From assembly GCF_000218895.1 (NCBI RefSeq), contig NC_015703.1:5345001-5409000 (forward strand): DNA of 64,000 nt, given 5' to 3'. The position numbers and the translations under genes are program-made. The first letter of the stretch is position 1. Each line of letters starts with the position of its first letter. Source of the stretch: Runella slithyformis DSM 19594. Its GTDB lineage: Bacteria > Bacteroidota > Bacteroidia > Cytophagales > Spirosomataceae. Shown in pieces: positions 1 through 64,000 of this stretch. The notes under the pieces are model-generated. The model was not told the DNA's origin, did not search any database, and was given only the letters and a program-made list of their open reading frames with translations.

Positions 1-231
1 AGAAGCAGACTGCCCCTGCAGCGATTTCAGAAACTGCACACCCGTAATTCCCGGCATTTGGATATCCAAAAAAATAAGGTCAGCCTGTTGTTCATGTAGC
101 AGATCCATGGCTTCAAAAGCATTATGACAACCGCCCACCAATTCCAGGTAGGGAATCTGACGGATATTGTCTTCCAGCAATTCAAGCGCCAAAGGCTCAT
201 CATCAACAGCTATACAGCGAAGTTTGTGCAT
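1..231 (-). CDS. LytTR-type response regulator, N-terminal part (truncated by window edge)
   Basis: The 77 visible codons encode a CheY-like receiver domain: the acidic pocket VDDEP is at residues 9-13 and the phospho-acceptor Asp56 lies in LIFLDIQMPG. The start ATG is at 231, 45 bp downstream of the stop of the histidine kinase at 277-1356, so the two form a kinase-regulator operon. In Bacteroidetes a receiver paired with a LytS-type kinase is nearly always followed by a LytTR DNA-binding domain. That half lies outside the window, so the effector domain is inference. Confidence 0.85.
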   Translation of the reverse strand, partial: MHKLRCIAVDDEPLALELLEDNIRQIPYLELVGGCHNAFEAMDLLHEQQADLIFLDIQMPGITGVQFLKSLQGQSAS

Positions 232-276
232 AAAGTAAATAGTTAAGTTAATAAACGCACTTCGTTACGAAAGTGG

Positions 277-1356
277 CTACTTCAGGGTAATTTCCACATC
301 TGTTACAAAGATGTCCTTCCCTTTAGAAATTTTTAAGGTGTGCTGTTCGGGATAGAGCAATTCCAACCGCCGCCGAACATTAGCTAAACCAATGCCCGAG
401 TTTCCATCTTTGGATTCCGTAAACTCACTGTTAAATCGGTTTTGCACCCTGAAATGAAGCTTGTGCCGGTCGGTTACCAACGCAATTTGAATGTAGGGCT
501 CCCGGATAAAGCCGGTTCCGTGTTTAAAGGCATTTTCAACAAAAGGAATCAGTAACATGGGTTCTAAGGCTAATCCGTTGACGGGCGTATTGAAGTCCAT
601 TTCCACTTTTACTTTATTTCCAAAACGCATTTGTTGCAGTTCTACGTAGCTTTTCAGGTAATTCATCTCTTTGTCCAGAGGAATTTTAGCATCGTCGGAA
701 TCATAGAGCATATAACGCAGCAGATCCGACATCTTTACGATCATCGGCTCCAGCAGATCTGATTTCTTACGTGCCAGTGCAGCGAGGCTGTTCATGAGGT
801 TGAACATAAAATGCGGACTGATCTGAGAGCGTAAAAAGGAAAGTTCAGATTGTAAGCGCACCTTTTCCTGCTCATTTTGAAGACGGTGCTCCCGTTGATA
901 ATCACTCAACAACTGAAAACAGGTACTGATTCCAATGACGGAAATCAATGAATAAAACGTGGAGTAGGTAAACCATGTACGTGGGGCGAAACCCATCATC
1001 CAATACCGAAAAAAATACGTAATCGTCAGGATAACAATAAACGTAGTCAGAATCATCAGCAGGTAAATGCCCAATCCGTGCTTCTTAAAAACCTTTGGCA
1101 GCAACACTTCTGAATTGGCATAAAACAGCAACACCGAGAAGAATTGACTAAAGTAAAAGGTCATTTGCCAGATTCGTTCTTTTTCGGCATTTGATAGCTT
1201 TGAGGGAGCATCTGCCGCAGGTTGTTGCGACTGAATCAAGATAAAAGGTAAGAAAACAAAACACGCCCAGAAGAAAATATGGGTAATAACCACTAAGAGT
1301 TGTCGCCAGGGTATTTTGCGGGGAGGCGCGGGTAAGGTAAGCGTTGGGGCTGACAT
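277..1356 (-). CDS. LytS/YehU-type sensor histidine kinase
   Basis: Inner-membrane sensor kinase of the His_kinase (PF06580) family, 359 residues. Four hydrophobic segments lie at about 21-41, 65-84, 97-117 and 130-148. A short coiled linker leads to the phospho-acceptor box QISPHFMFNLMNSL, with His182 as the likely phosphorylated residue. The ATPase domain has an N box PFVENAFKHG (271-280) and a G box around GNSGIGLANV (318-327). There is no extracellular sensor domain of note, so the signal is probably read in or near the membrane. It precedes the response regulator at 1-231 and would phosphorylate it. The ligand is unknown. Confidence 0.92.
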   Translation of the reverse strand: MSAPTLTLPAPPRKIPWRQLLVVITHIFFWACFVFLPFILIQSQQPAADAPSKLSNAEKERIWQMTFYFSQFFSVLLFYANSEVLLPKVFKKHGLGIYLLMILTTFIVILTITYFFRYWMMGFAPRTWFTYSTFYSLISVIGISTCFQLLSDYQREHRLQNEQEKVRLQSELSFLRSQISPHFMFNLMNSLAALARKKSDLLEPMIVKMSDLLRYMLYDSDDAKIPLDKEMNYLKSYVELQQMRFGNKVKVEMDFNTPVNGLALEPMLLIPFVENAFKHGTGFIREPYIQIALVTDRHKLHFRVQNRFNSEFTESKDGNSGIGLANVRRRLELLYPEQHTLKISKGKDIFVTDVEITLK

Positions 1357-1542
1357 AACAATACGATTTTAAAACGGTAAAGGGTCGGTTAAAAATTAAA
1401 TTTAATTAAATTTTAACCAACCTCCAGCAGAAAGTTAGTAAATAACCTTTTTTCAGTATTCATGAAGCGACGTCCTGCGTGAATAATTAGACGAAATTGC
1501 ATCTGACAGGGATATCTATTTATCAAAAGTCTTAAGGAGCAA

Positions 1543-2481
1543 TCAGCCCACCTCAATTATTTTTCCAACATTGTTTTGTTTCATCTTTTCGGGGATCACT
1601 TTTAAAATTTCCGTTTTCATGGCCTCAATAATCCCTTTTTTGAGATGATGCCGCAGCATCACGATGCTCACTTCGCGCATGGGAATCGGCGAGTGAAAAC
1701 GTCGTATCTGCAAGCGCTGAGACTCGGTCAAATCTTTAAGGGATAATTCCGGCAATATCGTTACTCCGCCATAATGCTCCACCATCCGCTTGAGTGTTTC
1801 GATGCTTCCGGCCTCGTATTCAAAATTTCTCATGTGCGAATGCTTTTTCCGTAACTCACAGATGCGTAGGATTTGTCCCCGAATACAGTGTCCTTCTTCC
1901 AAAAGCCACAGGTGATTGGGGTCAATATCTTCCGAAAGTATAAACTCCTTCTGAAAGGCTTTTTCGGATTCCGACAGGTAAGCCACAAACTCTTCATAAA
2001 AAAGCGGATATTCAGTGATGCGGTCATCCAACAACGGAGTCACCACAATCCCAACGTCAAGCAAATCTTTATTTAATTTGGAAAGGAGCTGCTCAGTGGT
2101 AAGCTCGGTTACTTTGAGCTTCACCTGCGGATACTTTTTAATGAAATTATCCAGAAACAACGGCAACAGATACGGCGCGAGCGTTGGGATGATCCCAACC
2201 CGAATTTCACCGGCCACGGTCCCGCGATGTTCATCAACAATATCTTTAATCTTGGAGGATTCCCGGAGCAAAACTCGGGCCTGTCGGATGATCAACTCCC
2301 CGATTTCGGTCGGCACGACGGGTTGCTTACTGCGGTCAAACAGTTTCACTCCTAACTCGTCCTCCAATTTTTGGATCTGCATACTCAGCGTAGGCTGCGT
2401 CACAAAACAGTTTTCGGCGGCGATGGCAAAATGCCGGTAGGTATCCAGGGCAATCAAATATTCGAGCTGAACTAAGGTCAT
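1543..2481 (-). CDS. oxyR: OxyR-like LysR-family peroxide-sensing regulator
   Basis: LysR-type regulator of 312 residues with an N-terminal winged helix-turn-helix (about 1-60) and a periplasmic-binding-like effector domain. The segment EEGHCIRGQILRIC places cysteines at residues 199 and 208, the same numbers and nine-residue spacing as the redox pair of E. coli OxyR. This makes peroxide sensing by disulfide formation very likely. The upstream region carries an inverted repeat (2489-2506) in the leader and a divergent promoter (2515-2546), the arrangement of an autoregulated LysR gene with a divergent target. The target here may be a small RNA instead of a protein gene. Specificity is inferred from the cysteines. 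Confidence 0.9.
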   Translation of the reverse strand: MTLVQLEYLIALDTYRHFAIAAENCFVTQPTLSMQIQKLEDELGVKLFDRSKQPVVPTEIGELIIRQARVLLRESSKIKDIVDEHRGTVAGEIRVGIIPTLAPYLLPLFLDNFIKKYPQVKLKVTELTTEQLLSKLNKDLLDVGIVVTPLLDDRITEYPLFYEEFVAYLSESEKAFQKEFILSEDIDPNHLWLLEEGHCIRGQILRICELRKKHSHMRNFEYEAGSIETLKRMVEHYGGVTILPELSLKDLTESQRLQIRRFHSPIPMREVSIVMLRHHLKKGIIEAMKTEILKVIPEKMKQNNVGKIIEVG

Positions 2482-2488
2482 AGATTTT

Positions 2489-2506
2489 ATTGATCACATT
2501 ATCAAT
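2489..2506. promoter_or_regulatory. LysR/OxyR-type operator candidate in the oxyR leader
   Basis: A perfect inverted repeat ATTGAT-N6-ATCAAT lies 8 bp upstream of the oxyR ATG. It fits the T-N11-A shape of LysR-family boxes. It is centred about 55 bp upstream of the predicted start of the divergent transcript, which is the usual place for an activator site. A further ATTGAT is at 2510. Binding by OxyR is inference. Confidence 0.5.
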
Positions 2507-2514
2507 AGTATTGA

Positions 2515-2546
2515 TTTGAATCATAAGAACGGTAAAGATACCTTTG
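2515..2546 (+). promoter_or_regulatory. Bacteroidetes-type promoter facing away from oxyR
   Basis: TTTG at 2515-2518 and TACCTTTG at 2539-2546 are separated by 20 nt, matching the Bacteroidetes -33/-7 consensus. The expected transcription start is about 2553. No protein gene follows on this strand. A perfect terminator stem follows about 60 bp later. Confidence 0.6.
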
Positions 2547-2552
2547 TAGTAC

Positions 2553-2650
2553 ACAAATCAATGATTTGACACATCGAATCAACACTTGCCTAACGTATGA
2601 GATAATTTAAATGTAAAAATGCCCGGTATCACCCGGGCATTTTTACATTT
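2553..2650 (+). ncRNA. Candidate OxyS-like small RNA divergent from oxyR
   Basis: The segment starts where the promoter at 2515-2546 should initiate and ends at an intrinsic terminator (2611-2648), giving a transcript of about 95 nt. At its 5' end is a perfect 7-1-7 palindrome, CAAATCA-A-TGATTTG (2554-2568), which could be a small hairpin or an operator. The middle, roughly 2569-2610, has no obvious structure and no ORF. The layout resembles oxyR-oxyS of enterobacteria, where the small RNA is divergent from its regulator. No sequence similarity to OxyS is claimed. The alternative is an unstable divergent transcript without function. Confidence 0.42.
2611..2648. terminator. Intrinsic terminator, bidirectional
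   Basis: A perfect 16-bp stem (2611-2626 with 2633-2648) encloses a 6-nt loop. The outer part pairs A-runs with T-runs, so it works as a terminator in both directions. It ends the aminotransferase gene at 2649-3779 on the minus strand and the candidate RNA on the plus strand. It directly abuts the TAA stop of the aminotransferase. Confidence 0.85.
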
Positions 2651-3779
2651 ACACAAAAACCGTTTTCATTCTCCTCAAAACTTCCTCTAAGGTAGCGCGG
2701 GTACAGGCAAAATTGAGCCGGATAAAACCCGGCTCTCCAAAGATAGCGCCATCGTTGATACCGACTCCCGCCTCTTCCAGTCGCTTAGGTACGTCGGTCA
2801 GTCCGGTACCGCGCACGTCGATCCAGGCCAAATATGTCGCTTCGAGAGGCCTCATTTTTATCCCTGTCATTTGATTGACCGTTTCCAGAAGTAAGTCGTG
2901 ATTTCCTTTCAAATAAGTCAATAACTCCGCGTGCCACTCCGCGCCGTCACGGTAGGCAGCCAATGCCGCCTCGTACGCATACGACGAAAGCATGGGCATC
3001 AACCCTGCTTTGGTACGCATGAACTTCGCACGCAATTCGTCATTGGGGATCACTACCAGCGAGCACCCCAAACCCGCCAGATTAAAGGTTTTGCTCGGGG
3101 CCAATAAGGTCAGACTGCTCTGAGCAGCTTCCGGGCCAAGCGTGGGATAGGTTATATGCTCTTTGGAATTATCTAAAACAAGATCACAATGTATTTCATC
3201 AGAACATACGATGATTCCGTGTCGCCGGCAAATGTCATGCAGTCGTTGGAGTTCTTTCCGCGTAAACATCGTTCCAACGGGATTGTGGGGGTTACAGAGC
3301 AAAAATAATTTTGTAGAGGGGGTAATGGCAGCCTCAATGGCTTCAAAATCAAGTGTCCAACGTTCATTTATCAGTTGTAAGGGGACCTTCTGTAAATCCC
3401 GGCCGGCCATTTCGATTTCGATCATAAACGGGTGATAGACCGGAACGGCGGTCATTACCGCTTCCCCCTCCTCGGCAAAGGCCCTGATGGCAAGCCCGAT
3501 CGCAGGCACCAACCCGCCAAGCCACACCATCCATTGCTTTTGTATTTGCCACTCATGGCGCGTACGGAGACGCTCAATGACGACCTCATTGAGTTCATCG
3601 GGGCAGCTTGCATACCCGAAAATACCATGTTCAGTTATTTTGTTCAGCGCTTCAAGAATGGGAGGCGCTGCCTGAAAATCCATGTCGGCCACCCATACCG
3701 GCAATACGCTTTCGGGGTATTTATCCCATTTATAACTATTGGTGTGGCGACGGTTGATTTCTTTATCGAAAAGGCTCAT
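2649..3779 (-). CDS. patB: PLP-dependent aminotransferase-fold C-S lyase (MalY/PatB type)
   Basis: Fold-type I PLP enzyme of 376 residues, close to the PatB/MalY cystathionine beta-lyase subgroup. Visible marks are the N-terminal VLPVWVADMDFQ, NPHNPVG (residues 163-169), SDEIHCDLV (193-201) and the PLP lysine Lys230 in APSKTFNLAGL. Members cleave cystathionine or related C-S compounds to give homocysteine or thiol, pyruvate and ammonia. The strong terminator just after its stop ends its transcript. A second Met is not needed; ATG at 3779 starts the conserved N-terminus. Substrate assignment is by family. Confidence 0.88.
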   Translation of the reverse strand: MSLFDKEINRRHTNSYKWDKYPESVLPVWVADMDFQAAPPILEALNKITEHGIFGYASCPDELNEVVIERLRTRHEWQIQKQWMVWLGGLVPAIGLAIRAFAEEGEAVMTAVPVYHPFMIEIEMAGRDLQKVPLQLINERWTLDFEAIEAAITPSTKLFLLCNPHNPVGTMFTRKELQRLHDICRRHGIIVCSDEIHCDLVLDNSKEHITYPTLGPEAAQSSLTLLAPSKTFNLAGLGCSLVVIPNDELRAKFMRTKAGLMPMLSSYAYEAALAAYRDGAEWHAELLTYLKGNHDLLLETVNQMTGIKMRPLEATYLAWIDVRGTGLTDVPKRLEEAGVGINDGAIFGEPGFIRLNFACTRATLEEVLRRMKTVFV

Positions 3780-3829
3780 TTAAAAAATAAGAAGTGAGAA
3801 GTGAGAAGCAGGTAGTAAAAAGCGACAAA

Positions 3830-5038
3830 CTAGTGGGTTGGTTTATCTTTTGCGGGAGCGGATGCGTGATAATCATGTTGAATCCGTTGCGCGTATTTTT
3901 CCATCAATTCAAGCACACGTGCCCGGCTTGCGGATTGAACGATCATCCCGATGTGATATTCTTCGTTCATACGCCATACGATTTCGGAGTCGTTAAAAGG
4001 CGAAGAATCCGGCCATTGCTGACGGGCCAATGAGATAATGATACCTGAATATTCATTTCGAACCTCAGGCAGGGAATACGTCTCCTTTAAGGCCAACGCA
4101 TTTTCTACCTTTGCCCATTCCCGCCATAAATTAATGCCCGACGACATTTCAACCATTTCGGCTAAATGCGCCCCACCAACCCGGGAAGCCGTTTCCAGAA
4201 AATAAAACTCTCCGTCTTCGTGGCATTTGATGACTTCTGTATGAGAGGCGCTGTAATTCATATTGAATGCTTTCAGCACCTGCTCGTTGATTTTTTTTAG
4301 GGCCTTAGCATCTTTCGAGTTGAATTCTACGGTCACGGAGCGAAAGATACCGCCTCCGTGCGCCACTTCAAACGGCGTATTGAGGTATTCGCTGCTCCGG
4401 TGAAAAATGACTTTTCCGCCCAGTGTCAGCGCATCAACGTGATACACAGCGCCCGGTTTAAATTGCTCGATCAGAAAGAGATGCCTTTCTTCGCCCAAAC
4501 TGTGAATGGCCTGCCATGCCTCGTCAAAACTGTGTACTTTTTTGATACCGGCCGCCGAAGCCTCTGCGCGGGGTTTGATGACCCACGGCGGGGATGATGC
4601 TCGCAGGTATTCAGTGACCTCAACGTCATTGAACAACGCACTGAATACGGGCACTCTGATTCCGGCATCGCGGGCCTGCACACGCATGGCCAGTTTATCA
4701 CGAAAATAACGGGCGGTGGTTTGTCCCATGCCCGGAATCCGAAAATGCTCGCGCAGGATGGCAGCTTTCTCTACATCAAAGTCATCCAAAGCCACCACCC
4801 TGTCTATTTTACGGGTTCGCATCACATAAGCGAGCCCCTTGATCATATTTTCAAAATTCGCGAGAGAATTGGAATCATCTTCCAGGTAAAAGGTTTCGTC
4901 GATAGACTCATACGGCCAGGCTTTGCCTTCGGTTCGTTTGGCCGTCAGCAGATAGACCGTATTACCGGCCTCTTTGCAGGCCCGCATAAAATCCCCACCT
5001 TTAAAAAAACAGGTAATGCAGAGAAACGTAAGACTCAT
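3830..5038 (-). CDS. ATP-grasp carboxylate-amine/thiol ligase of unknown substrate
   Basis: A 402-residue ATP-grasp protein. The N-terminal about 110 residues form the pre-ATP-grasp fold. The lysine-containing nucleotide strand is WVIKPR (152-157), and the metal-binding region is FLETASRVGGAH (280-291), where the acidic residue replaces the usual ExNPR. Such enzymes join a carboxylate to an amine or thiol via an acyl phosphate. It stands alone, 50 bp from patB on the same strand, so co-transcription is possible. The substrate cannot be told from sequence. Confidence 0.8.
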   Translation of the reverse strand: MSLTFLCITCFFKGGDFMRACKEAGNTVYLLTAKRTEGKAWPYESIDETFYLEDDSNSLANFENMIKGLAYVMRTRKIDRVVALDDFDVEKAAILREHFRIPGMGQTTARYFRDKLAMRVQARDAGIRVPVFSALFNDVEVTEYLRASSPPWVIKPRAEASAAGIKKVHSFDEAWQAIHSLGEERHLFLIEQFKPGAVYHVDALTLGGKVIFHRSSEYLNTPFEVAHGGGIFRSVTVEFNSKDAKALKKINEQVLKAFNMNYSASHTEVIKCHEDGEFYFLETASRVGGAHLAEMVEMSSGINLWREWAKVENALALKETYSLPEVRNEYSGIIISLARQQWPDSSPFNDSEIVWRMNEEYHIGMIVQSASRARVLELMEKYAQRIQHDYHASAPAKDKPTH

Positions 5039-5205
5039 AGGTTTAGTTGATTTTTTTAGGTTGTTGATGTCAGAGAGGCGATTGTATCAGCCCTCGATGT
5101 CGGCCACGCCGGTAGCCTGCTGCTAGGTTGATTAAAAAGAATGTGTTTCCTTTGCGGGGACTTTCCAAACATACAAACTATCAATCTTTCAACCAAACGT
5201 AAGCT

Positions 5206-6426
5206 GTGAATTTCCCCGTTTTCGTGGCTCGCCGCATTCGTCAGCCCCAAAATGCCACCTTTTCGGCGACCGTTTCCAGAGTAGGCGTTGCTTCCATTGC
5301 ATTGGGAGTCATCGTAGGCATTGTGGCCCTGTCGGTCTTATTTGGATTCAAAGGGACCATTTACCAAAAAGTATTTCTCTTTGGCTCCCATATTCAAATC
5401 TCCAAACTTTCCCTCAATCAATCGTTTGAAGAATCGCCCATTTTATTGCATACCCCCGTGTATGACCAATGGCAGAAAATTCCGGGCATTCGCCACCGAC
5501 AGGCCGTGGCGCACAAAGCCGGTATTCTCAAGACCCCCGATGAATTGCAGGGAGCCGTCATCAAGGGCGTGGGGCGTGATTACGATTGGAAACTGTTGAG
5601 GGAAAGCCTGATCGAAGGACGCCCGATTCAATTTTCAGACACTTCGTATGCTGAAGAAATCATTCTTAGTCGCATCATTGCCCAAAAATTAAACCTGAAA
5701 ACCGGCGATAAAGTCGTCATGTATTTTGTCCAAAACCCACCGAGGGCTCGAAAACTCACCATTGTGGGCATTTATGAAACCAATCTGGAAGAGTTTGATA
5801 ATCAACTGGTTTTGGGAGACATTGGACTGGTTCAGCGACTCAATGGTTGGGGGCCCGACTCGGTGGGTGCTTATGAATATTTTGTTAATGATTTTGACCG
5901 TCTGGAAACTGCCGCCAAGACTCTGTACGGACAACTTCCCTCCGATATGCGCATGGAGCGGGTCACAGATCGGTTTCGACCGTTGTTTGAATGGTTACAA
6001 TTGTTGGACCAAAATACGAGTGTATTGTTGGTACTGGTATTGTTTGTCACCTGTTTCAATATTGCCTCGGTGCTGCTTGTGATGATGATGGAACGCACAC
6101 CGATGGTCGGACTGCTGAAAACGCTCGGCAGCCCTAATGTGCAAATTCGACGTATTTTCTTTTTTGTGGGCATTCGATTGGCTGTTAAAGGGCTGTTGAT
6201 CGGAAATCTCATTGGTTTGGGGCTTTGCCTGCTCCAATATCACTTCCACCTTATTCCTCTCGACCCTGCCAATTATTTTATGAACACCGTACCCATTGTG
6301 TTTCATTGGAAGGCCATTTTCCTGCTCAATCTAGGTATCATCCTGTTGATTGCCCTTATTTTACTTCTGCCTACGCTCATCATCAGTCAGATTCAGCCCG
6401 TGCAGGCATTGGTATTTAAAAAGTAG
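5206..6426 (+). CDS. FtsX/LolE-like ABC transporter permease
   Basis: 406 residues with the MacB/FtsX four-helix plan: one N-terminal transmembrane helix (about 24-46), a large extracytoplasmic domain (about 50-260), then three helices towards the C-terminus. The C-terminal LLKTLGSPNVQIRRIF motif is typical of the FtsX/LolC-LolE permeases that extract lipoproteins from the inner membrane. The start is GTG at 5206, just before the conserved NFPVFVARRIR; no ATG fits as well. The ATPase partner is not in the neighbourhood, as is common for Bacteroidetes LolE-like genes. Confidence 0.85.
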   Translation: MNFPVFVARRIRQPQNATFSATVSRVGVASIALGVIVGIVALSVLFGFKGTIYQKVFLFGSHIQISKLSLNQSFEESPILLHTPVYDQWQKIPGIRHRQAVAHKAGILKTPDELQGAVIKGVGRDYDWKLLRESLIEGRPIQFSDTSYAEEIILSRIIAQKLNLKTGDKVVMYFVQNPPRARKLTIVGIYETNLEEFDNQLVLGDIGLVQRLNGWGPDSVGAYEYFVNDFDRLETAAKTLYGQLPSDMRMERVTDRFRPLFEWLQLLDQNTSVLLVLVLFVTCFNIASVLLVMMMERTPMVGLLKTLGSPNVQIRRIFFFVGIRLAVKGLLIGNLIGLGLCLLQYHFHLIPLDPANYFMNTVPIVFHWKAIFLLNLGIILLIALILLLPTLIISQIQPVQALVFKK

Positions 6427-6555
6427 TGAATGTATAAGGGTTCAATAACCATTTGGAAAGTAAATAATCAGCCCGGCATTGCATGACGGGTATTTACAAA
6501 TACAGGGTGGACCCGAAACAAAGAACTATTTTTCGCATACATAGGTTCTAATTCT

Positions 6556-6563
6556 TAGTTTTG
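6556..6563 (+). promoter_or_regulatory. Possible -7 element for gldC
   Basis: TAGTTTTG matches TAnnTTTG and sits 24 bp before the gldC ATG. No TTTG is found at the expected -33 position, so this is a weak call. Confidence 0.3.
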
Positions 6564-6587
6564 TAAAATTAATCAGGAATAAAACCA

Positions 6588-6938
6588 ATGACACAGAAAG
6601 AAATACGTTTTACCATTGAGCAGGATGAGGAGAAAATTCCCGAAAAAATATACTGGGAAGCCACCGACAATCCCAACGAAGGATTGGAAGAAACCAAGGC
6701 GATCGCCGTAGGCGTTTGGGATCATTTTCACCGAGGCACGCTCTTTATCCCTTTATGGTCAAAAGACATGGAAGTGCTTGATATGAAGCGCTTTTGTATC
6801 GAAATGATCGGCTGCGTGGCCGATACCTTACGCAATGCCACCGGCGACGAGATCATGGCTGCAGAAATTGACGAAGTGGGAATAGCACTGAGCAAACGCC
6901 TCCAAAAAGAGATGCTGGCCGCTCAAAAAGGGCAATAA
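6588..6938 (+). CDS. gldC: Gliding motility protein GldC
   Basis: A 116-residue protein that matches GldC in length and pattern: EIRFTIEQDEEKIPEKIYWEA near the N-terminus, LFIPLWSKDMEVLDMKRF in the middle, and a helical end. GldC is a small cytoplasmic accessory protein of Bacteroidetes gliding. Its exact role in the motor is not settled. It is also kept in non-gliding members, so it does not by itself prove motility. It is followed 62 bp later by argC. Confidence 0.9.
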   Translation: MTQKEIRFTIEQDEEKIPEKIYWEATDNPNEGLEETKAIAVGVWDHFHRGTLFIPLWSKDMEVLDMKRFCIEMIGCVADTLRNATGDEIMAAEIDEVGIALSKRLQKEMLAAQKGQ

Positions 6939-7000
6939 ATAACCCCTCTTTTTCCATCTTTTGTCCAACGTCTATTGTCTATTTTACCTTTTTTTATTCA

Positions 7001-7978
7001 ATGATTAATATCGGAATCGTCGGAGCAGCGGGATATACCGGAGGCGAATTACTGCGTATTTTAATCCATCATCCAAGCGTCGCCATTGCTTGGGCTCACT
7101 CTAAAAGTCAGGCCGGCAAACCCATTTATGCCACGCATACTGATCTATTAGGAGATACTGAGTTGGCATTTTCGGGGGAAGAAATCGCCGATCTATTGGA
7201 TCAGGAGAACTTAAACGCCATTTTTCTTTGCTCGGGACATAATGAATCCAAAAAGTTTTTGGAAAACAATACTGTACCTGCTTCTGTAAAAATCATTGAC
7301 TTAAGTACTGACTTCCGCGACCAGTCAAACGGTTTCGTGTATGGGCTCCCCGAGTTACAGCGTGAGCGCATCAAAACGGCCGACAGGATCGCTAACCCGG
7401 GATGTTTTGCCACGAGCATCGAACTGGCCTTATTGCCGTTGGCTGCCGAAGGTTTACTGACCGACGAAGTCCATGTAAGCGCCGTAACGGGATCTACCGG
7501 TGCAGGGCAAGCACTAAGTACTACCACCCACTTTAGCTGGCGCAACAACAATATATCCATTTATAAGGCGTTTACCCACCAACACCTGAAAGAGATCAAA
7601 ATGAGTTTGGCCGCTTTGCAGGCAGGGTTCAGCAAAGAAGTCAATTTCATCCCGTACCGGGGCGATTTTGCCCGGGGCATCATGGCCAATGTGTATACCA
7701 AATATTCAGGAACGTTGGAAGAAGCCCTCTCGCTGTACCAAACCTACTACGAATCGCACCCATTCACGCACGTAAGCACCCAAGACATTGACTTGAAACA
7801 GGTGATCAATACCAACAAATGCCTGATCCAGCTTCAAAAACACGGAGAGAACCTTCTCATTACGAGCGAAATTGATAACCTCACCAAAGGAGCCTCGGGA
7901 CAGGCGGTACAGAATTTGAATTTACTGTTCGGACTGCCCGAAGATGCCGGCCTGCGCTTAAAAGCCGCCGCTTTTTAG
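7001..7978 (+). CDS. argC: N-acetyl-gamma-glutamyl-phosphate reductase
   Basis: Cytoplasmic NADPH-dependent enzyme of arginine biosynthesis that reduces N-acetyl-glutamyl phosphate to the semialdehyde. The 325 residues show the Rossmann motif GAAGYTGGELLRIL (8-21) and the catalytic Cys135 in ANPGCFAT. N-acetyl- or N-succinyl-glutamyl phosphate may be used, as in other Bacteroidetes. No other arg gene is present here. The short leader before it contains heptamer units (GTCCAAC, GTCTATT) like those at 44514-44572. Confidence 0.95.
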   Translation: MINIGIVGAAGYTGGELLRILIHHPSVAIAWAHSKSQAGKPIYATHTDLLGDTELAFSGEEIADLLDQENLNAIFLCSGHNESKKFLENNTVPASVKIIDLSTDFRDQSNGFVYGLPELQRERIKTADRIANPGCFATSIELALLPLAAEGLLTDEVHVSAVTGSTGAGQALSTTTHFSWRNNNISIYKAFTHQHLKEIKMSLAALQAGFSKEVNFIPYRGDFARGIMANVYTKYSGTLEEALSLYQTYYESHPFTHVSTQDIDLKQVINTNKCLIQLQKHGENLLITSEIDNLTKGASGQAVQNLNLLFGLPEDAGLRLKAAAF

Positions 7979-8011
7979 GGTACGTATTGTATAGAAAACA
8001 TCAGCAGCAGT

Positions 8012-9109
8012 ATGAGCAGAATCGCCATTTGGATTGTCAGTTTAATGCTCATGCTGCTATCTTTTGCCTGCAGTGACGCAGATGGCCTCAATACAAGCGC
8101 CTGGGAAAAAGAGCATTGCGATACTACCCAACGCCTCGACGCCTTCTCCATCCTTGATCTGGTACTCCCCTTTTCGCAAGCCGATACGCTCAAAGAAACG
8201 CTCACTTCCGTTCCTCAAATCTTTGTTACCGTCATCCAAAATGGGCAAATCCGACCTTGGAAAGCATTAACGGCCGCCTCTTTTCAGGACGCCCCTTATC
8301 AACTGAAACTCCCGGCGGACTCCCTGTTTTTGGATTCCCTTTCTAAGATCGAACTGGCCTATCTCTGGTCTCTGGCCGATCGGTACGATTATCCTTACAA
8401 TCGTTACGAGCCGCTTTTAAAAGCCGTCCGCGATTCTTTTTTAGTACGAAGAGATTCAATGATGCATGCCTATACACGTCAATTTCCCAACTATAAACTT
8501 CGCGTTCAGTCAGATTTGCGAGGCGTAGGCAAACAAAAACGCCACCTCGCCATGGGGAAGAGTGTTTCGCCTGTGTCTCAGCATCAATTCGGATTGGCTT
8601 CCGACATCGCTATTTTGCACCAAGGCAGGCAATTACAAAATATTAATTATTACAAAACATTTTTAGGACAGATAGGGAGCCAATATGCATTGACATGGGG
8701 CGGAAATTTTTTAGGCTTTGTGGACCCCAATCACGTTCAGTACTATTCCAATTCTGCTGAACTTTTACAAAAACTGCCGGCATTGCGTTTTGAATATGAA
8801 CCGTTTACCCTCTATTTCAAAAAGCGCGTGCAAGCCATGACGGCCGCCGGTAAGGCAGCCAAAGTAGAAGATACTAAAGCGCTGTTGGCAACCCTTCATG
8901 AATTACACAAAGGTCATGCCTGCGTGTGTGATACGTTGGCAGAGCGCCCAATGTCTATTTTTACGGACACTATTGCCTTGGAAGCACAGAAGGCGGGCTA
9001 TCAACCCAAACGCGACATTTTAGTCATCGGCGATCTCGACCGGCATACCACCGGATTGATCCATCCCTCCGGCGTTCAGAAAACGTTCAGATTAGGCGTT
9101 TGGCAATAG
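8012..9109 (+). CDS. Lipoprotein with M15-type peptidase domain
   Basis: 365 residues with a lipoprotein signal peptide (lipobox LSFAC, Cys20). The central domain has the M15 metallopeptidase signature SQHQFGLASD (His191, Asp198) and, after WGGNF, a third ligand in DPNHVQYY (His241). These are the zinc ligands of D-Ala-D-Ala carboxypeptidases and L-Ala-D-Glu endopeptidases that trim peptidoglycan. The N-terminal 150 and C-terminal about 90 residues are not recognised. The gene begins 33 bp after argC but is functionally unrelated. It runs convergently into the GH113-like gene with only 5 bp between stops. Confidence 0.75.
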   Translation: MSRIAIWIVSLMLMLLSFACSDADGLNTSAWEKEHCDTTQRLDAFSILDLVLPFSQADTLKETLTSVPQIFVTVIQNGQIRPWKALTAASFQDAPYQLKLPADSLFLDSLSKIELAYLWSLADRYDYPYNRYEPLLKAVRDSFLVRRDSMMHAYTRQFPNYKLRVQSDLRGVGKQKRHLAMGKSVSPVSQHQFGLASDIAILHQGRQLQNINYYKTFLGQIGSQYALTWGGNFLGFVDPNHVQYYSNSAELLQKLPALRFEYEPFTLYFKKRVQAMTAAGKAAKVEDTKALLATLHELHKGHACVCDTLAERPMSIFTDTIALEAQKAGYQPKRDILVIGDLDRHTTGLIHPSGVQKTFRLGVWQ

Positions 9110-9114
9110 TTTAT

Positions 9115-10122
9115 TTAGTTCTTTCCAAATTCTTCCCTCAGTACGTCTTCCGCGGGTTTTTCCTGGGGTGAGAACGCATCCCGATGAAAATTGCGCGGCT
9201 GATGCAGAAACCACTTCCACGCAAAAGCCCCCGCCAACCATTTTCGCGGCCAAACTTCCTTAAAAAAAGCCCGGTAGGCATCGGCCTGTAAGGCCGGGTT
9301 GTCGGTTTTATTGTCATTCGACTCCCAGGGTTTTTCAGTGGCAAAATCTACGCTTCTATAGCCGAATTCCGTAAACAAAATGGGCTTCTGCAGTTTGGCG
9401 GCGAATTCTTCCAATTCGTCCAGGTGCACCGTCCATCCTTTTTGCAATGCCTCCACCGAAGGATGCTTCTCCGACGAAAGCGGAAAATAGGCATCCACGC
9501 CGATATAGTCCAGATCGGCCCAAAAAGGATTACGCGGATAGTTATTCCAGTTGTCGGCGTAGGTCAAAGGACCTTTGTAAATCTCACGTACCTGCCGAAT
9601 CATCGAACGCCAAAACGGAGCCCGTTTGAAGGCAAAGTTGTCCATTTCGGTAGCAATGCAAAACAAATCGACCTTCATTGAATCTGCAATACGGGCGTTG
9701 GTGAGGATATAATCGCCAAAATCTTTTTCAAATGTCTGCCAATCAGCTTCAGTTTTGAGGTCAAAATCACCTGTATACATTCCCCTACCTACCCAAGCGT
9801 GCGGCTTTAGCATTACTTTTAGGCCGCTTTGATGCGCCAGCGCAATCGTTTTGGCCGTTCCTTCCTTGGTCTCACCCCACCACATTTTATTCATATTGAA
9901 ATAAAAGTGCGGTTCGCCTTCCCGGCAAAAACCATACGGGATCACCGCTACCCATTCTGCATTGACCTGTCGAATCGGCGTAAAGGCGGATGTATCAATT
10001 TCTTTCGAAGGTGCCACTAAGTTGATGCCCCTCATCTTCTGCCCCGAATACACCGGAGGAGACGGGCGCGAGCAGGCAGCAAACAGTAAACCTGTGCTCA
10101 AAAAAAATAGAATTGATCTCAT
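9115..10122 (-). CDS. GH113-like glycoside hydrolase lipoprotein
   Basis: 335 residues with a lipobox ending at Cys17 and a TIM-barrel glycosidase domain. Probable catalytic acids are Glu159 in CIATEMDN (end of strand 4) and Glu252 in LFTEFGY (strand 7), the pattern of clan GH-A. Overall sequence flavour (RGINLVAP, WVAVIPYGF, MLKPHAW) fits GH113, a family that includes beta-mannanases. The lipid anchor places it in the periplasm or on the surface. Substrate is inference. It lies 4 bp downstream of the next gene's stop (10127), suggesting one transcript with that gene. Confidence 0.78.
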   Translation of the reverse strand: MRSILFFLSTGLLFAACSRPSPPVYSGQKMRGINLVAPSKEIDTSAFTPIRQVNAEWVAVIPYGFCREGEPHFYFNMNKMWWGETKEGTAKTIALAHQSGLKVMLKPHAWVGRGMYTGDFDLKTEADWQTFEKDFGDYILTNARIADSMKVDLFCIATEMDNFAFKRAPFWRSMIRQVREIYKGPLTYADNWNNYPRNPFWADLDYIGVDAYFPLSSEKHPSVEALQKGWTVHLDELEEFAAKLQKPILFTEFGYRSVDFATEKPWESNDNKTDNPALQADAYRAFFKEVWPRKWLAGAFAWKWFLHQPRNFHRDAFSPQEKPAEDVLREEFGKN

Positions 10123-10126
10123 AAAA

Positions 10127-10795
10127 TTAAGGCGTTATTTTAATAAAATGCAGTAGCTTATCCCGATTGGCCGCCCAAAAGGCTTTTTTACTCGGTTTAT
10201 CGGACCAAAGCTCGGAAAATTGCGCATATCCGGTAAGTCTTATTTCGACCCCGTCCGTTTTGAAGCTTTTCAGGGTATAGAGTATCCGATACCCCAAAAA
10301 ACGGTTGTCAATTTCGATGGCTTTATCTGCCTTGGCCGTCAATACCTCCCTTTTTTCTCCAAAATCAATGACCCGGGGATTGATCACTTTACAGTATTGA
10401 ACAGCCGCTGTTTCTCCCATGAACTGGTATTGCTTTTCCCATTTTTCATCCCAATTGGTCTGCACTTTCACCTCAGCCAACTGTTGTGCAGAAGGCACCA
10501 GACTTTCAGTAAATGTAACCAACTGTCCCTTTACAACTTTGATGGTCCTGTTCAACGTTTCGTAACCAATAAAGCAGATGGCCAAGGTATGCGTGCCGGT
10601 AGGTACATTTTTAAGTTTAAACGTACCGTCGATTCCCGTTTCCGTGGCAAAGGTCGTATTGCTCAAAAATACACTCGCAAACGGAATGGGTTCATTGGTT
10701 TTACTGTCTTTTATCACCCCTGTCAACGTTTGGGCATGAGTGATAAAACTCGCTGCAAAGAGGGCTGCTACGTAAATCAGTACATTTTTCACCAT
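10127..10795 (-). CDS. Secreted protein with carboxypeptidase-like regulatory domain
   Basis: I chose ATG 10795, which begins a clean signal peptide (MVKNVLIYVAALFAASFI); a longer reading from 10879 adds an unlikely leader. The mature part opens with a CarboxypepD_reg-like beta-sandwich (TLTGVIKDSKTNEPIPFASV), the domain usually found at the front of TonB receptors. Here it is followed by about 120 residues without a receptor barrel. About 222 residues in total. The family occurs as stand-alone periplasmic proteins in Bacteroidetes with unknown role. It is upstream of the GH113-like gene. Confidence 0.7.
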   Translation of the reverse strand: MVKNVLIYVAALFAASFITHAQTLTGVIKDSKTNEPIPFASVFLSNTTFATETGIDGTFKLKNVPTGTHTLAICFIGYETLNRTIKVVKGQLVTFTESLVPSAQQLAEVKVQTNWDEKWEKQYQFMGETAAVQYCKVINPRVIDFGEKREVLTAKADKAIEIDNRFLGYRILYTLKSFKTDGVEIRLTGYAQFSELWSDKPSKKAFWAANRDKLLHFIKITP

Positions 10796-10990
10796 CAAAT
10801 TACAGCGGTTTAGAGGCACAAGGGTTAAACTGTTCCTAAAAGTACAAAAAATCCCTTCAAGTTGCCGCCGGCCATTCAAAGGTTTGAAAAAGCGCCCTCT
10901 TTTACCCGAGATTTAGCTATGTGTTGATGCATGGGGAGCGTTGAATTACCTCAAAAAAGTGGATTTACATAAAAACAATCCTGAAAACGC

Positions 10991-11018
10991 AAAAAGCCAC
11001 CCTTTCGGGCAGCTTTTT
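10991..11018 (-). terminator. Intrinsic terminator of rpoD
   Basis: Stem arms 10991-10997 and 11012-11018 pair AAAAAGC with GCTTTTT. An inner CCC/GGG pairing sits around TTTC. It lies 34 bp after the rpoD stop. Confidence 0.6.
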
Positions 11019-11051
11019 ATTATTTTGTTTGTCATTCCGAAGAAATCTAAT

Positions 11052-11915
11052 CTATCCCAAATACGTCTTCAACGCTTTGCTGCGTGAGGTATGACGTAAT
11101 CGACGAATGGCTTTTTCCTTAATCTGGCGTACACGCTCGCGGGTAAGGTTAAACTTCTCCCCGATTTCTTCCAGCGTCATGGGATGCTCTCCGTTCAGTC
11201 CAAAGTAAAGGGCAATGACGTCTGATTCGCGCTGGGTAAGGGTAGAGAGTGCACGGGCTACTTCCTTGCGAAGTGAATCGTTGATCAGCCCTTGGTCAGG
11301 CTTCTCCTCCATGTCATTTTCCAACACGTCCAACAGACTGTTTTCTTCCCCCTGCACGAAAGGCGCATCCATCGATACGTGACGGCCTGATATTTTGAGC
11401 GTATCCACCACTTCATTGGCGGAGATATCCAATACCTCGGCCAATTCTTCGGGAGAAGGCTCACGTTCGAATTTTTGTTCGAGATCCGAAAATGTTTTTG
11501 ATATCTTATTGAGAGACCCTACGCGGTTGAGCGGAAGGCGCACAATACGGGACTGCTCGGCCAATGCCTGCAAAATGGATTGACGAATCCACCATACGGC
11601 ATAGGAGATAAACTTAAAACCGCGGGTTTCATCAAAACGCTGAGCGGCTTTGATCAATCCTAAGTTTCCTTCATTGATAAGGTCACCAAGCGATAATCCT
11701 TGGTTTTGGTATTGTTTAGCCACGGAGACCACAAAGCGTAAATTTGCTTTGGTCAATCTCTCCAATGCCTGTTGATCACCTTCCCGAATTCTTTGCGCCA
11801 AAGTCACCTCCTCGTCGGGAGTCAGCAAATCTACCTTACCAATTTCCTGTAAATACTTATCAAGCGATTGGCTTTCTCGGTTGGTAATCTGCTTACTGAT
11901 TTTTAGCTGTCTCAT
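11052..11915 (-). CDS. rpoD: RNA polymerase primary sigma factor (RpoD/SigA)
   Basis: 287 residues, the short form typical of Bacteroidetes primary sigma, lacking the long region 1.1 and the non-conserved insert. Region 1.2 starts near [10 protein letters not shown]. Region 2 contains [17 protein letters not shown] and the -10 recognition YAVWWIRQ. Region 3 follows, and region 4 ends with [18 protein letters not shown] for -35 element binding. Sigma factors of this group read TTTG/TAnnTTTG promoters, in line with those seen elsewhere in the window. It lies downstream of pnp on the same strand, with a 200-bp gap. Confidence 0.97.
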
Positions 11916-12115
11916 TGTATAAACTTTGGTGCTGTCTTAGTACTATTTGGTAACGAAAAAAGAGAGTCAAAAGTTGATTTTCTTTTCAACTTTAAGTTAA
12001 AAAACCTAAAATCTACTGATTTTCTTGGATTTTTAGTAAAAAATATTAAAAAGGGCCAATCTATGCTTAAAACCAAAACAGTTTCTTACCACTTTCGGCC
12101 CTTTTTGATATCTTT

Positions 12116-14347
12116 TTAGCGACGATTATCGTCTCTGCGACGCTCCCCGCCTCTATCTCCGCCACGGTCACGATCCCGGCGGTCGCCGCGATCTTCACGG
12201 GGGGCTTTTTCTACATATCCTTCCGGTTTGGGCAACAATACTTTCCGAGAAAGGCGATATTTTCCCGTTTTTTTGTCGTGTTCTACCAATTTAACCTGAA
12301 TCTCTTCACCGATTTGCAGTACGCCGTCCATGGCTTCCAAACGTTCCCAGGTGATTTCAGAAATGTGCAGTAACCCATCTTTGCCGGGCATGAATTCAAC
12401 GAACGCGCCAAACGGTTGGATCGTTTTCACAACTCCTGTATACACTTCGTTCACTTCCGGAATGGCTACAATTCCTTTGATGCGTTTTACTGCAATATCC
12501 ATGCTGTTTCCGTTGGTCGCAAAAATACTTACATAGCCTGCACCGTCACGCTCTTCAATGGTAACGGTAGCTCCGGATACGCGTTGTATCTCCTGAACCA
12601 CTTTACCGCCCGGCCCGATCACTGCGCCGATTTGCTCTTGGGCAATTTGGATCACCACGGCACGAGGGGCATGCGGCTTAAGGTCTTCACGACTCTCTAC
12701 GATGGCTTTTCTCATTTCGCCCAAAATGTGCAAACGTCCGCGACGTGCCTGCTCAAGGGCCTCGGCCAATACCTCATACGAAAGACCGTCTACCTTCAGG
12801 TCCATCTGACAGGCTGTGATTCCTTCTTCGGTACCGGTCACTTTAAAGTCCATGTCTCCCAGGTGATCTTCATCCCCCAAGATATCGGAAAGCACAGCAT
12901 ATTTACCGGAATTATCTGTGATCAATCCCATCGCAATCCCTGCTACGGGCGCTTTGATCTTTATCCCGGCATCCATCAGCGCAAGGGTTCCTGCACAAAC
13001 GGTCGCCATGGATGAAGAACCGTTTGATTCTAAAATATCGGAAACGATACGAATCGTGTACGGATTTTCATCATCGGGAGGCAATACTTTTTTCAACGAG
13101 CGGTGTGCCAAATTACCGTGTCCGACTTCACGACGTCCCGGTCCGCGGTTGGGCTTTACTTCACCCGTTGAAAAACCGGGAAAGTTATAGTGGAGCATAA
13201 AACGGCTGTAGCCATAATACATGGTTGTATCAATGATCTGCTCATCCATTTTAGTACCCAATGTCACGGTTGTCAGTGACTGAGTTTCGCCACGGGTAAA
13301 CAAGGCCGATCCGTGTGGAGAAGGCAACAAATCAACCTCACACATGATCGGACGAATCTGATCGAGGGCACGTCCGTCTAAACGGCTGCGCTCGTCCAGG
13401 ACCAACCGGCGCGATGCTTCCCACTCATAATCATGGTAGTAGCGCTTGATGAGCCCTACTTTTGCATCATATGTATCAGGGTTTTCGGCTTTATATTGCT
13501 CCAAAAATTCAGTGATCACCGCCTTAAATCCGTCTTTACGCAACTGCTTATTGGCACTGCCCTGACGCGCTACGGCGTATATTTTGTCGTAAGTGGCTTC
13601 ACGTACTTTTTGACGAAGTTCCTCGTCATGCACTACGTATTCGAACGTGCGTTTTTCGGTCTTGCCGGCTTCCGCTTCGAGTTCTTTTTGAACTGCACAC
13701 TGTAATTTAATGACTTCGTGGGCGGCTTTGATGGCTTCAATGACTTCCAGCTCTGAGGCTTCGTTCATTTCACCTTCTACCATGCAAATGTCTTTGGCAG
13801 AACCCGCAACGATAAGGTCTAATTTAGCCCCTTTCAATTGCGATGAAAGAGGGTTAATGACGTATTCGCCATTGATCTTAGCCACCCGAACTTCTGAGAT
13901 AGGGCCATTGAAAGGCACATCCGTCAGCATCAGGGCCGACGATGCCGCCAAGGCCGCCAGGGCGTCGGGCAACACTTCGGCATCGGCCGAAATTAAAAAC
14001 ACGTTTACCTGCGTATCGGCGTAGAAATCGTCGGGAAACATCGGACGAAGCGCACGGTCAACCAAACGGCTGACCAATACTTCATGATCCGACAATTTGC
14101 CTTCACGCTTCTGAAAGCTCCCGGGAATTCGTCCCGCTGATGCGAATTTTTCTTGGTAGTCAACCGACAGCGGCAGAAAATCAGTGCCGGGTCGGGCATC
14201 GGGATTGGAAACAACCGTAGCAAGCAACATAGTGTTGCCCATACGCACAACAACAGACCCATGGGCCTGTCTGGCTAGTTTCCCCGTCTCGATTGTGATG
14301 GTGCGACCATCAGGAAGTGTAATGGTCTTTGTGATGATGTTAAACAT
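12116..14347 (-). CDS. pnp: Polyribonucleotide nucleotidyltransferase (PNPase)
   Basis: 743 residues with the full PNPase plan: two RNase PH-like domains separated by an alpha-helical linker, a KH domain ([16 protein letters not shown]) and an S1 domain ([20 protein letters not shown]). It ends in a basic, low-complexity tail rich in Arg, Asp and Gly (about the last 30 residues). That tail may add RNA binding. The trimeric enzyme degrades RNA 3' to 5' by phosphorolysis. The rpsO-pnp gene order, classic across bacteria, is kept: rpsO lies 230 bp upstream on the same strand. Confidence 0.97.
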
Positions 14348-14529
14348 GAAAGAAGAATTAAAACCGCTTTGTGCCTGCGCTTCCGCTAAGACTGTTATTT
14401 CTGTTATCTATTAAATGTGAATCGAATGACACGTTTACATTTAACTTCTTTATAAAGACAACAACGCAAGCTATTTATTGAATAAACCGCAAAATTTTTG
14501 TACTTAATTTTAAAAGGGAGAGAAATGAC

Positions 14530-14564
14530 AAACAGGGAATTCAAATGAATGAAATTCCCTGTTT
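14530..14564 (-). terminator. Terminator-like hairpin after rpsO
   Basis: A perfect 12-bp stem pairs 14530-14541 with 14553-14564 around an 11-nt loop, 12 bp beyond the rpsO stop. The T-run on the minus strand is weak, so it may be a partial terminator or the processing and stability hairpin that often separates rpsO from pnp. Confidence 0.6.
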
Positions 14565-14576
14565 GAGCGTATCGCG

Positions 14577-14846
14577 TTACTTTCTGATGTTCAGTTCAGC
14601 GATGATAGAACGATAACGACCGATTTCAGTTCTTTGAAGATAATTCAGCAATCGTCTGCGTTTACCTACCAATTTCAGAAGACCGAGACGAGTGGCACTG
14701 TCGTGTTTGTGCTGCTTCAAGTGCTCGGTCAAGTGGTTGATACGGTGTGTAAATAATGCAATTTGTGATTCCGGAGAACCCGTATCGCTTTCAGACTTGC
14801 CATACTTTTGAAACAAGTCTTTTTTCACTTCCGATGTTAAATACAT
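14577..14846 (-). CDS. rpsO: 30S ribosomal protein S15
   Basis: 89 residues, the exact usual length. It has the S15 core [21 protein letters not shown] and the [22 protein letters not shown]-type region with [11 protein letters not shown]. It binds 16S rRNA helix 22 early in small-subunit assembly. A -7-like element TAACTTTG occurs on the minus strand at 14904-14897, without a clear -33. Confidence 0.98.
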
Positions 14847-14909
14847 GATTGTAACCTCAGATTAATTTAGATGGAACATATATACAAAAACGGCTGCAAA
14901 GTTAGGAAA

Positions 14910-16415
14910 TTAGTTTGAATAAACAGCTTTGTCACCGCGCCATTTTTTCAAAACACCACTTTGTCGCCATTTTTTGGACATTCGCTCCCACCAGATCACA
15001 TACACATCACGGTCAAACAGGCGGGAATCTTTTAAGGCACGGTCGGCAAAATACATTCCGACCAGTATCAGGAGTGAATTGGAAAACCAGGCCCCGATCG
15101 GAACCGCGACCAATCCGTCCTTTGCCCACTTGTCGCCTTGCAGGGTAAGTACGTAGGAGAGAATAAAAAACAGGACCGACACCAATACGGGAATTCCGAA
15201 TCCCCCTTTTTTTATAATAGCCCCTAAAGGAGCACCCAACAGGAACATCACAAAACACGAAACCGCCTGCGTATATTTGTGGTGCATTTCCAGATCATAG
15301 CGGTACCAGGTTTTCCCTTTCTCCGTCAAATACGTTTTGTTGCTCTGGGCGTATGACTTTACGTTCTGTGCCTGATTGAGTGCACTCGCTATGACCTGTT
15401 CTTTTTCGGAAGGCAATACAATGGGTTTCTTTTTAAGCAGCGAATCCACCCATTTCCCGTATTTCGGAGCCGACTGCTTCGGCAGGGTTTCGGCTCGAAA
15501 AGCATAGCTGAAATATTGTTTTGACTGTGGAAAGAGCCCTTCTTTCGTTTTACGGTATTCTTTTTTCAGTGAATCGGCCACTTTCCGCAACTCTTTGGCA
15601 TCCTTCATATACTCATGGTACTGAAATTGATTTTCATCGGTACGCTTGAGGCCAAACGATTCAAGGCTCACAACCATTTTGTAATGATCAAAAGCAGAGC
15701 GGGTAAATTGACGACTTTCATTGACCGTGTAAGTGCCGGACCCCGTCTGACCATTTTCGGAATACTGATTTCCTTTATATAATTCAAAGACCAGGTAACT
15801 TTGGTTGTTGATGGTAAACATCTGCCCCGAGTCTGCCAGTGTTACCTCGCGGTTCCCGGCATTATAATCACTCGTTGGATGTCGATAAATGACCAGACCT
15901 TTCAGGCTTTTTTGATCAGGATATTTTTTATCCACTTTAATATTGTACCCGGGCAAATCATTGTAGAAGATCCCCTCTTTGATATTGAGGGTAGCTTTAG
16001 CCGTTTTGATATCATACAAAAGGCTGTACCCTTTCAGATTAGCCCAGGGGGCTACCTCATTGTTGTACCAAAAAGAGAATATAGTAATCATAGCCACCAT
16101 CACCATGACTGAGCGCATGGCACGCCACGTAGAAATTCCGGCACTTTTGATGGCGGTCAATTCAAAAAACTCTCCCAAGTTACCAAAGGTCATCAGTGAC
16201 GAAAGCAAAACCGCCAAGGGGAGGGCTACCGGAATGGTAATGAGGCTGAAAAAGCTGAGGAGTTTAACATAATTTAAGAAATCGATGTCCTTTCCCACGA
16301 GTTCATTCAGATATTGCGAGATCAATCGCATTAAAAAAATAAACACTACGATGCACAACGTCAACACAAACGGCCCTAAAAATGACCGCAGCACCAATTT
16401 ATCGATTTTTTTCAT
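14910..16415 (-). CDS. LptF/LptG-family lipopolysaccharide export permease
   Basis: 501 residues of the YjgP/YjgQ family. Three transmembrane helices occupy the N-terminal 110 residues, followed by a periplasmic beta-jellyroll domain (about 130-380) and three more helices (about 385-480). LptF and LptG form the membrane core of LptB2FG, which pulls lipopolysaccharide from the inner membrane to the Lpt bridge. The N-terminal LDKLVLRSFLGPF pattern is typical. Which of the two subunits it is cannot be decided. It is 10 bp downstream of the START-like gene, so they are one operon. Confidence 0.88.
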   Translation of the reverse strand: MKKIDKLVLRSFLGPFVLTLCIVVFIFLMRLISQYLNELVGKDIDFLNYVKLLSFFSLITIPVALPLAVLLSSLMTFGNLGEFFELTAIKSAGISTWRAMRSVMVMVAMITIFSFWYNNEVAPWANLKGYSLLYDIKTAKATLNIKEGIFYNDLPGYNIKVDKKYPDQKSLKGLVIYRHPTSDYNAGNREVTLADSGQMFTINNQSYLVFELYKGNQYSENGQTGSGTYTVNESRQFTRSAFDHYKMVVSLESFGLKRTDENQFQYHEYMKDAKELRKVADSLKKEYRKTKEGLFPQSKQYFSYAFRAETLPKQSAPKYGKWVDSLLKKKPIVLPSEKEQVIASALNQAQNVKSYAQSNKTYLTEKGKTWYRYDLEMHHKYTQAVSCFVMFLLGAPLGAIIKKGGFGIPVLVSVLFFILSYVLTLQGDKWAKDGLVAVPIGAWFSNSLLILVGMYFADRALKDSRLFDRDVYVIWWERMSKKWRQSGVLKKWRGDKAVYSN

Positions 16416-16425
16416 TCGTATTCCG

Positions 16426-16818
16426 TCAACTTCCCACGATTTCTTTGAGACTCTCTATTAAACCGTCCCAAAGGTCTTTTAGTTCTTCCACATCGGCATT
16501 GATGGAGTAGTCAGTAATGCGCAGATAGGTCGAGCCGGTCAGGTCACTTACATCAATTTTAAACTCAATATAATTGTTATCACGGTTATTTTCGCTCGTA
16601 TTCATAAACTCAAACTTCACGCTTTTATTGAGACGGAGGGAGCTTTGCTCGGCAATGTGGCTTTCTTTATCCCATATAAAATCAAATGTATGATCGGGTT
16701 TGGTATTGACTTTATCACAAAACCATTCTGACAGGCCCGAGGCCGAACTAATGTAAGGGAAAAGCATCTTTGGCGAAGCCCTTAGTTCATATTCATTCGA
16801 GTATTTGAACTTTTGCAT
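16426..16818 (-). CDS. START-like (SRPBCC-fold) protein
   Basis: 130 residues with the START-like pattern found in Bacteroidetes: N-terminal YSNEYELRASPKMLFPYIS, SGLSEWFCDKV and a C-terminal amphipathic helix. The fold makes a hydrophobic cavity for lipids or other small ligands. It precedes the LptF/LptG-family permease with a 10-bp gap, an arrangement that hints at a role linked to envelope lipid handling. No biochemical role is known to me. Confidence 0.8.
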   Translation of the reverse strand: MQKFKYSNEYELRASPKMLFPYISSASGLSEWFCDKVNTKPDHTFDFIWDKESHIAEQSSLRLNKSVKFEFMNTSENNRDNNYIEFKIDVSDLTGSTYLRITDYSINADVEELKDLWDGLIESLKEIVGS

Positions 16819-16993
16819 AGTGTTTGACTTGTTTAATGTTTAAAAAAGGTCGGTTGATTTGCTCGGGTAAGGTAATGCGCATTTTTTTCGCCTCAAATCT
16901 TCATTTTTACTTTCAATACCAAATTATATACTCCCGCTAAGTATCTCAACGGCAGCGGCAAAATAGAAACTTCCTGTAATTATTCAAAATCTG

Positions 16994-17025
16994 TTTGTGT
17001 AATAAAATTTTTTCTTCTACTTTTG
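16994..17025 (+). promoter_or_regulatory. Promoter of the tRNA gene
   Basis: TTTG at 16994-16997 and TACTTTTG at 17018-17025 are 20 nt apart, matching the Bacteroidetes consensus. Transcription should start near 17032, about 9 nt before the mature tRNA end. Confidence 0.7.
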
Positions 17026-17040
17026 CCCCACCAAAAAGAT

Positions 17041-17114
17041 GGCGGGGTAGCTCAGATGGTTAGAGCGTAGGATTCATAACCCTAAGGTCGGCAGTTCGAT
17101 CCTGCTCCCCGCTA
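17041..17114 (+). tRNA. tRNA with anticodon CAT, probably elongator tRNA-Met
   Basis: A full cloverleaf can be drawn: acceptor GGCGGGG with CCCCGCT (G1-U72 wobble), D arm GCTC/GAGC, anticodon loop TTCATAA, T loop TTCGATC and discriminator A at 17114. The CCA end is not encoded. The last base pair of the anticodon stem reads A-C. CAT anticodons are shared by elongator Met, initiator Met and lysidine-modified Ile2. The acceptor rules out a typical C1-A72 initiator. Elongator Met is favoured over Ile2 but not proven. Confidence 0.93.
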
Positions 17115-17150
17115 CACAAAGAAACCCACATCAGTGGGTTTTTTTGTGTA
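17113..17150 (+). terminator. Intrinsic terminator after the tRNA
   Basis: Nested stems pair TACACAAA (17113-17120) with the T-rich arm ending at 17150, and AAACCCAC with GTGGGTTT around the loop ATCA (17130-17133). A run of T follows the inner stem. Confidence 0.88.
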
Positions 17151-17227
17151 GAAAATATACCATTTCTTTGAATTTTAAGATTAGTATTTCTAAGTTAGCA
17201 TTCGGTAAAGCATGGTATACGGTTGGT

Positions 17228-17614
17228 ATGAAGGTGTTAATGCTCTTCTTTTTACTCTTTCTCTGCTCCCGCATTTCGTTGCGGGCTGAAAAAATCGGTG
17301 TACCCACTTTCCGTTTCTCTGGGGTAAAAACTACTGCATTTCCAAAGTTACATACTGATTATGAATACTTTAAAGTATACCCCAACCCGGCAGAGGAATT
17401 ATTAACCGTCGAAATCAGCATGAAACTTCCCGCTCATATATCAATCACGATGCTGAATTCAACAGGAGAAATTATCAGAGTACTTGCAAAGGATCTTTTT
17501 CCGTCGGGAAAACATATTTTGGAAACCACATTAAACAATGTCCCGGCCGGTACGTATGCGATACGCTACGAAAAAGGAGACAAAGTGCAGATTCGGAAAG
17601 TAGTGATCAAATAA
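17228..17614 (+). CDS. Small secreted protein consisting mainly of a type IX sorting domain
   Basis: From ATG 17228 the 128 residues comprise a signal peptide (MKVLMLFFLLFLCSRI), a linker of about 25 residues and then an 80-residue Por-type C-terminal sorting domain. The domain opens at FKVYPNPAEELLTVEI and ends in the expected AGTYAIRYEKG...VQIRKVVIK pattern. Such domains direct cargo through the type IX system to the surface. Here there is almost no cargo. The stop is 15 bp from the inverted repeat of the IS4 element, but the reading frame ends normally. An upstream start at 17144 overlaps the tRNA terminator and is unlikely. Confidence 0.72.
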   Translation: MKVLMLFFLLFLCSRISLRAEKIGVPTFRFSGVKTTAFPKLHTDYEYFKVYPNPAEELLTVEISMKLPAHISITMLNSTGEIIRVLAKDLFPSGKHILETTLNNVPAGTYAIRYEKGDKVQIRKVVIK

Positions 17615-17629
17615 TTTTTAAAATGTCCC

Positions 17630-19077
17630 AAAACATGAGTCATCCCGAAGTTTGGCAAGCGCAACAAGCAGTGTAAAGCACGTGGGAGATGGCGAGTCTT
17701 AATCTGTAAATCGGTATCGAAGCGTTTCGGTACCGATTTCCTGTTCTATGGCACCAATGTCTGAGAAAAAGCGGAATCCAATGGCTCCAATTTCTCAATA
17801 ACATCAGCAGAAAATCATAGACTAATGCTACAATAGCAAGTAATTTGAGTCTATTTTCCCAGAACCAAAGCCTGGGTGACTCCATACCCAATTCGGCTTT
17901 ACTACATCTAAAGGTTTGCTCTATATTCCAGCGATGCATATAAGAATGACACATCTCCCAAGCCAATCGAGTATTGGTAATGGCAATGGAGGTTAGCAGA
18001 TACATAGGGGGCTGTAAACTTTTTTTGTCACGTACGATAATGAGCCATAGGGATTTATCTTTGAAATCAGCGTGAGTGACCTGTGTGTAAGCGATCGTGA
18101 CATACTTACTGATTTTGCGTTGGTTATCACGAAGCATTTTACGCCCCACTGCTTTGAAAGAGCGAGCTAATAAATGAGTCTGTTTGGTTCCTTTTTCAGA
18201 ATGGCATAATAGATGTGTTTTCTTCCAACGAACTAAAAAGTCCTGTTTAAACTCATTCATCCATTCAATCGTCCAGGCATTGGCATAACCTCGGTCTAAC
18301 ACATGCAGAACGCTGCTTCCAATGGTTTTATGGAGCTTTTTGAGCATCCGAAAGATAATGTTGGTCCCTACTTCCTGATATTTACCCCTTGATGTCCACC
18401 AACTCATCTGACATACACTTGGAGTTTGTCCCAAAGCTGACAAAAGGGTAGCTGTCCAATGAAAGCCGGGCACACAAATGCGTTGAGTAGGTGGCTTATA
18501 AAAGCCTTTTCTTATTTTGGTCAATCTTTTGCCTTTACTGCTTTCCACACTGCATAAGCCTTCCAAAAACCATGATTCACTCTTTTCAATCTTACTCTCA
18601 TCCCACAGCAGTAAAGGACGTTGACCATTGGATTGTAAGGACTTAATTCGCTCACGGCTACGTTCAAAGAAAAAGTCATCAATCAATGTGGAAGACCATT
18701 TTTTACATCGAAGTAAATTGCTGATACGCTTCGTACCCGCCGGGGCGTGCGATAATCCACAAATATACCCGCCTAACTCGCTCAATAACAGCCCCATCCT
18801 GTTGTGACGAAACACCAATATCGCCATAAATAAGTCATAGAATGTACTCACCAAACGAGTATCAATCAGGGCATCTAAGCGAAGTTGAAGTGGGTGAAGA
18901 TACCGATGCCCCCGTTCTAAAATGAAGTCTGAAGCTCTTGACTTTGAAGCGTTTTTATCCTTGTTTTGCAGTATTGTTCTGAACATAAAAAGACCTCCCT
19001 GTTTTTGAGTTTGTAGTGACTCTCAAAATTACAAGGAGGTTCTTTTTTACCCTAAACTTCGGGATGACTCATGTTTT
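17630..19077. mobile_element. IS4-family insertion sequence with 24-bp perfect inverted repeats
   Basis: The 24-bp terminal repeats at 17630-17653 and 19054-19077 are perfect inverted copies, with CATGAGTCATCCCGAAG as the core. They enclose one transposase gene on the minus strand. No target-site duplication is visible next to either end. The transposase stop codon (17640-17642) lies inside the left repeat. The element looks intact and recently mobile. Total length about 1,448 bp. Confidence 0.9.
17640..18986 (-). CDS. IS4-family DDE transposase
   Basis: 448 residues with the RNase H-like DDE core. The first Asp is Asp129 in LLLWDESK, the second is Asp231 in HVLDRGYAN, and Glu356 lies in the IS4 signature Y349-x2-R352-x3-E356-x6-K363 (YMHRWNIEQTFRCSK). 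All catalytic residues are present and there is no internal stop, so it should be active. It cuts and pastes the surrounding element. Its C-terminus is encoded partly by the left inverted repeat. Confidence 0.93.
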   Translation of the reverse strand: MFRTILQNKDKNASKSRASDFILERGHRYLHPLQLRLDALIDTRLVSTFYDLFMAILVFRHNRMGLLLSELGGYICGLSHAPAGTKRISNLLRCKKWSSTLIDDFFFERSRERIKSLQSNGQRPLLLWDESKIEKSESWFLEGLCSVESSKGKRLTKIRKGFYKPPTQRICVPGFHWTATLLSALGQTPSVCQMSWWTSRGKYQEVGTNIIFRMLKKLHKTIGSSVLHVLDRGYANAWTIEWMNEFKQDFLVRWKKTHLLCHSEKGTKQTHLLARSFKAVGRKMLRDNQRKISKYVTIAYTQVTHADFKDKSLWLIIVRDKKSLQPPMYLLTSIAITNTRLAWEMCHSYMHRWNIEQTFRCSKAELGMESPRLWFWENRLKLLAIVALVYDFLLMLLRNWSHWIPLFLRHWCHRTGNRYRNASIPIYRLRLAISHVLYTACCACQTSG

Positions 19078-19114
19078 TATGATTTAATTTTAGAAGACCC
19101 CCGACCTTTCTTTA

Positions 19115-19831
19115 TTAATTTTTAGGCATCGCAAAGATGCTTTCATCTATAGTTGGATTGACTTCCACTTTGGTAATGGTGGTCGTGATCACGCCTGCCT
19201 GCGGATTGGCAATTTCCGTCGTGGTAGGAAACAAAATACCGTCAAATACTTTATAGTTGGACATTTTGGTTTCCGCTTCCACCTCCTGTCCGTTCACGTT
19301 TACTTTAATCGCCGTCTTGATGATATGGAAATTTTTGGTATCAATGGAATGTGTCATGCTTGTCCCGTCTTTTGTTACCATTTTTACTTTATATACTTCC
19401 GTTCCATCAATGGTTTCCTTACCCAGCAGCTCTGCGGTGGTACCGGAGGCTTTATAATTGGTTATTCCTGACAGGTCCAGTTGGCTGACTGAAGCCTTCA
19501 GTTGCTCTTCGGGCAATGCAGTGGGCGTAGTGCCACCGGCCATTGGGTTGATCATCCAGCCCTTATCGCCGTCGATGGCCATGATGATGGATTGGCCCAT
19601 GGCCTCCATTTCATTTCGCATACCGCGCTTGTGTACAATGATTGATTTGGTTGGGATATCCATCCCCATCACACTCAATGTGCCCTCCATACGCAATGAT
19701 TTCAGGGCATTCAGTTTTGCCGCTCCGCCTCTCGCCTGAATGGATTTATCTAAGATATCCTCTGCCGTTTGGGCGACTCCCGTCAGCGCAGTACCTGCGA
19801 TAAGGGTTATCATTAACAGTGTTTTTTTCAT
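19115..19831 (-). CDS. Periplasmic LolA-like (outer membrane lipoprotein-sorting-like) protein
   Basis: 238 residues with a signal peptide ending at GVAQ (about residue 21) and a LolA/LolB-like beta-sheet shell. It opens AEDILDKSIQARGGAAKLNALKS, a pattern common in Bacteroidetes proteins labelled outer membrane lipoprotein-sorting protein. Such proteins are paralogues of LolA whose ligand is usually unknown. It stands alone; the IS4 element sits 37 bp beyond its stop. Confidence 0.72.
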   Translation of the reverse strand: MKKTLLMITLIAGTALTGVAQTAEDILDKSIQARGGAAKLNALKSLRMEGTLSVMGMDIPTKSIIVHKRGMRNEMEAMGQSIIMAIDGDKGWMINPMAGGTTPTALPEEQLKASVSQLDLSGITNYKASGTTAELLGKETIDGTEVYKVKMVTKDGTSMTHSIDTKNFHIIKTAIKVNVNGQEVEAETKMSNYKVFDGILFPTTTEIANPQAGVITTTITKVEVNPTIDESIFAMPKN

Positions 19832-19945
19832 GTTTTAAGAAGAAGTATACTGATTGGTTTTTGTGCAAGGTAAAACGAAAAACATGTACAAAAATTTAAA
19901 AATCAGAAAATGGGATGAATGGTTAAATCGTTCATTCGAGTGGCT

Positions 19946-20734
19946 TCAGCTGCCTTGCTTTACACTTGATACATACGCACGGATCGCTTCTTCGAGGTGT
20001 TTGTTTTGCTGTACTACCCGAATAAACGCACTGCCGATGATGGCTCCGCTTGCATGGAGGCAGGCTTTTGAAAAGGTTTCATGGTCTTTGATGCCAAACC
20101 CGATCAAACGCGGATTGCGTAAATTCATCGCATTGACGCGCTCAAAATACGCTTCCATATCGTGACTGACCCCCGTCTGTGAGCCGGTCACGCTGGCTGA
20201 GGAGACCATATAAATAAATCCTTCGCTGTTGTCGTCGATCTGGCGGATGCGCTTATCGGAGGTTTGAGGCGTAATGAGGAATATATTCAATATCCCATAA
20301 CGGTCAAAAATCGGCTTGTAAAATTCAAGGTATTCATCGACCGGCATGTCGGGTAAAATCAACCCATCCACGCCCACTTCGGCACATCGGCGACAGAAGT
20401 TTTCCAAACCAAATTGAAGGACAGGATTAATGTAGCCCATCAACAATACAGGCAAGGTTATTTCATCCCGCATATCGCTGAGTTGTTCAAACAGCTTTTT
20501 TACACTCATACCGTTTTCCAGCGCCTGCTGATTACTGATCTGAATGGTTTCGCCGTCTGCTACGGGGTCAGAATAAGGCATTCCTATCTCAACGAGGTCG
20601 GCTCCCGCCTCCTGAAGAGCTTTCAAAATACGTCGCGTATCATCCAATGCAGGGTAGCCGGCCGTAAAATACACGTTAAGATTCCGGGTGGGATGTTGTT
20701 CAAAGAGGGAGACGATACGATTCATGCAGTTCAT
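19946..20734 (-). CDS. trpA: Tryptophan synthase alpha chain
   Basis: 262 residues of the TrpA TIM barrel, which cleaves indole-3-glycerol phosphate to indole for the beta chain. The catalytic Glu is in LVEIGMPYSDPVADG, and the Asp is in GLILPDMPVDEY. Translation may start at 20734 or at the second ATG 20725 (MNRIVSLF); the latter fits the family better. It is separated from any other trp gene, although in many Bacteroidetes trpA is the last gene of a trp operon. Confidence 0.95.
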   Translation of the reverse strand: MNCMNRIVSLFEQHPTRNLNVYFTAGYPALDDTRRILKALQEAGADLVEIGMPYSDPVADGETIQISNQQALENGMSVKKLFEQLSDMRDEITLPVLLMGYINPVLQFGLENFCRRCAEVGVDGLILPDMPVDEYLEFYKPIFDRYGILNIFLITPQTSDKRIRQIDDNSEGFIYMVSSASVTGSQTGVSHDMEAYFERVNAMNLRNPRLIGFGIKDHETFSKACLHASGAIIGSAFIRVVQQNKHLEEAIRAYVSSVKQGS

Positions 20735-20862
20735 TATATTGAAATTCGTTTGATGCCGGTGGGTTATTCAAACCTGCCACTTACAGCATTGATTTATCAC
20801 TTACGGGGCAAAAGTAATTTTTTCCGGCCCTACCGCCAAAGATTCGTTCGGAATGACAAAAT

Positions 20863-21345
20863 CTACCGCCACCGAAACGATTTCTCATCAATGGCCCGCA
20901 TGGTACACAATACACCATTGAGGTGATCGTACTCGTGCTGCAATAATTCGGAAAGACTATCGTGCATGGTCCATTGGTGGGCACTCCAATGTTCATCCAA
21001 ATAAGAAACGGTAATGGTTTGATGACGTTTTACGTTGACCAGCAGATGGGGAAAGCTCATACAATCGTCCCACAATTCAAATACTTCGTCGCTGAGATAC
21101 GTTAATTCCGGATTAATCAATACCACCGGCCGGTCGATGTTCATGTAGATCAGACGCTTCATAATACCCAGTTGCGGAGCGGCAATGGCTCTTCCAAAAC
21201 CATATTTTGCCCGAACTTCCCGCATCACATTGTCCAGATCAGCTACCCAACCCTCCACCAACTTTTTTTCTTCAGGAAGTACAGGGGAGCAGGTTTCGTA
21301 CAAACGCGGGTCGCCCAACAAAAGTAAATCAGCTAATGTTTTCAT
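20863..21345 (-). CDS. Peptide deformylase-like protein with atypical motifs
   Basis: 160 residues of the deformylase fold. Motif 1 reads GFGRAIAAPQLG (50-60), two residues longer than GxGLAAxQ. Motif 2 is DDCMSFP with Cys95 instead of EGCLS. Motif 3 is LLQHEYDHLNG with His137, Glu138 and His141. All three metal ligands and the catalytic Glu are kept, so activity is plausible. The altered motif 2 points to a divergent deformylase paralogue and not the housekeeping Def. It lies upstream of trpA by about 130 bp with no shared function evident. Confidence 0.75.
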   Translation of the reverse strand: MKTLADLLLLGDPRLYETCSPVLPEEKKLVEGWVADLDNVMREVRAKYGFGRAIAAPQLGIMKRLIYMNIDRPVVLINPELTYLSDEVFELWDDCMSFPHLLVNVKRHQTITVSYLDEHWSAHQWTMHDSLSELLQHEYDHLNGVLCTMRAIDEKSFRWR

Positions 21346-21600
21346 TTTAATCAGGTAGTGGGTTTTGCCGGCAATTTACACAATCAAGCGTTTCGGGTGC
21401 ATAAATCATCGTTATTTCATTCATAAATAACAGCCAATTCGAAAATCATCATTCCTCCCTCGTCATTCTTACCTACTTTTTATGATGAAAATTCGGGAAC
21501 ATTACGTTTCCCATCTCTTTCCACTTATTATAATAAGTTTAGAGTATATTTTCAAGAAAAGACTGCTTTTACTTTTACAACCTCAAAACTGTTTCTGACA

Positions 21601-24492
21601 ATGCCTAATGCGCCATTGAAAATTTTTATTGCGATGAGTTTGGTTTCCGTTGTATCGTTTACCGGAACCGATACCCTGCAAAATGAGTACCGAGCGGAAT
21701 CAGCGACCGACTCCAATCAGGTGTATGTACCGGACGATCTGGAAGCTACCCTTTGGGCAGAAGCGCCGCTGTTTTATAATCCTACCAACATGGACATTGA
21801 TGCCAAGGGACGGGTTTGGATCACGGAAGCGGTCAATTACCGGGAATTCAATAACAAACCCGATAAGAAACTTCACTTTGACCAAGGCGACCGCGTCGTG
21901 ATTTTGGAGGATACCGATGGCGACGGAAAAGCCGACAAATCCAAGGTTTTTGTGCAGGACAAAGACTTGGTGGCTCCGTTGGGCATCGGAGTAATCGGCA
22001 ATAAGATCATTGTCAGCTGCGCACCGAACATAATTATTTATACCGACGAGAACGGGGATGATATTCCCGATAAAAAAGAAATCTTTCTGACGGGTTTCGG
22101 CGGACTTGACCACGACCATTCGCTACATTCGCTCACGGCGGGTCCCGACGGGCGCTGGCATTTTAATACCGGCAACGCGGGACCGCACAATGTCAAAGAT
22201 AAAAACGGGTGGAACCTGCGCTCCGGAAGCCTCTACACCGGCGGAACCCCCTATAACAAAGAGAATCAGGGAAACCAAAAAAGCGACGACGGACGCGTGT
22301 GGGTAGGCGGCCTGTCACTGCGTATCAATCCCGACGGAACGGGGCTGAAAGTAATGGCCCATAATTTCCGTAACAGCTACGAAATTGCCATTGACAGCTA
22401 CGGCAATTATTGGCAAAATGACAACGATGACCAGGTCGTTACCTGCCGGACGAGTTGGGTGATGGAAGGCTCAAATGCGGGCTACTTCAGCGCCGACGGC
22501 ACCCGTACCTGGCAAGCTGACCGCCGCCCCGATCAGGATATGTTTACGGCACATTGGCATCAGGAAGACCCGGGCGTACTGGTAGCAGGCGACAATACGG
22601 GTGCGGGTTCTCCCACGGGAATGCTCGTATACGAAGGGGATGCGCTGGGCGCAAAATACCGGGGAACCGTGTTAAGCTGCGAAGCCGGACGCAACGTGGT
22701 GTGGGCGTATTGGCCTCAACCTAAAGGTGCCGGCTATGACCTGAGCAAACGGGTTGATTTCATCAGTTCTTTTCCCAAGGTAGAAGCCCATTATGTATGG
22801 AACGAAACGGGCGAAGATAAACGCAAATGGTTCCGCCCCAGCGACGCTGCCACGGGCCCCGACGGTGCCATTTATGTGGCCGACTGGTACGACCCGATCG
22901 TGGGCGGTCACGCCATGCATGATAAAAAAGGCTACGGACGCATTTACCGTATTACGCCCAAAGGCAAAAAACTGATCACTCCCAACCTCGACCTATCAAC
23001 CACCGAAGGGCAAATCGAAGCGCTCAAAAACCCGGCGATTAATGTTCGGAATTTGGGGTTTGTGGCGTTGAAAGCCAAAGGTGACCGGGTAATTCCTAAG
23101 GTCAAAATGCTGTTAAACGACCCTAACCCTTACATTCAGGCCAGAGCCGTGTGGCTGCTGGCACAACTGGGCGGTCCGGGCAAAGCCGAAGTTGAAAAAG
23201 TATTGGTGGAAAGCAACGACGAAAATTTGAAGATAACTGCGTTTCGGGCGTTAAAATCCGAACCCGATGGACAAAAAGTCCCCCCCTTCCTCCCAATAAC
23301 GGGAACCGAAAAGGGGCTTCTGCGTGAAACAGCGATCGCCCTCCGCGATGTTTCGTATGAGCAATCCAAACAACAACTCAATCAATTGTTTGCGTCCTTC
23401 GACGGTCAGGACCGCTACTATCTGGAAGCCTTGGGCATAGGGCTTGACGGCAAAGAAGAGGCATTTTACAAAGACATCCGTGCCGGTTGGCCCAAAGACC
23501 CCGTAAGTTGGACCCCCAAACAGGCATGGTTGACATGGCGTCTGCACCCAAAGGCTGCCCTCGGTGATCTGCGAGTTCGCGCCGGAGCCAAATCGCTATC
23601 TTCCGAAGAGCGTAAACGGGCCATCACGGCCATTGCCTTTATCAAAGACAAAGAGGCCGCTTTGACGATGCTGGAACTCTCCAAAAGCACCCTGAAGGAT
23701 GTATCCGAACAGGCCTTTTACTGGGTCAATTTCCGAAAAACCAACGATTGGCAGGACCTGCTCAACTGGCAACAGGCAGCGGCTACACAACTCAAGCCCG
23801 CCCAAAAGAAAATGCTTCAGTTACAGGAAGTAATGCTGAATGCCAAAGCGCCCATCGCTGAGCGCGAAAAAGCCGCCAAAGCATTGGGGGCAGATGTGTA
23901 CGGTGCCCAACTGTTATTGGCTAATGCCGGCGAATACAAAATTCCGAAAGAACTCAAACCGGTCATAGCCGAGACCATTTTCATGAATCCCGACCGCAGC
24001 ATTCGGATGATGGCGGGTGACTATTTCCCCCGTCCGGGTGGAAAAGGGCTATCGGTCAATTTGGCGGCGAGTCTGCCACCGGATGCCACCAAAGGTAAAC
24101 AACTGTTTCAGGCCAATTGCGCCACTTGTCACCGTTTTGACACCGAGGGCAAAGACATCGGGCCCGATTTGAGCCTAATCAATAAGAAATTCGATAAAAA
24201 CGGTTTGCTGGATGCCATCATCAATCCAAGTGCGGGCCTGGCTTTTGGCTATGAACCTTGGATCATTCAAACGAAGGACAAAAATACGTATTACGGGTTT
24301 CTCGCGGGCGACGGTGCCACGGTCGTCATCAAAGATGCCGCCGGGCAAACCACGGGCATCAAGGCTACGAACATTGTTTCCCGTAAACAACTCCAAAACA
24401 GCCTCATGCCGGAAGCCTCCTCGTTGGGGTTGAAGGAAAAAGACTTGTCAGACCTGGCCGGCTATCTGCTGAAACTGCCTTCGGGGGAATAA
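21601..24492 (+). CDS. Large secreted dehydrogenase-like protein with HEAT-like repeats and c-type heme domain
   Basis: 963 residues with an N-terminal signal segment. A beta-propeller of the putative membrane-bound dehydrogenase type spans about 40-460 (PTNMDIDAKGRVWITEAVNY, GPDGAIYVADWYDP). HEAT-like helical repeats cover about 460-800, and a cytochrome c domain has its heme site at Cys840-x2-Cys843-His844 and the probable axial Met936. The architecture is common in Planctomycetes, Verrucomicrobia and Bacteroidetes. It suggests periplasmic oxidation of a sugar-like substrate with electrons passed to heme. The substrate is unknown. The convergent Gfo/Idh/MocA gene shares a strong terminator with it. 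Confidence 0.85.
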   Translation: MPNAPLKIFIAMSLVSVVSFTGTDTLQNEYRAESATDSNQVYVPDDLEATLWAEAPLFYNPTNMDIDAKGRVWITEAVNYREFNNKPDKKLHFDQGDRVVILEDTDGDGKADKSKVFVQDKDLVAPLGIGVIGNKIIVSCAPNIIIYTDENGDDIPDKKEIFLTGFGGLDHDHSLHSLTAGPDGRWHFNTGNAGPHNVKDKNGWNLRSGSLYTGGTPYNKENQGNQKSDDGRVWVGGLSLRINPDGTGLKVMAHNFRNSYEIAIDSYGNYWQNDNDDQVVTCRTSWVMEGSNAGYFSADGTRTWQADRRPDQDMFTAHWHQEDPGVLVAGDNTGAGSPTGMLVYEGDALGAKYRGTVLSCEAGRNVVWAYWPQPKGAGYDLSKRVDFISSFPKVEAHYVWNETGEDKRKWFRPSDAATGPDGAIYVADWYDPIVGGHAMHDKKGYGRIYRITPKGKKLITPNLDLSTTEGQIEALKNPAINVRNLGFVALKAKGDRVIPKVKMLLNDPNPYIQARAVWLLAQLGGPGKAEVEKVLVESNDENLKITAFRALKSEPDGQKVPPFLPITGTEKGLLRETAIALRDVSYEQSKQQLNQLFASFDGQDRYYLEALGIGLDGKEEAFYKDIRAGWPKDPVSWTPKQAWLTWRLHPKAALGDLRVRAGAKSLSSEERKRAITAIAFIKDKEAALTMLELSKSTLKDVSEQAFYWVNFRKTNDWQDLLNWQQAAATQLKPAQKKMLQLQEVMLNAKAPIAEREKAAKALGADVYGAQLLLANAGEYKIPKELKPVIAETIFMNPDRSIRMMAGDYFPRPGGKGLSVNLAASLPPDATKGKQLFQANCATCHRFDTEGKDIGPDLSLINKKFDKNGLLDAIINPSAGLAFGYEPWIIQTKDKNTYYGFLAGDGATVVIKDAAGQTTGIKATNIVSRKQLQNSLMPEASSLGLKEKDLSDLAGYLLKLPSGE

Positions 24493-24503
24493 GTCAAAAG
24501 GTA

Positions 24504-24554
24504 GTACAAAGCCCCCGTCTGACGGTTTGGAACCGTCAGACGGGGGCTTTGTAC
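24504..24554. terminator. Bidirectional terminator with a perfect 24-bp stem
   Basis: Arms 24504-24527 and 24531-24554 are perfectly complementary around a 3-nt loop. It sits between the converging genes at 21601-24492 and 24577-25659. The stem is unusually long and GC-rich in its core. Confidence 0.88.
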
Positions 24555-24576
24555 AATACATTACCGAGTGTTAATA

Positions 24577-25659
24577 TTACAACCGAACCACTTCGCCGGT
24601 ACGTACCGACTCATCGCAGGCAAAAGCGATCTGCAGACTGTTGACGGCATCGTTCATGTGGTCGGTCAGATCCAGGTCTTCGACAATGGCTTTCAGGAAA
24701 TAGCGCTGTTCGCGGTTACAAAGCTCCTGATGATCCGGTTCGTCGGTAAGGTTGATCCATTCATCCTCTTTTACAAAATGGTTGTTGGCGTCCAAATCGG
24801 CGTGGTGAAGGCGCAGCGATTCCGTTTTGGTGTGGGCATCCACATTGTCTGACTTACCGCTTCCGCCGGCATCTTTGGCTACGATGGAAACACAGCCTTT
24901 GGGGCCTACCACATCTTTCACAAAGAAGGCCGTTTCGCTCATCATAGGCCCCCACCCTGCTTCGTACCAACCCACGGAACCGTCTTCAAAACGAATCTGC
25001 AACTGACCGTAATTATAGTTTCCGGCCGGAATATCTTCGGTCATGCGCGCACCGATGGCCGATACCCAAACGGGTTTTGAGCGCGTCATCTGACACATCA
25101 CATCAATGTAGTGGACGCCGCAATCGACAATCGGACTCAGGCTTTTCATCAGATTACGATGAACATCCCACATATAGCCGTGGCTTTGCTGGTTGAGATT
25201 CATACGCATGACCAGCGGTTTGCCCAAGGTTTGTGCCAATTCCACAAATTTTTCCCACGACGGATGATGCCGCAAAATATAGCCTACTACCAGTTTTTTG
25301 TTGGCTTTAACAGCCGCTGCCACCACGCGTTTTGCCCCTTCTACGGTATCCGCAACGGGTTTTTCGATGAATACATGGCATCCATGCTCAAAGGCCATGA
25401 CCGCAAACGCTTCGTGCGTATCGGGATAGGTCGAGATACAAACCGCATCGGGGGCAGTCGCCTTGAGGGCTTCAGCATAGTCTGAATACAGCGGATAACC
25501 ACCACCCAGTTTTTCATTTAAGACTTCTTTACTTTTCCCGGTCGAAACGATTCCGCAGATTTCGAACCCTTCGGAGTTATGATACGCCGCAGCGTGAGAG
25601 GCGCCCATGTTACCGCATCCTACCACCAGAACGCGCACAGGTGTATTAAGTGTTGACAT
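24577..25659 (-). CDS. Gfo/Idh/MocA-family oxidoreductase
   Basis: From ATG 25659 (MSTLNTPVRVLVVGCGNMG) the protein has 360 residues; a longer frame from 25701 adds an unlikely leader. The Rossmann motif VVGCGNMGASHAAAY binds NAD(P), and the EKPVADTVEGA segment is the family hallmark. The C-terminal half is the alpha/beta substrate domain. Members oxidise or epimerise sugars, cyclitols or related compounds. No sugar locus adjoins, so the substrate is open. Confidence 0.88.
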   Translation of the reverse strand: MSTLNTPVRVLVVGCGNMGASHAAAYHNSEGFEICGIVSTGKSKEVLNEKLGGGYPLYSDYAEALKATAPDAVCISTYPDTHEAFAVMAFEHGCHVFIEKPVADTVEGAKRVVAAAVKANKKLVVGYILRHHPSWEKFVELAQTLGKPLVMRMNLNQQSHGYMWDVHRNLMKSLSPIVDCGVHYIDVMCQMTRSKPVWVSAIGARMTEDIPAGNYNYGQLQIRFEDGSVGWYEAGWGPMMSETAFFVKDVVGPKGCVSIVAKDAGGSGKSDNVDAHTKTESLRLHHADLDANNHFVKEDEWINLTDEPDHQELCNREQRYFLKAIVEDLDLTDHMNDAVNSLQIAFACDESVRTGEVVRL

Positions 25660-25899
25660 AGATAGTTTGAGTGGAAAGTGATTCTTGGCGTAAAAGTACA
25701 ACTAACGGCCTTACCTACTAATATTTCCTACTTTTCCTTGCCATTGTCCGACCCTTAGATGAGTGATCCGAGAATCTTGACCCACAGTATTGCCTACCTT
25801 CGGCAGAGAAAGCATTGCAAGTTGTGAAAAAGCAATCTTTATGAAAAATGGATGGAAAAATAAAGTCCGACTACGTTTGCTGCCGATATACCCCACCCA

Positions 25900-26379
25900 T
25901 TAATTCACATTTTTCTCATTTCTGTGACAGCACAGTTCATCGGTACAGCGCCCGTAAAAAACCAACGAATGTTGTAAAACCCGCGTTTGAAACCATTCTC
26001 CTACGGTCGTTTCGATGGTGGCCATGCGCGGATCACAAAACTCTTTGACCAAATGGCAGTCCAAACAAACTACATGGTCGTGTTGGCGACTGCCGAGCGT
26101 TCGTTCGTAATGAGATGCCGGTGCATTGCCAAACTGATGTTTTTTGATCAATCCCGCCTCGACAAACAGTTCAAGTGTATTGTAAACCGTAGCCATGCTG
26201 AGATGAAATCCTTTACTCAACAGGATTTCCCGCAATTGGTGCGCGTCAAAATGATGATGGCCTTGGTGTGAATAGATTTCCTCCAGTATCGTATAACGTT
26301 CCTGCGTGCGACGGTAGCCTTTCAACTCCAAAAACCGGTCAAGTCGCAACGTTGCCGCTTGGAGATGTGAATTATGCAT
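25900..26379 (-). CDS. fur: Fur-family ferric uptake regulator
   Basis: 159 residues with an N-terminal winged helix (RRTQERYTILEEIYSHQGHHHFDAHQL, DNA-reading helix SMATVYNTLELF) and a C-terminal dimer and metal domain (QHDHVVCLDCHLVKEF, and CTDELCCH near the end). The cysteine pairs fit a structural zinc site. The family includes Fur, PerR and Zur. Fur is favoured because the following 14 kb is an iron uptake region and Fur-box-like palindromes lie over its own promoter and over the receptor promoter. Confidence 0.85.
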   Translation of the reverse strand: MHNSHLQAATLRLDRFLELKGYRRTQERYTILEEIYSHQGHHHFDAHQLREILLSKGFHLSMATVYNTLELFVEAGLIKKHQFGNAPASHYERTLGSRQHDHVVCLDCHLVKEFCDPRMATIETTVGEWFQTRVLQHSLVFYGRCTDELCCHRNEKNVN

Positions 26380-26411
26380 AATCGATAAATGAAAGCGGGT
26401 GAATTAATTCA

Positions 26412-26444
26412 CAAATTTACATTTATTTAGATTAATTACAAACA
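26412..26444 (-). promoter_or_regulatory. fur promoter with embedded Fur-box-like site
   Basis: On the minus strand TTTG (26442-26439) and TAAATTTG (26419-26412) are 19 nt apart, a good Bacteroidetes promoter starting near 26405. Between and over these elements is TATTTAGATTAATTAC (26424 onwards), an imperfect copy of the AT-rich palindrome seen at 33619, 33690, 40860 and 40899. Autoregulation by Fur is inferred. Confidence 0.55.
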
Positions 26445-26579
26445 ACTACCCAACGTTTCTGAATCCCTTCCATTTTGGGACCTTTCATTGTTTTCAGGCG
26501 ATGTAGATACAAAACAGAAACGCTAATCGTACTTTAGTGACAATACGGACGAGTATTTACCCATAACGCAAGGGGGCAA

Positions 26580-27161
26580 CGTTAGGGCTCTGGCAACGCC
26601 CGGTTTCCGGAATAGCGTCTGATCAAAGCACTCACCTCTCCGAGTTTGTCTTCACTACAGGAATGCGCTTTTAATAAAACGGCGAATACTGAAATCAGGA
26701 TTGGCGGCAAGGGCTACTTTTTGGAGAGGTGTTATGGGAGCTTTCGACCTCTTTATCAATGCCCGAATGTAGGGAAACAGTTTTTTTTCCTCCAATCGAA
26801 TGTGTTCGATTAATCTGGATTTATCGTCATAAAAAAAATACGCCAACCCGGCCGGCAATTGATGACTTTTGCTGTTTTTAGTGAAAATCTGCAACATCAA
26901 CTGCTCAATTTCGGGCAGTTTCTTTGACAGATAGTAGCGATGCGTTACCTGTAAATACCGCGGACTTTCCTCGATCGGTTATTTTTTCATCTTCTCGAAA
27001 GGAAACCCTTCGGCATTGGCATACAGTTGCGAAATGAGGTCAATCCATTCCGGGTTCATACCCATTGTTTAGAGCAACTCCACCGGCCGCGTACCCTGTT
27101 AACCGTTCTAAATAAGCTGATACACTTTTTCAGCATCTGAAAATTTATTTAAAGGAGCCAT
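26580..27161 (-). pseudogene. Hemerythrin-type (RIC/YtfE-like) gene, degraded
   Basis: A single reading frame from ATG 27161 can be followed to 26655 through four in-frame stops (near residues 18, 21, 31 and 61). It keeps the hemerythrin pattern: THRYYLSKKLPEIEQL, LIEHIRLEEKKLFPYI. After that the frame is lost, but the adjacent frame continues the domain (SCSEDKLGEVSALIRRYSG) to about 26580, showing a frameshift. The final third, with the last iron ligands, is missing. Hemerythrin-like RIC proteins repair iron-sulfur clusters or handle di-iron. Nothing translated from here should be functional. Confidence 0.75.
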
Positions 27162-27322
27162 GTTGTTGGGGGATTGAGTGTAAATAAATTTACTGAAAAG
27201 GATCGGTCTAAAGAATGACCGGTATCATTTCATCTCTTGATTTTCTCATTCCCCAACCCACGTCCAAGTCTATGTTATATTTCGTTGAATAAACGGCATA
27301 AAAAACCGGATTCGCTATCCAA

Positions 27323-29425
27323 TCAATAACAATCCGTTAACAGTCGGTGCTGTTTCCTTAGTTCTTCCGTAGAGGGCAACGCATTTGAAGCCGTAATTTT
27401 TTCAATTGTTTCCAACACTCCTTTCAGCATAGTGCGCGAGCCGCAAATCATGATTGTCCCATTTTCCTTTAAAACCTCCGCTACTTCCGATTCTCTCCGC
27501 AGCAGTAAATCCTGCACATATGCGTTGTCGTTTTCCCTCGAAAAAACGAGGTATCGGTTATCTGCAAAACAATATTTTTCAAACAGCTTAAAATCCGCCT
27601 GAAATTTTCCGCCCCAAAACAATTTGCTACCGGATGATTGCATTCCCAAAAATGGCGCAATGCCCGTCCCGTTGGCAATCATCAACACAGGGGTGTGATG
27701 GTTGGGACAATAAAAAGATGGATTTCGCTTAACGAACGCCTCAAAATAGTCACCCACGGATAAGCTCCCCAAAAAGTTGGAACAAAGCCCCGTTCGTTTG
27801 ATGACGAGCAGCAGTTCTGTCGGACTGACGGAAGCAATGGAATAAAACCGCTCTATGTTTTCGTTGGGAGGATAAACGCCCAACAAATCGCCTGAGTGGA
27901 TTTTCAACTTTTCGGCATGGGTAATCCGCAGCAAAAAGGTATCTTCGTTTTCTTTTTTTTCAAGAATGGTAAACGTTTCTAATCCCTTTTTACGAACAGG
28001 GTGAAGGTGTTTGGTGTTGATGGACAAAGTGATTTTCTGACTTCTGTTCAATGCCCGTACCCAGTCAATAAACTGTACAGCCGATTGATTGTCAACGGTC
28101 ATGTACGGAACAATTTCCCGGGCATTTCCGAGAGGAACTATATGATTACGAAACTGTTCGGCAAAAGCACAAAAGGCGGGATATTGACGTGAACCAAAAC
28201 CTAAAACACTGAATTGAATGGCCTCGGCAAAAGACATTTTTTCTTCGAGTTGCTCAATGATGTTTTGAGCGTTTTGTGGCGCATCGCCATTGCCATAGGT
28301 GGAAGTCAGGAACAGAACCGTTTTTTTGCCGTTCAGCTTTGGAAAATGTTCCATCCCGAGCGTACCTACTTTGATTCCGAGATTTTGATACGCTTCTTCC
28401 AACGCATCGGCAAAACGCCACGTGTGGCCTGTTTCAGAACCTACCAGAATGATTATTTCAGCATCGTCGGCGAGGGCCGCTTTGTGTTTTTTCAGGCGTA
28501 ATTTATCCATCACCATCTGAAAACCCGTAAAACTCAAAAACACCATTACCAACGAAGTAAGCCACAAAACACCTGCCCAGCCCTTGGTTCCTTCGCCCGT
28601 GTGGAGTATAAAATTCACCACGCGCATACGTTCGCGTACCGGCAATAATTCCGTTTTGATTAAACGCCCTTTTGTTTTATCGAAATGAAGGTTCCTGTCC
28701 GAAAGTTCTACGACCAACGGCTCATCGTCCATGACGGGGTAGTTTACTTTTTTAACCTCCGGGAGCAGAATTTTATCAAATGGAATCGTTGTAGCCGCTG
28801 ATGCGCTTACGCCGCTGGAGGACACAGGCGAAAAACGGACGATTGACAAATACGTTCCCGAAACAGCCACGACAAGAATCGGAATCAAAAACAGGCGACT
28901 CCACTGTGCATGTCCGTCGCGCTTGATTTCCAATATTTTGACAGATTTGAACAGGGCTTTCAGGCCCCCCGCCCGTTTGATGTGCAATCCGATGCCGCTC
29001 ACTGCCAAAAATACAAGGGCAAGCGAAGCCAAGCCCATCAGAATTCGGCCGGGCGTTTTGAGAAAAAGTGAACGATGCAGGTCCCGACTTAGGTCAAAAA
29101 CAGGATGTAAACTTTTGGGAGTCGTTACAATTTTTCCCGTTTCCACATTGACAAACAACGTTCCTTCTTTTTCCAATCCTACCCCTTCCACTTTGATGTT
29201 GCCGTAGGCATCTTTCTCAAAACTGAATACTTCGAGAAAGTTTTCGTTGAGTTTTTCTTGAAATTCAGCAAGCGTTACATCAGACTTTGATTGCCCCGAA
29301 ACCGCATTTTGGCTGATAAACCAAGGTTCCAGCGCCAAAATACATCCGGTAACGGAAGCTGAAAAAATAAAAAGACCGGCCACTACCGTGGAGGCAAAAT
29401 GGAGCCTTCGCCAAAATTCAGTCAT
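27323..29425 (-). CDS. PepSY membrane protein fused to flavodoxin and FAD/NAD reductase domains (probable ferric reductase)
   Basis: 700 residues. The N-terminal 310 are a PepSY-type membrane domain with helices at about 10-32, 128-148, 178-198 and 283-305 and conserved His117, His172 and His275 as possible heme ligands. A flavodoxin domain (about 324-460, GSETGHTWRFADAL) follows. A ferredoxin-reductase-like FAD/NAD domain (RFYSIAS 526-532, GTGIAPF 586-592, CGSRTM 661-666) completes it. The build resembles sulfite or P450 reductase flavoproteins hung on a membrane. Electrons could flow from NAD(P)H through FAD, FMN and heme to the periplasm. It overlaps no gene; the DUF2271 gene ends 5 bp upstream. 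Ferric reduction is inferred from context. Confidence 0.85.
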   Translation of the reverse strand: MTEFWRRLHFASTVVAGLFIFSASVTGCILALEPWFISQNAVSGQSKSDVTLAEFQEKLNENFLEVFSFEKDAYGNIKVEGVGLEKEGTLFVNVETGKIVTTPKSLHPVFDLSRDLHRSLFLKTPGRILMGLASLALVFLAVSGIGLHIKRAGGLKALFKSVKILEIKRDGHAQWSRLFLIPILVVAVSGTYLSIVRFSPVSSSGVSASAATTIPFDKILLPEVKKVNYPVMDDEPLVVELSDRNLHFDKTKGRLIKTELLPVRERMRVVNFILHTGEGTKGWAGVLWLTSLVMVFLSFTGFQMVMDKLRLKKHKAALADDAEIIILVGSETGHTWRFADALEEAYQNLGIKVGTLGMEHFPKLNGKKTVLFLTSTYGNGDAPQNAQNIIEQLEEKMSFAEAIQFSVLGFGSRQYPAFCAFAEQFRNHIVPLGNAREIVPYMTVDNQSAVQFIDWVRALNRSQKITLSINTKHLHPVRKKGLETFTILEKKENEDTFLLRITHAEKLKIHSGDLLGVYPPNENIERFYSIASVSPTELLLVIKRTGLCSNFLGSLSVGDYFEAFVKRNPSFYCPNHHTPVLMIANGTGIAPFLGMQSSGSKLFWGGKFQADFKLFEKYCFADNRYLVFSRENDNAYVQDLLLRRESEVAEVLKENGTIMICGSRTMLKGVLETIEKITASNALPSTEELRKQHRLLTDCY

Positions 29426-29430
29426 CCAAC

Positions 29431-29931
29431 TCAGGGGTTTTTGATCAGTTTCACGTAGCGAATGTAGCCAGTGCCTTCGACGGCTTTACCCACATTTGCC
29501 TCCGAAAAGGCCATTTCAACATCTTTCTCTTTGTAGTCTTTGTTTTCGACGGCAGTTTCAAACCGTAGTTGATAGCCTTTATCAAACACAGTTTCATCCG
29601 CCGTGATGGAAAATACCCTGCGACTCCCGGCCGTGATGGAAGCTCCCGAAACACCATCCACATTTTCTTTGGTAATGGTATAAAACTTAAACCAAGAAGG
29701 CAGGTCATCCCACCAGCGTTTTTCTTTGCCAAAGACCTGCAACGTTTTTTTGTATTTCCCTTTGTTGTCAATCAATGAAACCATTACATAAGCGCCTTCG
29801 CCGGAGTAGTTGGTGAGTTGCACCAAACACTTGAAAGATACCTGAGCAGAAGCTGATTTAAAACTAACTGAGCTGTAGGCGGCAATCAGTAAGACCACTA
29901 CTCCCACCATTATTTTTTTCGACATATTCAT
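29431..29931 (-). CDS. DUF2271 periplasmic protein with flavinylation-type motif
   Basis: 166 residues with a signal peptide ending near AQ30. The DUF2271 body contains DGVSGASITAGSR (92-104). The D-G-x-S-G-A-S segment is close to the D-x-x-(S/T)-G-A-T motif that ApbE modifies with FMN, with Ser98 in the modified position. With apbE two genes upstream and a flavodoxin-type membrane reductase 5 bp downstream, it is a good candidate for a flavin-carrying periplasmic electron acceptor. The modification itself is inference. Confidence 0.75.
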   Translation of the reverse strand: MNMSKKIMVGVVVLLIAAYSSVSFKSASAQVSFKCLVQLTNYSGEGAYVMVSLIDNKGKYKKTLQVFGKEKRWWDDLPSWFKFYTITKENVDGVSGASITAGSRRVFSITADETVFDKGYQLRFETAVENKDYKEKDVEMAFSEANVGKAVEGTGYIRYVKLIKNP

Positions 29932-29933
29932 TC

Positions 29934-31421
29934 CTATTTTTTAAGAAAATCAAGATTTACTTTTTGCTTACCCAACACTTCATTTTCAGCAATGAGGTCG
30001 AGTACCGATTCATCCAACTCAGTTTTCACGTTGGGATTGGCTCCTTTTTCAACCAAAAACGTTAATAAATCCAGGTTTTTAGCCTTCATGCCTGCATAAT
30101 GCAGCACCGTATAGCCGTCTTTGTCTTTGGCGTTGATGTCTTCGCCCCATTCAATCAATTTTGCCAGTAGTTCTTTATCGTCTTTTTCCAACGCCGTGTG
30201 AAGTAATTTTCCTGTTTTGGGAAAGGTCAATCCGGACGAAGCAAGCAAATTCATGATATCGCCGGCGCGCTGAAGGCTCCCTCTGCCCTTCCGATACGAA
30301 CTCACGAGTGTGAAATACAAATCATTGCCGTCTTTGTCTCTAAGGTCCGTTTTTGCTCCTTTCTCAATCAACAATTTCACCACTTCTGCGGAGTTCATAG
30401 CCACGGCATTCGACAAAGCCGATTTGTTGATTTTATTGACGGCATTCACGTTGTTTTTATCCAACCAGAAGCGTACATACGTTGGAGTACCGTTGGTGGC
30501 AGCCAACATCAACGGCGTATTTCCTTCTTTATCAGCATGCGAAAGATTCATTCCGTTTTCGGTAAGAAATTGAAGTACAGGCTCATCTGCCCCCATACGT
30601 GCTACGGCATGTACTAATGTCTGCCCGTTGGGGGACTGAACTTTAGGGTCTAAACCCAAACTTTTGAGGTATAGAAGCATTTCGACGTTGAGTCTTCCCC
30701 CACGACCGCGACCGATGAACGAGAATGCATTTTCGCCCGCCGGATTGGGGGCATAACTTACGCCCATTGCCACGAGTTCTTTGAGGGTTTTGAGATTGCC
30801 TCCCGGCACGGCGTAATGAAACAGCCCGTTGCCTTTTTTATCGGTATCTTTCAGCGTAAGTCCTTTACTGACAAAATAATTAAGAAACGAAACATCCTTT
30901 AAGCCACCAATTGCGGTCAGCATTACGTTGCGACCTTCTTCATCTTTGTCATTTTTTATGTCTCCGCCGTTTTTAAGGCATAGCTCATAGATTTCAGGGT
31001 CGGCTTTACCGCTCAGTGCCGCGTGCATCAGGAGTGACTGCCCGTGGCTGTTGATGAGGTCGGTTTTCGATTTTTTTTCTAACAATAACTTCATCACCGG
31101 CACATTCCCTTTTTGGGTAGTCCACATCAAATAATTGTTGGAGTGGTGCGTCACGACGTTAACATCAATGCCGGGTTGGTCAAAAATAAACCTGATGGTT
31201 TCATCATCACAATCGGCCATCATAGACAGCAGTGGGCCATCCCAGCCGCCCGGGCCCATTTCAAGGATATTGTGTCCTTCGGCCATTTTCTGTTTTACGA
31301 TCTCAACAGACGGTTTGGTTGCCCAAAATTCGCGACTGTGGAAGATATTCTGCGCAAAAAGCGAAGCCTCCGCCAACACAAACAGGAGGGTTAAAGTGAG
31401 TTTATTTTTCATTTTTGACAT
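29934..31421 (-). CDS. Secreted ankyrin-repeat protein
   Basis: 495 residues with a signal peptide (about 23 residues, ending LFAQ) and roughly ten to twelve ankyrin repeats, for example DKEGNTPLMLAATNGT and DKDGYTVLHYAGMKAK. Ankyrin stacks bind proteins. A periplasmic location is unusual for ankyrins but known in Bacteroidetes iron loci. ATG 31421 or 31412 could start it. It is 2 bp from the DUF2271 gene and 21 bp from apbE, so it is cotranscribed and may scaffold the redox partners. Confidence 0.85.
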   Translation of the reverse strand: MSKMKNKLTLTLLFVLAEASLFAQNIFHSREFWATKPSVEIVKQKMAEGHNILEMGPGGWDGPLLSMMADCDDETIRFIFDQPGIDVNVVTHHSNNYLMWTTQKGNVPVMKLLLEKKSKTDLINSHGQSLLMHAALSGKADPEIYELCLKNGGDIKNDKDEEGRNVMLTAIGGLKDVSFLNYFVSKGLTLKDTDKKGNGLFHYAVPGGNLKTLKELVAMGVSYAPNPAGENAFSFIGRGRGGRLNVEMLLYLKSLGLDPKVQSPNGQTLVHAVARMGADEPVLQFLTENGMNLSHADKEGNTPLMLAATNGTPTYVRFWLDKNNVNAVNKINKSALSNAVAMNSAEVVKLLIEKGAKTDLRDKDGNDLYFTLVSSYRKGRGSLQRAGDIMNLLASSGLTFPKTGKLLHTALEKDDKELLAKLIEWGEDINAKDKDGYTVLHYAGMKAKNLDLLTFLVEKGANPNVKTELDESVLDLIAENEVLGKQKVNLDFLKK

Positions 31422-31442
31422 TGATTGAGCGGTTACTGAAAA

Positions 31443-32441
31443 TTATGGCAGTTGTTTTTTAAATCCCTCGGTCCGAACCACTTCCAAGCCTTGTTTCCCT
31501 TTAAAGACAATTTGCAGTTCAAAATCCAGTTGTTTGGCCAAGGCAAGGCTTTTGTCTTTTCCCACTACCGTAAATGCCGTGGCCCAGGCATCCGCTTCGG
31601 TACAGGTAGGGGCTAAAACCGATACCGACACGACAGAATGCGCCACGGGCTTACCGGTTGTAGGGTTAAGGATATGGCTTAATTGTTTCCCGTCCATTTC
31701 CAGAAAATTCCGATAGTTACCGGAGGTAGCCAGGCTCATTGTGCCCAAGGATACAATTGAGTGTAGTTCATTCTGTTCGCCGGTTTCGTTTTGTATAGGT
31801 TTCTCAATACCCACTTTCCAGTCCTCCCCTTTGCTGTTTTTACCCCTTGCTCTCACCTCTCCTCCTACTTCAATGAGGTAGTTCAGGATGCCTTTGTTTT
31901 CGAGATGAGCGGCGATGACATCCACGGTATAGCCTTGGGCAATGGCATTAAAATCCAATTGAATGGCAGGGTGTTGTTTTGTGACTCTGTTGCCGTCGAG
32001 CATAACTTTTTCTAAGCCGATGAATTGTTTTAATGAATCAATCGTGCGGTCGTCGGGCAGCGGCAGGTCGTTGGTACGGATAAAGCCCCATGCTCTGCTC
32101 AAGGGGCCGATGGTTGGGTCAAAAGCCCCCGATGATTGCCGATGTACCTCCATTGACTTCCGGAGTACATTCTGAAAATGCTCATCAACTTCCTGCCAAT
32201 CAGTTATTTTATTAAACCTTGAAATACCGGAAGTACTATCCCACAGCGACATGCTGCGGTCTATTACCTGAAAAATGCTGTCTGCGTGTTCGGCGGAAAA
32301 TGCCCTTTGTTGCCCTTTGAAGGTAATGGCATACGTCGTTCCCTGCGCCTTTCCTGTAATTTTTTGATATTCCTTTTCCGCTTTTTCACAGGCTGAAAAA
32401 ACGACACTTGAGACAAGACAAACAACAAACAGCTTATTCAT
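31443..32441 (-). CDS. apbE: FAD:protein FMN transferase
   Basis: 332-residue lipoprotein (lipobox VFSAC, Cys18) of the ApbE family. Family blocks are SGAFDPT (104-110), LDFNAIAQGY (162-171), ATSGNYRNF (238-246), HILNPTTGKP (256-265) and TEADAWATAF with the Mg-binding Asp284. ApbE splits FAD and links FMN to Thr or Ser of partner proteins outside the cytoplasm. The DUF2271 protein two genes downstream carries a matching motif and is the likely substrate. Confidence 0.94.
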   Translation of the reverse strand: MNKLFVVCLVSSVVFSACEKAEKEYQKITGKAQGTTYAITFKGQQRAFSAEHADSIFQVIDRSMSLWDSTSGISRFNKITDWQEVDEHFQNVLRKSMEVHRQSSGAFDPTIGPLSRAWGFIRTNDLPLPDDRTIDSLKQFIGLEKVMLDGNRVTKQHPAIQLDFNAIAQGYTVDVIAAHLENKGILNYLIEVGGEVRARGKNSKGEDWKVGIEKPIQNETGEQNELHSIVSLGTMSLATSGNYRNFLEMDGKQLSHILNPTTGKPVAHSVVSVSVLAPTCTEADAWATAFTVVGKDKSLALAKQLDFELQIVFKGKQGLEVVRTEGFKKQLP

Positions 32442-32509
32442 TTAGAAAGAACTAATTTAATTGGCTGCCATTCAGTTTCGTTCTTGAAAGACAGCCTTTG
32501 AAAATCAAT

Positions 32510-33554
32510 TTAGAAAATACGGATGTAGTGACTTCCTGCTTTATTTACCAATTTTGCCCCTTTGGTTACCTCACCGGTTCTTTTCTTAAAGATGTAGATA
32601 TTGCCATCTTTTCCTACGGGGGTTACGGCCACAAATACTTCGCCGCCGCTCACCTTTGGCGTTCAGATCCACACGAGCGATGTACCCCTGCTCCATTCCT
32701 TTGTGGGTATAAAGTACGCAGGCAATTCCGTTACCTGCATATTTCCAACTGTCAACGTATACCGCTTTTACGCCCAATGCGGCATCTAAACTGAATACAT
32801 ACGAATCATTGTACTCATTGTTTTGGTTGATTCTCAGGATGTGTGCGCTGCTGTGTCGTTGAGTAGCCTGATAGATATTTCCATCTTCTGCCACAAAGCC
32901 GTTGGGGCTGCGGTAGCCGCTGTTGTCTCCCAAACTTATGGTTGAAGTAATAATTTCCGGATTTTCGGGCGAAACATAATCTACCACCACCGATTTGCGG
33001 CCTAAGGGGTCGAACGTGCTTTCGGTAAGACCGGTAGCCGTGCCCGACATACCATTGAGATTATAATTGATGACCGAACCCAACCCGCCATTTTGACGTA
33101 TCCTGATGCCTGCGGTTCTGTCCAGCATTTCGTTGGTTTGAACATTACGCTGTGCTATTTCTTTGGTTTCAATAACGTTTACGGCAAAGCCCTTGCTCTC
33201 AATTTCTTTTTTCTCCGATTTTTGAATTACCATCACTTCGTCCAACTCAACGTTTTTGGGCTTTACGAGGATTGATACGTCAATTAGCGCGTTATTTACA
33301 TCAATTTTTATACTTTGGGATTCAATCTTCACCGAAGAAACCGTGAGTTCATCCTTCCCTAAGGGTACATTCTTTAACACAAAAAATCCATAATGATCGG
33401 CAATACTGGTAGTATTGCTTTTGGTCAATTTTACGCCGGCAAAACTTACTCCGCCGTTTTCTTTCGAATACACCTTACCCCTGAGCGTCGCTGTTTGTGC
33501 CAAACCATTGAGATAACGCAGCGTAAGCAAAAAAGTGGTAAACATTATTTTCAT
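32510..33554 (-). pseudogene. Deletion fusion of a TonB receptor N-terminus with a DUF4374 protein
   Basis: From ATG 33554 a signal peptide (MKIMFTTFLLTLRYLNGLAQ), a carboxypeptidase-like domain and the first part of a TonB plug (GIRIRQNGGLGS, NYNLNGMSG) are readable. Near 33045 the frame passes directly into the middle of a DUF4374 protein (ESTFDPLGRKSVVVDY, HILRINQNNEYNDSYVFSL). Near 32653 the DUF4374 frame shifts; the in-frame reading stops at 32586. The true C-terminal part (EVFVAVTPVGKDGNIYIF) continues in another frame to a stop at 32510. The receptor barrel and DUF4374 N-terminus are gone. DUF4374 genes normally follow TonB receptors in Bacteroidetes iron loci. Confidence 0.8.
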
Positions 33555-33618
33555 GATAGAAATGGGATAGAACAGAAAAAAGTATTCAATCAAAATAACA
33601 TTGCAACGAGTCAATATT

Positions 33619-33639
33619 TATTTAGACTTATTTTAAATA
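33619..33639. promoter_or_regulatory. Fur-box-like palindrome upstream of the TonB/DUF4374 fusion
   Basis: TATTTAGAC-T-TATTTTAAATA-type 21-mer: 8 of 10 symmetric positions pair. It lies 65 bp before the start at 33554 and about 20 bp from a TATTTTG element on the minus strand (33597-33591). Confidence 0.55.
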
Positions 33640-33653
33640 ATTCGCAAAGTAAA

Positions 33654-33685
33654 GCCCTGAACTTTGCACTTCCAAAGTTCAGGGC
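33654..33685 (-). terminator. Hairpin terminator after the propeller gene
   Basis: A perfect 13-bp stem pairs 33654-33666 with 33673-33685 around a 6-nt loop. TTTACTTT follows on the minus strand. It ends the gene at 33756-35888 and sits between two Fur-box-like sites. Confidence 0.7.
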
Positions 33686-33689
33686 CATT

Positions 33690-33710
33690 TATTTAGAACT
33701 ATTTTAAATA
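33690..33710. promoter_or_regulatory. Second Fur-box-like palindrome
   Basis: A 21-mer beginning TATTTAGAACTATTTT and ending AAATA, nearly identical to the one at 33619-33639 and again 8 of 10 symmetric. It lies on the far side of the hairpin from the downstream gene. Confidence 0.5.
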
Positions 33711-33755
33711 GTCACCCTTTTATCCGTTCATTGTCAGAGAGTTGGAGGCTTACAC

Positions 33756-35888
33756 CTATTTCCAAAATCCGTGGTAGCGGCCCATCCAATAGGCAAACAG
33801 AAAATAAGAGCCACTGTCTTCGGTTTTGCCGCCATCGCCGGCATCAAATTCTTTGGGATTTGTATTCCAACGCGAGACGCCGCTTTCGGGGGTGGGAATG
33901 GGTTTGGTCGATTGAAGTCTTTTAAATCTGCTGATTAGGGGGTCTTTGGGTATATCCCAACGATGGCTGTTTTCCATGCGCCAATTGATCAAGTCAAGGG
34001 GAAATTGCTGAATTTCTTCCAAGGCAATGTCTAAATCACAGTTTTTACTCAGCAAAACGCTGCTTATCACGTTCCAAACGGGCATGTGGTCAGAGCGAAC
34101 CGCTTTCCAACTTCGCTCAAGGCTTTTCAAATAGATTTCCCGGTTGGGGTCTCCTTGGGTGTATTTTAAAAGGCCATAGTAAGGAAAGAAGTTGAGAATA
34201 TCATCAGAATGACTCGTTTCAAAAGGCCCGAAAACCTTGGCTTGCAGCGCGTTTTGGGCGTATCCGTGCTGATTGACTAAATATTGATAATGCTTTTCAA
34301 ACTTTTCGTCTCCCGTAAAATAAGATGCCGTTTTCAGAAAAGAAAGAATTTGCAGCGAATTCAACCCGCGTTCGTACATCCAATTGGGCGAATGATTCAA
34401 CGAGTCAGGATGCCAGATACCCCAGCGGGTGGGCTTTCCATCAAAATCAATTAGATGATAGTTGTTGTCGACGATATGCGTGACAATGCGCCTGATCAAT
34501 TGGCGAACGCGTTCTTTTTGTTCGGCATCTGCCACCAAATCAAAAAACAGCGGAAGAGCAAACAAATGCCCCGTAATTTCGTCCGAACTGGTATCGTCCA
34601 GCCATTGCCACTTCCCGTCGGGAGAAGGATGCCATACTTTAGGATGCGGAGATCGGGAGGGAGTAATGGGGTCAGTAGCCGCCGCATACGAGCGCGCCGG
34701 ATAGCCCGACATGCCGGTGACGGTTTCTAATCGCTCCAAGGCATCAAAGGTGCGAACGGCACTGTTTTTGGCGGCGGTATCGCCCGTAGATGCATAGCGA
34801 AAACACTCCGCTATCAAATAACAGGCCGTCCACAACCCATCGTTATCTTCATTGTCGGAATAACTGCTCGAAATATCACCGGATACTTTTAATTTGGAAT
34901 GATTCACCAATCCACGGCGATTGTGACGCAGCGCAATGGTCTTTTCAATAATGTCGGCTTTTTCCTCCAAGGTCATAGACTGCCGTTTGATTTGCGCAAT
35001 CCCCTGCGGTGTAGCAATCCAAACCGTCAAAGAATCAATGACTAAGATGTCGTTGACTTGATGATCGGGCAACCAGCGTTTGCCGTGATAATAGTGCCAA
35101 TGGGTATCTTTTTTTATCGCTCCTTTTTGGGTCCCCATCCAAAGGCCGCCCTCAAAAGGCTTTATGACCGTAACCGGACCGTAAGGCAATCCATCCGTCC
35201 CCTTCAACACCCAATGGTTGCCGTCGCCGGAAATGCAGCTGACTGACCAAGGGCTACTGAAAATTATGTCTTCCCCGTTTCGGTGGGCGGTGAGGGCATA
35301 ATAGGTTTCTTGGTTTCCCACGGCCATGAGAGATTCATCCAGATTGTTCCAACGGTCTTTTTGGCGACACCAAAGTCCGCGGTTCGTGGCTACATAGACA
35401 TTCCCACGGGCGTCATTGGCAATACTGTTCACCCGAGTTTCTCTGATTTCGGCCGAAGCACGCCACTTACCATCCCAAACGAATAAGCCGTTGGTGGTTC
35501 CCACGTACAACCTGTTGGTATTTTCCCAGAAAAGGGTCAGAATGGTATCTTTCGCAGACAGCGGCGGTTGTCCGATATTTTTTTTCCCGTCAATAGTTCT
35601 TGCAGAGGCAAGCCATACATTACCGTCAGCGTCAAGAGCAGCCGTACGACAGTCGGTGGCCTGTTTTTGTCTGGTCCATTTTCCTTCTTTGTATCCAAAA
35701 ATCCCCGTTGAGGTCACACAAATGCGTTGATTTTTTGACTGAAACAGTTTTAGTACGTTTTTGCCCGCTTCGACAGGAAGGGGGATGTCGGTTTTAATGT
35801 CCTGTAAATAGAAATCTTTCGATTGGGCTGTAACCGAAAATGCAGGCAGGAGACCCCAAAAGAGTAAGGTGATTTTAGAGAAAGGCAT
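33756..35888 (-). CDS. Secreted protein: beta-propeller joined to an alpha/alpha-barrel-like domain
   Basis: From ATG 35888 (MPFSKITLLF) the protein has 710 residues and a signal peptide to about residue 22. Residues 25-310 are short WD-like propeller repeats of the two-component-regulator type (DADGNVWLAS, NRLYVGTTNGLFVWD, GGLWMGTQKGAIKKD). Residues 320-710 are helical with Trp- and Asp-rich loops, such as SYSDNEDNDGLWTACYLIAE and the C-terminal SYFLFAYWMGRYHGFW. They resemble a six-hairpin glycosidase or lyase barrel. I do not recognise an exact family. It is inserted among iron genes and is flanked by Fur-like boxes on its 3' side. Confidence 0.7.
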   Translation of the reverse strand: MPFSKITLLFWGLLPAFSVTAQSKDFYLQDIKTDIPLPVEAGKNVLKLFQSKNQRICVTSTGIFGYKEGKWTRQKQATDCRTAALDADGNVWLASARTIDGKKNIGQPPLSAKDTILTLFWENTNRLYVGTTNGLFVWDGKWRASAEIRETRVNSIANDARGNVYVATNRGLWCRQKDRWNNLDESLMAVGNQETYYALTAHRNGEDIIFSSPWSVSCISGDGNHWVLKGTDGLPYGPVTVIKPFEGGLWMGTQKGAIKKDTHWHYYHGKRWLPDHQVNDILVIDSLTVWIATPQGIAQIKRQSMTLEEKADIIEKTIALRHNRRGLVNHSKLKVSGDISSSYSDNEDNDGLWTACYLIAECFRYASTGDTAAKNSAVRTFDALERLETVTGMSGYPARSYAAATDPITPSRSPHPKVWHPSPDGKWQWLDDTSSDEITGHLFALPLFFDLVADAEQKERVRQLIRRIVTHIVDNNYHLIDFDGKPTRWGIWHPDSLNHSPNWMYERGLNSLQILSFLKTASYFTGDEKFEKHYQYLVNQHGYAQNALQAKVFGPFETSHSDDILNFFPYYGLLKYTQGDPNREIYLKSLERSWKAVRSDHMPVWNVISSVLLSKNCDLDIALEEIQQFPLDLINWRMENSHRWDIPKDPLISRFKRLQSTKPIPTPESGVSRWNTNPKEFDAGDGGKTEDSGSYFLFAYWMGRYHGFWK

Positions 35889-35999
35889 TTTCAAAAGGGT
35901 TTAAACCAAAATAGAAATACGTCTCTCACCTCAATTTAGGCTATTGTAAAGGGAGCAATCGTAAGAAAAAGCAGAGAGGGCTTCAGGCAGGTCGTTTGA

Positions 36000-36191
36000 G
36001 AGGCGCAGGACGATTGATTTGTGTAGATTATGCATGAGACCGGCACAAAACGCCCAAAATTACCCCGTCAAGCCCAAAATTTGGCCGACGTGGATATCGT
36101 GATACATGCTTCTCACTTTTTCACGGTTGTTCATTCTAAATCTAATGCTGTCCTCATCATGCTGAAACTGCCCATTCCCATTATAAGCACC
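36000..36191 (-). pseudogene. PepSY membrane protein, C-terminal remnant
   Basis: The minus strand encodes GAYNGNGQFQHDEDSIRF then NNREKVRSMYHDIHVGQILG before a stop at 36060. This is the juxtamembrane block of a PepSY protein (compare MTYDIHTGGLFGFAGK in the intact neighbour). The following bases still resemble the next helix in shifted frames to about 36000. It is all that is left of a second PepSY gene, cut at its 5' side next to the intact one. Confidence 0.6.
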
Positions 36192-36213
36192 ATTGACCGG
36201 GGTCAGGCGGTCG

Positions 36214-37398
36214 TCAGGCCTGATATGACTGCCGGTTAGCCTTACTTCGTTTGACGGTCCGGGCAAGCCCGTCTGACCGACGTCTGACCTTGGCGCGGCG
36301 ACCCCACCAAACCAAAAAACCCGTCACCGGCAAGCTTGTCGCCACCAACGAGAGCAGAAAGGCCAATACTTTGCCGGCAAAACCAAAGAGGCCGCCCGTA
36401 TGAATGTCGTAGGTCATTCGGATTAATTTATCGGCAACATTTGCCTCGTTTAATCGGCCGTACACGTGGCTGACCGGGAGTTCTTTCAGAGTATATTGAT
36501 CAAAATACCGATAGTCAATACTCCAATAGACCCCTTCCCGGGTATTTACATTGGCTCCGATGGCCGATGAATCCGACTCAATCGCATGTACTTCGATCGA
36601 AACCGCGTCGGGGTGCTCGGCTTTCATTTTTTCCCAAATCAAATCGGTTGCCGGCTTCTTAAAATCGACCGCGATGGATTTCTGCGAAACAGGCTCGGTG
36701 AACAAAAGGGCCTTTTCGCCCCCCGTAGCTTTATACACCAGAGACGTAAACCACTGAATCCCGAAAAAAATACCCGTAACGGCAATAATCAGCAGCAACA
36801 ACGAGCTGTAGAAACCTAAAATAGAGTGCAAATCGTAGTTTTTGCGCTTCCATTGCGTCGCATCTTTCCAGCGAAACCAAAAGCGCTGTTTGGCGGCGGC
36901 TTTGTTTTTAGGCCACCAAAGAATGATACCCGTAATGAGCAAAAACACAAAAATCAGGGTAGCATACGACGTAATCGGCTGACCGACGTCGGGCGGCAAC
37001 CACAAATAATAATGGCCGTCAAGTACCCAACGAAAGAAGGTTTCATTCATATTCTGCACATGAATCACCTCGGCCGTATAGGGATTATGGTAAATCACAT
37101 AATAATGCTCTTCCGGCTCAAAACCGTAGAAAATAGCCTCCACACTGCGCCCTTTAGCAGGATAATTGATGGCGTGCAGATGCGCTTTCGGCAGCGTTTG
37201 TCGAGCCACCGCTTCAAACGCCGAGGGTGGCAGAATGGCTTTGTTTTCCTGTTTTACAAATCGAAAATCCTGCAATGCGTCCTGAATTTCCTGCTGAAAT
37301 GCATACAGACAGCCCGTTAGGCTCACCACAAACACCACCGACCCGGACGCGAGTCCGAGCCAGAGGTGGAGGAGTCCGATGATTTTTTTAAAGCTCAT
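36214..37398 (-). CDS. PepSY-TM iron-regulated membrane protein
   Basis: From ATG 37398 (MSFKKIIGLLHLWLGLASG) the protein has 394 residues. It has the PepSY-associated plan: four transmembrane helices (first about 10-32, then two central, last near 340-365) with two periplasmic domains. Histidines at the helix ends (LHLWLGL, YDLHSILGFY, YDIHTGGL) could bind heme. Families of this type reduce or help release iron from ferrisiderophores. It is last in the unit receptor, DUF6607-like protein, PepSY; the gap to the upstream gene is 42 bp. The C-terminus is basic. Confidence 0.85.
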   Translation of the reverse strand: MSFKKIIGLLHLWLGLASGSVVFVVSLTGCLYAFQQEIQDALQDFRFVKQENKAILPPSAFEAVARQTLPKAHLHAINYPAKGRSVEAIFYGFEPEEHYYVIYHNPYTAEVIHVQNMNETFFRWVLDGHYYLWLPPDVGQPITSYATLIFVFLLITGIILWWPKNKAAAKQRFWFRWKDATQWKRKNYDLHSILGFYSSLLLLIIAVTGIFFGIQWFTSLVYKATGGEKALLFTEPVSQKSIAVDFKKPATDLIWEKMKAEHPDAVSIEVHAIESDSSAIGANVNTREGVYWSIDYRYFDQYTLKELPVSHVYGRLNEANVADKLIRMTYDIHTGGLFGFAGKVLAFLLSLVATSLPVTGFLVWWGRRAKVRRRSDGLARTVKRSKANRQSYQA

Positions 37399-37440
37399 GT
37401 GTGGATAGAAGGTTTTGAAGAAATGGGGCAAACACAATCA

Positions 37441-38355
37441 TTAAATACCTGTTTTCCAAAGGATAAACTTATCTAAAATGGCTTTCATCTTCCCTTTGAC
37501 TTCGCTCACCGGGAGGTCTTTGTTCTTTTCCAAATCGTAAATGTAGCTTCCGAGGCGTTGGTCATCTATTGTGTCTTTTATCCTGAAGCTCCTGTGCGAA
37601 TCTTCTACCTCTTGCCAAGCAGCTCTTACTTCTTTCCAAAAGCTTTGGTTGGCAGTCCACCATTTTTGGGCTGCTTCACACTTTGCCATGTCAATGCGGA
37701 CGTAATCATTCAGTCCTTTTTCATTGGCAAGCAGCACATCGGGTTTTCCTTCTTCGCGTTTGAGTTTGTCATTGTCCTGCTCGTGCAGATAGCCTTTGTT
37801 GGTGACATGGATACGATTCCCGCGACTCAGCACATTGTAATCGTTTCGGGTTGAGTATTCGCGTCTTGGCAGCGCAGCATCAGCACGAGATTCCCATACT
37901 GATTTGCCGTTGACGTGCGCCCATTCGCCATAGCCTGAGTACCGAGGTTCGTCTTGGGTTCCATACACGCTTTGGGTCCAGCCCTGTTGGAAATTCTTAT
38001 TTTTTACCTTCAGGTACCTGAAATCATTGGTCATGTGATAAGTGAGCAAGTGGGGATTTTGGTAGGTCCAATCTTCTCTCCAATGTTTAATAATCATGGT
38101 ATCTTTGATCACAAGCAAGTGTTCCAACACAATTTTATCGGCCGATTCTTCAACGGCAACTATATACTCTCGACCGTAGGCCAATTCACGGCCATGGAAT
38201 TTGTAAGACGTATCGGGAGAAAAGGTTTCGGCGTATTTGAACGTAATGTCAAAACAGCCGCATTGTCCTTTAATGGCTTCGATATCTTTTGACTTTTGGC
38301 CATAGCCGGCTAAATACATTGTACTGAAAAGTGCAATTAACAGGTTCTTTTTCAT
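37441..38355 (-). CDS. Secreted DUF6607-like protein
   Basis: 304 residues with a signal peptide ending near AGYGQ (about residue 20). Its pattern GQCGCFDITFKYAETFSPD, the repeated Trp/Tyr-rich strands (HWREDWTYQNPHLLTYH, GEWAHVNGKSVWES) and a C-terminal helical tail agree with what I recall as DUF6607. That family sits beside TonB siderophore receptors and PepSY genes. It lies 47 bp after the receptor. Function is unknown; a lipocalin-like or periplasmic accessory role is conjecture. Confidence 0.6.
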   Translation of the reverse strand: MKKNLLIALFSTMYLAGYGQKSKDIEAIKGQCGCFDITFKYAETFSPDTSYKFHGRELAYGREYIVAVEESADKIVLEHLLVIKDTMIIKHWREDWTYQNPHLLTYHMTNDFRYLKVKNKNFQQGWTQSVYGTQDEPRYSGYGEWAHVNGKSVWESRADAALPRREYSTRNDYNVLSRGNRIHVTNKGYLHEQDNDKLKREEGKPDVLLANEKGLNDYVRIDMAKCEAAQKWWTANQSFWKEVRAAWQEVEDSHRSFRIKDTIDDQRLGSYIYDLEKNKDLPVSEVKGKMKAILDKFILWKTGI

Positions 38356-38402
38356 AAATATTCAGGCATTTAAACGTGTTTGACTACATAGCAACAGGTT
38401 GA

Positions 38403-40739
38403 TTAAAACGTATAATTGATGGAAAGGCGGGAATGGCGCATTGCTTCCACTTGTGAGTAATAGCTTACACTCCAAGGGTAATACGCGCCCCCCGTAATGA
38501 GATACTTATTGAAAATGTTGTTAACATTTAACGCCACCCCAAATTTGTTCAACTGATACGAAACAGCGCCATCAAAACGGGTGTAGTCGGGCATGGATGG
38601 ATCCACGTCAGGGTTGTAAATGCCGTACCAATTGGTTCTGCCGCGGGTATGCTGAACACCCAAGGAGATCCCTAATCCCGACGCTGTTCCTGATCGTACT
38701 CGGTAGCTCAGCCACGCGTTTGCAATGTGTCTGTCGGTGCCGGGTACTTGTTTATTGATTTGTTTATTATCGGTGTCTTTGGTGATTTTTGCATCGGTCA
38801 GGGCATAGTTCATTGTGATATCCAAGCCCGACACAATTTGTCCGCGAAGGTCCAGTTCTATTCCCTGCGTTTGGGTTTGTCCCAACTGAATTGAGAAAAA
38901 CTGATGGTTAGGATCCGCCGTTAACACGTTATTTTTGGTGATTCGATACACACTTGCCGAGGCATTCCAGCGGCCATCCAACCATTCTTTTTTGATTCCG
39001 ACTTCTTTGTTGTGGCCAATGATCGGGTCAAACTTCTTCCCCTCGAAAGTGCCCCCTGCCTGCGGAATAAACGACTCATCATATACGGCATACACACTTG
39101 TGCTTTTGTTGAGGGAATAACTGAGCCCTGCCCGTGGTGTAAATTTACCCGATGTTACCGTGCCCGAATACGGGTCAATGTCGTTGGCAGAGGTATAACG
39201 TCCTGCCAATGTAAGGCGAAGTTTATCATTGACCGAACGGATTTCATCTTGGACATACAGAGCGGTGTAGCTATTGTTGTACCGAACACCGCGCTCACGG
39301 ATGCTCAAACTGCGGTCGTAAACTGCGTAATTTTTGCCGGGGATTTGTCCGTAAACAGGCGTATAAACGTTCAAATCACCCACGATTCCTCCTTGGCTCC
39401 AGTCATGGTAAAAATCTTTGTTTCCCATGTCAAGCCCTGCCAATATGCGGTGTTTGACCCTTCCCGTTTGTACATCACCATTGACAAAAAACTGTCCGAC
39501 GTTGGTTTGTCCCAAAATATCCCAGATGCTTGAAGTTCTTTTTAGGGTATCACCGCTAAATCCTGATGCCCACAAGCTTTCCCCCACTTGGTCGTAGTGC
39601 AGATACGCCACCTGACCTGTAAATTTCCAGTTGGCATTGATGCTGTGCGAGAGGGTAATAAAAATCGACTGATCTTTGATGTTGGTCGTTCTCATGTTGG
39701 GTTCCAACATCGTAAAGTCATGCGGCAAGTCGCTGATGCCTTTGGGTGAAAAGGCATAGGCCGAACCGATAGGCGACATTCCAACTCCCTGAAGGGTATA
39801 TTCGGCCGTAAGTGACGTGGTGGGGTTGATTTGAAATTTCACCACCGGAGCGATTGAAACACGGTTGTTGAACTCGTAATTGCGATGCGTCCCTTTCATT
39901 TGCCCCATCAGGTTGAGGCGGTACAGGAGTTTGCCGTCTTTGCTCAATTTACCGTCAAAATCCATCGAACTGCGGTACGTCCCAAAACTACCGACCGTCA
40001 TGGTTGCTTCAGCTTTGGTAAGGCCCGTTGGCTTTTTGGTGACGACATTATAAAAACCGCTTGGCTCACCGGCGGCCAACATAAAGCCGGCGGGGCCTTT
40101 TACCATCTCGATACGCTCTACCATGCTCATATCTTCGGTAAGGGGCCCCCAAACTTCGGTTACGTTCATGCCATTTCTGAAAGCGGCAATTCTTGACCCG
40201 CGCATTGAAATCCGGGCATAGGTTTCCCAGTGTTCGGAGCGGGCAGCGCCACTCACATTTCGGGTAACGCCTTCCGACATGTCGAAAATCTGCTGGTCTT
40301 TTAACGTTTGAGCCGTCACCACCTGAATATTTTGGGGAAGTTCCAACAAAGGCGTTTTCAGGCGCAGCGAAATGGATGGATAATCAGAAACGTACTTGCT
40401 CGGATTGGCCGTTACCAACACTTCCCGAAGCTGTTGGCTGTTGGCTGTTAGTTCCAAATTCTCTTCGAGGACTTGTCCTGCCGCAAGGGTAACTTTTTTC
40501 GATTGGGTGGTCAAACCTACAAAACTTGCTTGCAGTGTATAGGTGCCGGGTTTGATGTTGGTCAGTGCATAGCGACCCTCTGCATCCGCTACTGCCCCTT
40601 TAGAAGTTCCTTTTAAAATAACGTTGACAAACTCCGCCGCTTTGCCGTCGGTGGTGGTTATGCGCCCTTTGAGTGTGGCGTTTTGGGCCATTGCCCATAG
40701 TGTCAATAAGGAAAATGTAATCGTAAATCTTATTTTCAT
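38403..40739 (-). CDS. TonB-dependent siderophore receptor
   Basis: From ATG 40739 (MKIRFTITFSLLTLWAMAQ, signal peptide) the protein has 778 residues. An N-terminal carboxypeptidase-like domain (ATLKGRITTTDGKAAEFVNV) precedes the plug (about 120-240, SLRLKTPLLELPQNIQVV and MVKGPAGFMLAAGEPSG, a siderophore-receptor signature). A 22-strand barrel then ends in the terminal aromatic pattern SRLSINYTF. It imports ferric siderophores across the outer membrane with energy from TonB. Two Fur-like boxes overlap its promoter. Confidence 0.92.
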   Translation of the reverse strand: MKIRFTITFSLLTLWAMAQNATLKGRITTTDGKAAEFVNVILKGTSKGAVADAEGRYALTNIKPGTYTLQASFVGLTTQSKKVTLAAGQVLEENLELTANSQQLREVLVTANPSKYVSDYPSISLRLKTPLLELPQNIQVVTAQTLKDQQIFDMSEGVTRNVSGAARSEHWETYARISMRGSRIAAFRNGMNVTEVWGPLTEDMSMVERIEMVKGPAGFMLAAGEPSGFYNVVTKKPTGLTKAEATMTVGSFGTYRSSMDFDGKLSKDGKLLYRLNLMGQMKGTHRNYEFNNRVSIAPVVKFQINPTTSLTAEYTLQGVGMSPIGSAYAFSPKGISDLPHDFTMLEPNMRTTNIKDQSIFITLSHSINANWKFTGQVAYLHYDQVGESLWASGFSGDTLKRTSSIWDILGQTNVGQFFVNGDVQTGRVKHRILAGLDMGNKDFYHDWSQGGIVGDLNVYTPVYGQIPGKNYAVYDRSLSIRERGVRYNNSYTALYVQDEIRSVNDKLRLTLAGRYTSANDIDPYSGTVTSGKFTPRAGLSYSLNKSTSVYAVYDESFIPQAGGTFEGKKFDPIIGHNKEVGIKKEWLDGRWNASASVYRITKNNVLTADPNHQFFSIQLGQTQTQGIELDLRGQIVSGLDITMNYALTDAKITKDTDNKQINKQVPGTDRHIANAWLSYRVRSGTASGLGISLGVQHTRGRTNWYGIYNPDVDPSMPDYTRFDGAVSYQLNKFGVALNVNNIFNKYLITGGAYYPWSVSYYSQVEAMRHSRLSINYTF

Positions 40740-40859
40740 TGTTTGAGTGGGGATATATGAATGTAAATTGTTTGTATTTGGAGACGAACGCACACTGCAT
40801 AATTACCGGAACCTAACTGCCCTTTCCAGCTCGCCCGTTGCCCGAAAAAAAATTATTTT

Positions 40860-40919
40860 TATTTAGACTTATTATCAATTGTGTGCAAAATAACGCTCTA
40901 TTTAGATTTAATCCAAATA
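40860..40919 (-). promoter_or_regulatory. Receptor promoter bracketed by two Fur-box-like palindromes
   Basis: On the minus strand TTTG (40917-40914) and TATTTTG (40892-40886) form a promoter with about 21-nt spacing; the start should be near 40879. The palindrome 40899-40919 (TATTTAGATTTAATCCAAAT plus A, 9 of 10 positions symmetric) covers the -33 element. A weaker copy at 40860-40880 covers the start point. Repression by Fur in iron-replete cells is the natural reading. Confidence 0.6.
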
Positions 40920-41152
40920 AATAAGCGAGTTTTTTTAAATTAATCGGTACTGTAAATATTAATCCGTTGATTTCAGTCAGTGAAGACACCGACCGGGGCC
41001 ATTTCCGGGGTCATTGTCCTTCGAATTTTTCCATGACCCCAAAAACGACTTTTCTCTCGTGATAAATTACAAAAATCAGATATGTTATTTTACTGAATTA
41101 CAAGTGCTTACAATCAAAAAAAACGGACATACAAAATCATATCCGTTTCTCA
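40920..41152. other. Intergenic stretch between divergent receptor genes
   Basis: No gene is supported. It includes an inverted repeat, GGGGTCAT (41007-41014) with ATGACCCC (41033-41040), of unclear role. A short open frame at 41014-41205 runs into the riboswitch and is not credible. Confidence 0.6.
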
Positions 41153-41185
41153 TTTGGAGAATCGTTCCCTTTTACCATACCTTTG
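41153..41185 (+). promoter_or_regulatory. Promoter of the cobalamin-riboswitch transcript
   Basis: TTTG at 41153-41156 and TACCTTTG at 41178-41185 are 21 nt apart. The start would be near 41192, just at the 5' edge of the riboswitch. Confidence 0.7.
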
Positions 41186-41191
41186 TCACAG

Positions 41192-41376
41192 TTATTGGTG
41201 CCTGATGTACACCTCAGCGTGTACCGAATGGCTTAATAGGGAATCCCGTTAAAATCGGGAGCTGTTCCCGCAACTGTACGTTTCTGCAAGTTGTCGCCCA
41301 CTTTCGTCACTGTTCGGTAAAATGAATGGGAAGACCGGCGCCAATGAAACAAGCCAGGAGACCTGCCAACAATCAT
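41192..41376 (+). promoter_or_regulatory. Cobalamin (AdoCbl) riboswitch
   Basis: The conserved blocks are present in order: GGTGCC near 41198, TTAATAGGGAA (41233 on), GGGAGCTGTTCCCGCAACTGT, GTCACTG, and the B12 box AAGCCAGGAGACCTGCC at 41351-41367. It precedes a BtuB-like receptor by about 80 nt, which would form the expression platform. High cobalamin should shut off the receptor and lipoprotein genes. Confidence 0.94.
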
Positions 41377-41453
41377 TCTTAACGAGTCCTTACGGGTAAT
41401 GAGGTAACGTTGAGCGTTCGATTTCACATTCACATTTTCTGTCAAATACCTTG

Positions 41454-43412
41454 ATGCACAAACTGCCGCGGTTTGTCAATGAGACGACTTTCGTGCTGTG
41501 GCTCGCCACCGCGCCCTGGCTGTACGCACAAAAAGAGCAAAGTCTCTGCGAAGTGACCGTACGGGGTGTACGGCCCGAACGCTTTATGGTCGGACAAAAA
41601 GTACAGGAGATCGACTCGGTCCAATTGTCCCGTTTTCGCTACAGCACCCTGGCCGATTTTCTGCAATTCCAAAGTTCGGCGGCTTTCAAGAGCTACGGTG
41701 CCGGACAGGCCACGAGTATTGCCTTTCGGGGCACTTCAGCCAACCATACGGCCGTGCTTTGGAACGGTATCAACATCAATTTCCCCTCGTTGGGACAAAC
41801 GGATTTTTCGACCATCCCGCTGGCGGGCTTTGATCAGATGAGCGTGCAATACGGCTCTGCCGCAAGCTGCGTGGGCACCGATGCCGTAGGGGGAAGTATT
41901 CAACTGCGTTCAGTCCCCGATTTCAAACAAAAAGGAATTCAAACCCTAATGGCCTTTCGAATCGAAAGCTCCCAAAACTATACGGGACAGGCGGGCGTTC
42001 GATTTCACCAAACCCTCGGCAAGCATTGGAACCTTTCCGGAAAAACACTGCTGTACGGCAGTATCTTTAACAACGATTTCGGGACCGCCCCCCGCAGCAC
42101 CCGCAAAAGTGAACGCTATTCGTTTGAGCCGGCCCGCACGGCCCAAAAAGGAGTGGTGCAGGATCTGTATTGGCAGCATCAAAAAGGAAATTTAATTTCG
42201 TTAAACCTCTGGCTGACCGACAATACCCTCACACTTCAGCCCAAACAGGTGCCGTTGCGTGAAATCACCCGGACGCAGGCTTACCGCGTGTTGGGCTCGT
42301 ATCAGTTGGGCAAAACGCTGATCCGAACGGGCTTCCTCCGCGACATCATTGACTACGGCAAAGGAGAAAATCTGAACCCGAGCCACACCGAGATCGACCG
42401 TTTCATCCTGCGCACCGAGCATGATTTTTCGTGGATCCAAAGCTGTGATCAAGGAACAAATCTTAAAATAGGCGCTGAATTGGTGCATTACAACGCCCGG
42501 GTCGATGGCTACGGCGATGAGGTCAAACGAGAGAACCGGGCAGACTTCTACGCCTTGCTGCGGCATCAATTCAACGGCCGGCTGAGTGCCTCCTTAAACC
42601 TTCGGCAAGCGTTGGTGACCCGTTTCAATCCTCCCTTTACTCCCTCGCTGGGCGCGGAGTACACCCTGCTTACCCGATTACGTACCAAGCTGATTTTCAA
42701 CGGTAATACATCGCTGAGCTACCGGGTTCCCACGCTCAACGAGCGCTATTGGGTCAATCTGGGAAATCCGGACCTCCGACCCGAGCGCGGTTTTAATAAA
42801 GAACTGGGCCTGACCTGGAAACAACGCCTGTCCGAAACCCACCAATTTCAGCTTTCAGCCACTGCTTTTCATAACCTCATTGACGACTGGACCTATTGGA
42901 ACCCGGAGCGAAATTATCGGGTCGAAAATATACAGCAAGTGCTGACCAAAGGACTCGAAATGGCGGCTTCTATCAAAATACTTCGGCATAAAACGCAATG
43001 GGAAGCCAACCTGAACTACGGCTTGACAAATGCTTCCCAACAGAAAATTTACGGCGCATATACGCAGGACTTTATCGGCAAACAACTTATTTACGTGCCC
43101 CGTCATACTTTTGGAGGTACGCTCACGGCTACCCGGGGGAAGGCTTCCCTGACGGTGCAACAACAGTTTAACTCAGAACGCTACAGCACCTTTGACCATT
43201 CGGGGCGGCCTTTTGCGCCTTATTACCTGTTGAATGCCGTCCTGAATTATCAATGGCAAAAAGGAAGGTTCCGCAGTGATGTCTCCCTTCAGGGCAATAA
43301 CCTTACCCATACGGTCTATCCCAACCTGAAAAAAAATGCCATGCCCCTGCGCACGGTTTCCATCAACGTCATTCTTTATTTTCAATCAAAACAACTACCC
43401 AATGAATCGTAA
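41454..43412 (+). CDS. btuB: BtuB-like TonB-dependent cobalamin receptor
   Basis: 652 residues from ATG 41454. A signal segment, TonB-box region and plug (IAFRGTSANHTAVLWNGINI, AVGGSIQL) precede a barrel. It lacks the carboxypeptidase-like domain of the siderophore receptor. The riboswitch just upstream makes cobalamin or cobinamide the expected ligand. Its last codons overlap the start of the next gene by 11 bp, so the two are translationally coupled. The symbol is assigned by function and context. Confidence 0.88.
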   Translation: MHKLPRFVNETTFVLWLATAPWLYAQKEQSLCEVTVRGVRPERFMVGQKVQEIDSVQLSRFRYSTLADFLQFQSSAAFKSYGAGQATSIAFRGTSANHTAVLWNGININFPSLGQTDFSTIPLAGFDQMSVQYGSAASCVGTDAVGGSIQLRSVPDFKQKGIQTLMAFRIESSQNYTGQAGVRFHQTLGKHWNLSGKTLLYGSIFNNDFGTAPRSTRKSERYSFEPARTAQKGVVQDLYWQHQKGNLISLNLWLTDNTLTLQPKQVPLREITRTQAYRVLGSYQLGKTLIRTGFLRDIIDYGKGENLNPSHTEIDRFILRTEHDFSWIQSCDQGTNLKIGAELVHYNARVDGYGDEVKRENRADFYALLRHQFNGRLSASLNLRQALVTRFNPPFTPSLGAEYTLLTRLRTKLIFNGNTSLSYRVPTLNERYWVNLGNPDLRPERGFNKELGLTWKQRLSETHQFQLSATAFHNLIDDWTYWNPERNYRVENIQQVLTKGLEMAASIKILRHKTQWEANLNYGLTNASQQKIYGAYTQDFIGKQLIYVPRHTFGGTLTATRGKASLTVQQQFNSERYSTFDHSGRPFAPYYLLNAVLNYQWQKGRFRSDVSLQGNNLTHTVYPNLKKNAMPLRTVSINVILYFQSKQLPNES

Positions 43413-44499
43413 TTCTCTGCTTATTATCAGCCTTTTACCCCTTGGATTCACCGCCTGCAACACCGCAGACCCCGAGCCTTCTCAGCCTTACGACAACGGC
43501 GTACTTGTCATCAATGCGGGCAACTTTCTGGACAACAACGGCTCGATCTCCCTGATTCAGCGTACCGGTACCGCTGCTTCCTACGACATTTTTCAGAAAG
43601 AGAACAGTCGTACCCTGTCGGGCAGCCTGAGCGACTATGCTGAAGTCAACGGCAAAGGCATCATCCTCGTCGATAATTCCACGGCGGGCAAAGATGTGAT
43701 CGAGATCGTGGACGCCCGTACGTTCAAAAGCCTCGCGACCCTTCCTTCCACCGAAATCGAAAATCCCCGGGCCGTGGCAAAGGCCACCGACACCAAAGCC
43801 TACGTAACCTGCTGGGATGCTACGGGCGACTTTTCCAACTTTTACAAAAACCCGGGCTACGTGGCCGTCATTGACTTGGTAACCAACAAATTGGTCAAGA
43901 AAATGACGGTACAGAACGGCGCCGAAAGTATCTTCATCCTTGGCAATGAAGCCTTTGTGGGAAATACAGGAAGCGGCATTTCAAAAATCACCGTCATTGA
44001 TGTTGCCACTGACGCGGTTAAGCAATCCGTTGAAGTCGGACGAAATCCTGAAATGGTGGGGATGGATGCCAACAACAAACTTTGGGCGTATGCCGGCGGA
44101 GAAATGATACGCCTGAACCCCCAAACCAAAACGGTGGAAACGCGGTTCAAAATCACCTCACCCATTGCCGCCAAGTCCCCAAGTTCTTTCACACTGAGTG
44201 CCGATAAAAAGACGATCTATTTCACCCACTCCTTCTACGATGCCGCCGACGGCTACCTTCAAAAAGGGGAAACCTACCGTTTTTCCATTGATGCCTCCAC
44301 CGTAGCCGCCGACAAACCGTTCATAAACCGGCTTTTCTCGGGAGGTTTGGGCGTTGACCCCCAAACGGGCATCCTTTATGCCGGTCTGATTCCCTCTTTC
44401 AAGCAGGCAGGCTACGTACTGCGCTACCAAGCCAACGGCACCCTGATCGATTCCGTCAAGGCCGAAATCGCCCCAAGTACATTTTTCTTTAAACAATAG
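43402..44499 (+). CDS. BtuG-like beta-propeller lipoprotein
   Basis: From ATG 43402 (MNRNSLLIISLLPLGFTAC) the protein is a 365-residue lipoprotein (lipobox GFTAC) with YncE/DUF5074-type propeller repeats, such as VIEIVDARTFKSLATLP, VAVIDLVTNKLVKKM and ITVIDVATDAVKQSVEVGRNPE. In Bacteroides, BtuG is a surface propeller that binds cobalamin very tightly and hands it to BtuB. The same order, overlap and riboswitch control support that role here. Whether it matches BtuG itself or a related propeller needs alignment. Confidence 0.78.
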   Translation: MNRNSLLIISLLPLGFTACNTADPEPSQPYDNGVLVINAGNFLDNNGSISLIQRTGTAASYDIFQKENSRTLSGSLSDYAEVNGKGIILVDNSTAGKDVIEIVDARTFKSLATLPSTEIENPRAVAKATDTKAYVTCWDATGDFSNFYKNPGYVAVIDLVTNKLVKKMTVQNGAESIFILGNEAFVGNTGSGISKITVIDVATDAVKQSVEVGRNPEMVGMDANNKLWAYAGGEMIRLNPQTKTVETRFKITSPIAAKSPSSFTLSADKKTIYFTHSFYDAADGYLQKGETYRFSIDASTVAADKPFINRLFSGGLGVDPQTGILYAGLIPSFKQAGYVLRYQANGTLIDSVKAEIAPSTFFFKQ

Positions 44500-44513
44500 G
44501 TGGGACGGGGGAC

Positions 44514-44572
44514 GTCCATCCAACGTCCAACGTCCAACGTCCAACGTCCATCGTCCATCGTCCATCGTCATT
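44514..44572. repeat. Heptanucleotide tandem array
   Basis: GTCCATC at 44514-44520 is followed by a 4-nt slip, then three GTCCAAC units and three GTCCATC units, and a decayed last unit, all in 7-bp phase from 44525. It fills the gap between the convergent propeller gene and the membrane protein gene. Similar heptamers (GTCCAAC, GTCTATT twice) occur just before argC, near 6963-6983. Confidence 0.85.
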
Positions 44573-44582
44573 CTTAAAATCA

Positions 44583-46271
44583 TCAATAACGCAGCTTAGG
44601 CTCTATCCACAAGGCCGTCAGACACAGCAGAAAGAGCAGCATCCAGGCCCAATCGGGCAGCTTTGATGAAATGACCTGTGGGGAGGCCGTGGGGAGGTTA
44701 CCCTGTGCAATTTGATGATGCGCCCGTAGGGTTTCACGCAGACGCTCTGCTTTTGAAACCGCACTTTCTTCCGGTTCAACGTACACTTCCAGGGAATCCT
44801 GAAAAGGTAGCCAACCTGAGGTTCGGAAGATATACTCCGCAGTGCCTGTCAGGGCATTGAGCGGGGACCCCTGCGTTAAAACCGTGTCATGGGCAAGGGA
44901 AAAAGACGGGATCGGAGTCGAAAAGTGATTCAACACAATCGACGAACGAACGTCTTTCCAAAGCGGCGCAACAGCTGATACCGCGCTTTCCTGCGTCGGA
45001 GAAAGTACCTGCAGGATACTCGACCAAAAAGCATTATAGGTGAGGCTATCGCCGCTTAATTTCAGCGGAAAGGTCTCGTTCACAAGACTGAGTCCGACCT
45101 TTCCCCCTACTTTTTGAACGGCCGCCGGGTAACCGAACACACTTCTTTGGCGCAGATTCTCTTCCAATTGATACGGCAATGACGTCATCCCTTTCCCGAT
45201 GCCCACCGATTCTTCGTTGGAGGTTTTCCTGATCCGCCATTGCGTGCCCAGGGCTGCATTGATTTTCTTTATCGCCGGTTCGGGTTGGATAATGTTGAAA
45301 AAAAGAACACTTTTTCCGTCGGCTACGGCTTTTTTAACCATGGGATGGCCCGCGTTTTCGGGGTCGGTAATGATGAGGTCTGCCACAAAGGGCTTTGGGT
45401 TGACCCAACGATTGATGGAAATAGTACGTTGGGTATTTTTGGCCACGGTGGTGATCATTTCTACGCGACTGCCATTCTTTCCCAACCATTCCGCCAATGT
45501 TTTACTTTCAAAATCAGGACTTTGAAGCATAAAATAAACCGACAAAGGTTGTGGTTTTCGCGTGTAAAAAGCGACTTTTTTCAAGGGTTTATGATCAAGT
45601 TCCAAGGTTGTTTCCGCCCTGCCGATGCCAAAGGCAGGAAACCGAAGCCGAAAAGAGGAAACCCCTCCGGGCAAAAGTACACTGTCCAATACCTGTCGGG
45701 CATACCGCAGGCGAAGCATCTTTTGTCCATCCACTTCAATTTTTCCCGTTATTTCCTGCAGTTCGCCTTTTCGAAGCATCCCTTTCCACTGAACGGCCTG
45801 CAATTCATCTTTTGGAAACGCAGGAATCCAATGAATGATATGGCCGCTCAACAAACGCAGAGCTTGGGGGCCGACGTCCTGCCCTGCCAAATAAACCGTT
45901 CCTATTCGCGCTGCCAATCCCGGGTCTTCCTCCGAACGTCGTTCCCAGTCGTCGAACGAAAAGGATTCGGTGATGTTAAGACTGTCTCGGTTTTTTTGAA
46001 TAATCTCCGCAGGAAGGGTCGAACTGTACAACAAAACTCGCCCGGGATTGAAAGATCGGCTCCATTGCGGTTGAATGACGTACAAAACAAGGGCCGTCCA
46101 TAACATCAAAGTAAGCCCCAAACGAACCCGAAATCTTTTTTTTTCGACCGATTGCGCTCGCAACAGCATCCGCATAAGAAAGAGCAACAACGCAGTTAAC
46201 GCGACGTACGATAACCCGTCCGAAAAGGGCACGATCCACAAAAGGGCAAAAAAAGCGGAGGAAGACATCAT
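44583..46271 (-). CDS. Large uncharacterised membrane protein
   Basis: 562 residues with two N-terminal helices (about 17-37 and 48-66), a periplasmic-side body of about 460 residues and one C-terminal helix (about 540-556). The N-terminal pair followed by a long body resembles BatA-related membrane proteins of Bacteroidetes, but the Von Willebrand domain is not seen. Segments such as VADLIITDPENAG and GKSVLFFNI suggest a class I glutamine-amidotransferase-like Rossmann fold in the body. No function is assigned. It ends convergently to the B12 unit. Confidence 0.6.
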   Translation of the reverse strand: MMSSSAFFALLWIVPFSDGLSYVALTALLLFLMRMLLRAQSVEKKRFRVRLGLTLMLWTALVLYVIQPQWSRSFNPGRVLLYSSTLPAEIIQKNRDSLNITESFSFDDWERRSEEDPGLAARIGTVYLAGQDVGPQALRLLSGHIIHWIPAFPKDELQAVQWKGMLRKGELQEITGKIEVDGQKMLRLRYARQVLDSVLLPGGVSSFRLRFPAFGIGRAETTLELDHKPLKKVAFYTRKPQPLSVYFMLQSPDFESKTLAEWLGKNGSRVEMITTVAKNTQRTISINRWVNPKPFVADLIITDPENAGHPMVKKAVADGKSVLFFNIIQPEPAIKKINAALGTQWRIRKTSNEESVGIGKGMTSLPYQLEENLRQRSVFGYPAAVQKVGGKVGLSLVNETFPLKLSGDSLTYNAFWSSILQVLSPTQESAVSAVAPLWKDVRSSIVLNHFSTPIPSFSLAHDTVLTQGSPLNALTGTAEYIFRTSGWLPFQDSLEVYVEPEESAVSKAERLRETLRAHHQIAQGNLPTASPQVISSKLPDWAWMLLFLLCLTALWIEPKLRY

Positions 46272-46424
46272 TCAAACATACCGGTAAGAGAACAGCTTCT
46301 AAAAGTAAGGAAGAACCGGCCAAAGAGCAAACGGAGGCTCAATACTTTCGATGACATTCTTTCGCCCGCAGTAGGTAAGAAAGGCATTGGCCGAGATCAA
46401 CTTTCCCAGACTTTAAAACAAAAA

Positions 46425-46457
46425 AAGGGGCGTCTCAGCATAGTGAGACAACCCCTT
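46425..46457 (-). terminator. Intrinsic terminator of the WcaJ-type gene
   Basis: AAGGGG (46425-46430) pairs with CCCCTT (46452-46457) and GTCTCA with TGAGAC inside it. An A-run on the plus strand provides the U-tract on the minus strand. Confidence 0.8.
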
Positions 46458-46477
46458 GAAATAACGCGAGTATAGAT

Positions 46478-47911
46478 CTAAAATGCCTGCGGATCGCCCT
46501 TGACCATATTATAAGCCGTGCGCAGCACGATTTGAAAATCAAGCAATAAACTCCAATTCTCAATGTACCAGATATCATAATCGACACGTTTGCGCATCAA
46601 TCCGATTTCCTGCGTCTCTCCCCGGAAGCCGTTTACCTGAGCCCAGCCCGTAATGCCCGGCTTCAGGCGATGGCGAATCATGTAATTTTCTATCTGAGGA
46701 AGTGTTTCCAAGCTATGTTTAACCGCATGCGGACGCGGCCCGACCACCGACATGCTGCCCAACAATACGTTGATAAATTGCGGCAATTCATCAAGGTTGG
46801 TCTTGCGCAGAAAACGTCCCACTTTTGTAATACGGGGATCATCCTGCGTGGTTTGATTAAATCCGCCGTCTTCGCGCACCGTAGAGGCTTTGTAGTACAT
46901 GGTTCTGAATTTCCAGACCGCAATATTGCGCCCCCGTTGCCCCCAGCGATCCTGAATGAAAAAGACAGGGCCCTTTGAATCAAGGGCAATCGCCAGCGCA
47001 ATGAGCGGGAATAACCACGAAGCCACCAACACCAGAAATAAGGCACTGAAGATCAAATCAAAGGCGCGCTTAAGCATCCACCACGAATCCATTTCGAGGG
47101 GCGTGCTCCGGACGGTGATCAAAGGGTAATTTCCAAACAGTTCCAACGAATACCGTGAAGCGCTGAATTGGAAGAAGCCCGGGGTAAACCGCACCAAAAT
47201 CCCTTTTCTATCGGCCCAACTTATGATGCTTTTGACGTAGCTTTCTTCAAATTGACTGGGTGCAATGACCAATTCATCAATGACTTTCCCCATCGAAGTC
47301 TCGTTCAGAAAATCAATGGTCTCGTGCAGCGGCGGAGTTTTGCGTCCTGATTCCTTATACCCCCAGGTCCCCAAAATGGTATAGCCAAACTGAGGATTGC
47401 GCTGCACCAGCGAGCGAAACCCATCCACCTGATTCATTTCACCGACAATGACCAAATTGCGTTGATTTACCCCTTTGGCATTCCAAAACATCATCAGTTT
47501 GCGGGTTCCGTACATTTTAAGTGTCACCGTTGCAGCTAAAACAGCCACGTAAGCCAGGGTAAAACTTCTGGTATAATCATAATCTTTCAGAAAGAAAAGC
47601 GAAACGACCAACACTAAAAACTGAATCAGCAGATTGGGCAACAACGCCAAAAGCTCATCAATGAAAGTCACGGTACGAAATTCATTGTAGAGATCCGAAA
47701 GTCGGGAAGAGAAATACCAACCCATTCCCATGCCGGAAATGATCAGGACGTCTACCTCCTGTAAGGCCCGTTGAGTCAGCCCTGCCGCCAGCACATAAGA
47801 GAACATTAACAACAGTACATCAGCCACTAAACGCGGATGATTCTTTCGACGGGTAAGTTGATAGGTAATGGTTGATGGAAGTAAAGAGTGTTGTGACATA
47901 ACGTTGAGCAT
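46478..47911 (-). CDS. Undecaprenyl-phosphate glycosyl-1-phosphate transferase (WcaJ type)
   Basis: 477 residues of the polyprenyl glycosylphosphotransferase family. Four N-terminal helices (within about 25-135) are followed by a Rossmann-like domain (about 145-260), a helix (about 285-305) and the catalytic bacterial sugar transferase domain. The latter carries [29 protein letters not shown] and VVGPRPH. It starts surface polysaccharide synthesis by loading the first sugar phosphate on undecaprenyl phosphate at the inner membrane. It opens the polysaccharide region of this window. Start ATG at 47911 or 47899. Confidence 0.93.
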
Positions 47912-48432
47912 TTAATAATCAAATCAGCCAAAATAGATACCCTGTAATTTGTCTTATTATCTGTTTAAAATAATAAATATAAATCCTGATAAAGTACTAA
48001 ATTCGCTTAAACTGTATAACTATAGAGTCTTTTCCTGCTTTGGTATATCAAATATACTAGAAAACCCTGATATATACCATATCCTATTCGCCTTTTTTTC
48101 AATAAACTTATTAAACGGTAATTGATGACTGCTTATCTCCCACCCTTATCAGGCAAAAAAAAAGGCTTTCGAGCCCCGCACACCCTTGTAATAATCCAAA
48201 TTTATCTTTCATATTGCACATATATTTCAGTTTGTGTACCCTGTAAAACCGCGCACTTTTTTCAGAAAAAGAAAAAAAACGTTCACGTCAAATAAACGTT
48301 AAATCCACTGAATTTACGCCGATATATCCCATTAAAGTGGTCATTCAGGAATATCTTTTCCTGATGTACCGCCCCAAAAAAAAGCACAAAAACGAAGTTT
48401 TGTGCTTTTTTTATCCCGCTTTATGTCAGCGT
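47912..48432. other. Long intergenic region upstream of the WcaJ-type gene
   Basis: No gene is supported in these 521 bp. The region contains nested palindromes at 48041-48079: GTATAT-CAA-ATATAC, and TGGTATAT paired with ATATACCA. It also has a short GGCT-TTCG-AGCC hairpin (48164-48175) with an adjacent A9 run that would act as a minus-strand terminator. The main terminator of the neighbouring gene is at 48377-48412. The palindromes are the likely control region of the polysaccharide-initiating gene. Confidence 0.55.
48377..48412 (-). terminator. Intrinsic terminator of the repeat lipoprotein gene
   Basis: A perfect 15-bp stem pairs 48377-48391 with 48398-48412 around a 6-nt loop, with A/T runs at the base. 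It is 20 bp beyond the stop at 48433. Confidence 0.88.
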
Positions 48433-51195
48433 TTATTTGCAATATTCGTCCGTCTTGATCCTGATGATCCAATCGGCTTTCTCAAGTTTATACGCATTTT
48501 CACTGAAGGAATAATAGCCCGGGGCCGGTCCCGCCTGAAAATCGTAGGTCTTGCCTACTTCCAGCAGGTCGGTCAAAATACTGAAGGAAGATTTCCCTTC
48601 GGCATAGGCCAGATTCGGCAGACTCTTCCATTGCAGCGTACCGGTTTCTCTGAATCGACCGTATAAAACTAATGTTGGCAGTTTAGTTTTGTCCAGCTCA
48701 TTACAGGGAAACTGAAGGGTGATCAGGACCTGACCCGGTTTGATATCCGGCGGCACCCTGAATGAGGTCACATCAATGATCTGCGTACCGGCATCGCAGG
48801 CATCTACCGAGGCGGAGTTGGCGATCGCCGTACTTTGGCTGTCGTATATCCGCAACCGCACATTTTGCTCGGCATCCAGTCCATTGATTCGGATCACATT
48901 ACCATTGTTGAGCGAGGTCGTAAAGGTTTGAAGGACGGTGTTATCAGATACCCTGATCACTTCTCCGTTGTAGATACGTCCGCTCACGGGCAAACTGCTT
49001 CTTACACTGAACGTCAACGGTGACGGACATTTCAGGATCGGTTTTTTAAACGAGCTGACATCTATTTCCTGTAGGGTCGTGTTGCACCCCCCCACCGCCG
49101 CCGAAAGCGCCACTGCCCCGCTCAGGTTATCCATGATCCTGAGGCGTACTGTCTCTTCACTGTAGAGACCATTGATATTAATGACCTGACCGTTGTTGAT
49201 CGTGGAAGAAAACGACTGCATCACGCCTCCGTTAGCGGCATTGATCACCTGCACCTGATAAGCAGCTGAGCTGCTGGGCAAAATGCTTTTTACCCTAAAG
49301 CCCAGCGGAACAGTGCATTTCGGCGGAGGCGTTTTAAAATTCTCCAGTACAAGCGTAAGGGTCACATTACTGCACGATTCCACGACCCCGGAAAGTACCT
49401 GAGCAGCACTTACAATATCATAAATCCGCAATTGGATCTTGCCGGTATTATCAAAAAAGCCCCCTAAACGAACCAGCTCACCGTTGTTAGCGGTGGTTTG
49501 GAAAAACTGAATGCGGCCTTTCGTTTCGGCGTCGATCACTTCAAACGAATACCGCCGGTCACTGTTGGGCAATGTACTGCTGATACGAAACACCGGCGAA
49601 GCGGCACAGCGCTGCGGCGGAATTTTGAACGATGTAATATCTATCACCTGTTCGGTATTTCCGGCGCAGGCATCCACCGGCTCCGAGACAGCCACGGCCG
49701 AGCTGACAATGTCAGCAATCCGTAACCGAACCTTCTGGTCGCTGTCGAGGCCGCTCAGTCGTATTATTTCGTTGTTGTTGGCGGTAGTTTGAAAACTCTG
49801 CAGTTGTGCATTGGTTTCAGCATTGACAACCGTAAAACTATAGCGGTAGTCGCTGTTGGGCAGCACACTTCGGATCTTAAAGCCCGGCCCGTTCGGGCAT
49901 TTTTGGATCTGTTTCTTAAACGACGATACATCCACCTCCTGCACTTCTCCGCTGCAACCATTGACGAGGGCAGAATTTACCACGGCCGTTCCCAAAACGT
50001 CATTAAGGCGCAGACGAACAAACTGATCACTTTCCAAACCACTGATCTTGATGACCTCTCCGTTATTGACCGTCGTATTAAACACCTGCAAACGGGCACC
50101 CGTAGCATCGTTGATCACCTCTGCCCGGTATTGCAGATTTGTGGCCGGCAGACTGCTTTTAATTTTAAAACTCGGTCCGGTATCGCATTTCTGTTTGGTA
50201 AACCCCGCCACCCACAGCGACAGGTGCGACAACTCCGCAACGTATTCCAGTCCGTCGTTGGCTGATTTTTGTAATTTTCCGGGCGTTTCGGTTTGCCACT
50301 GCTCCGTGGCAGCATCATAGCTGTAGAGCGGAATGGCATCTCCCGCCTGCACCGCCCGCCGTTCCATGGGATGATATAACTGCGGAGAAACACTGAAACG
50401 CACCTGCATCGGCTGCGAAAGCGTCTTGACCAGTTGGTATTGGTCGTTATGCAGCTGAAGCAGAAAGGCCCCGGCCACTTGGGTCAGTTGTTGATTGGCC
50501 CCGGCGGCGGCCCCTCCGGGCAGCAGGGGTTTAACGATGGTCTGATTGGTAATGGGATTGTTCAGAAAGGTGGTGAGAGGCTTGGTAATGTCGACCGACT
50601 GAAACCGCGCCGTCAGGGTGCCGCTGACAACCGCTCCCTGCACGTCTTTCAGTTGGGTCCCTTTGGGCAGCAGCGCCTGCGCCGGAGATTGCCCGGAAAG
50701 GATCGGCGTGGAGGTTTCAAAACTCCATTCCCTGTTCAGGGCACCCTGCCCGTCTGCATTTGTTTGAGCAATACTTACCGGCGATTGAGCCCCTACCCGC
50801 TGCATGATCATTACCGCAGAGCGCTGAACGTCCCGTTTCATTTCAACGGGCAAAATGGCATCCACAAAGCCCGGCGACTTCACCACTACCGTATACCGCA
50901 ATGGCTTTTCCGGGCTGGGGCGCGGACCGAGGGAATCAATGGAGAGATACAGCGCTCCGTCTGAAGATACCTTTATTTTCTTGGTATTGACCGTTGTAAT
51001 CAGGCGATCGGCATCCGGACCCGTCAAAATGACCTGCGTGGAAGTGGGGACACTATCTCCCGCCGCCGTATAGTATTGTACATCCAAGGCCACCGGATAG
51101 GGCTTTTTAAACCGAATTTCCAGCCCGTCAATAGGGTTTTTACAGGCACTGACCACTCCCAGCCACACCCCCATACACAACAGGATCTTTTTCAT
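48433..51195 (-). CDS. Surface lipoprotein with five tandem two-cysteine repeats (module A)
   Basis: 920 residues, lipobox VVSAC (Cys18). Residues 20-335 form an N-terminal region shared with the lipoprotein at 56291-57943, including the block LYHPMERRAVQAGD (273-286). Five repeats of 96-97 residues follow at about 337-432, 433-529, 530-626, 627-722 and 723-819. Each opens with Cys, carries a second Cys near position 78, and has the core (I/V)xSxLPxS and VRLRI-D. A unique C-terminal part (820-920) follows. Each repeat looks like a beta-sandwich with one disulfide. Its start overlaps the stop of the barrel gene by 4 bp. The family is not recognised; adhesion or capsule anchoring is conjecture. 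Confidence 0.75.
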   Translation of the reverse strand: MKKILLCMGVWLGVVSACKNPIDGLEIRFKKPYPVALDVQYYTAAGDSVPTSTQVILTGPDADRLITTVNTKKIKVSSDGALYLSIDSLGPRPSPEKPLRYTVVVKSPGFVDAILPVEMKRDVQRSAVMIMQRVGAQSPVSIAQTNADGQGALNREWSFETSTPILSGQSPAQALLPKGTQLKDVQGAVVSGTLTARFQSVDITKPLTTFLNNPITNQTIVKPLLPGGAAAGANQQLTQVAGAFLLQLHNDQYQLVKTLSQPMQVRFSVSPQLYHPMERRAVQAGDAIPLYSYDAATEQWQTETPGKLQKSANDGLEYVAELSHLSLWVAGFTKQKCDTGPSFKIKSSLPATNLQYRAEVINDATGARLQVFNTTVNNGEVIKISGLESDQFVRLRLNDVLGTAVVNSALVNGCSGEVQEVDVSSFKKQIQKCPNGPGFKIRSVLPNSDYRYSFTVVNAETNAQLQSFQTTANNNEIIRLSGLDSDQKVRLRIADIVSSAVAVSEPVDACAGNTEQVIDITSFKIPPQRCAASPVFRISSTLPNSDRRYSFEVIDAETKGRIQFFQTTANNGELVRLGGFFDNTGKIQLRIYDIVSAAQVLSGVVESCSNVTLTLVLENFKTPPPKCTVPLGFRVKSILPSSSAAYQVQVINAANGGVMQSFSSTINNGQVININGLYSEETVRLRIMDNLSGAVALSAAVGGCNTTLQEIDVSSFKKPILKCPSPLTFSVRSSLPVSGRIYNGEVIRVSDNTVLQTFTTSLNNGNVIRINGLDAEQNVRLRIYDSQSTAIANSASVDACDAGTQIIDVTSFRVPPDIKPGQVLITLQFPCNELDKTKLPTLVLYGRFRETGTLQWKSLPNLAYAEGKSSFSILTDLLEVGKTYDFQAGPAPGYYSFSENAYKLEKADWIIRIKTDEYCK

Positions 51196-51905
51196 GGGTG
51201 AATCGGTTTTTTAAACAATGAATACGTAAACACCAATTGCAGATTAGGTAAAAAGCGATACCCCTGCATATTTTTTTCAATCAGCGGGGTTTGTTCTGCC
51301 AGCGTGGTTGTTTCCAGAAATCCTTCAAAATCCATCTCTACCTTGGGAGAACCCAGGTAATAACAACCCATTTCCAGCCCGAACCCAAAGCGGCGGCGGG
51401 GAATCGACCGCCCGAAACCGAACCCGGCATAACCCACGATCGGCGACCACCTCACCCCCAGCGATATGGTGCCGAACTCTTCGGCCTTCATACGGATCCC
51501 GCCCAGATCCAGCAGGGTTTTGGCCGTCATTTGCAGACGAACGTCCGGGCGCCAAGTGTAACCTACACCACCGGTCACAAAAAAAGCACCCTTCCGAAAA
51601 GGATGCCATTTAACCGAAGTTTGGACGAGCCCGATCACAAAATCAGGTCGCAGCTCCACGATCGAACTGTCTCCCAGATCCAATTGCATTGATTTTTTAT
51701 ACGCCAGATAGGTGCCGCCTACCCGCAATACCAGCCGCGCCTTAGTGGGCAGCTTCCAGGCCAGATGCCCTCCCACGCCCGTGATTCCCGCGTGCACCCC
51801 AATGCCCCCGGGCCACCAGTGCAGGGTAGAATCCCGCTTTCCTCCGGCTCCTGCGTACACTTTTACCCAGGCGAGTAAAAGAACCATCCATAACGTTGAT
51901 TTCAT
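51192..51905 (-). CDS. Outer-membrane beta-barrel protein (module A)
   Basis: From ATG 51905 (MKSTLWMVLLLAWVKVYA signal peptide) the protein has 237 residues. Alternating hydrophobic strands and a glycine-rich pattern (GGIGVHAGITGVGGHLAW, GGVGYTWRPDVRL) indicate a small barrel. Its C-terminal block, from the YYLGSPKVEMDFEG segment onward, aligns with the paralogue at 58041-58763. It overlaps the downstream lipoprotein gene by 4 bp, so the two are coupled. Confidence 0.72.
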   Translation of the reverse strand: MKSTLWMVLLLAWVKVYAGAGGKRDSTLHWWPGGIGVHAGITGVGGHLAWKLPTKARLVLRVGGTYLAYKKSMQLDLGDSSIVELRPDFVIGLVQTSVKWHPFRKGAFFVTGGVGYTWRPDVRLQMTAKTLLDLGGIRMKAEEFGTISLGVRWSPIVGYAGFGFGRSIPRRRFGFGLEMGCYYLGSPKVEMDFEGFLETTTLAEQTPLIEKNMQGYRFLPNLQLVFTYSLFKKPIHP

Positions 51906-52158
51906 GCTGAATATATTTTCGTGATACTTTTTGGATTGATCTGCCTTAAAAGACATATATACCCATAACCTACGAATCTAAATTTACCAAAAAACCGTTT
52001 CAGGAGAAAAAAAGGCACCCAATTATTTCATTTTTTTTAGTATTCGGACGCTTTATACGTTAATTTTTATTTTATGTAGGACTTTACCGATATACCATTT
52101 CGGAGAGAAATACCCAGAAGTTTTCATATTGCCGGTTGGTGAGCGCCCTTTGGGACTC

Positions 52159-53112
52159 TTAACATACCACCGTCAGCCATTTCATGTACCGCTGTATCCC
52201 CTCCTCCAGCGTTACCTCCGGAACATATTCAAGTTCCTTTTTTGCCTTGGATATGTCTGCGGCCGTATGTCGTACGTCCCCGGCCTGCTCCGGGCGGTAA
52301 ATGATCTTACTTTTTTTGTTCGTAATCTGCTCAATGACCTCAATGACCTCTTTCAGGCAAATGGATTTTGCTCCACCGATGTTATACACCCTGAACCCTT
52401 CTCCCGAATGCTCCAACGCTTTCATCAACCCCTGCACGGCATCGGCCACGTAGGTATAGTTACGAAAGGTCAGCCCGTTGCCGTACAGCTCAATGGGCTC
52501 TTCCTCCAAAATCCGATGGATAAATTTCCGAATGGCCATTTCCGGCCGTTGGCGCGGACCGTACACGGTAAAAAGCCGCAAACATGTGATCTGAAAGCCA
52601 TAGAGCGAATAATAAGAATACGCCAGCAGTTCGGCGGCCCGTTTGGAAGCGGCATACGGGGAGATCGGTTGGTCAGCGGCGTCGGTTTCTTTAAAAGGCA
52701 CGTGCGCTGCATTGCCATAAACCGACGACGACGACGCAAAGATCAGTGTCCTTAGGCCCGCCTCCCGCATGGCTTCCAGCACCGAGAGCGTACCGTTAAT
52801 ATTGACCTCCATGAATTTTTCGGGCTCCTGCACCGATGCCCGCACCCCCGCGTAAGCGGCCAGGTGAAAAACTGCCTCACAGCCCCGGTCCAGCAGCAAC
52901 TGCCGTAAGGCTTCTTGGTTTCGGATGTCTCCTTCGATAAACGTAAAGGCGGGGTACTCCGAAAGCAATTCGATGTTTGCCCGCTTCAACGCCGGAGAAT
53001 ACAGGTAATCATCCAAGTTGTCGACACACACAACGGTATTCCCCTGCCGCAATAATCGCTCTGCCAAATGAGATCCGATGAATCCCGCCCCCCCTGTGAT
53101 TAATACGACCAT
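52159..53112 (-). CDS. NAD-dependent sugar-nucleotide epimerase
   Basis: 317 residues of the extended short-chain dehydrogenase family. The nucleotide motif GGAGFIGSHLAERL (7-20), SSSSVYG and the active YAASK are present, as is the sugar-binding region RLFTVYGPRQRPEMAIRKF typical of UDP-glucuronate/UDP-glucose 4-epimerases. It would supply an epimerised sugar nucleotide for the polysaccharide made by this region. The exact substrate is not certain. The region after it (53113-53306) holds an intergenic repeat. Confidence 0.88.
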   Translation of the reverse strand: MVVLITGGAGFIGSHLAERLLRQGNTVVCVDNLDDYLYSPALKRANIELLSEYPAFTFIEGDIRNQEALRQLLLDRGCEAVFHLAAYAGVRASVQEPEKFMEVNINGTLSVLEAMREAGLRTLIFASSSSVYGNAAHVPFKETDAADQPISPYAASKRAAELLAYSYYSLYGFQITCLRLFTVYGPRQRPEMAIRKFIHRILEEEPIELYGNGLTFRNYTYVADAVQGLMKALEHSGEGFRVYNIGGAKSICLKEVIEVIEQITNKKSKIIYRPEQAGDVRHTAADISKAKKELEYVPEVTLEEGIQRYMKWLTVVC

Positions 53113-53203
53113 AGTTTCATAACGTTTAAAATAATGACGAATTTATAAATTATGAGGACCCGGACTCCCTCGGACGGTCGCAGAGGATGCTGATGGAATC
53201 CCC

Positions 53204-53270
53204 CGCAGAGAAACGCTGAGGTTTCTTCTGCGAAAATCTGCGCTGCAGTTTAATCTGCGCTATCTGCGGG
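53204..53270. repeat. CTGCG-rich intergenic repeat
   Basis: The words TCTGCG and CGCAGA recur about six times in 67 bp between the epimerase and GT2 genes. Similar stretches are common between genes in Bacteroidetes. No coding or clear regulatory role is seen. Confidence 0.6.
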
Positions 53271-53306
53271 ATGACTGCCGTTGCCGATATCCCCACAGCA
53301 ACCCTT

Positions 53307-54281
53307 TCATTCCTTCTTTTTAAACTCAGGATAATAAATCTGGCGTATCGTATAGGGCTTTTTGCCCTGCGATTCATAATACGTACGCATCAACAGCTCG
53401 GCCAAAATACCCATGCCCAGAAAATACCCGGCCGATAACAGCAGCAGAAAACCCATCATCGGCAGACTCCCTAAGGTCTCTTCCGGGTACTGCCACCACT
53501 GCCGCACCGCCAGCCCCCCGATCACCCCCGACGCCATGACCAGCCAAAACGCGATGCGTCCAAAAAAATGCATGGGCTTCGCGAGATACTTTTTCAAAAA
53601 ATACACCCACACGAGGTCACTCATCACTTTCACCGTCCGTCCCAGGCCGTATTTTGATGTACCCGCCAACCGGGGGCGGTGATTGGCCCGAACCTCCGTC
53701 ATCCGTGCTCCTTCCATGGCAGCGAGTACGGGAATAAAGCGGTGAAGCTCACCGTAAAGCGGCAGTTTTTTGGCTAACGGTGACCGAAATACCTTGAGAG
53801 TACTTCCGTAATCATGGAGATGAACCCCCAAAAGCCTGCGAATCAGCCCATTGGCGAGTTGGCTCGGCAGCTTTCGGGTCAGATAGTGATCTTTTCGGTC
53901 CCCGCGCACGGAAGCCACCAAATCATAATTCTCTTTTTGGGCCAGGGCCAACATGGCCGGAATATCAGCGGGGTCATTTTGCCCGTCACCGTCGAGGGTG
54001 ACAATGTATTTCCCCCGCGCCACTTCAATACCGGCCGCCATCGCCCCGCTTTGACCGTAATTTTTCTGCAGATCTACCACCACCGGCATTCCGGCCAACG
54101 GATGCAGGGCTTCCGCAAGGGTCGCGTCCGTGGAACCGTCGTTGACAATGATGACCTCATACATGTATCCATGCAGGGCGGTCCTGATTTCCGCAAGCAA
54201 CGGACGAATGTTTTCCGCCTCGTTGTACACTCCGATGACGATAGAGACCAGCAGGTCGTCCGTGGGTATTTTCAGCGTCAT
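53307..54281 (-). CDS. Family 2 glycosyltransferase with membrane tail (DPM1/GtrB-like)
   Basis: 324 residues. The GT-A catalytic domain begins VSIVIGVYNEAENIRPLL (12-29) and has the metal motif region VTLDGDGQNDP. Two C-terminal helices (about 235-255 and 270-292) anchor it in the membrane. Members of this type transfer glucose or related sugars to undecaprenyl phosphate for use by GT-C enzymes. The adjacent ArnT-like gene would be such a user. The gene is 177 bp from the ArnT-like gene on the same strand. Confidence 0.88.
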   Translation of the reverse strand: MTLKIPTDDLLVSIVIGVYNEAENIRPLLAEIRTALHGYMYEVIIVNDGSTDATLAEALHPLAGMPVVVDLQKNYGQSGAMAAGIEVARGKYIVTLDGDGQNDPADIPAMLALAQKENYDLVASVRGDRKDHYLTRKLPSQLANGLIRRLLGVHLHDYGSTLKVFRSPLAKKLPLYGELHRFIPVLAAMEGARMTEVRANHRPRLAGTSKYGLGRTVKVMSDLVWVYFLKKYLAKPMHFFGRIAFWLVMASGVIGGLAVRQWWQYPEETLGSLPMMGFLLLLSAGYFLGMGILAELLMRTYYESQGKKPYTIRQIYYPEFKKKE

Positions 54282-54336
54282 AAAAATGGCGATTTCTTCT
54301 TTAATCTGAGCCGTAATTTTTTTAACAAATTGTATT

Positions 54337-54428
54337 ACACAGAGTTACTCAGAGTACCCAAAGAGGTTCACAGAGTTTGTTTTTCTCCGTGGTTCTCTTT
54401 TAAATACTCCATGGCCCTCTGTGTAAAA
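54337..54428. repeat. CAGAGTT-type dispersed intergenic repeat
   Basis: ACACAGAGTTACTCAGAG-like words and their reverse complement (CCTCTGTGTAAAAC) flank the gap between the GT2 and ArnT-like genes. The same family occurs at 62797-62916. Such repeats are seen in many Bacteroidetes and Chlorobi intergenic regions. Confidence 0.65.
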
Positions 54429-54458
54429 CTAATCTTCCACATTATTTCACAGTTACTT

Positions 54459-56057
54459 TCACTCAAACCGCACTATTTTAGCCGGGCGCTCGGGGTAGAG
54501 CAGTATTCTCCCGTATTCTGTGTATTTTTCCCCCGCTAAATTAGCCGAATCCGCAATGTAATACGCCCCCGGTATCTTTTCCGACGTCATCGTCAGTACC
54601 CGCCGCCGCAGGGCCGAAAGATGAAAACTGTTGACATCCGTCGAGCCGTCATCGCCGAGGGTCTGCCGATAGCTGTACAAAGGCAGCGGTCTCCCCTGCG
54701 CATCCAGCGTCAGGCGAGCCGCCCGTTCGTTGTCCTCCCGGTAGCGTTGCCGCTTCTCTTTGCGCGGCGGAACAAACAGAAAGTTGAACGAGATCCGCGC
54801 AATCAACAAAAAAATAATAAATATATCCAACCGGCGCGCCGGTGTTTTCCAGAACACCCACGTACATCCCGCCAATACGGTCATGGTCAGGGCGCATACT
54901 CCGTACACTTCGGGCAGGTCCCGGGTTGATTTGATCCACAACGCCACCCAAATCGCTGCCGACGTAAGGCCCATGGCTCCGCCGTACACCCACTCCACCC
55001 ATCTTCGCGGCCGGCTTCCTTCGGCGGGGCTGTAATAGGCCTGCACCAAGGGCGTAAAAAACAACGGCAACAGCATCAGCGTATAGCGCGCATATACCTG
55101 CGGCGACACCCAATACACCGCCACATTGGCCACAAAGATCAAACCGCAAAAGGTCAGAAAGGGATCGCCCCTCCACAGATCCGACGGCCGGGGCCGAATC
55201 AAAAAGACCGCCAATAAGGTAAACGGCAGAAAATGAAAAATAAATTCGAACGGAAACGTCGCAAGGTGCTCCATGGTTGCCTGCCATCCAAACGCCAGGC
55301 CCGTCCGCTTTGCACTTTCACTCCACAATATCTCCACGGCTTTGCCCAACGGAAAACCGAACTGCGCTGCACTCAGGGTATAGTAGGTACCCACCAAACC
55401 GACAAAAAGGGCTATCCCCGCAAAATGGGCGGGATGCCAAAGCACCCGCCACTTGCGTTGATAACCCAGCCATACCCCCAATGTGACGCCCTGAAAGACC
55501 AACGAAGGCAGGCCTTTCATCATGAACCCCAGCGTGGTGAGCAGGTACGAAAGCAAAAACAAGGCCCAATAATTCTTTTTTCGATCAAAGGCATAGACCG
55601 CCATAAAACCCGAAAAGGTGACCCACGAATAGGTGCTGTCAATGAGCCCGAACAGGGTTTCATAAAACAGCACCCGTCCGTTCACCAGTTGCAGCAGGGC
55701 CACCACGGCAGCGGTTTGATAGGAAACATACCGTCGCAGGCACCAAAAGATCGTCAGCGAATAGCCCACCACCGACACGGCCATCGGAAAGCGTAAACTC
55801 CACGCGGAATAATCGCCCCACAACCGATACGACCCCAGGATCAACCAGTTGTACAGGGGCGGTTTGTTGAAATAAAAGTTTCCGTTCAGCGTCGGTGTGA
55901 GGTAGTTGCCCGTCAGATCCATTTCCAGCGCCACCAACGCCCGCCGCGCCTCATCGGTCGACATATCCAGCGGAATGTACCCCAAATGGGAAAACAGCGC
56001 CGGCACGGCCAGCAGCACGGCGAGCAGGTGGTATGGATTAGGGATCGTTTTCTTCAT
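54459..56057 (-). CDS. ArnT-like GT-C glycosyltransferase (family 39/83 type)
   Basis: 532 residues with about 11 to 12 transmembrane helices. The first periplasmic loop carries MSTDEARRALVALEM with the catalytic acid pair and LNGNFYFNKPPLYNWL, the PMT_2/ArnT signature. A soluble C-terminal tail follows the last helix. Such enzymes move a sugar from a polyprenyl phosphate to lipid A, protein or glycan in the periplasm. With the GT2 upstream donor maker, a lipid A or polysaccharide modification is likely. Confidence 0.86.
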   Translation of the reverse strand: MKKTIPNPYHLLAVLLAVPALFSHLGYIPLDMSTDEARRALVALEMDLTGNYLTPTLNGNFYFNKPPLYNWLILGSYRLWGDYSAWSLRFPMAVSVVGYSLTIFWCLRRYVSYQTAAVVALLQLVNGRVLFYETLFGLIDSTYSWVTFSGFMAVYAFDRKKNYWALFLLSYLLTTLGFMMKGLPSLVFQGVTLGVWLGYQRKWRVLWHPAHFAGIALFVGLVGTYYTLSAAQFGFPLGKAVEILWSESAKRTGLAFGWQATMEHLATFPFEFIFHFLPFTLLAVFLIRPRPSDLWRGDPFLTFCGLIFVANVAVYWVSPQVYARYTLMLLPLFFTPLVQAYYSPAEGSRPRRWVEWVYGGAMGLTSAAIWVALWIKSTRDLPEVYGVCALTMTVLAGCTWVFWKTPARRLDIFIIFLLIARISFNFLFVPPRKEKRQRYREDNERAARLTLDAQGRPLPLYSYRQTLGDDGSTDVNSFHLSALRRRVLTMTSEKIPGAYYIADSANLAGEKYTEYGRILLYPERPAKIVRFE

Positions 56058-56217
56058 TCAGTGGTGGTTAAAACCGAAAAATGTAAAACCGCAAAACTGC
56101 GAAATGTAAAACCGCGATACTGCCTTACGAGTTCTGTAGCAACCGTAACCGCGAAGTTCTTCCCTCTTAACTTTTACACTGCGAAGCCTCCTTTTACATT
56201 TTTCGGTTTTTCGGTTA

Positions 56218-56250
56218 TGGGTCGGGCAGACGCAAGGCCTGCCCCTACGG
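56218..56250. repeat. GGGCAG/CTGCCC palindromic intergenic repeat
   Basis: GGGCAG (56224-56229) and CTGCCC (56239-56244) form a stem around a 9-nt loop, followed by CTACGG. A decayed copy lies near 58810-58840. Two near-identical words TGTAAAACCGC occur nearby (from 56088). Confidence 0.55.
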
Positions 56251-56290
56251 ATTAACGGGTTACCTTTACCCTTTTGCGGTTCAACAGAAT

Positions 56291-57943
56291 CTAGTTACAG
56301 AAACTGACATCGCCCTTAATTTGGTATTGAAAGGTTAACTTTGAGTTAGCGGTTCCGGTTTTAAAAGGTTGAGAAAAAGTATCTGCCCCGTAGTATAAAC
56401 GGGCTTCGTAGTCGGTATTGGGCTCCAGCCCCACAAAGCTTCCTTTTCCATCGCTGCCAAACTGCGTACTCGGCCAGGTACCGGGCGACGTATTCGCCTT
56501 GCCGAAATAAATGGTGGCGGGCGACGTAACCTCAAACTTCTTCCCGTTTGCGCAGGTTGCTTTGGCTTCCGCTTCTACAGTCACCGTATTTCCGGGCGCC
56601 GGAGGGGTCAGTTTTAACTGCGCAGAGATCGCACACAGCTCGTCCTTGTATTCAAACGCCTTAAACCCCGAAGCGGTAAACACCTCCGCTGACATACTGC
56701 GCCCTGAGGGGGCCTTCGAAGCGCCGGGAAAATAAATGCTCGCGGAGCCATCGGCCCCAATGGAACCATCGTAGCGGTACTCATCCGTGTCAGAAAAATT
56801 CCCCTTATATACATAATAAAAGGCCTGCCCCGCAGGCAATCCGGTCACGGTGAAATAGGTCGCATCACAACGATTCAACGCCTGCCAGCCAATGGCCCGG
56901 TCAGAAAAGTGGGTGACCGTAAACTTCACGCCCAGTCCGCCACCCTGCGGCTCCACTTTCGTCATTTGCTCAAAGGACCACACACCCGTATTTTCATCGT
57001 ACACGTATACCTGCAGATCATCCCCCGCCTTTACCTTTTGTTTGGTGATCGGATGAACGAACTCCGGCGAAATGGTCGTACTCACCGTCACGGGGTTACT
57101 GAAAGAAGCCACTTTGTTGCCTTGCGGATCGATCAGCTCTACCGATAGGTAGCCGGCCGGCTGTAAGGAAGCCTTCACATTCGTTTTTCCTTCGGCGTCT
57201 TTCGCCAATACAATATTGGCACTGAGGGCCGTACCCGTCAGGGCCGACGGGGTCTGCGTAGAATACGAAGAAATCCTGGCCGTAACGGGTGTGACGACCG
57301 GATTGCCTTTCTCGTCCCGTAACTGGGTATTTTGGGCAAATGAGATCGTGGTCTGTACGGGGGCTGCGTTGGCAGTGGCAGGAGCTGAAACCGTGATCTG
57401 CTTGGGGGCCGTCAATCCCGACGCGGTCGATGCCGGCATCGCTTCGGTCTTTACGCCTACTCCCGCCGGCGGATCGGACTCTTTCACCAATCGAATCGTA
57501 AAGGGAGTATTGAGTGCCTGGATCAACGGAACCGTCAGGCTCGAAGGAATGTACCCCGCCGCATCTGCCACAATCTTTATTTCGGCCGGGGCCACCACTG
57601 AAGGCACGGCCCCCATCAAACCCAGGTACAGATTTCCCCGGTCGGCGGTAAAATCACGCATCGCTTTGCCCTCAAAGTTGACAACACGACCCGCATCTTT
57701 TCCGGTAATGAGAATTTTAACGGGTACCGACAGCGGCACGCCCGTTTTGGCGTCTACGATCACGCCCTGCACCAGCGTTTTGGCGGGTTGGTATTTTAAT
57801 TTATAGGTCAGGTTGGCAAAAGGCTCCACCTTGGTCATGTCTGTAATGGCTTTGCAACCCATCATCAGGGTCAATAAAACCCAAAAACCGGCCGAAAATG
57901 TAAAGCGGGCTTGGGAAAGGTAAGTAAGCGGTGATTTTTTCAT
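56291..57943 (-). CDS. Surface lipoprotein, paralogue of the 48433 gene (module B)
   Basis: 550 residues with lipobox LMMGC (Cys30). The N-terminal 355 residues mirror those of the lipoprotein at 48433-51195: both carry the block HP-x4-V-x-AGD-x5-Y-x-YD (here FVHPITKQKVKAGD at 296-309) and then a Cys-opened segment. In place of five repeats it has two different cysteine-containing C-terminal domains of about 95 residues. The early part also has a carboxypeptidase-regulatory-like strand pattern (GVIVDAKTGVPLSVPVKI). The partner barrel lies 97 bp upstream. Function unknown. Confidence 0.72.
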   Translation of the reverse strand: MKKSPLTYLSQARFTFSAGFWVLLTLMMGCKAITDMTKVEPFANLTYKLKYQPAKTLVQGVIVDAKTGVPLSVPVKILITGKDAGRVVNFEGKAMRDFTADRGNLYLGLMGAVPSVVAPAEIKIVADAAGYIPSSLTVPLIQALNTPFTIRLVKESDPPAGVGVKTEAMPASTASGLTAPKQITVSAPATANAAPVQTTISFAQNTQLRDEKGNPVVTPVTARISSYSTQTPSALTGTALSANIVLAKDAEGKTNVKASLQPAGYLSVELIDPQGNKVASFSNPVTVSTTISPEFVHPITKQKVKAGDDLQVYVYDENTGVWSFEQMTKVEPQGGGLGVKFTVTHFSDRAIGWQALNRCDATYFTVTGLPAGQAFYYVYKGNFSDTDEYRYDGSIGADGSASIYFPGASKAPSGRSMSAEVFTASGFKAFEYKDELCAISAQLKLTPPAPGNTVTVEAEAKATCANGKKFEVTSPATIYFGKANTSPGTWPSTQFGSDGKGSFVGLEPNTDYEARLYYGADTFSQPFKTGTANSKLTFQYQIKGDVSFCN

Positions 57944-58040
57944 AAGTATATCGTTTTTCGAGGTAAGAGGTAATTGGTTTTGCAGTAATGTGCCTGTATT
58001 TACCGGCCACAGGTTGACCGTAAAGAATTCCGTGATTTTT

Positions 58041-58763
58041 TTACCAAAATTTTCCCAAATTATAAGACAGTCCGATATTCACGATCGGATAGTATTTAAC
58101 CGGTGCCAGGTTCTGCTCGATCACCGCTCCCTGGTCGGAAGAAGGCTCCAGCATGTTGGTGGTCCGGAAGCTGATCTTCGGCGATTGCATGTAGAAAAAA
58201 CCGGCATCAAACGATACTTTGAACCGATTCTTCAAAAAAGGCTGTCCCCAGCCCAACCCCACGTACGGGGCGGTTTTGTTGAAGCTTGCCTTGCCGTCCA
58301 GGGTACCGACCTCATCCACGGTAAAGACCACATCGTTAAATTTCACGTCTTTGGTGGGTTTACCGAAAAACGTCATTTCGTTGAGGTTGTAGTACAGTCC
58401 GCCCGTCAGGTGCAGCCCGAGATTTTTGAACGGATAGAGATCCAACAGCAGATTCGCCGACTTCAGGCTCGCTTTTACATCAAAGCCGATCTGGAGGTCC
58501 TCCGTATCTTTCCCGCTCAGGATCCGGGTCTGATAGGAGAAGGCATTGACTCCCACCCGCAGGTTGAGCCGTCGGTGCAGCGCCACCGCCACCCCGCCGC
58601 CCAGCCCGGCCGTGCCGCCGTGGACCATCACCGCCACGCCCGGACGATATACACTGACCTTACGGGGCGCATTTCCCTGACCCGCCACCTCGGCCGAGGC
58701 CGACGATTGACTTCGCCCCGCCAGGGGAAGGGCAAAAAGAATTACTAATAGAGCACTTTTCAT
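58041..58763 (-). CDS. Outer-membrane beta-barrel protein (module B)
   Basis: From ATG 58763 (MKSALLVILFALPLAGRSQ signal peptide) the protein has 240 residues. The strand pattern and the C-terminal LSYNLGKFW fit a small outer-membrane barrel. The block FFYMQSPKISFRTTNMLEP and IEQNLAPVKYYP aligns with the module A barrel (YYLGSPKVEMDFEG, IEKNMQGYRFLP), so the two are paralogues. Confidence 0.72.
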   Translation of the reverse strand: MKSALLVILFALPLAGRSQSSASAEVAGQGNAPRKVSVYRPGVAVMVHGGTAGLGGGVAVALHRRLNLRVGVNAFSYQTRILSGKDTEDLQIGFDVKASLKSANLLLDLYPFKNLGLHLTGGLYYNLNEMTFFGKPTKDVKFNDVVFTVDEVGTLDGKASFNKTAPYVGLGWGQPFLKNRFKVSFDAGFFYMQSPKISFRTTNMLEPSSDQGAVIEQNLAPVKYYPIVNIGLSYNLGKFW

Positions 58764-58931
58764 ATAGTTGTTTGGGTTTAATGGCATTTTTTACATTTCT
58801 ATTTTATGAGTCAGGCAGAGGTCCCAACATTGCCCCTACATTTTACCCCACGCACGCGCCCCCCTTTTACATTCACCATTTTGCAGTTTATCGGTTTTTC
58901 CCTTTATCGGTTTTTCCGTTTCAATTCTCCC

Positions 58932-60065
58932 CTAAAAACTCCCTCCCACCGCCAGTTGAAATCCCTTGGTATTTTCCCCAAAGGCCTTCACCACGATGCC
59001 CATCGTCAGGCCGTTGTGGAGGACGTACAGCAATCCGTATTTTTGATAGGTCGACGGACGATACCCGCCCGACCCCATAAAAGCGGCCCCCGGACGCACC
59101 ACGTTCCAGCCGAAATGCGCCGTGAAGGCCATCCGCCCCTGCCACAATTCATAGCCGGCCAGCCAGGTCGCCTGTTGGTAGCGCGCCGCACTGCCGCCGC
59201 GTCGCAGCTCTTCTTTCATGTAGCCGTCGTTCAGCAGCTCTACGCCCGTCGACAGCGCGTGGGCCTTGGTCAGGCGGTAGCCCCCCAGGAGATTGACGCC
59301 AAACATCGGGCACGAACGCTCCGGAAACGCATCCCGCGCCGCCATCACCCGCACCGACGCCAGCGCCACCGCCCGCCCAAACCACCGCTTCGACAGCATC
59401 GGCGCTTTGCCCCACGCCTGCGGGTCGGGGAGCTTCATCGCGGGCGGGCCATAGACCAGCCCCACCCCCACCGACGGCACGTTGAGGCCCTGATTGGGTT
59501 GCCATACACCCGCATTGGATAAATGACGGTACTCCAGCGACAGCACCCCGGCCCACCGGCCCGACAGCCGCCTTCTCGCGTACACGCCTACGCCCGTCAT
59601 GCCGTTGGGGTGAGAGCCGAAATTTCGGTTGGGATTCAAAAGGGGATCATATATCTTACTCACGTACGAGATCCCCAGCGACAGGCGCACCGACAGACTG
59701 AACGCGGGCCGGTACCAAAGCAGTGGCTCCATATACGCGCCCGCCCCGACCGAATGCCCCAGGGCCTGCGGATTGCGAAAAGAATAATAATTGAGGTAAC
59801 CGCCGGCCCGAAAAAAACAGTTGCACTGCTGCCACGCCCGTTGGGTGGTTTGCAGCCGGCTCAGCGCCAGCTCCACCCCCACGGGCGGATGCGCCGACGC
59901 GGGCGTTACTTTTTCGGGGAGCACGTATCCGTACTGAAGCATCCCTCCGATTTCCATCGGCGGGCTCGCGGCTTCCGTTTGCGCACAAGATACCACGGGA
60001 GTTATCAGGGTCACTGCCCCGATAAAAAAGAAGTACACCGGGATGCGTAGGGATAAGTTTTTCAT
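58932..60065 (-). CDS. PagL-family lipid A 3-O-deacylase (acyloxyacyl hydrolase)
   Basis: 377 residues with a signal peptide and a beta-barrel. EYRHLSNAGVWQPNQGLN contains His181 and Ser183 at the spacing of the PagL catalytic pair (YxHxSN...N-x-G). PagL removes the 3-O-acyl chain of lipid A in the outer membrane. It is longer than enterobacterial PagL, as usual for Bacteroidetes members. Its place among polysaccharide genes agrees with remodelling of the outer leaflet. Activity is inferred from the motif. Confidence 0.8.
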   Translation of the reverse strand: MKNLSLRIPVYFFFIGAVTLITPVVSCAQTEAASPPMEIGGMLQYGYVLPEKVTPASAHPPVGVELALSRLQTTQRAWQQCNCFFRAGGYLNYYSFRNPQALGHSVGAGAYMEPLLWYRPAFSLSVRLSLGISYVSKIYDPLLNPNRNFGSHPNGMTGVGVYARRRLSGRWAGVLSLEYRHLSNAGVWQPNQGLNVPSVGVGLVYGPPAMKLPDPQAWGKAPMLSKRWFGRAVALASVRVMAARDAFPERSCPMFGVNLLGGYRLTKAHALSTGVELLNDGYMKEELRRGGSAARYQQATWLAGYELWQGRMAFTAHFGWNVVRPGAAFMGSGGYRPSTYQKYGLLYVLHNGLTMGIVVKAFGENTKGFQLAVGGSF

Positions 60066-60280
60066 AACGTCCCATAAAAATAGTTTTTTTGGTCATTCTT
60101 TACTACAAAAAACCATAAAAGTTATCAATCGGCTTGCATCAAACCCTTACTTATTCTATTTTTGGAGACTCCCAAAGCACCCATTATGATCATTCTGTAA
60201 ATTGTATACTTAAAAGAGAAACAAAAAACCGCTCAGAAGAGCAAACACCAATTCCTCGCCCGAGAGGAAAACAAAAAAAT

Positions 60281-60296
60281 CCCCTCCTGAGAGGGG
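60281..60296. repeat. CCCCTC/GAGGGG hairpin, intergenic repeat
   Basis: CCCCTC-CTGA-GAGGGG followed by CAGGGGTGTGT. This is a recurring intergenic element type in Bacteroidetes and lies in the leader of the Wzi-like gene. Confidence 0.5.
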
Positions 60297-60341
60297 CAGG
60301 GGTGTGTCAATGACCAAGCCCCTGTACAACCACTCAACGTC

Positions 60342-61826
60342 ATGAAAAAATCTCTCCTGTTCTGTGCGCTGGTACTCCCGTTGGCCCTCAACGCCCAAAC
60401 CGATACCACCCAACATACTACCACCTATTTTGCCGAAGCCGGCGGCATGGCCGCCACCAATTCCCGGACGCCGTTCTGGCTGCGGGCCAACCAATTCGGC
60501 ACCGTACCGCTCGAAAACCCCTTTGCCTTTGTGCGGCTGGGCGGACAAACCATCCTTGGCACTGACCCGCGCAAACCCCAACTGCACCTGCAAGGGGAAC
60601 TCGTGGCCAACGCCGGCAAAACGTCCAATGTGCTGCTGCCCGCTGCCGCCGCCACGCTCCGCTTCCGAAAGTTTGAGATCTACGCCGGCCGCCGTAAAGA
60701 ATTCTTCGGCCTCGGCGATACCCTGCTCACCTCCGGCTCCTACGCCTGGTCCGGCAATGCCCTACCCCTACCCAAGGTCCAGATCGGCACGCGCGGCTTT
60801 GTGCCCATCGGCTTTACCAAGGGGCTGTTTGCGGTGCATGCCATGATGGCCCACGGGTGGTTTATCAATGCCGACTCCGTGCGCGGCTCTTACCTGCACC
60901 AAAAAGCCGTTTTTGTTCGACTCGGTAAACCCACTTGGAAAGTTCATTTCTACGCGGGGGTACATCACTTGGCCCAATGGGGCGGTCAATGGCGCAATCC
61001 GGTGAAAGGGAGCCGACTTACAATGGAGAACGGCAAATTACCTTCTGACTTCGCTACTTTTTTATCTATTTTCACCGCATCTGAGCCCTCTAATACCAGC
61101 TCCGTAAGCATTCAGGACGCTCTCAACCGAACCGGCAATCATTTAGGAACCATTGACTTTGCAATGAATTACAGCACCAACCGGTCAGAATGGCTCTTTT
61201 ATCATCAACACCCCTTCGACGACAAATCAGGCGTATTTTTTGTTAACTTCCCTGACGGTCTTTACGGTATTCGCTGGAAAAACAAGGCCTACTCCCAAAA
61301 TTCATTTCAGATCAAACAAGTGACTGTGGAGTTACTAAGCACAATGAGTCAAAGTGGGTTTACCTTGAATATAAACAAGAGACGTTTTGAGGGCGGGGAC
61401 GATTACTTTGTCAATTATCAATATCAGGAAGGATGGACTTATCAGAAGCGTGTAATCGGCACTTCGTTTATAACAATGCGAGAAGATGCACAAACTAAGT
61501 GGTATAACGTTAAAGGAGGTACGCTACAAAAGGCAAACATCAGCAACAACCGGGTTCAGGTACTTCATTTTGGCCTGATGGGACAACTCCACCCCTCTCT
61601 TCAATTTAGAATGCTGGCCTCCCAAAGTTGGAATCACGGCCGCCCGATACTGACAGACCCTGCTTTTCCGATGTCACAGTTCTCAGGGTTGCTGGAACTA
61701 AGCAAAACGACCACAGCCCTGGGAGGAGTACAACTTCAGGCCGCCGTGGCCGTTGACCAAGGGCCTTGGCTCCCTGCAACAGTGGGGCTCCGACTGGGCA
61801 TTCGTAAAACGGGATTCTCTTTTTAA
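60342..61826 (+). CDS. Capsule assembly Wzi-like outer-membrane protein
   Basis: 494 residues with a signal peptide ending ALNAQ (about residue 19). The barrel pattern and opening TTTYFAEAGGMAATNSRTPFWLRANQFGT are those of the Bacteroidetes capsule assembly Wzi family. Wzi binds capsule or exopolysaccharide at the cell surface. The gene is the only plus-strand gene of this polysaccharide region and ends convergently with rfbD, overlapping by 4 bp. Confidence 0.85.
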   Translation: MKKSLLFCALVLPLALNAQTDTTQHTTTYFAEAGGMAATNSRTPFWLRANQFGTVPLENPFAFVRLGGQTILGTDPRKPQLHLQGELVANAGKTSNVLLPAAAATLRFRKFEIYAGRRKEFFGLGDTLLTSGSYAWSGNALPLPKVQIGTRGFVPIGFTKGLFAVHAMMAHGWFINADSVRGSYLHQKAVFVRLGKPTWKVHFYAGVHHLAQWGGQWRNPVKGSRLTMENGKLPSDFATFLSIFTASEPSNTSSVSIQDALNRTGNHLGTIDFAMNYSTNRSEWLFYHQHPFDDKSGVFFVNFPDGLYGIRWKNKAYSQNSFQIKQVTVELLSTMSQSGFTLNINKRRFEGGDDYFVNYQYQEGWTYQKRVIGTSFITMREDAQTKWYNVKGGTLQKANISNNRVQVLHFGLMGQLHPSLQFRMLASQSWNHGRPILTDPAFPMSQFSGLLELSKTTTALGGVQLQAAVAVDQGPWLPATVGLRLGIRKTGFSF

Positions 61827-62686
61827 TTCTTTTCCGGCAACAGAACCGACAGACAAGCCTTCAGACTATCTTTCCAGTACGGGACCGAAATGCTCAATGT
61901 TTCTTTGATTCTGGATTTATCCATGACCGAAAAAGCAGGCCGACGGGCCTTGGTGGGGTATTCGGAGGTCTTAAGCGGCTTTACGCGTACGCTGTAGTGC
62001 GCAAGTTCAAATATGGTCTTGGCAAAATCATACCACGAAATGGCCCCTTCATTGCTGTAATGATAGGTACCGTAAGCTGTACTTTCCGAGGAAATGATCG
62101 TCAAAATAGCCTCTGCCAAATCAATGGCGTAGGTGGGGGAGCCTACCTGATCGACAATGACCCCTAACTCCTCCCGGTCTTTGCCCAACCGTAACATGGT
62201 CTTGACAAAATTATTCGCAAACTCCGAATACAGCCAACTCGTCCGCAGGATGAAGTGTTCGGGCAACTGCCCGGCAATCGCCTGTTCTCCCTGAAGCTTG
62301 GTCAATCCGTACACGCTGACAGGCTCCGCCGGGTCATTTTCATTCAGCAACGCCGGACGATTTCCTTCAAACACAAAGTCAGTGGAAATATGAATGAGTA
62401 CCGCTCCGACGGCACGACAGGCAATGGCCACATTTTCCGCTCCCGTCCTGTTGATGGCCGCGGCAAGGTCGGTTTCGTCCTCGGCTTTGTCCACGGCCGT
62501 ATAGGCGGCACAATTGATGACATAACGCGGACGCTCTTTTTCAAAAAGCCTTTCCAACTGCGCCCTATCCAAAATATTTCCTTCCCGTTCATCCGGGAAT
62601 CCAATGGTTGTCACATTTTTTCGTTGAGCCACTTCTTTCAGGCATTGCCCCAGCTGTCCCGATGCTCCCAATACGATCGTATGCAT
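61823..62686 (-). CDS. rfbD: dTDP-4-dehydrorhamnose reductase
   Basis: 287 residues of the RmlD family. It has the NAD(P) motif GASGQLGQ (8-15), the active YGLTKLQGEQ, and the sugar region RTSWLYSEFANNFVKTML. It makes dTDP-L-rhamnose, the last step of the rfbA-B-C-D pathway; rfbA and the end of rfbB follow upstream. rfbC is not in view and may lie beyond the window or elsewhere. Confidence 0.94.
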   Translation of the reverse strand: MHTIVLGASGQLGQCLKEVAQRKNVTTIGFPDEREGNILDRAQLERLFEKERPRYVINCAAYTAVDKAEDETDLAAAINRTGAENVAIACRAVGAVLIHISTDFVFEGNRPALLNENDPAEPVSVYGLTKLQGEQAIAGQLPEHFILRTSWLYSEFANNFVKTMLRLGKDREELGVIVDQVGSPTYAIDLAEAILTIISSESTAYGTYHYSNEGAISWYDFAKTIFELAHYSVRVKPLKTSEYPTKARRPAFSVMDKSRIKETLSISVPYWKDSLKACLSVLLPEKN

Positions 62687-62796
62687 ACACTAATGAATGT
62701 TTAAGTTATGATATTATGAAACGGGGACAGTACAATTTCTTATACTATTAATTACCACCTAGTGGTCTGACATTTTAATTTTGTATAATAATTTTT

Positions 62797-62916
62797 ACCA
62801 CAGAGTGCCACTGAGGTTAACACAGAGTTTCACAGAGTGCAAAATGACTTTAAAATAAGTAATTAAACTTTAGATACACTAGTAAACAGAGTTTTACACT
62901 GAGTTACACGGAGACA
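62797..62916. repeat. CAGAGTT-type dispersed intergenic repeat
   Basis: ACCACAGAG, ACACAGAGTTTCACAGAG and ACACTGAGTTACACGGAGA repeat through the gap between rfbD and rfbA. Same family as 54337-54428. Confidence 0.65.
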
Positions 62917-62934
62917 ATTAAAATTTAATTCCGG

Positions 62935-63795
62935 CTACGACAATAGACCGAGCAAATATGCACCGTAGCCGCTTTTTACCAGTGGCAGGGCTACTTTTCT
63001 CAATTGGTCGGCGTCAATAAACCCCATGCGATAGGCCACCTCCTCAATGCAGCCGATCTTTAACCCCTGCCGCTCTTCGATGACTTCTACAAACTGTCCC
63101 GCCTGCATCAATGAAGTGAAAGTACCCGTGTCCAGCCAGGCGGTTCCGCGATCCAGCACGCCCACTTTGAGTTTGCCCTGCTTCAGGTACTCTTTGTTCA
63201 CATCCGTGATCTCGTACTCCCCCCGTGGCGAAGGCGCTATGTTTTTCGCGATCTCCACCACTGAATTGTCATAAAAATACAGACCGGGTACGGCGTAATT
63301 GGACTTAGGCAAAACGGGTTTTTCTTCGATCGACAATACATTAAACAACTCGTCAAACTCCACTACCCCGTAGCGTTCGGGGTCATGGACCTGATAGGCA
63401 TACACTACCCCTCCTTCGGGGTCATTATTTGCCTGCAACAATTTACTCAACCCACTGCCGTAAAAAATATTATCGCCCAATACCAACGCTACCTTATCCT
63501 CCCCGATAAACTCCTCCCCGATCACAAAGGCCTGCGCCAAACCGTTCGGGAGCGGCTGCTCCGCGTACGAAAAGCGGCAGCCTATCTGTGAGCCATCGCC
63601 CAACAGCTTTTGGAAGTTGGGCAGATCATGCGGAGTGGAAATGATCAATACCTCGTTGATGCCCGCCAGCATCAGGATAGACAGCGGATAATAAATCATG
63701 GGTTTGTCGTAGACGGGCATCAATTGCTTACTGACCGCCAGGGTCAGTGGGTGCAGGCGGGTACCGGACCCTCCCGCTAAGATTATTCCTTTCAT
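62935..63795 (-). CDS. rfbA: Glucose-1-phosphate thymidylyltransferase
   Basis: From ATG 63795 ([18 protein letters not shown]) the protein has 286 residues of the RmlA family; a TTG nine bases upstream is less likely. The signature [20 protein letters not shown] and [21 protein letters not shown] are complete. It forms dTDP-glucose from dTTP and glucose-1-phosphate, the first step towards dTDP-rhamnose. Confidence 0.96.
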
Positions 63796-63816
63796 AGTTA
63801 TCAAGCCTTATCCCTG

Positions 63817-63839
63817 CCCTTCTCCCTATTGGAGAAGGG
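63817..63839. repeat. CCCTTCTCC/GGAGAAGGG hairpin
   Basis: A perfect 9-bp stem pairs 63817-63825 with 63831-63839 between rfbB and rfbA. It is of the palindromic intergenic kind and could also slow transcription between the two genes. Confidence 0.55.
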
Positions 63840-63893
63840 TTGTTTTTTTAGTTTATTCCACTTATTTTTTTGATTCTCTTTATACCCCATTTA

Positions 63894-64000
63894 TTACCGA
63901 TTGGCGTACATCTCTTCATAATAGTTCCGGTAATTGCCCGAAGTGACCTCCTCCAGCCAAACCGGATTGTTCAAAAACCAATCAACCGTGCGCTCCAGCC
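63894..64000 (-). CDS. rfbB: dTDP-glucose 4,6-dehydratase, C-terminal end (truncated by window edge)
   Basis: The last 34 codons read LERTVDWFLNNPVWLEEV to YEEMYANR, the standard RmlB C-terminus (WFLNN...YYExxYxNR). Only the end is in the window. It is upstream of rfbA on the same strand, completing an rfbB-rfbA-rfbD order. Confidence 0.88.
   Translation of the reverse strand, partial: LERTVDWFLNNPVWLEEVTSGNYRNYYEEMYANR

Follow-up and report, generated by a model that had tools for sequence, protein, structure and literature searches.

A putative OxyR-controlled small RNA divergent from oxyR in Runella, and a second small RNA as its candidate partner

Our results suggest that a small RNA gene controlled by OxyR lies divergent from oxyR in five Runella genomes, and we hold this view with high confidence. 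A 24-nt block located just before the terminator is probably the functional part of this RNA. The best reading of the sequence data is that of an OxyR-activated target mimic titrating a second small RNA candidate, labelled RNA X, although here we regard the chances as evenly balanced.

The DNA analysed, called the window throughout, is a 64-kb stretch of a Runella genome of 6.92 Mb (genome G000), and coordinates without any other prefix are window positions. Among the 13 Runella genomes compared, the five whose OxyR is at least 89% identical to that of the window (89-100%, the window's genome included) are referred to as carriers. The wider search set comprised 222 genomes of the family. The features of the locus are collected in Table 1.

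Table 1. Features at and around the promoter divergent from oxyR (window positions)
Feature	Position	Strand	Remarks
oxyR, 312 aa	1543..2481	-	ATG at 2479-2481; redox cysteines 199 and 208
OxyR-type operator (putative), ATAGATTTTATTGAT...ATTGATTTGAATCAT	2480..2524	+	match to the katG matrix; alignment of the five carriers
-33 box, TTTG	2515..2518	+	kept in all five carriers
-7 box, TACCTTTG	2539..2546	+	TACATTTG in the other four carriers; predicted +1 at about 2551
Variable 5' part of the predicted RNA	2551..2581	+	small hairpin, 2562-2569/2574-2581
Conserved 24-nt block, ACACTTGCCTAACGTATGAGATAA	2582..2605	+	single-stranded by prediction; can pair with the RNA X seed
19-bp hairpin	2608-2626/2633-2651	+	terminator of the predicted RNA, probably of the C-S lyase gene too
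PatB-family C-S lyase gene	2649..3779	-	stop codon overlaps the base of the hairpin

A katG-type promoter beside oxyR

The gene that an earlier note on this DNA had taken for oxyR is indeed oxyR: its product carries the cysteine pair in the form GHC-X8-C, although its top NCBIfam match, OxyR, scores 208.8 bits against a curated cut-off of 329. A C-S lyase gene lies upstream of it on the same strand, ending at 2649, and this is the gene adjoining oxyR in all five carriers. According to the passages available from PMC7366714 and PMC9723704, the sigma-A promoter consensus of the Bacteroidota is TTTG near -33 and TANNTTTG near -7. The site divergent from oxyR conforms to it, with TTTG, 20 nt and TACCTTTG on the + strand (2515-2546), as had been proposed from the spacing. 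Across the window, TTTG-N19-21-TANNTTTG was found six times compared to 1.04 expected, a number reached in none of 100 shuffles, while the -7 box alone was not enriched there (54 vs 48 expected). The LysR-type inverted repeat claimed upstream is also present: it reads ATTGATcacattATCAAT (2489-2506) and is centred near -53, the previous estimate having been near -55. The putative OxyR-type operator around it shares bases both with the start codon of oxyR and with the -33 box.

The same architecture is seen in most of the katG promoters read in the genus. In seven of the eight katG upstream regions that were read, TTTG-N20-TANNTTTG occurs within the operator ATCAATTTGA[T/C]TTAT; in the katG promoter of the window's own genome, TTAG replaces TTTG. 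A weight matrix was built from six of these eight promoters, all from other Runella genomes, those of G000 and G006 being excluded because the search pattern gave no full-length site in them, and both strands of the 64 kb were scanned. The top match was the site divergent from oxyR (+ strand, 2470-2548), with 12.9 bits; the second reached 4.5, and the mean of the scan was -60 with a standard deviation of 12.6. At the corresponding site the other four carriers scored 21.7-33.5 bits and genomes G005 and G002 27-29, whereas the non-carriers G009 and G011 gave -11 and -10. By its sequence, the promoter divergent from oxyR is of the OxyR/katG type, and it is from this similarity to the katG promoters that a putative operator is assigned to the small RNA promoter.

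What lies downstream of this promoter differs among the Runella genomes. In G002, G003, G005 and G007, whose OxyR is 50-51% identical, TTTG-N20-TACTTTTG at the equivalent place drives katG. In the five carriers katG is located elsewhere in the genome (at G000:C4:3607864 in the window's genome), and in the carrier G010 it is split into two pieces on two contigs. A rough survey of 80 named oxyR neighbourhoods, in which divergent genes were recognised from their first residues, found katG, catalase or peroxiredoxin divergent from oxyR at several loci and, at many others, a gene pointing towards oxyR.

The predicted RNA and its conservation

The unit downstream of this promoter has, as judged from sequence, the attributes of a bacterial small RNA gene: a promoter of its own, no conserved ORF, a terminator-like hairpin and conservation in relatives. 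That no ORF intervenes between promoter and hairpin, as claimed before, is borne out in that none is conserved, the longest reading in the window's predicted transcript being one of 14 codons from a TTG. A coding reading of the transcript was rejected; longer frames exist in the relatives, none of them common to the five carriers. The fold of 2551-2655 is unusually stable (z = -7.8). The terminator had been described as a perfect 16-bp hairpin; the pairing is perfect, and the stem has 19 bp rather than 16. A simple terminator scan of the window left this hairpin (2608-2651) unlisted, which we attribute to the T-run sitting inside the stem.

Operator, TTTG-N20-TAC(A/C)TTTG, block and, as a structure, the hairpin are kept in all five carriers. 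The block itself is invariant in four of them, and G010 carries a single substitution, G to A at 2588. By contrast with this invariance, the segment between promoter and block has drifted in both sequence and length (35 to 103 nt), and the 5' part of the RNA in the other carriers is much longer than in the window and unalignable. At third codon positions, the oxyR of the window shares only 50-54% identity with those of the other four carriers; an unconstrained 24-mer would therefore not survive. A 15-kb comparison with three carriers found 16 invariant runs of at least 20 nt, mostly coding as far as annotated, one of which is 2581-2605 and intergenic. In the hairpin alignment, changes on both sides were seen at 4 of the 17 pairs, and 5 of the 17 are broken in one sequence because the stem of the window differs. 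Conservation of promoter, middle region and terminator had been set beforehand as the test of the proposal: promoter and terminator are conserved, and of the middle region only 24 nt are.

The unit appears confined to the carriers. The block was not found in the other eight of the 13 Runella genomes at up to 3 mismatches, and its 22-nt core, at up to 2 mismatches, occurs in five of the 222 family genomes, which are the carriers, and in none of the other 217. G009, G011 and G012 (OxyR 78-79% identical) have neither promoter nor block. A covariance search of relatives had been suggested earlier. With a model of block plus hairpin, 51 of the 222 genomes match at E <= 0.1, five of them strongly (E 8.6e-12 to 1.7e-16), these five being the same carriers from which the model was built. 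Nothing else convincing was found in the 222 genomes: the best match after the carriers has 43.7 bits, and in the five further alignments inspected the hairpin is good and the block poor, so we read them as terminators.

It could be argued that the locus encodes no functional RNA, a view to which we give a low probability. The stretch 2482-2607 would then be operator and promoter of oxyR, TTTG/TACCTTTG a promoter left over from an oxyR/katG pair, and the hairpin a terminator of the C-S lyase gene only. The hairpin does lie directly behind the C-S lyase stop codon in all five carriers; it may therefore terminate that gene, and alone it is no proof of a + strand transcript. Bidirectional terminators are common, and in relatives it is katG that is divergent from oxyR. 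However, a relic promoter would not retain its spacing in five genomes, and an intergenic block of 24 nt, distant from the operator, would not be expected to stay invariant amid drift. In the other four carriers the tails of the hairpin also speak for the + strand, their T content being 9-10 of 12 on the + side vs 6-7 on the - side; in the window they are even, 8 vs 8.

Some further observations concern the same region. In G009 the C-S lyase gene (84%) and oxyR (79%) are still in order, the promoter is degraded, and an insert of two genes separates them (L155:4578-6552, contig C222). These are PtuA and PtuB of the Septu system by PADLOC models, and this defence pair occupies the place that the small RNA has in other species. 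The idea that the block could be a dif-like recombination site was rejected, eight of the 13 Runella genomes being without it. Other intergenic or nearby stretches with long invariant runs were noted. One, at 5123-5199 in the window, has runs invariant in three other Runella and contains a promoter-like site TTTG-N20-TATGTTTG on the - strand (5166-5197) that points at an ATP-grasp gene (3830-5038). Another, about 3.3 kb to the left of the window (L151, G000:C4 ~5341650-5341730), has three runs lying close together, each of 20-30 nt and unchanged in three other Runella; the inverted repeat TTGGCGTTCGGAACGCCAAT is one of them.

RNA X as candidate partner of the block

Counting the block itself, the five carriers contain 42 sites that match the reverse complement of the block core at up to 3 mismatches, vs 49 for a reversed control; contexts were looked at for 30 of these loci. 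One further site, CTCATAGGTTAGGTTAG, recurs at the same non-coding place in all five carriers, in an element ending in a terminator-like hairpin with a T run. We labelled this second small RNA candidate RNA X (L212, G000:C4:4739639-4739809, - strand; relatives L213-L229, L231-L237, L240 and L241); its predicted length in the window's genome is about 97 nt. Its 171-nt element matches 61 of the 222 family genomes at E <= 0.001, some of them via the hairpin or another short piece alone. Across 30 aligned loci, the seed CTCATAGGTTAGGT is exact in 25 (L225, near a contig end, among them) and reads CTTATAGGTTAGGT in two; the remaining three (L230, L238 and L239) are seedless and match through the terminator only. 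The exact 14-mer is present in one copy in each of the 13 Runella genomes, and the near-invariant seed was seen in 14 loci outside the genus.

Genera differ greatly in the sequence preceding the seed. Of the 14 loci outside Runella that have the seed, 12 carry a TACCTTTG (11) or TAATTTTG (1) box 48-84 nt before it on the same strand, which supports transcription in that direction. The Runella copies have no TANNTTTG box at that place and read GACATTTG. The longest T-run after the seed measures 6-7 in 22 of the 26 loci measured and 3-5 in the other four. Rfam models at RNA X (Thr_leader, ar35, STnc40 and others) all score under their gathering thresholds. Upstream of the Runella copies there is an inverted repeat, GCGTATTTCTACGC or a near variant, which may be the site of a regulator. 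Taken as sequence, RNA X is a conserved and apparently undescribed small RNA candidate.

Block and RNA X seed can form 2+7+7 = 16 pairs with -23.1 kcal/mol. Only one of 4000 random 40-mers of the window pairs equally well with X (-40.5), and that one is the opposite strand of the block itself; X pairs better with the block than with any other of the window's 604 ATGA-centred 40-mers. Shuffled blocks matched X equally well in 60 of 200,000 cases, a figure uncorrected for X having been picked out by a genome-wide search. The mean unpaired probability is 0.71 for the X seed and 0.81 for the block in the window; in the other four carriers it is 0.54-0.71 for the block, a moderate predicted accessibility. 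Complementarity to a small RNA seed, kept in all five carriers, is what would be expected of a sponge or target mimic; its significance is moderate. Note that X is kept in the eight Runella genomes without the block, and is therefore independent of it.

Is X the true partner? We consider this about as probable as its opposite. The main rival is that the block has other partners: an OxyR-controlled RNA would act through it on mRNAs of its own or on a protein, and the match to X would be coincidental, a possibility that we rate as unlikely but serious. Promoter and block conservation stand without X, the complement searches gave no numerical excess, and X was chosen from 42 sites for its recurrence in five carriers. 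Coincidence is harder to reconcile with the conservation of X, whose near-invariant seed is the very part matched, or with the extent of the match, which covers most of the block and stops where block conservation stops. Moreover, the only substitution in the block preserves the pairing, G2588 to A in G010 converting a G-U pair into A-U.

Two other explanations start from the same letters, and both seem to us very improbable. Read on the - strand, the block agrees with 12 of the 14 letters of the X seed CTCATAGGTTAGGT. It might act on that strand: transcripts running on from the C-S lyase gene would bring an X-like motif, CTCATACGTTAGG, into the oxyR leader, where it would have a target or a binding protein in common with X. 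On that strand, however, the motif comes after the hairpin, where few transcripts are expected, no promoter lies between hairpin and block, and in X the motif precedes the terminator. Alternatively, the block could be a minigene, ATG AGA TAA being translated and X acting on its start. ATGAGATAA is kept in all five carriers, and conservation of the block breaks off at this TAA; yet a frame this short easily arises by chance in 24 nt, no frame exceeding it is common to the carriers, and the pairing with X accounts for most of the conserved letters. Of the mechanisms that fit, titration of X by the block is the most specific.

The seed of X contains CAU, the complement of AUG. In the window's genome, CCTAACCTATGA with up to 1 mismatch occurs at 30 sites vs 30 in the control. 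Two of the 30 were set aside (X itself and the block), and 8 of the remaining 28 are gene starts, a ninth candidate (L281) being doubtful and uncounted, compared to 4 of 43 permuted contexts; among the ATGA sequences of the window, 28 of 604 are gene starts. Over the whole genus, CCTAAYYTATGA with G-U allowed has 64 sites vs 57 in the control. Thirteen of the 64 are X, and 26 of the remaining 51 were counted as gene starts; a script had flagged 30 of them, and L324, L336, L337 and L340 were dropped as antisense to a longer ORF.

One of these starts is that of pfkA, whose product scores above the cut-off of the NCBIfam equivalog for 6-phosphofructokinase. In 12 of the 13 Runella genomes the pfkA start codon lies within a complement of the X seed; none was seen in G008. 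The start region reads CCTAACTTATGA (L274, G000:C4:122323, in the window's genome; L313, L330, L332, L338, L305, L341, L307, L320, L321, L350 and L352). A second gene, encoding a product of at least 501 aa (open at the end of the stretch read) that has no Pfam or NCBIfam match, carries an X complement at its start in all five carriers; in G000 the site (L291) has one mismatch and stands in another register. Calculated pairing with X is -19.6 to -22.9 kcal/mol for three pfkA starts and -25.5 and -25.8 kcal/mol for two starts of the second gene. The pfkA leader is conserved beyond the complementary site, so its conservation need not stem from X and is suggestive only. Among the mRNAs that X may hold down, pfkA is the best candidate.

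A possible mechanism and its relation to known systems

From what was computed, namely the OxyR-type promoter, the conserved unit, the complementarity, and the fact that both X and the stretch complementary to it at the pfkA start are conserved, we infer the following course of events. Transcription of the + strand would run from 2551 to about 2651, starting from an OxyR-activated promoter like those that drive katG in other Runella. The resulting small RNA would measure about 100 nt here and more in the relatives. Its working part would be the single-stranded block just before the terminator (2582-2605), imitating the translation start sites predicted to bind the RNA X seed CUCAUAGGUUAGG. Peroxide would induce the RNA, which would pair with X and titrate it, and the mRNAs repressed by X, pfkA being the foremost candidate, would be released. 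More tentatively still, and with less than even probability in our view, the two RNAs may form a redox switch: X would block the starts of pfkA and other genes, and one Runella clade would have gained an OxyR-driven mimic by which peroxide resets glycolytic flux post-transcriptionally. In such a switch, the mimic would have originated from a divergent promoter of the oxyR/katG type that turned non-coding.

OxyR activates the divergent oxyS and represses itself, according to the text available from PMC5002191. The likeness in geometry to oxyR/oxyS of enterobacteria, pointed out in the earlier note, is upheld by our results: a non-coding and conserved unit of about 100 nt is divergent from oxyR, has a promoter overlapped by the putative OxyR operator and ends in a hairpin resembling an intrinsic terminator. 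Membership of the OxyS family was rejected. At gathering scores, Rfam found only a cobalamin riboswitch and tRNA in the window and no OxyS, and no sequence similarity had been claimed before. (The riboswitch, RF00174, lies at 41179-41384 on the + strand with 96.7 bits, and a promoter-like site TTTG-N21-TACCTTTG at 41153-41185 overlaps its start.) Unlike OxyS, the RNA proposed here has a TTTG/TANNTTTG promoter, its conserved part is a single 24-nt block before the terminator, and its apparent partner is another small RNA. Its restriction to five Runella genomes makes an origin independent of OxyS likely.

Small RNA sponges, of which SroC and ChbBC/ChiX are examples, provide the other parallel. 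As in such sponges and target mimics, a conserved single-stranded stretch is predicted to be complementary to the conserved seed of a small RNA. The RNA proposed here differs from them in having its own OxyR-type promoter beside the regulator instead of being processed from an mRNA, and in that its partner X is apparently undescribed; the sponge class is mentioned in the passages available from PMC7366714. The oxyR/katG, oxyR/catalase and oxyR/peroxiredoxin pairs of the Bacteroidota have operator and promoter in the same position relative to oxyR, and in contrast to them the divergent unit here is non-coding. An oxidative-stress transcript of Porphyromonas gingivalis, a 429-nt candidate, was rejected as a counterpart, as it is not placed beside oxyR in the parts of PMC6231650 seen. 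In the open literature, as far as titles, beginnings of abstracts and passages go, neither the oxyR-divergent RNA nor RNA X was recognised, and the passages available from PMC6231650, PMC5002191, PMC7967276, PMC9723704 and PMC7366714 describe neither.

If the proposal is true, the Bacteroidota would possess a small RNA divergent from oxyR that arose independently of OxyS. Bacteroidota mRNAs are without Shine-Dalgarno sequences, as stated in the portion of PMC6847099 available. The analysis also brings RNA X to light, for which a specific target, the start of pfkA, and a specific way of acting can be proposed: pairing over the AUG, in a phylum that does without the Shine-Dalgarno sequence.
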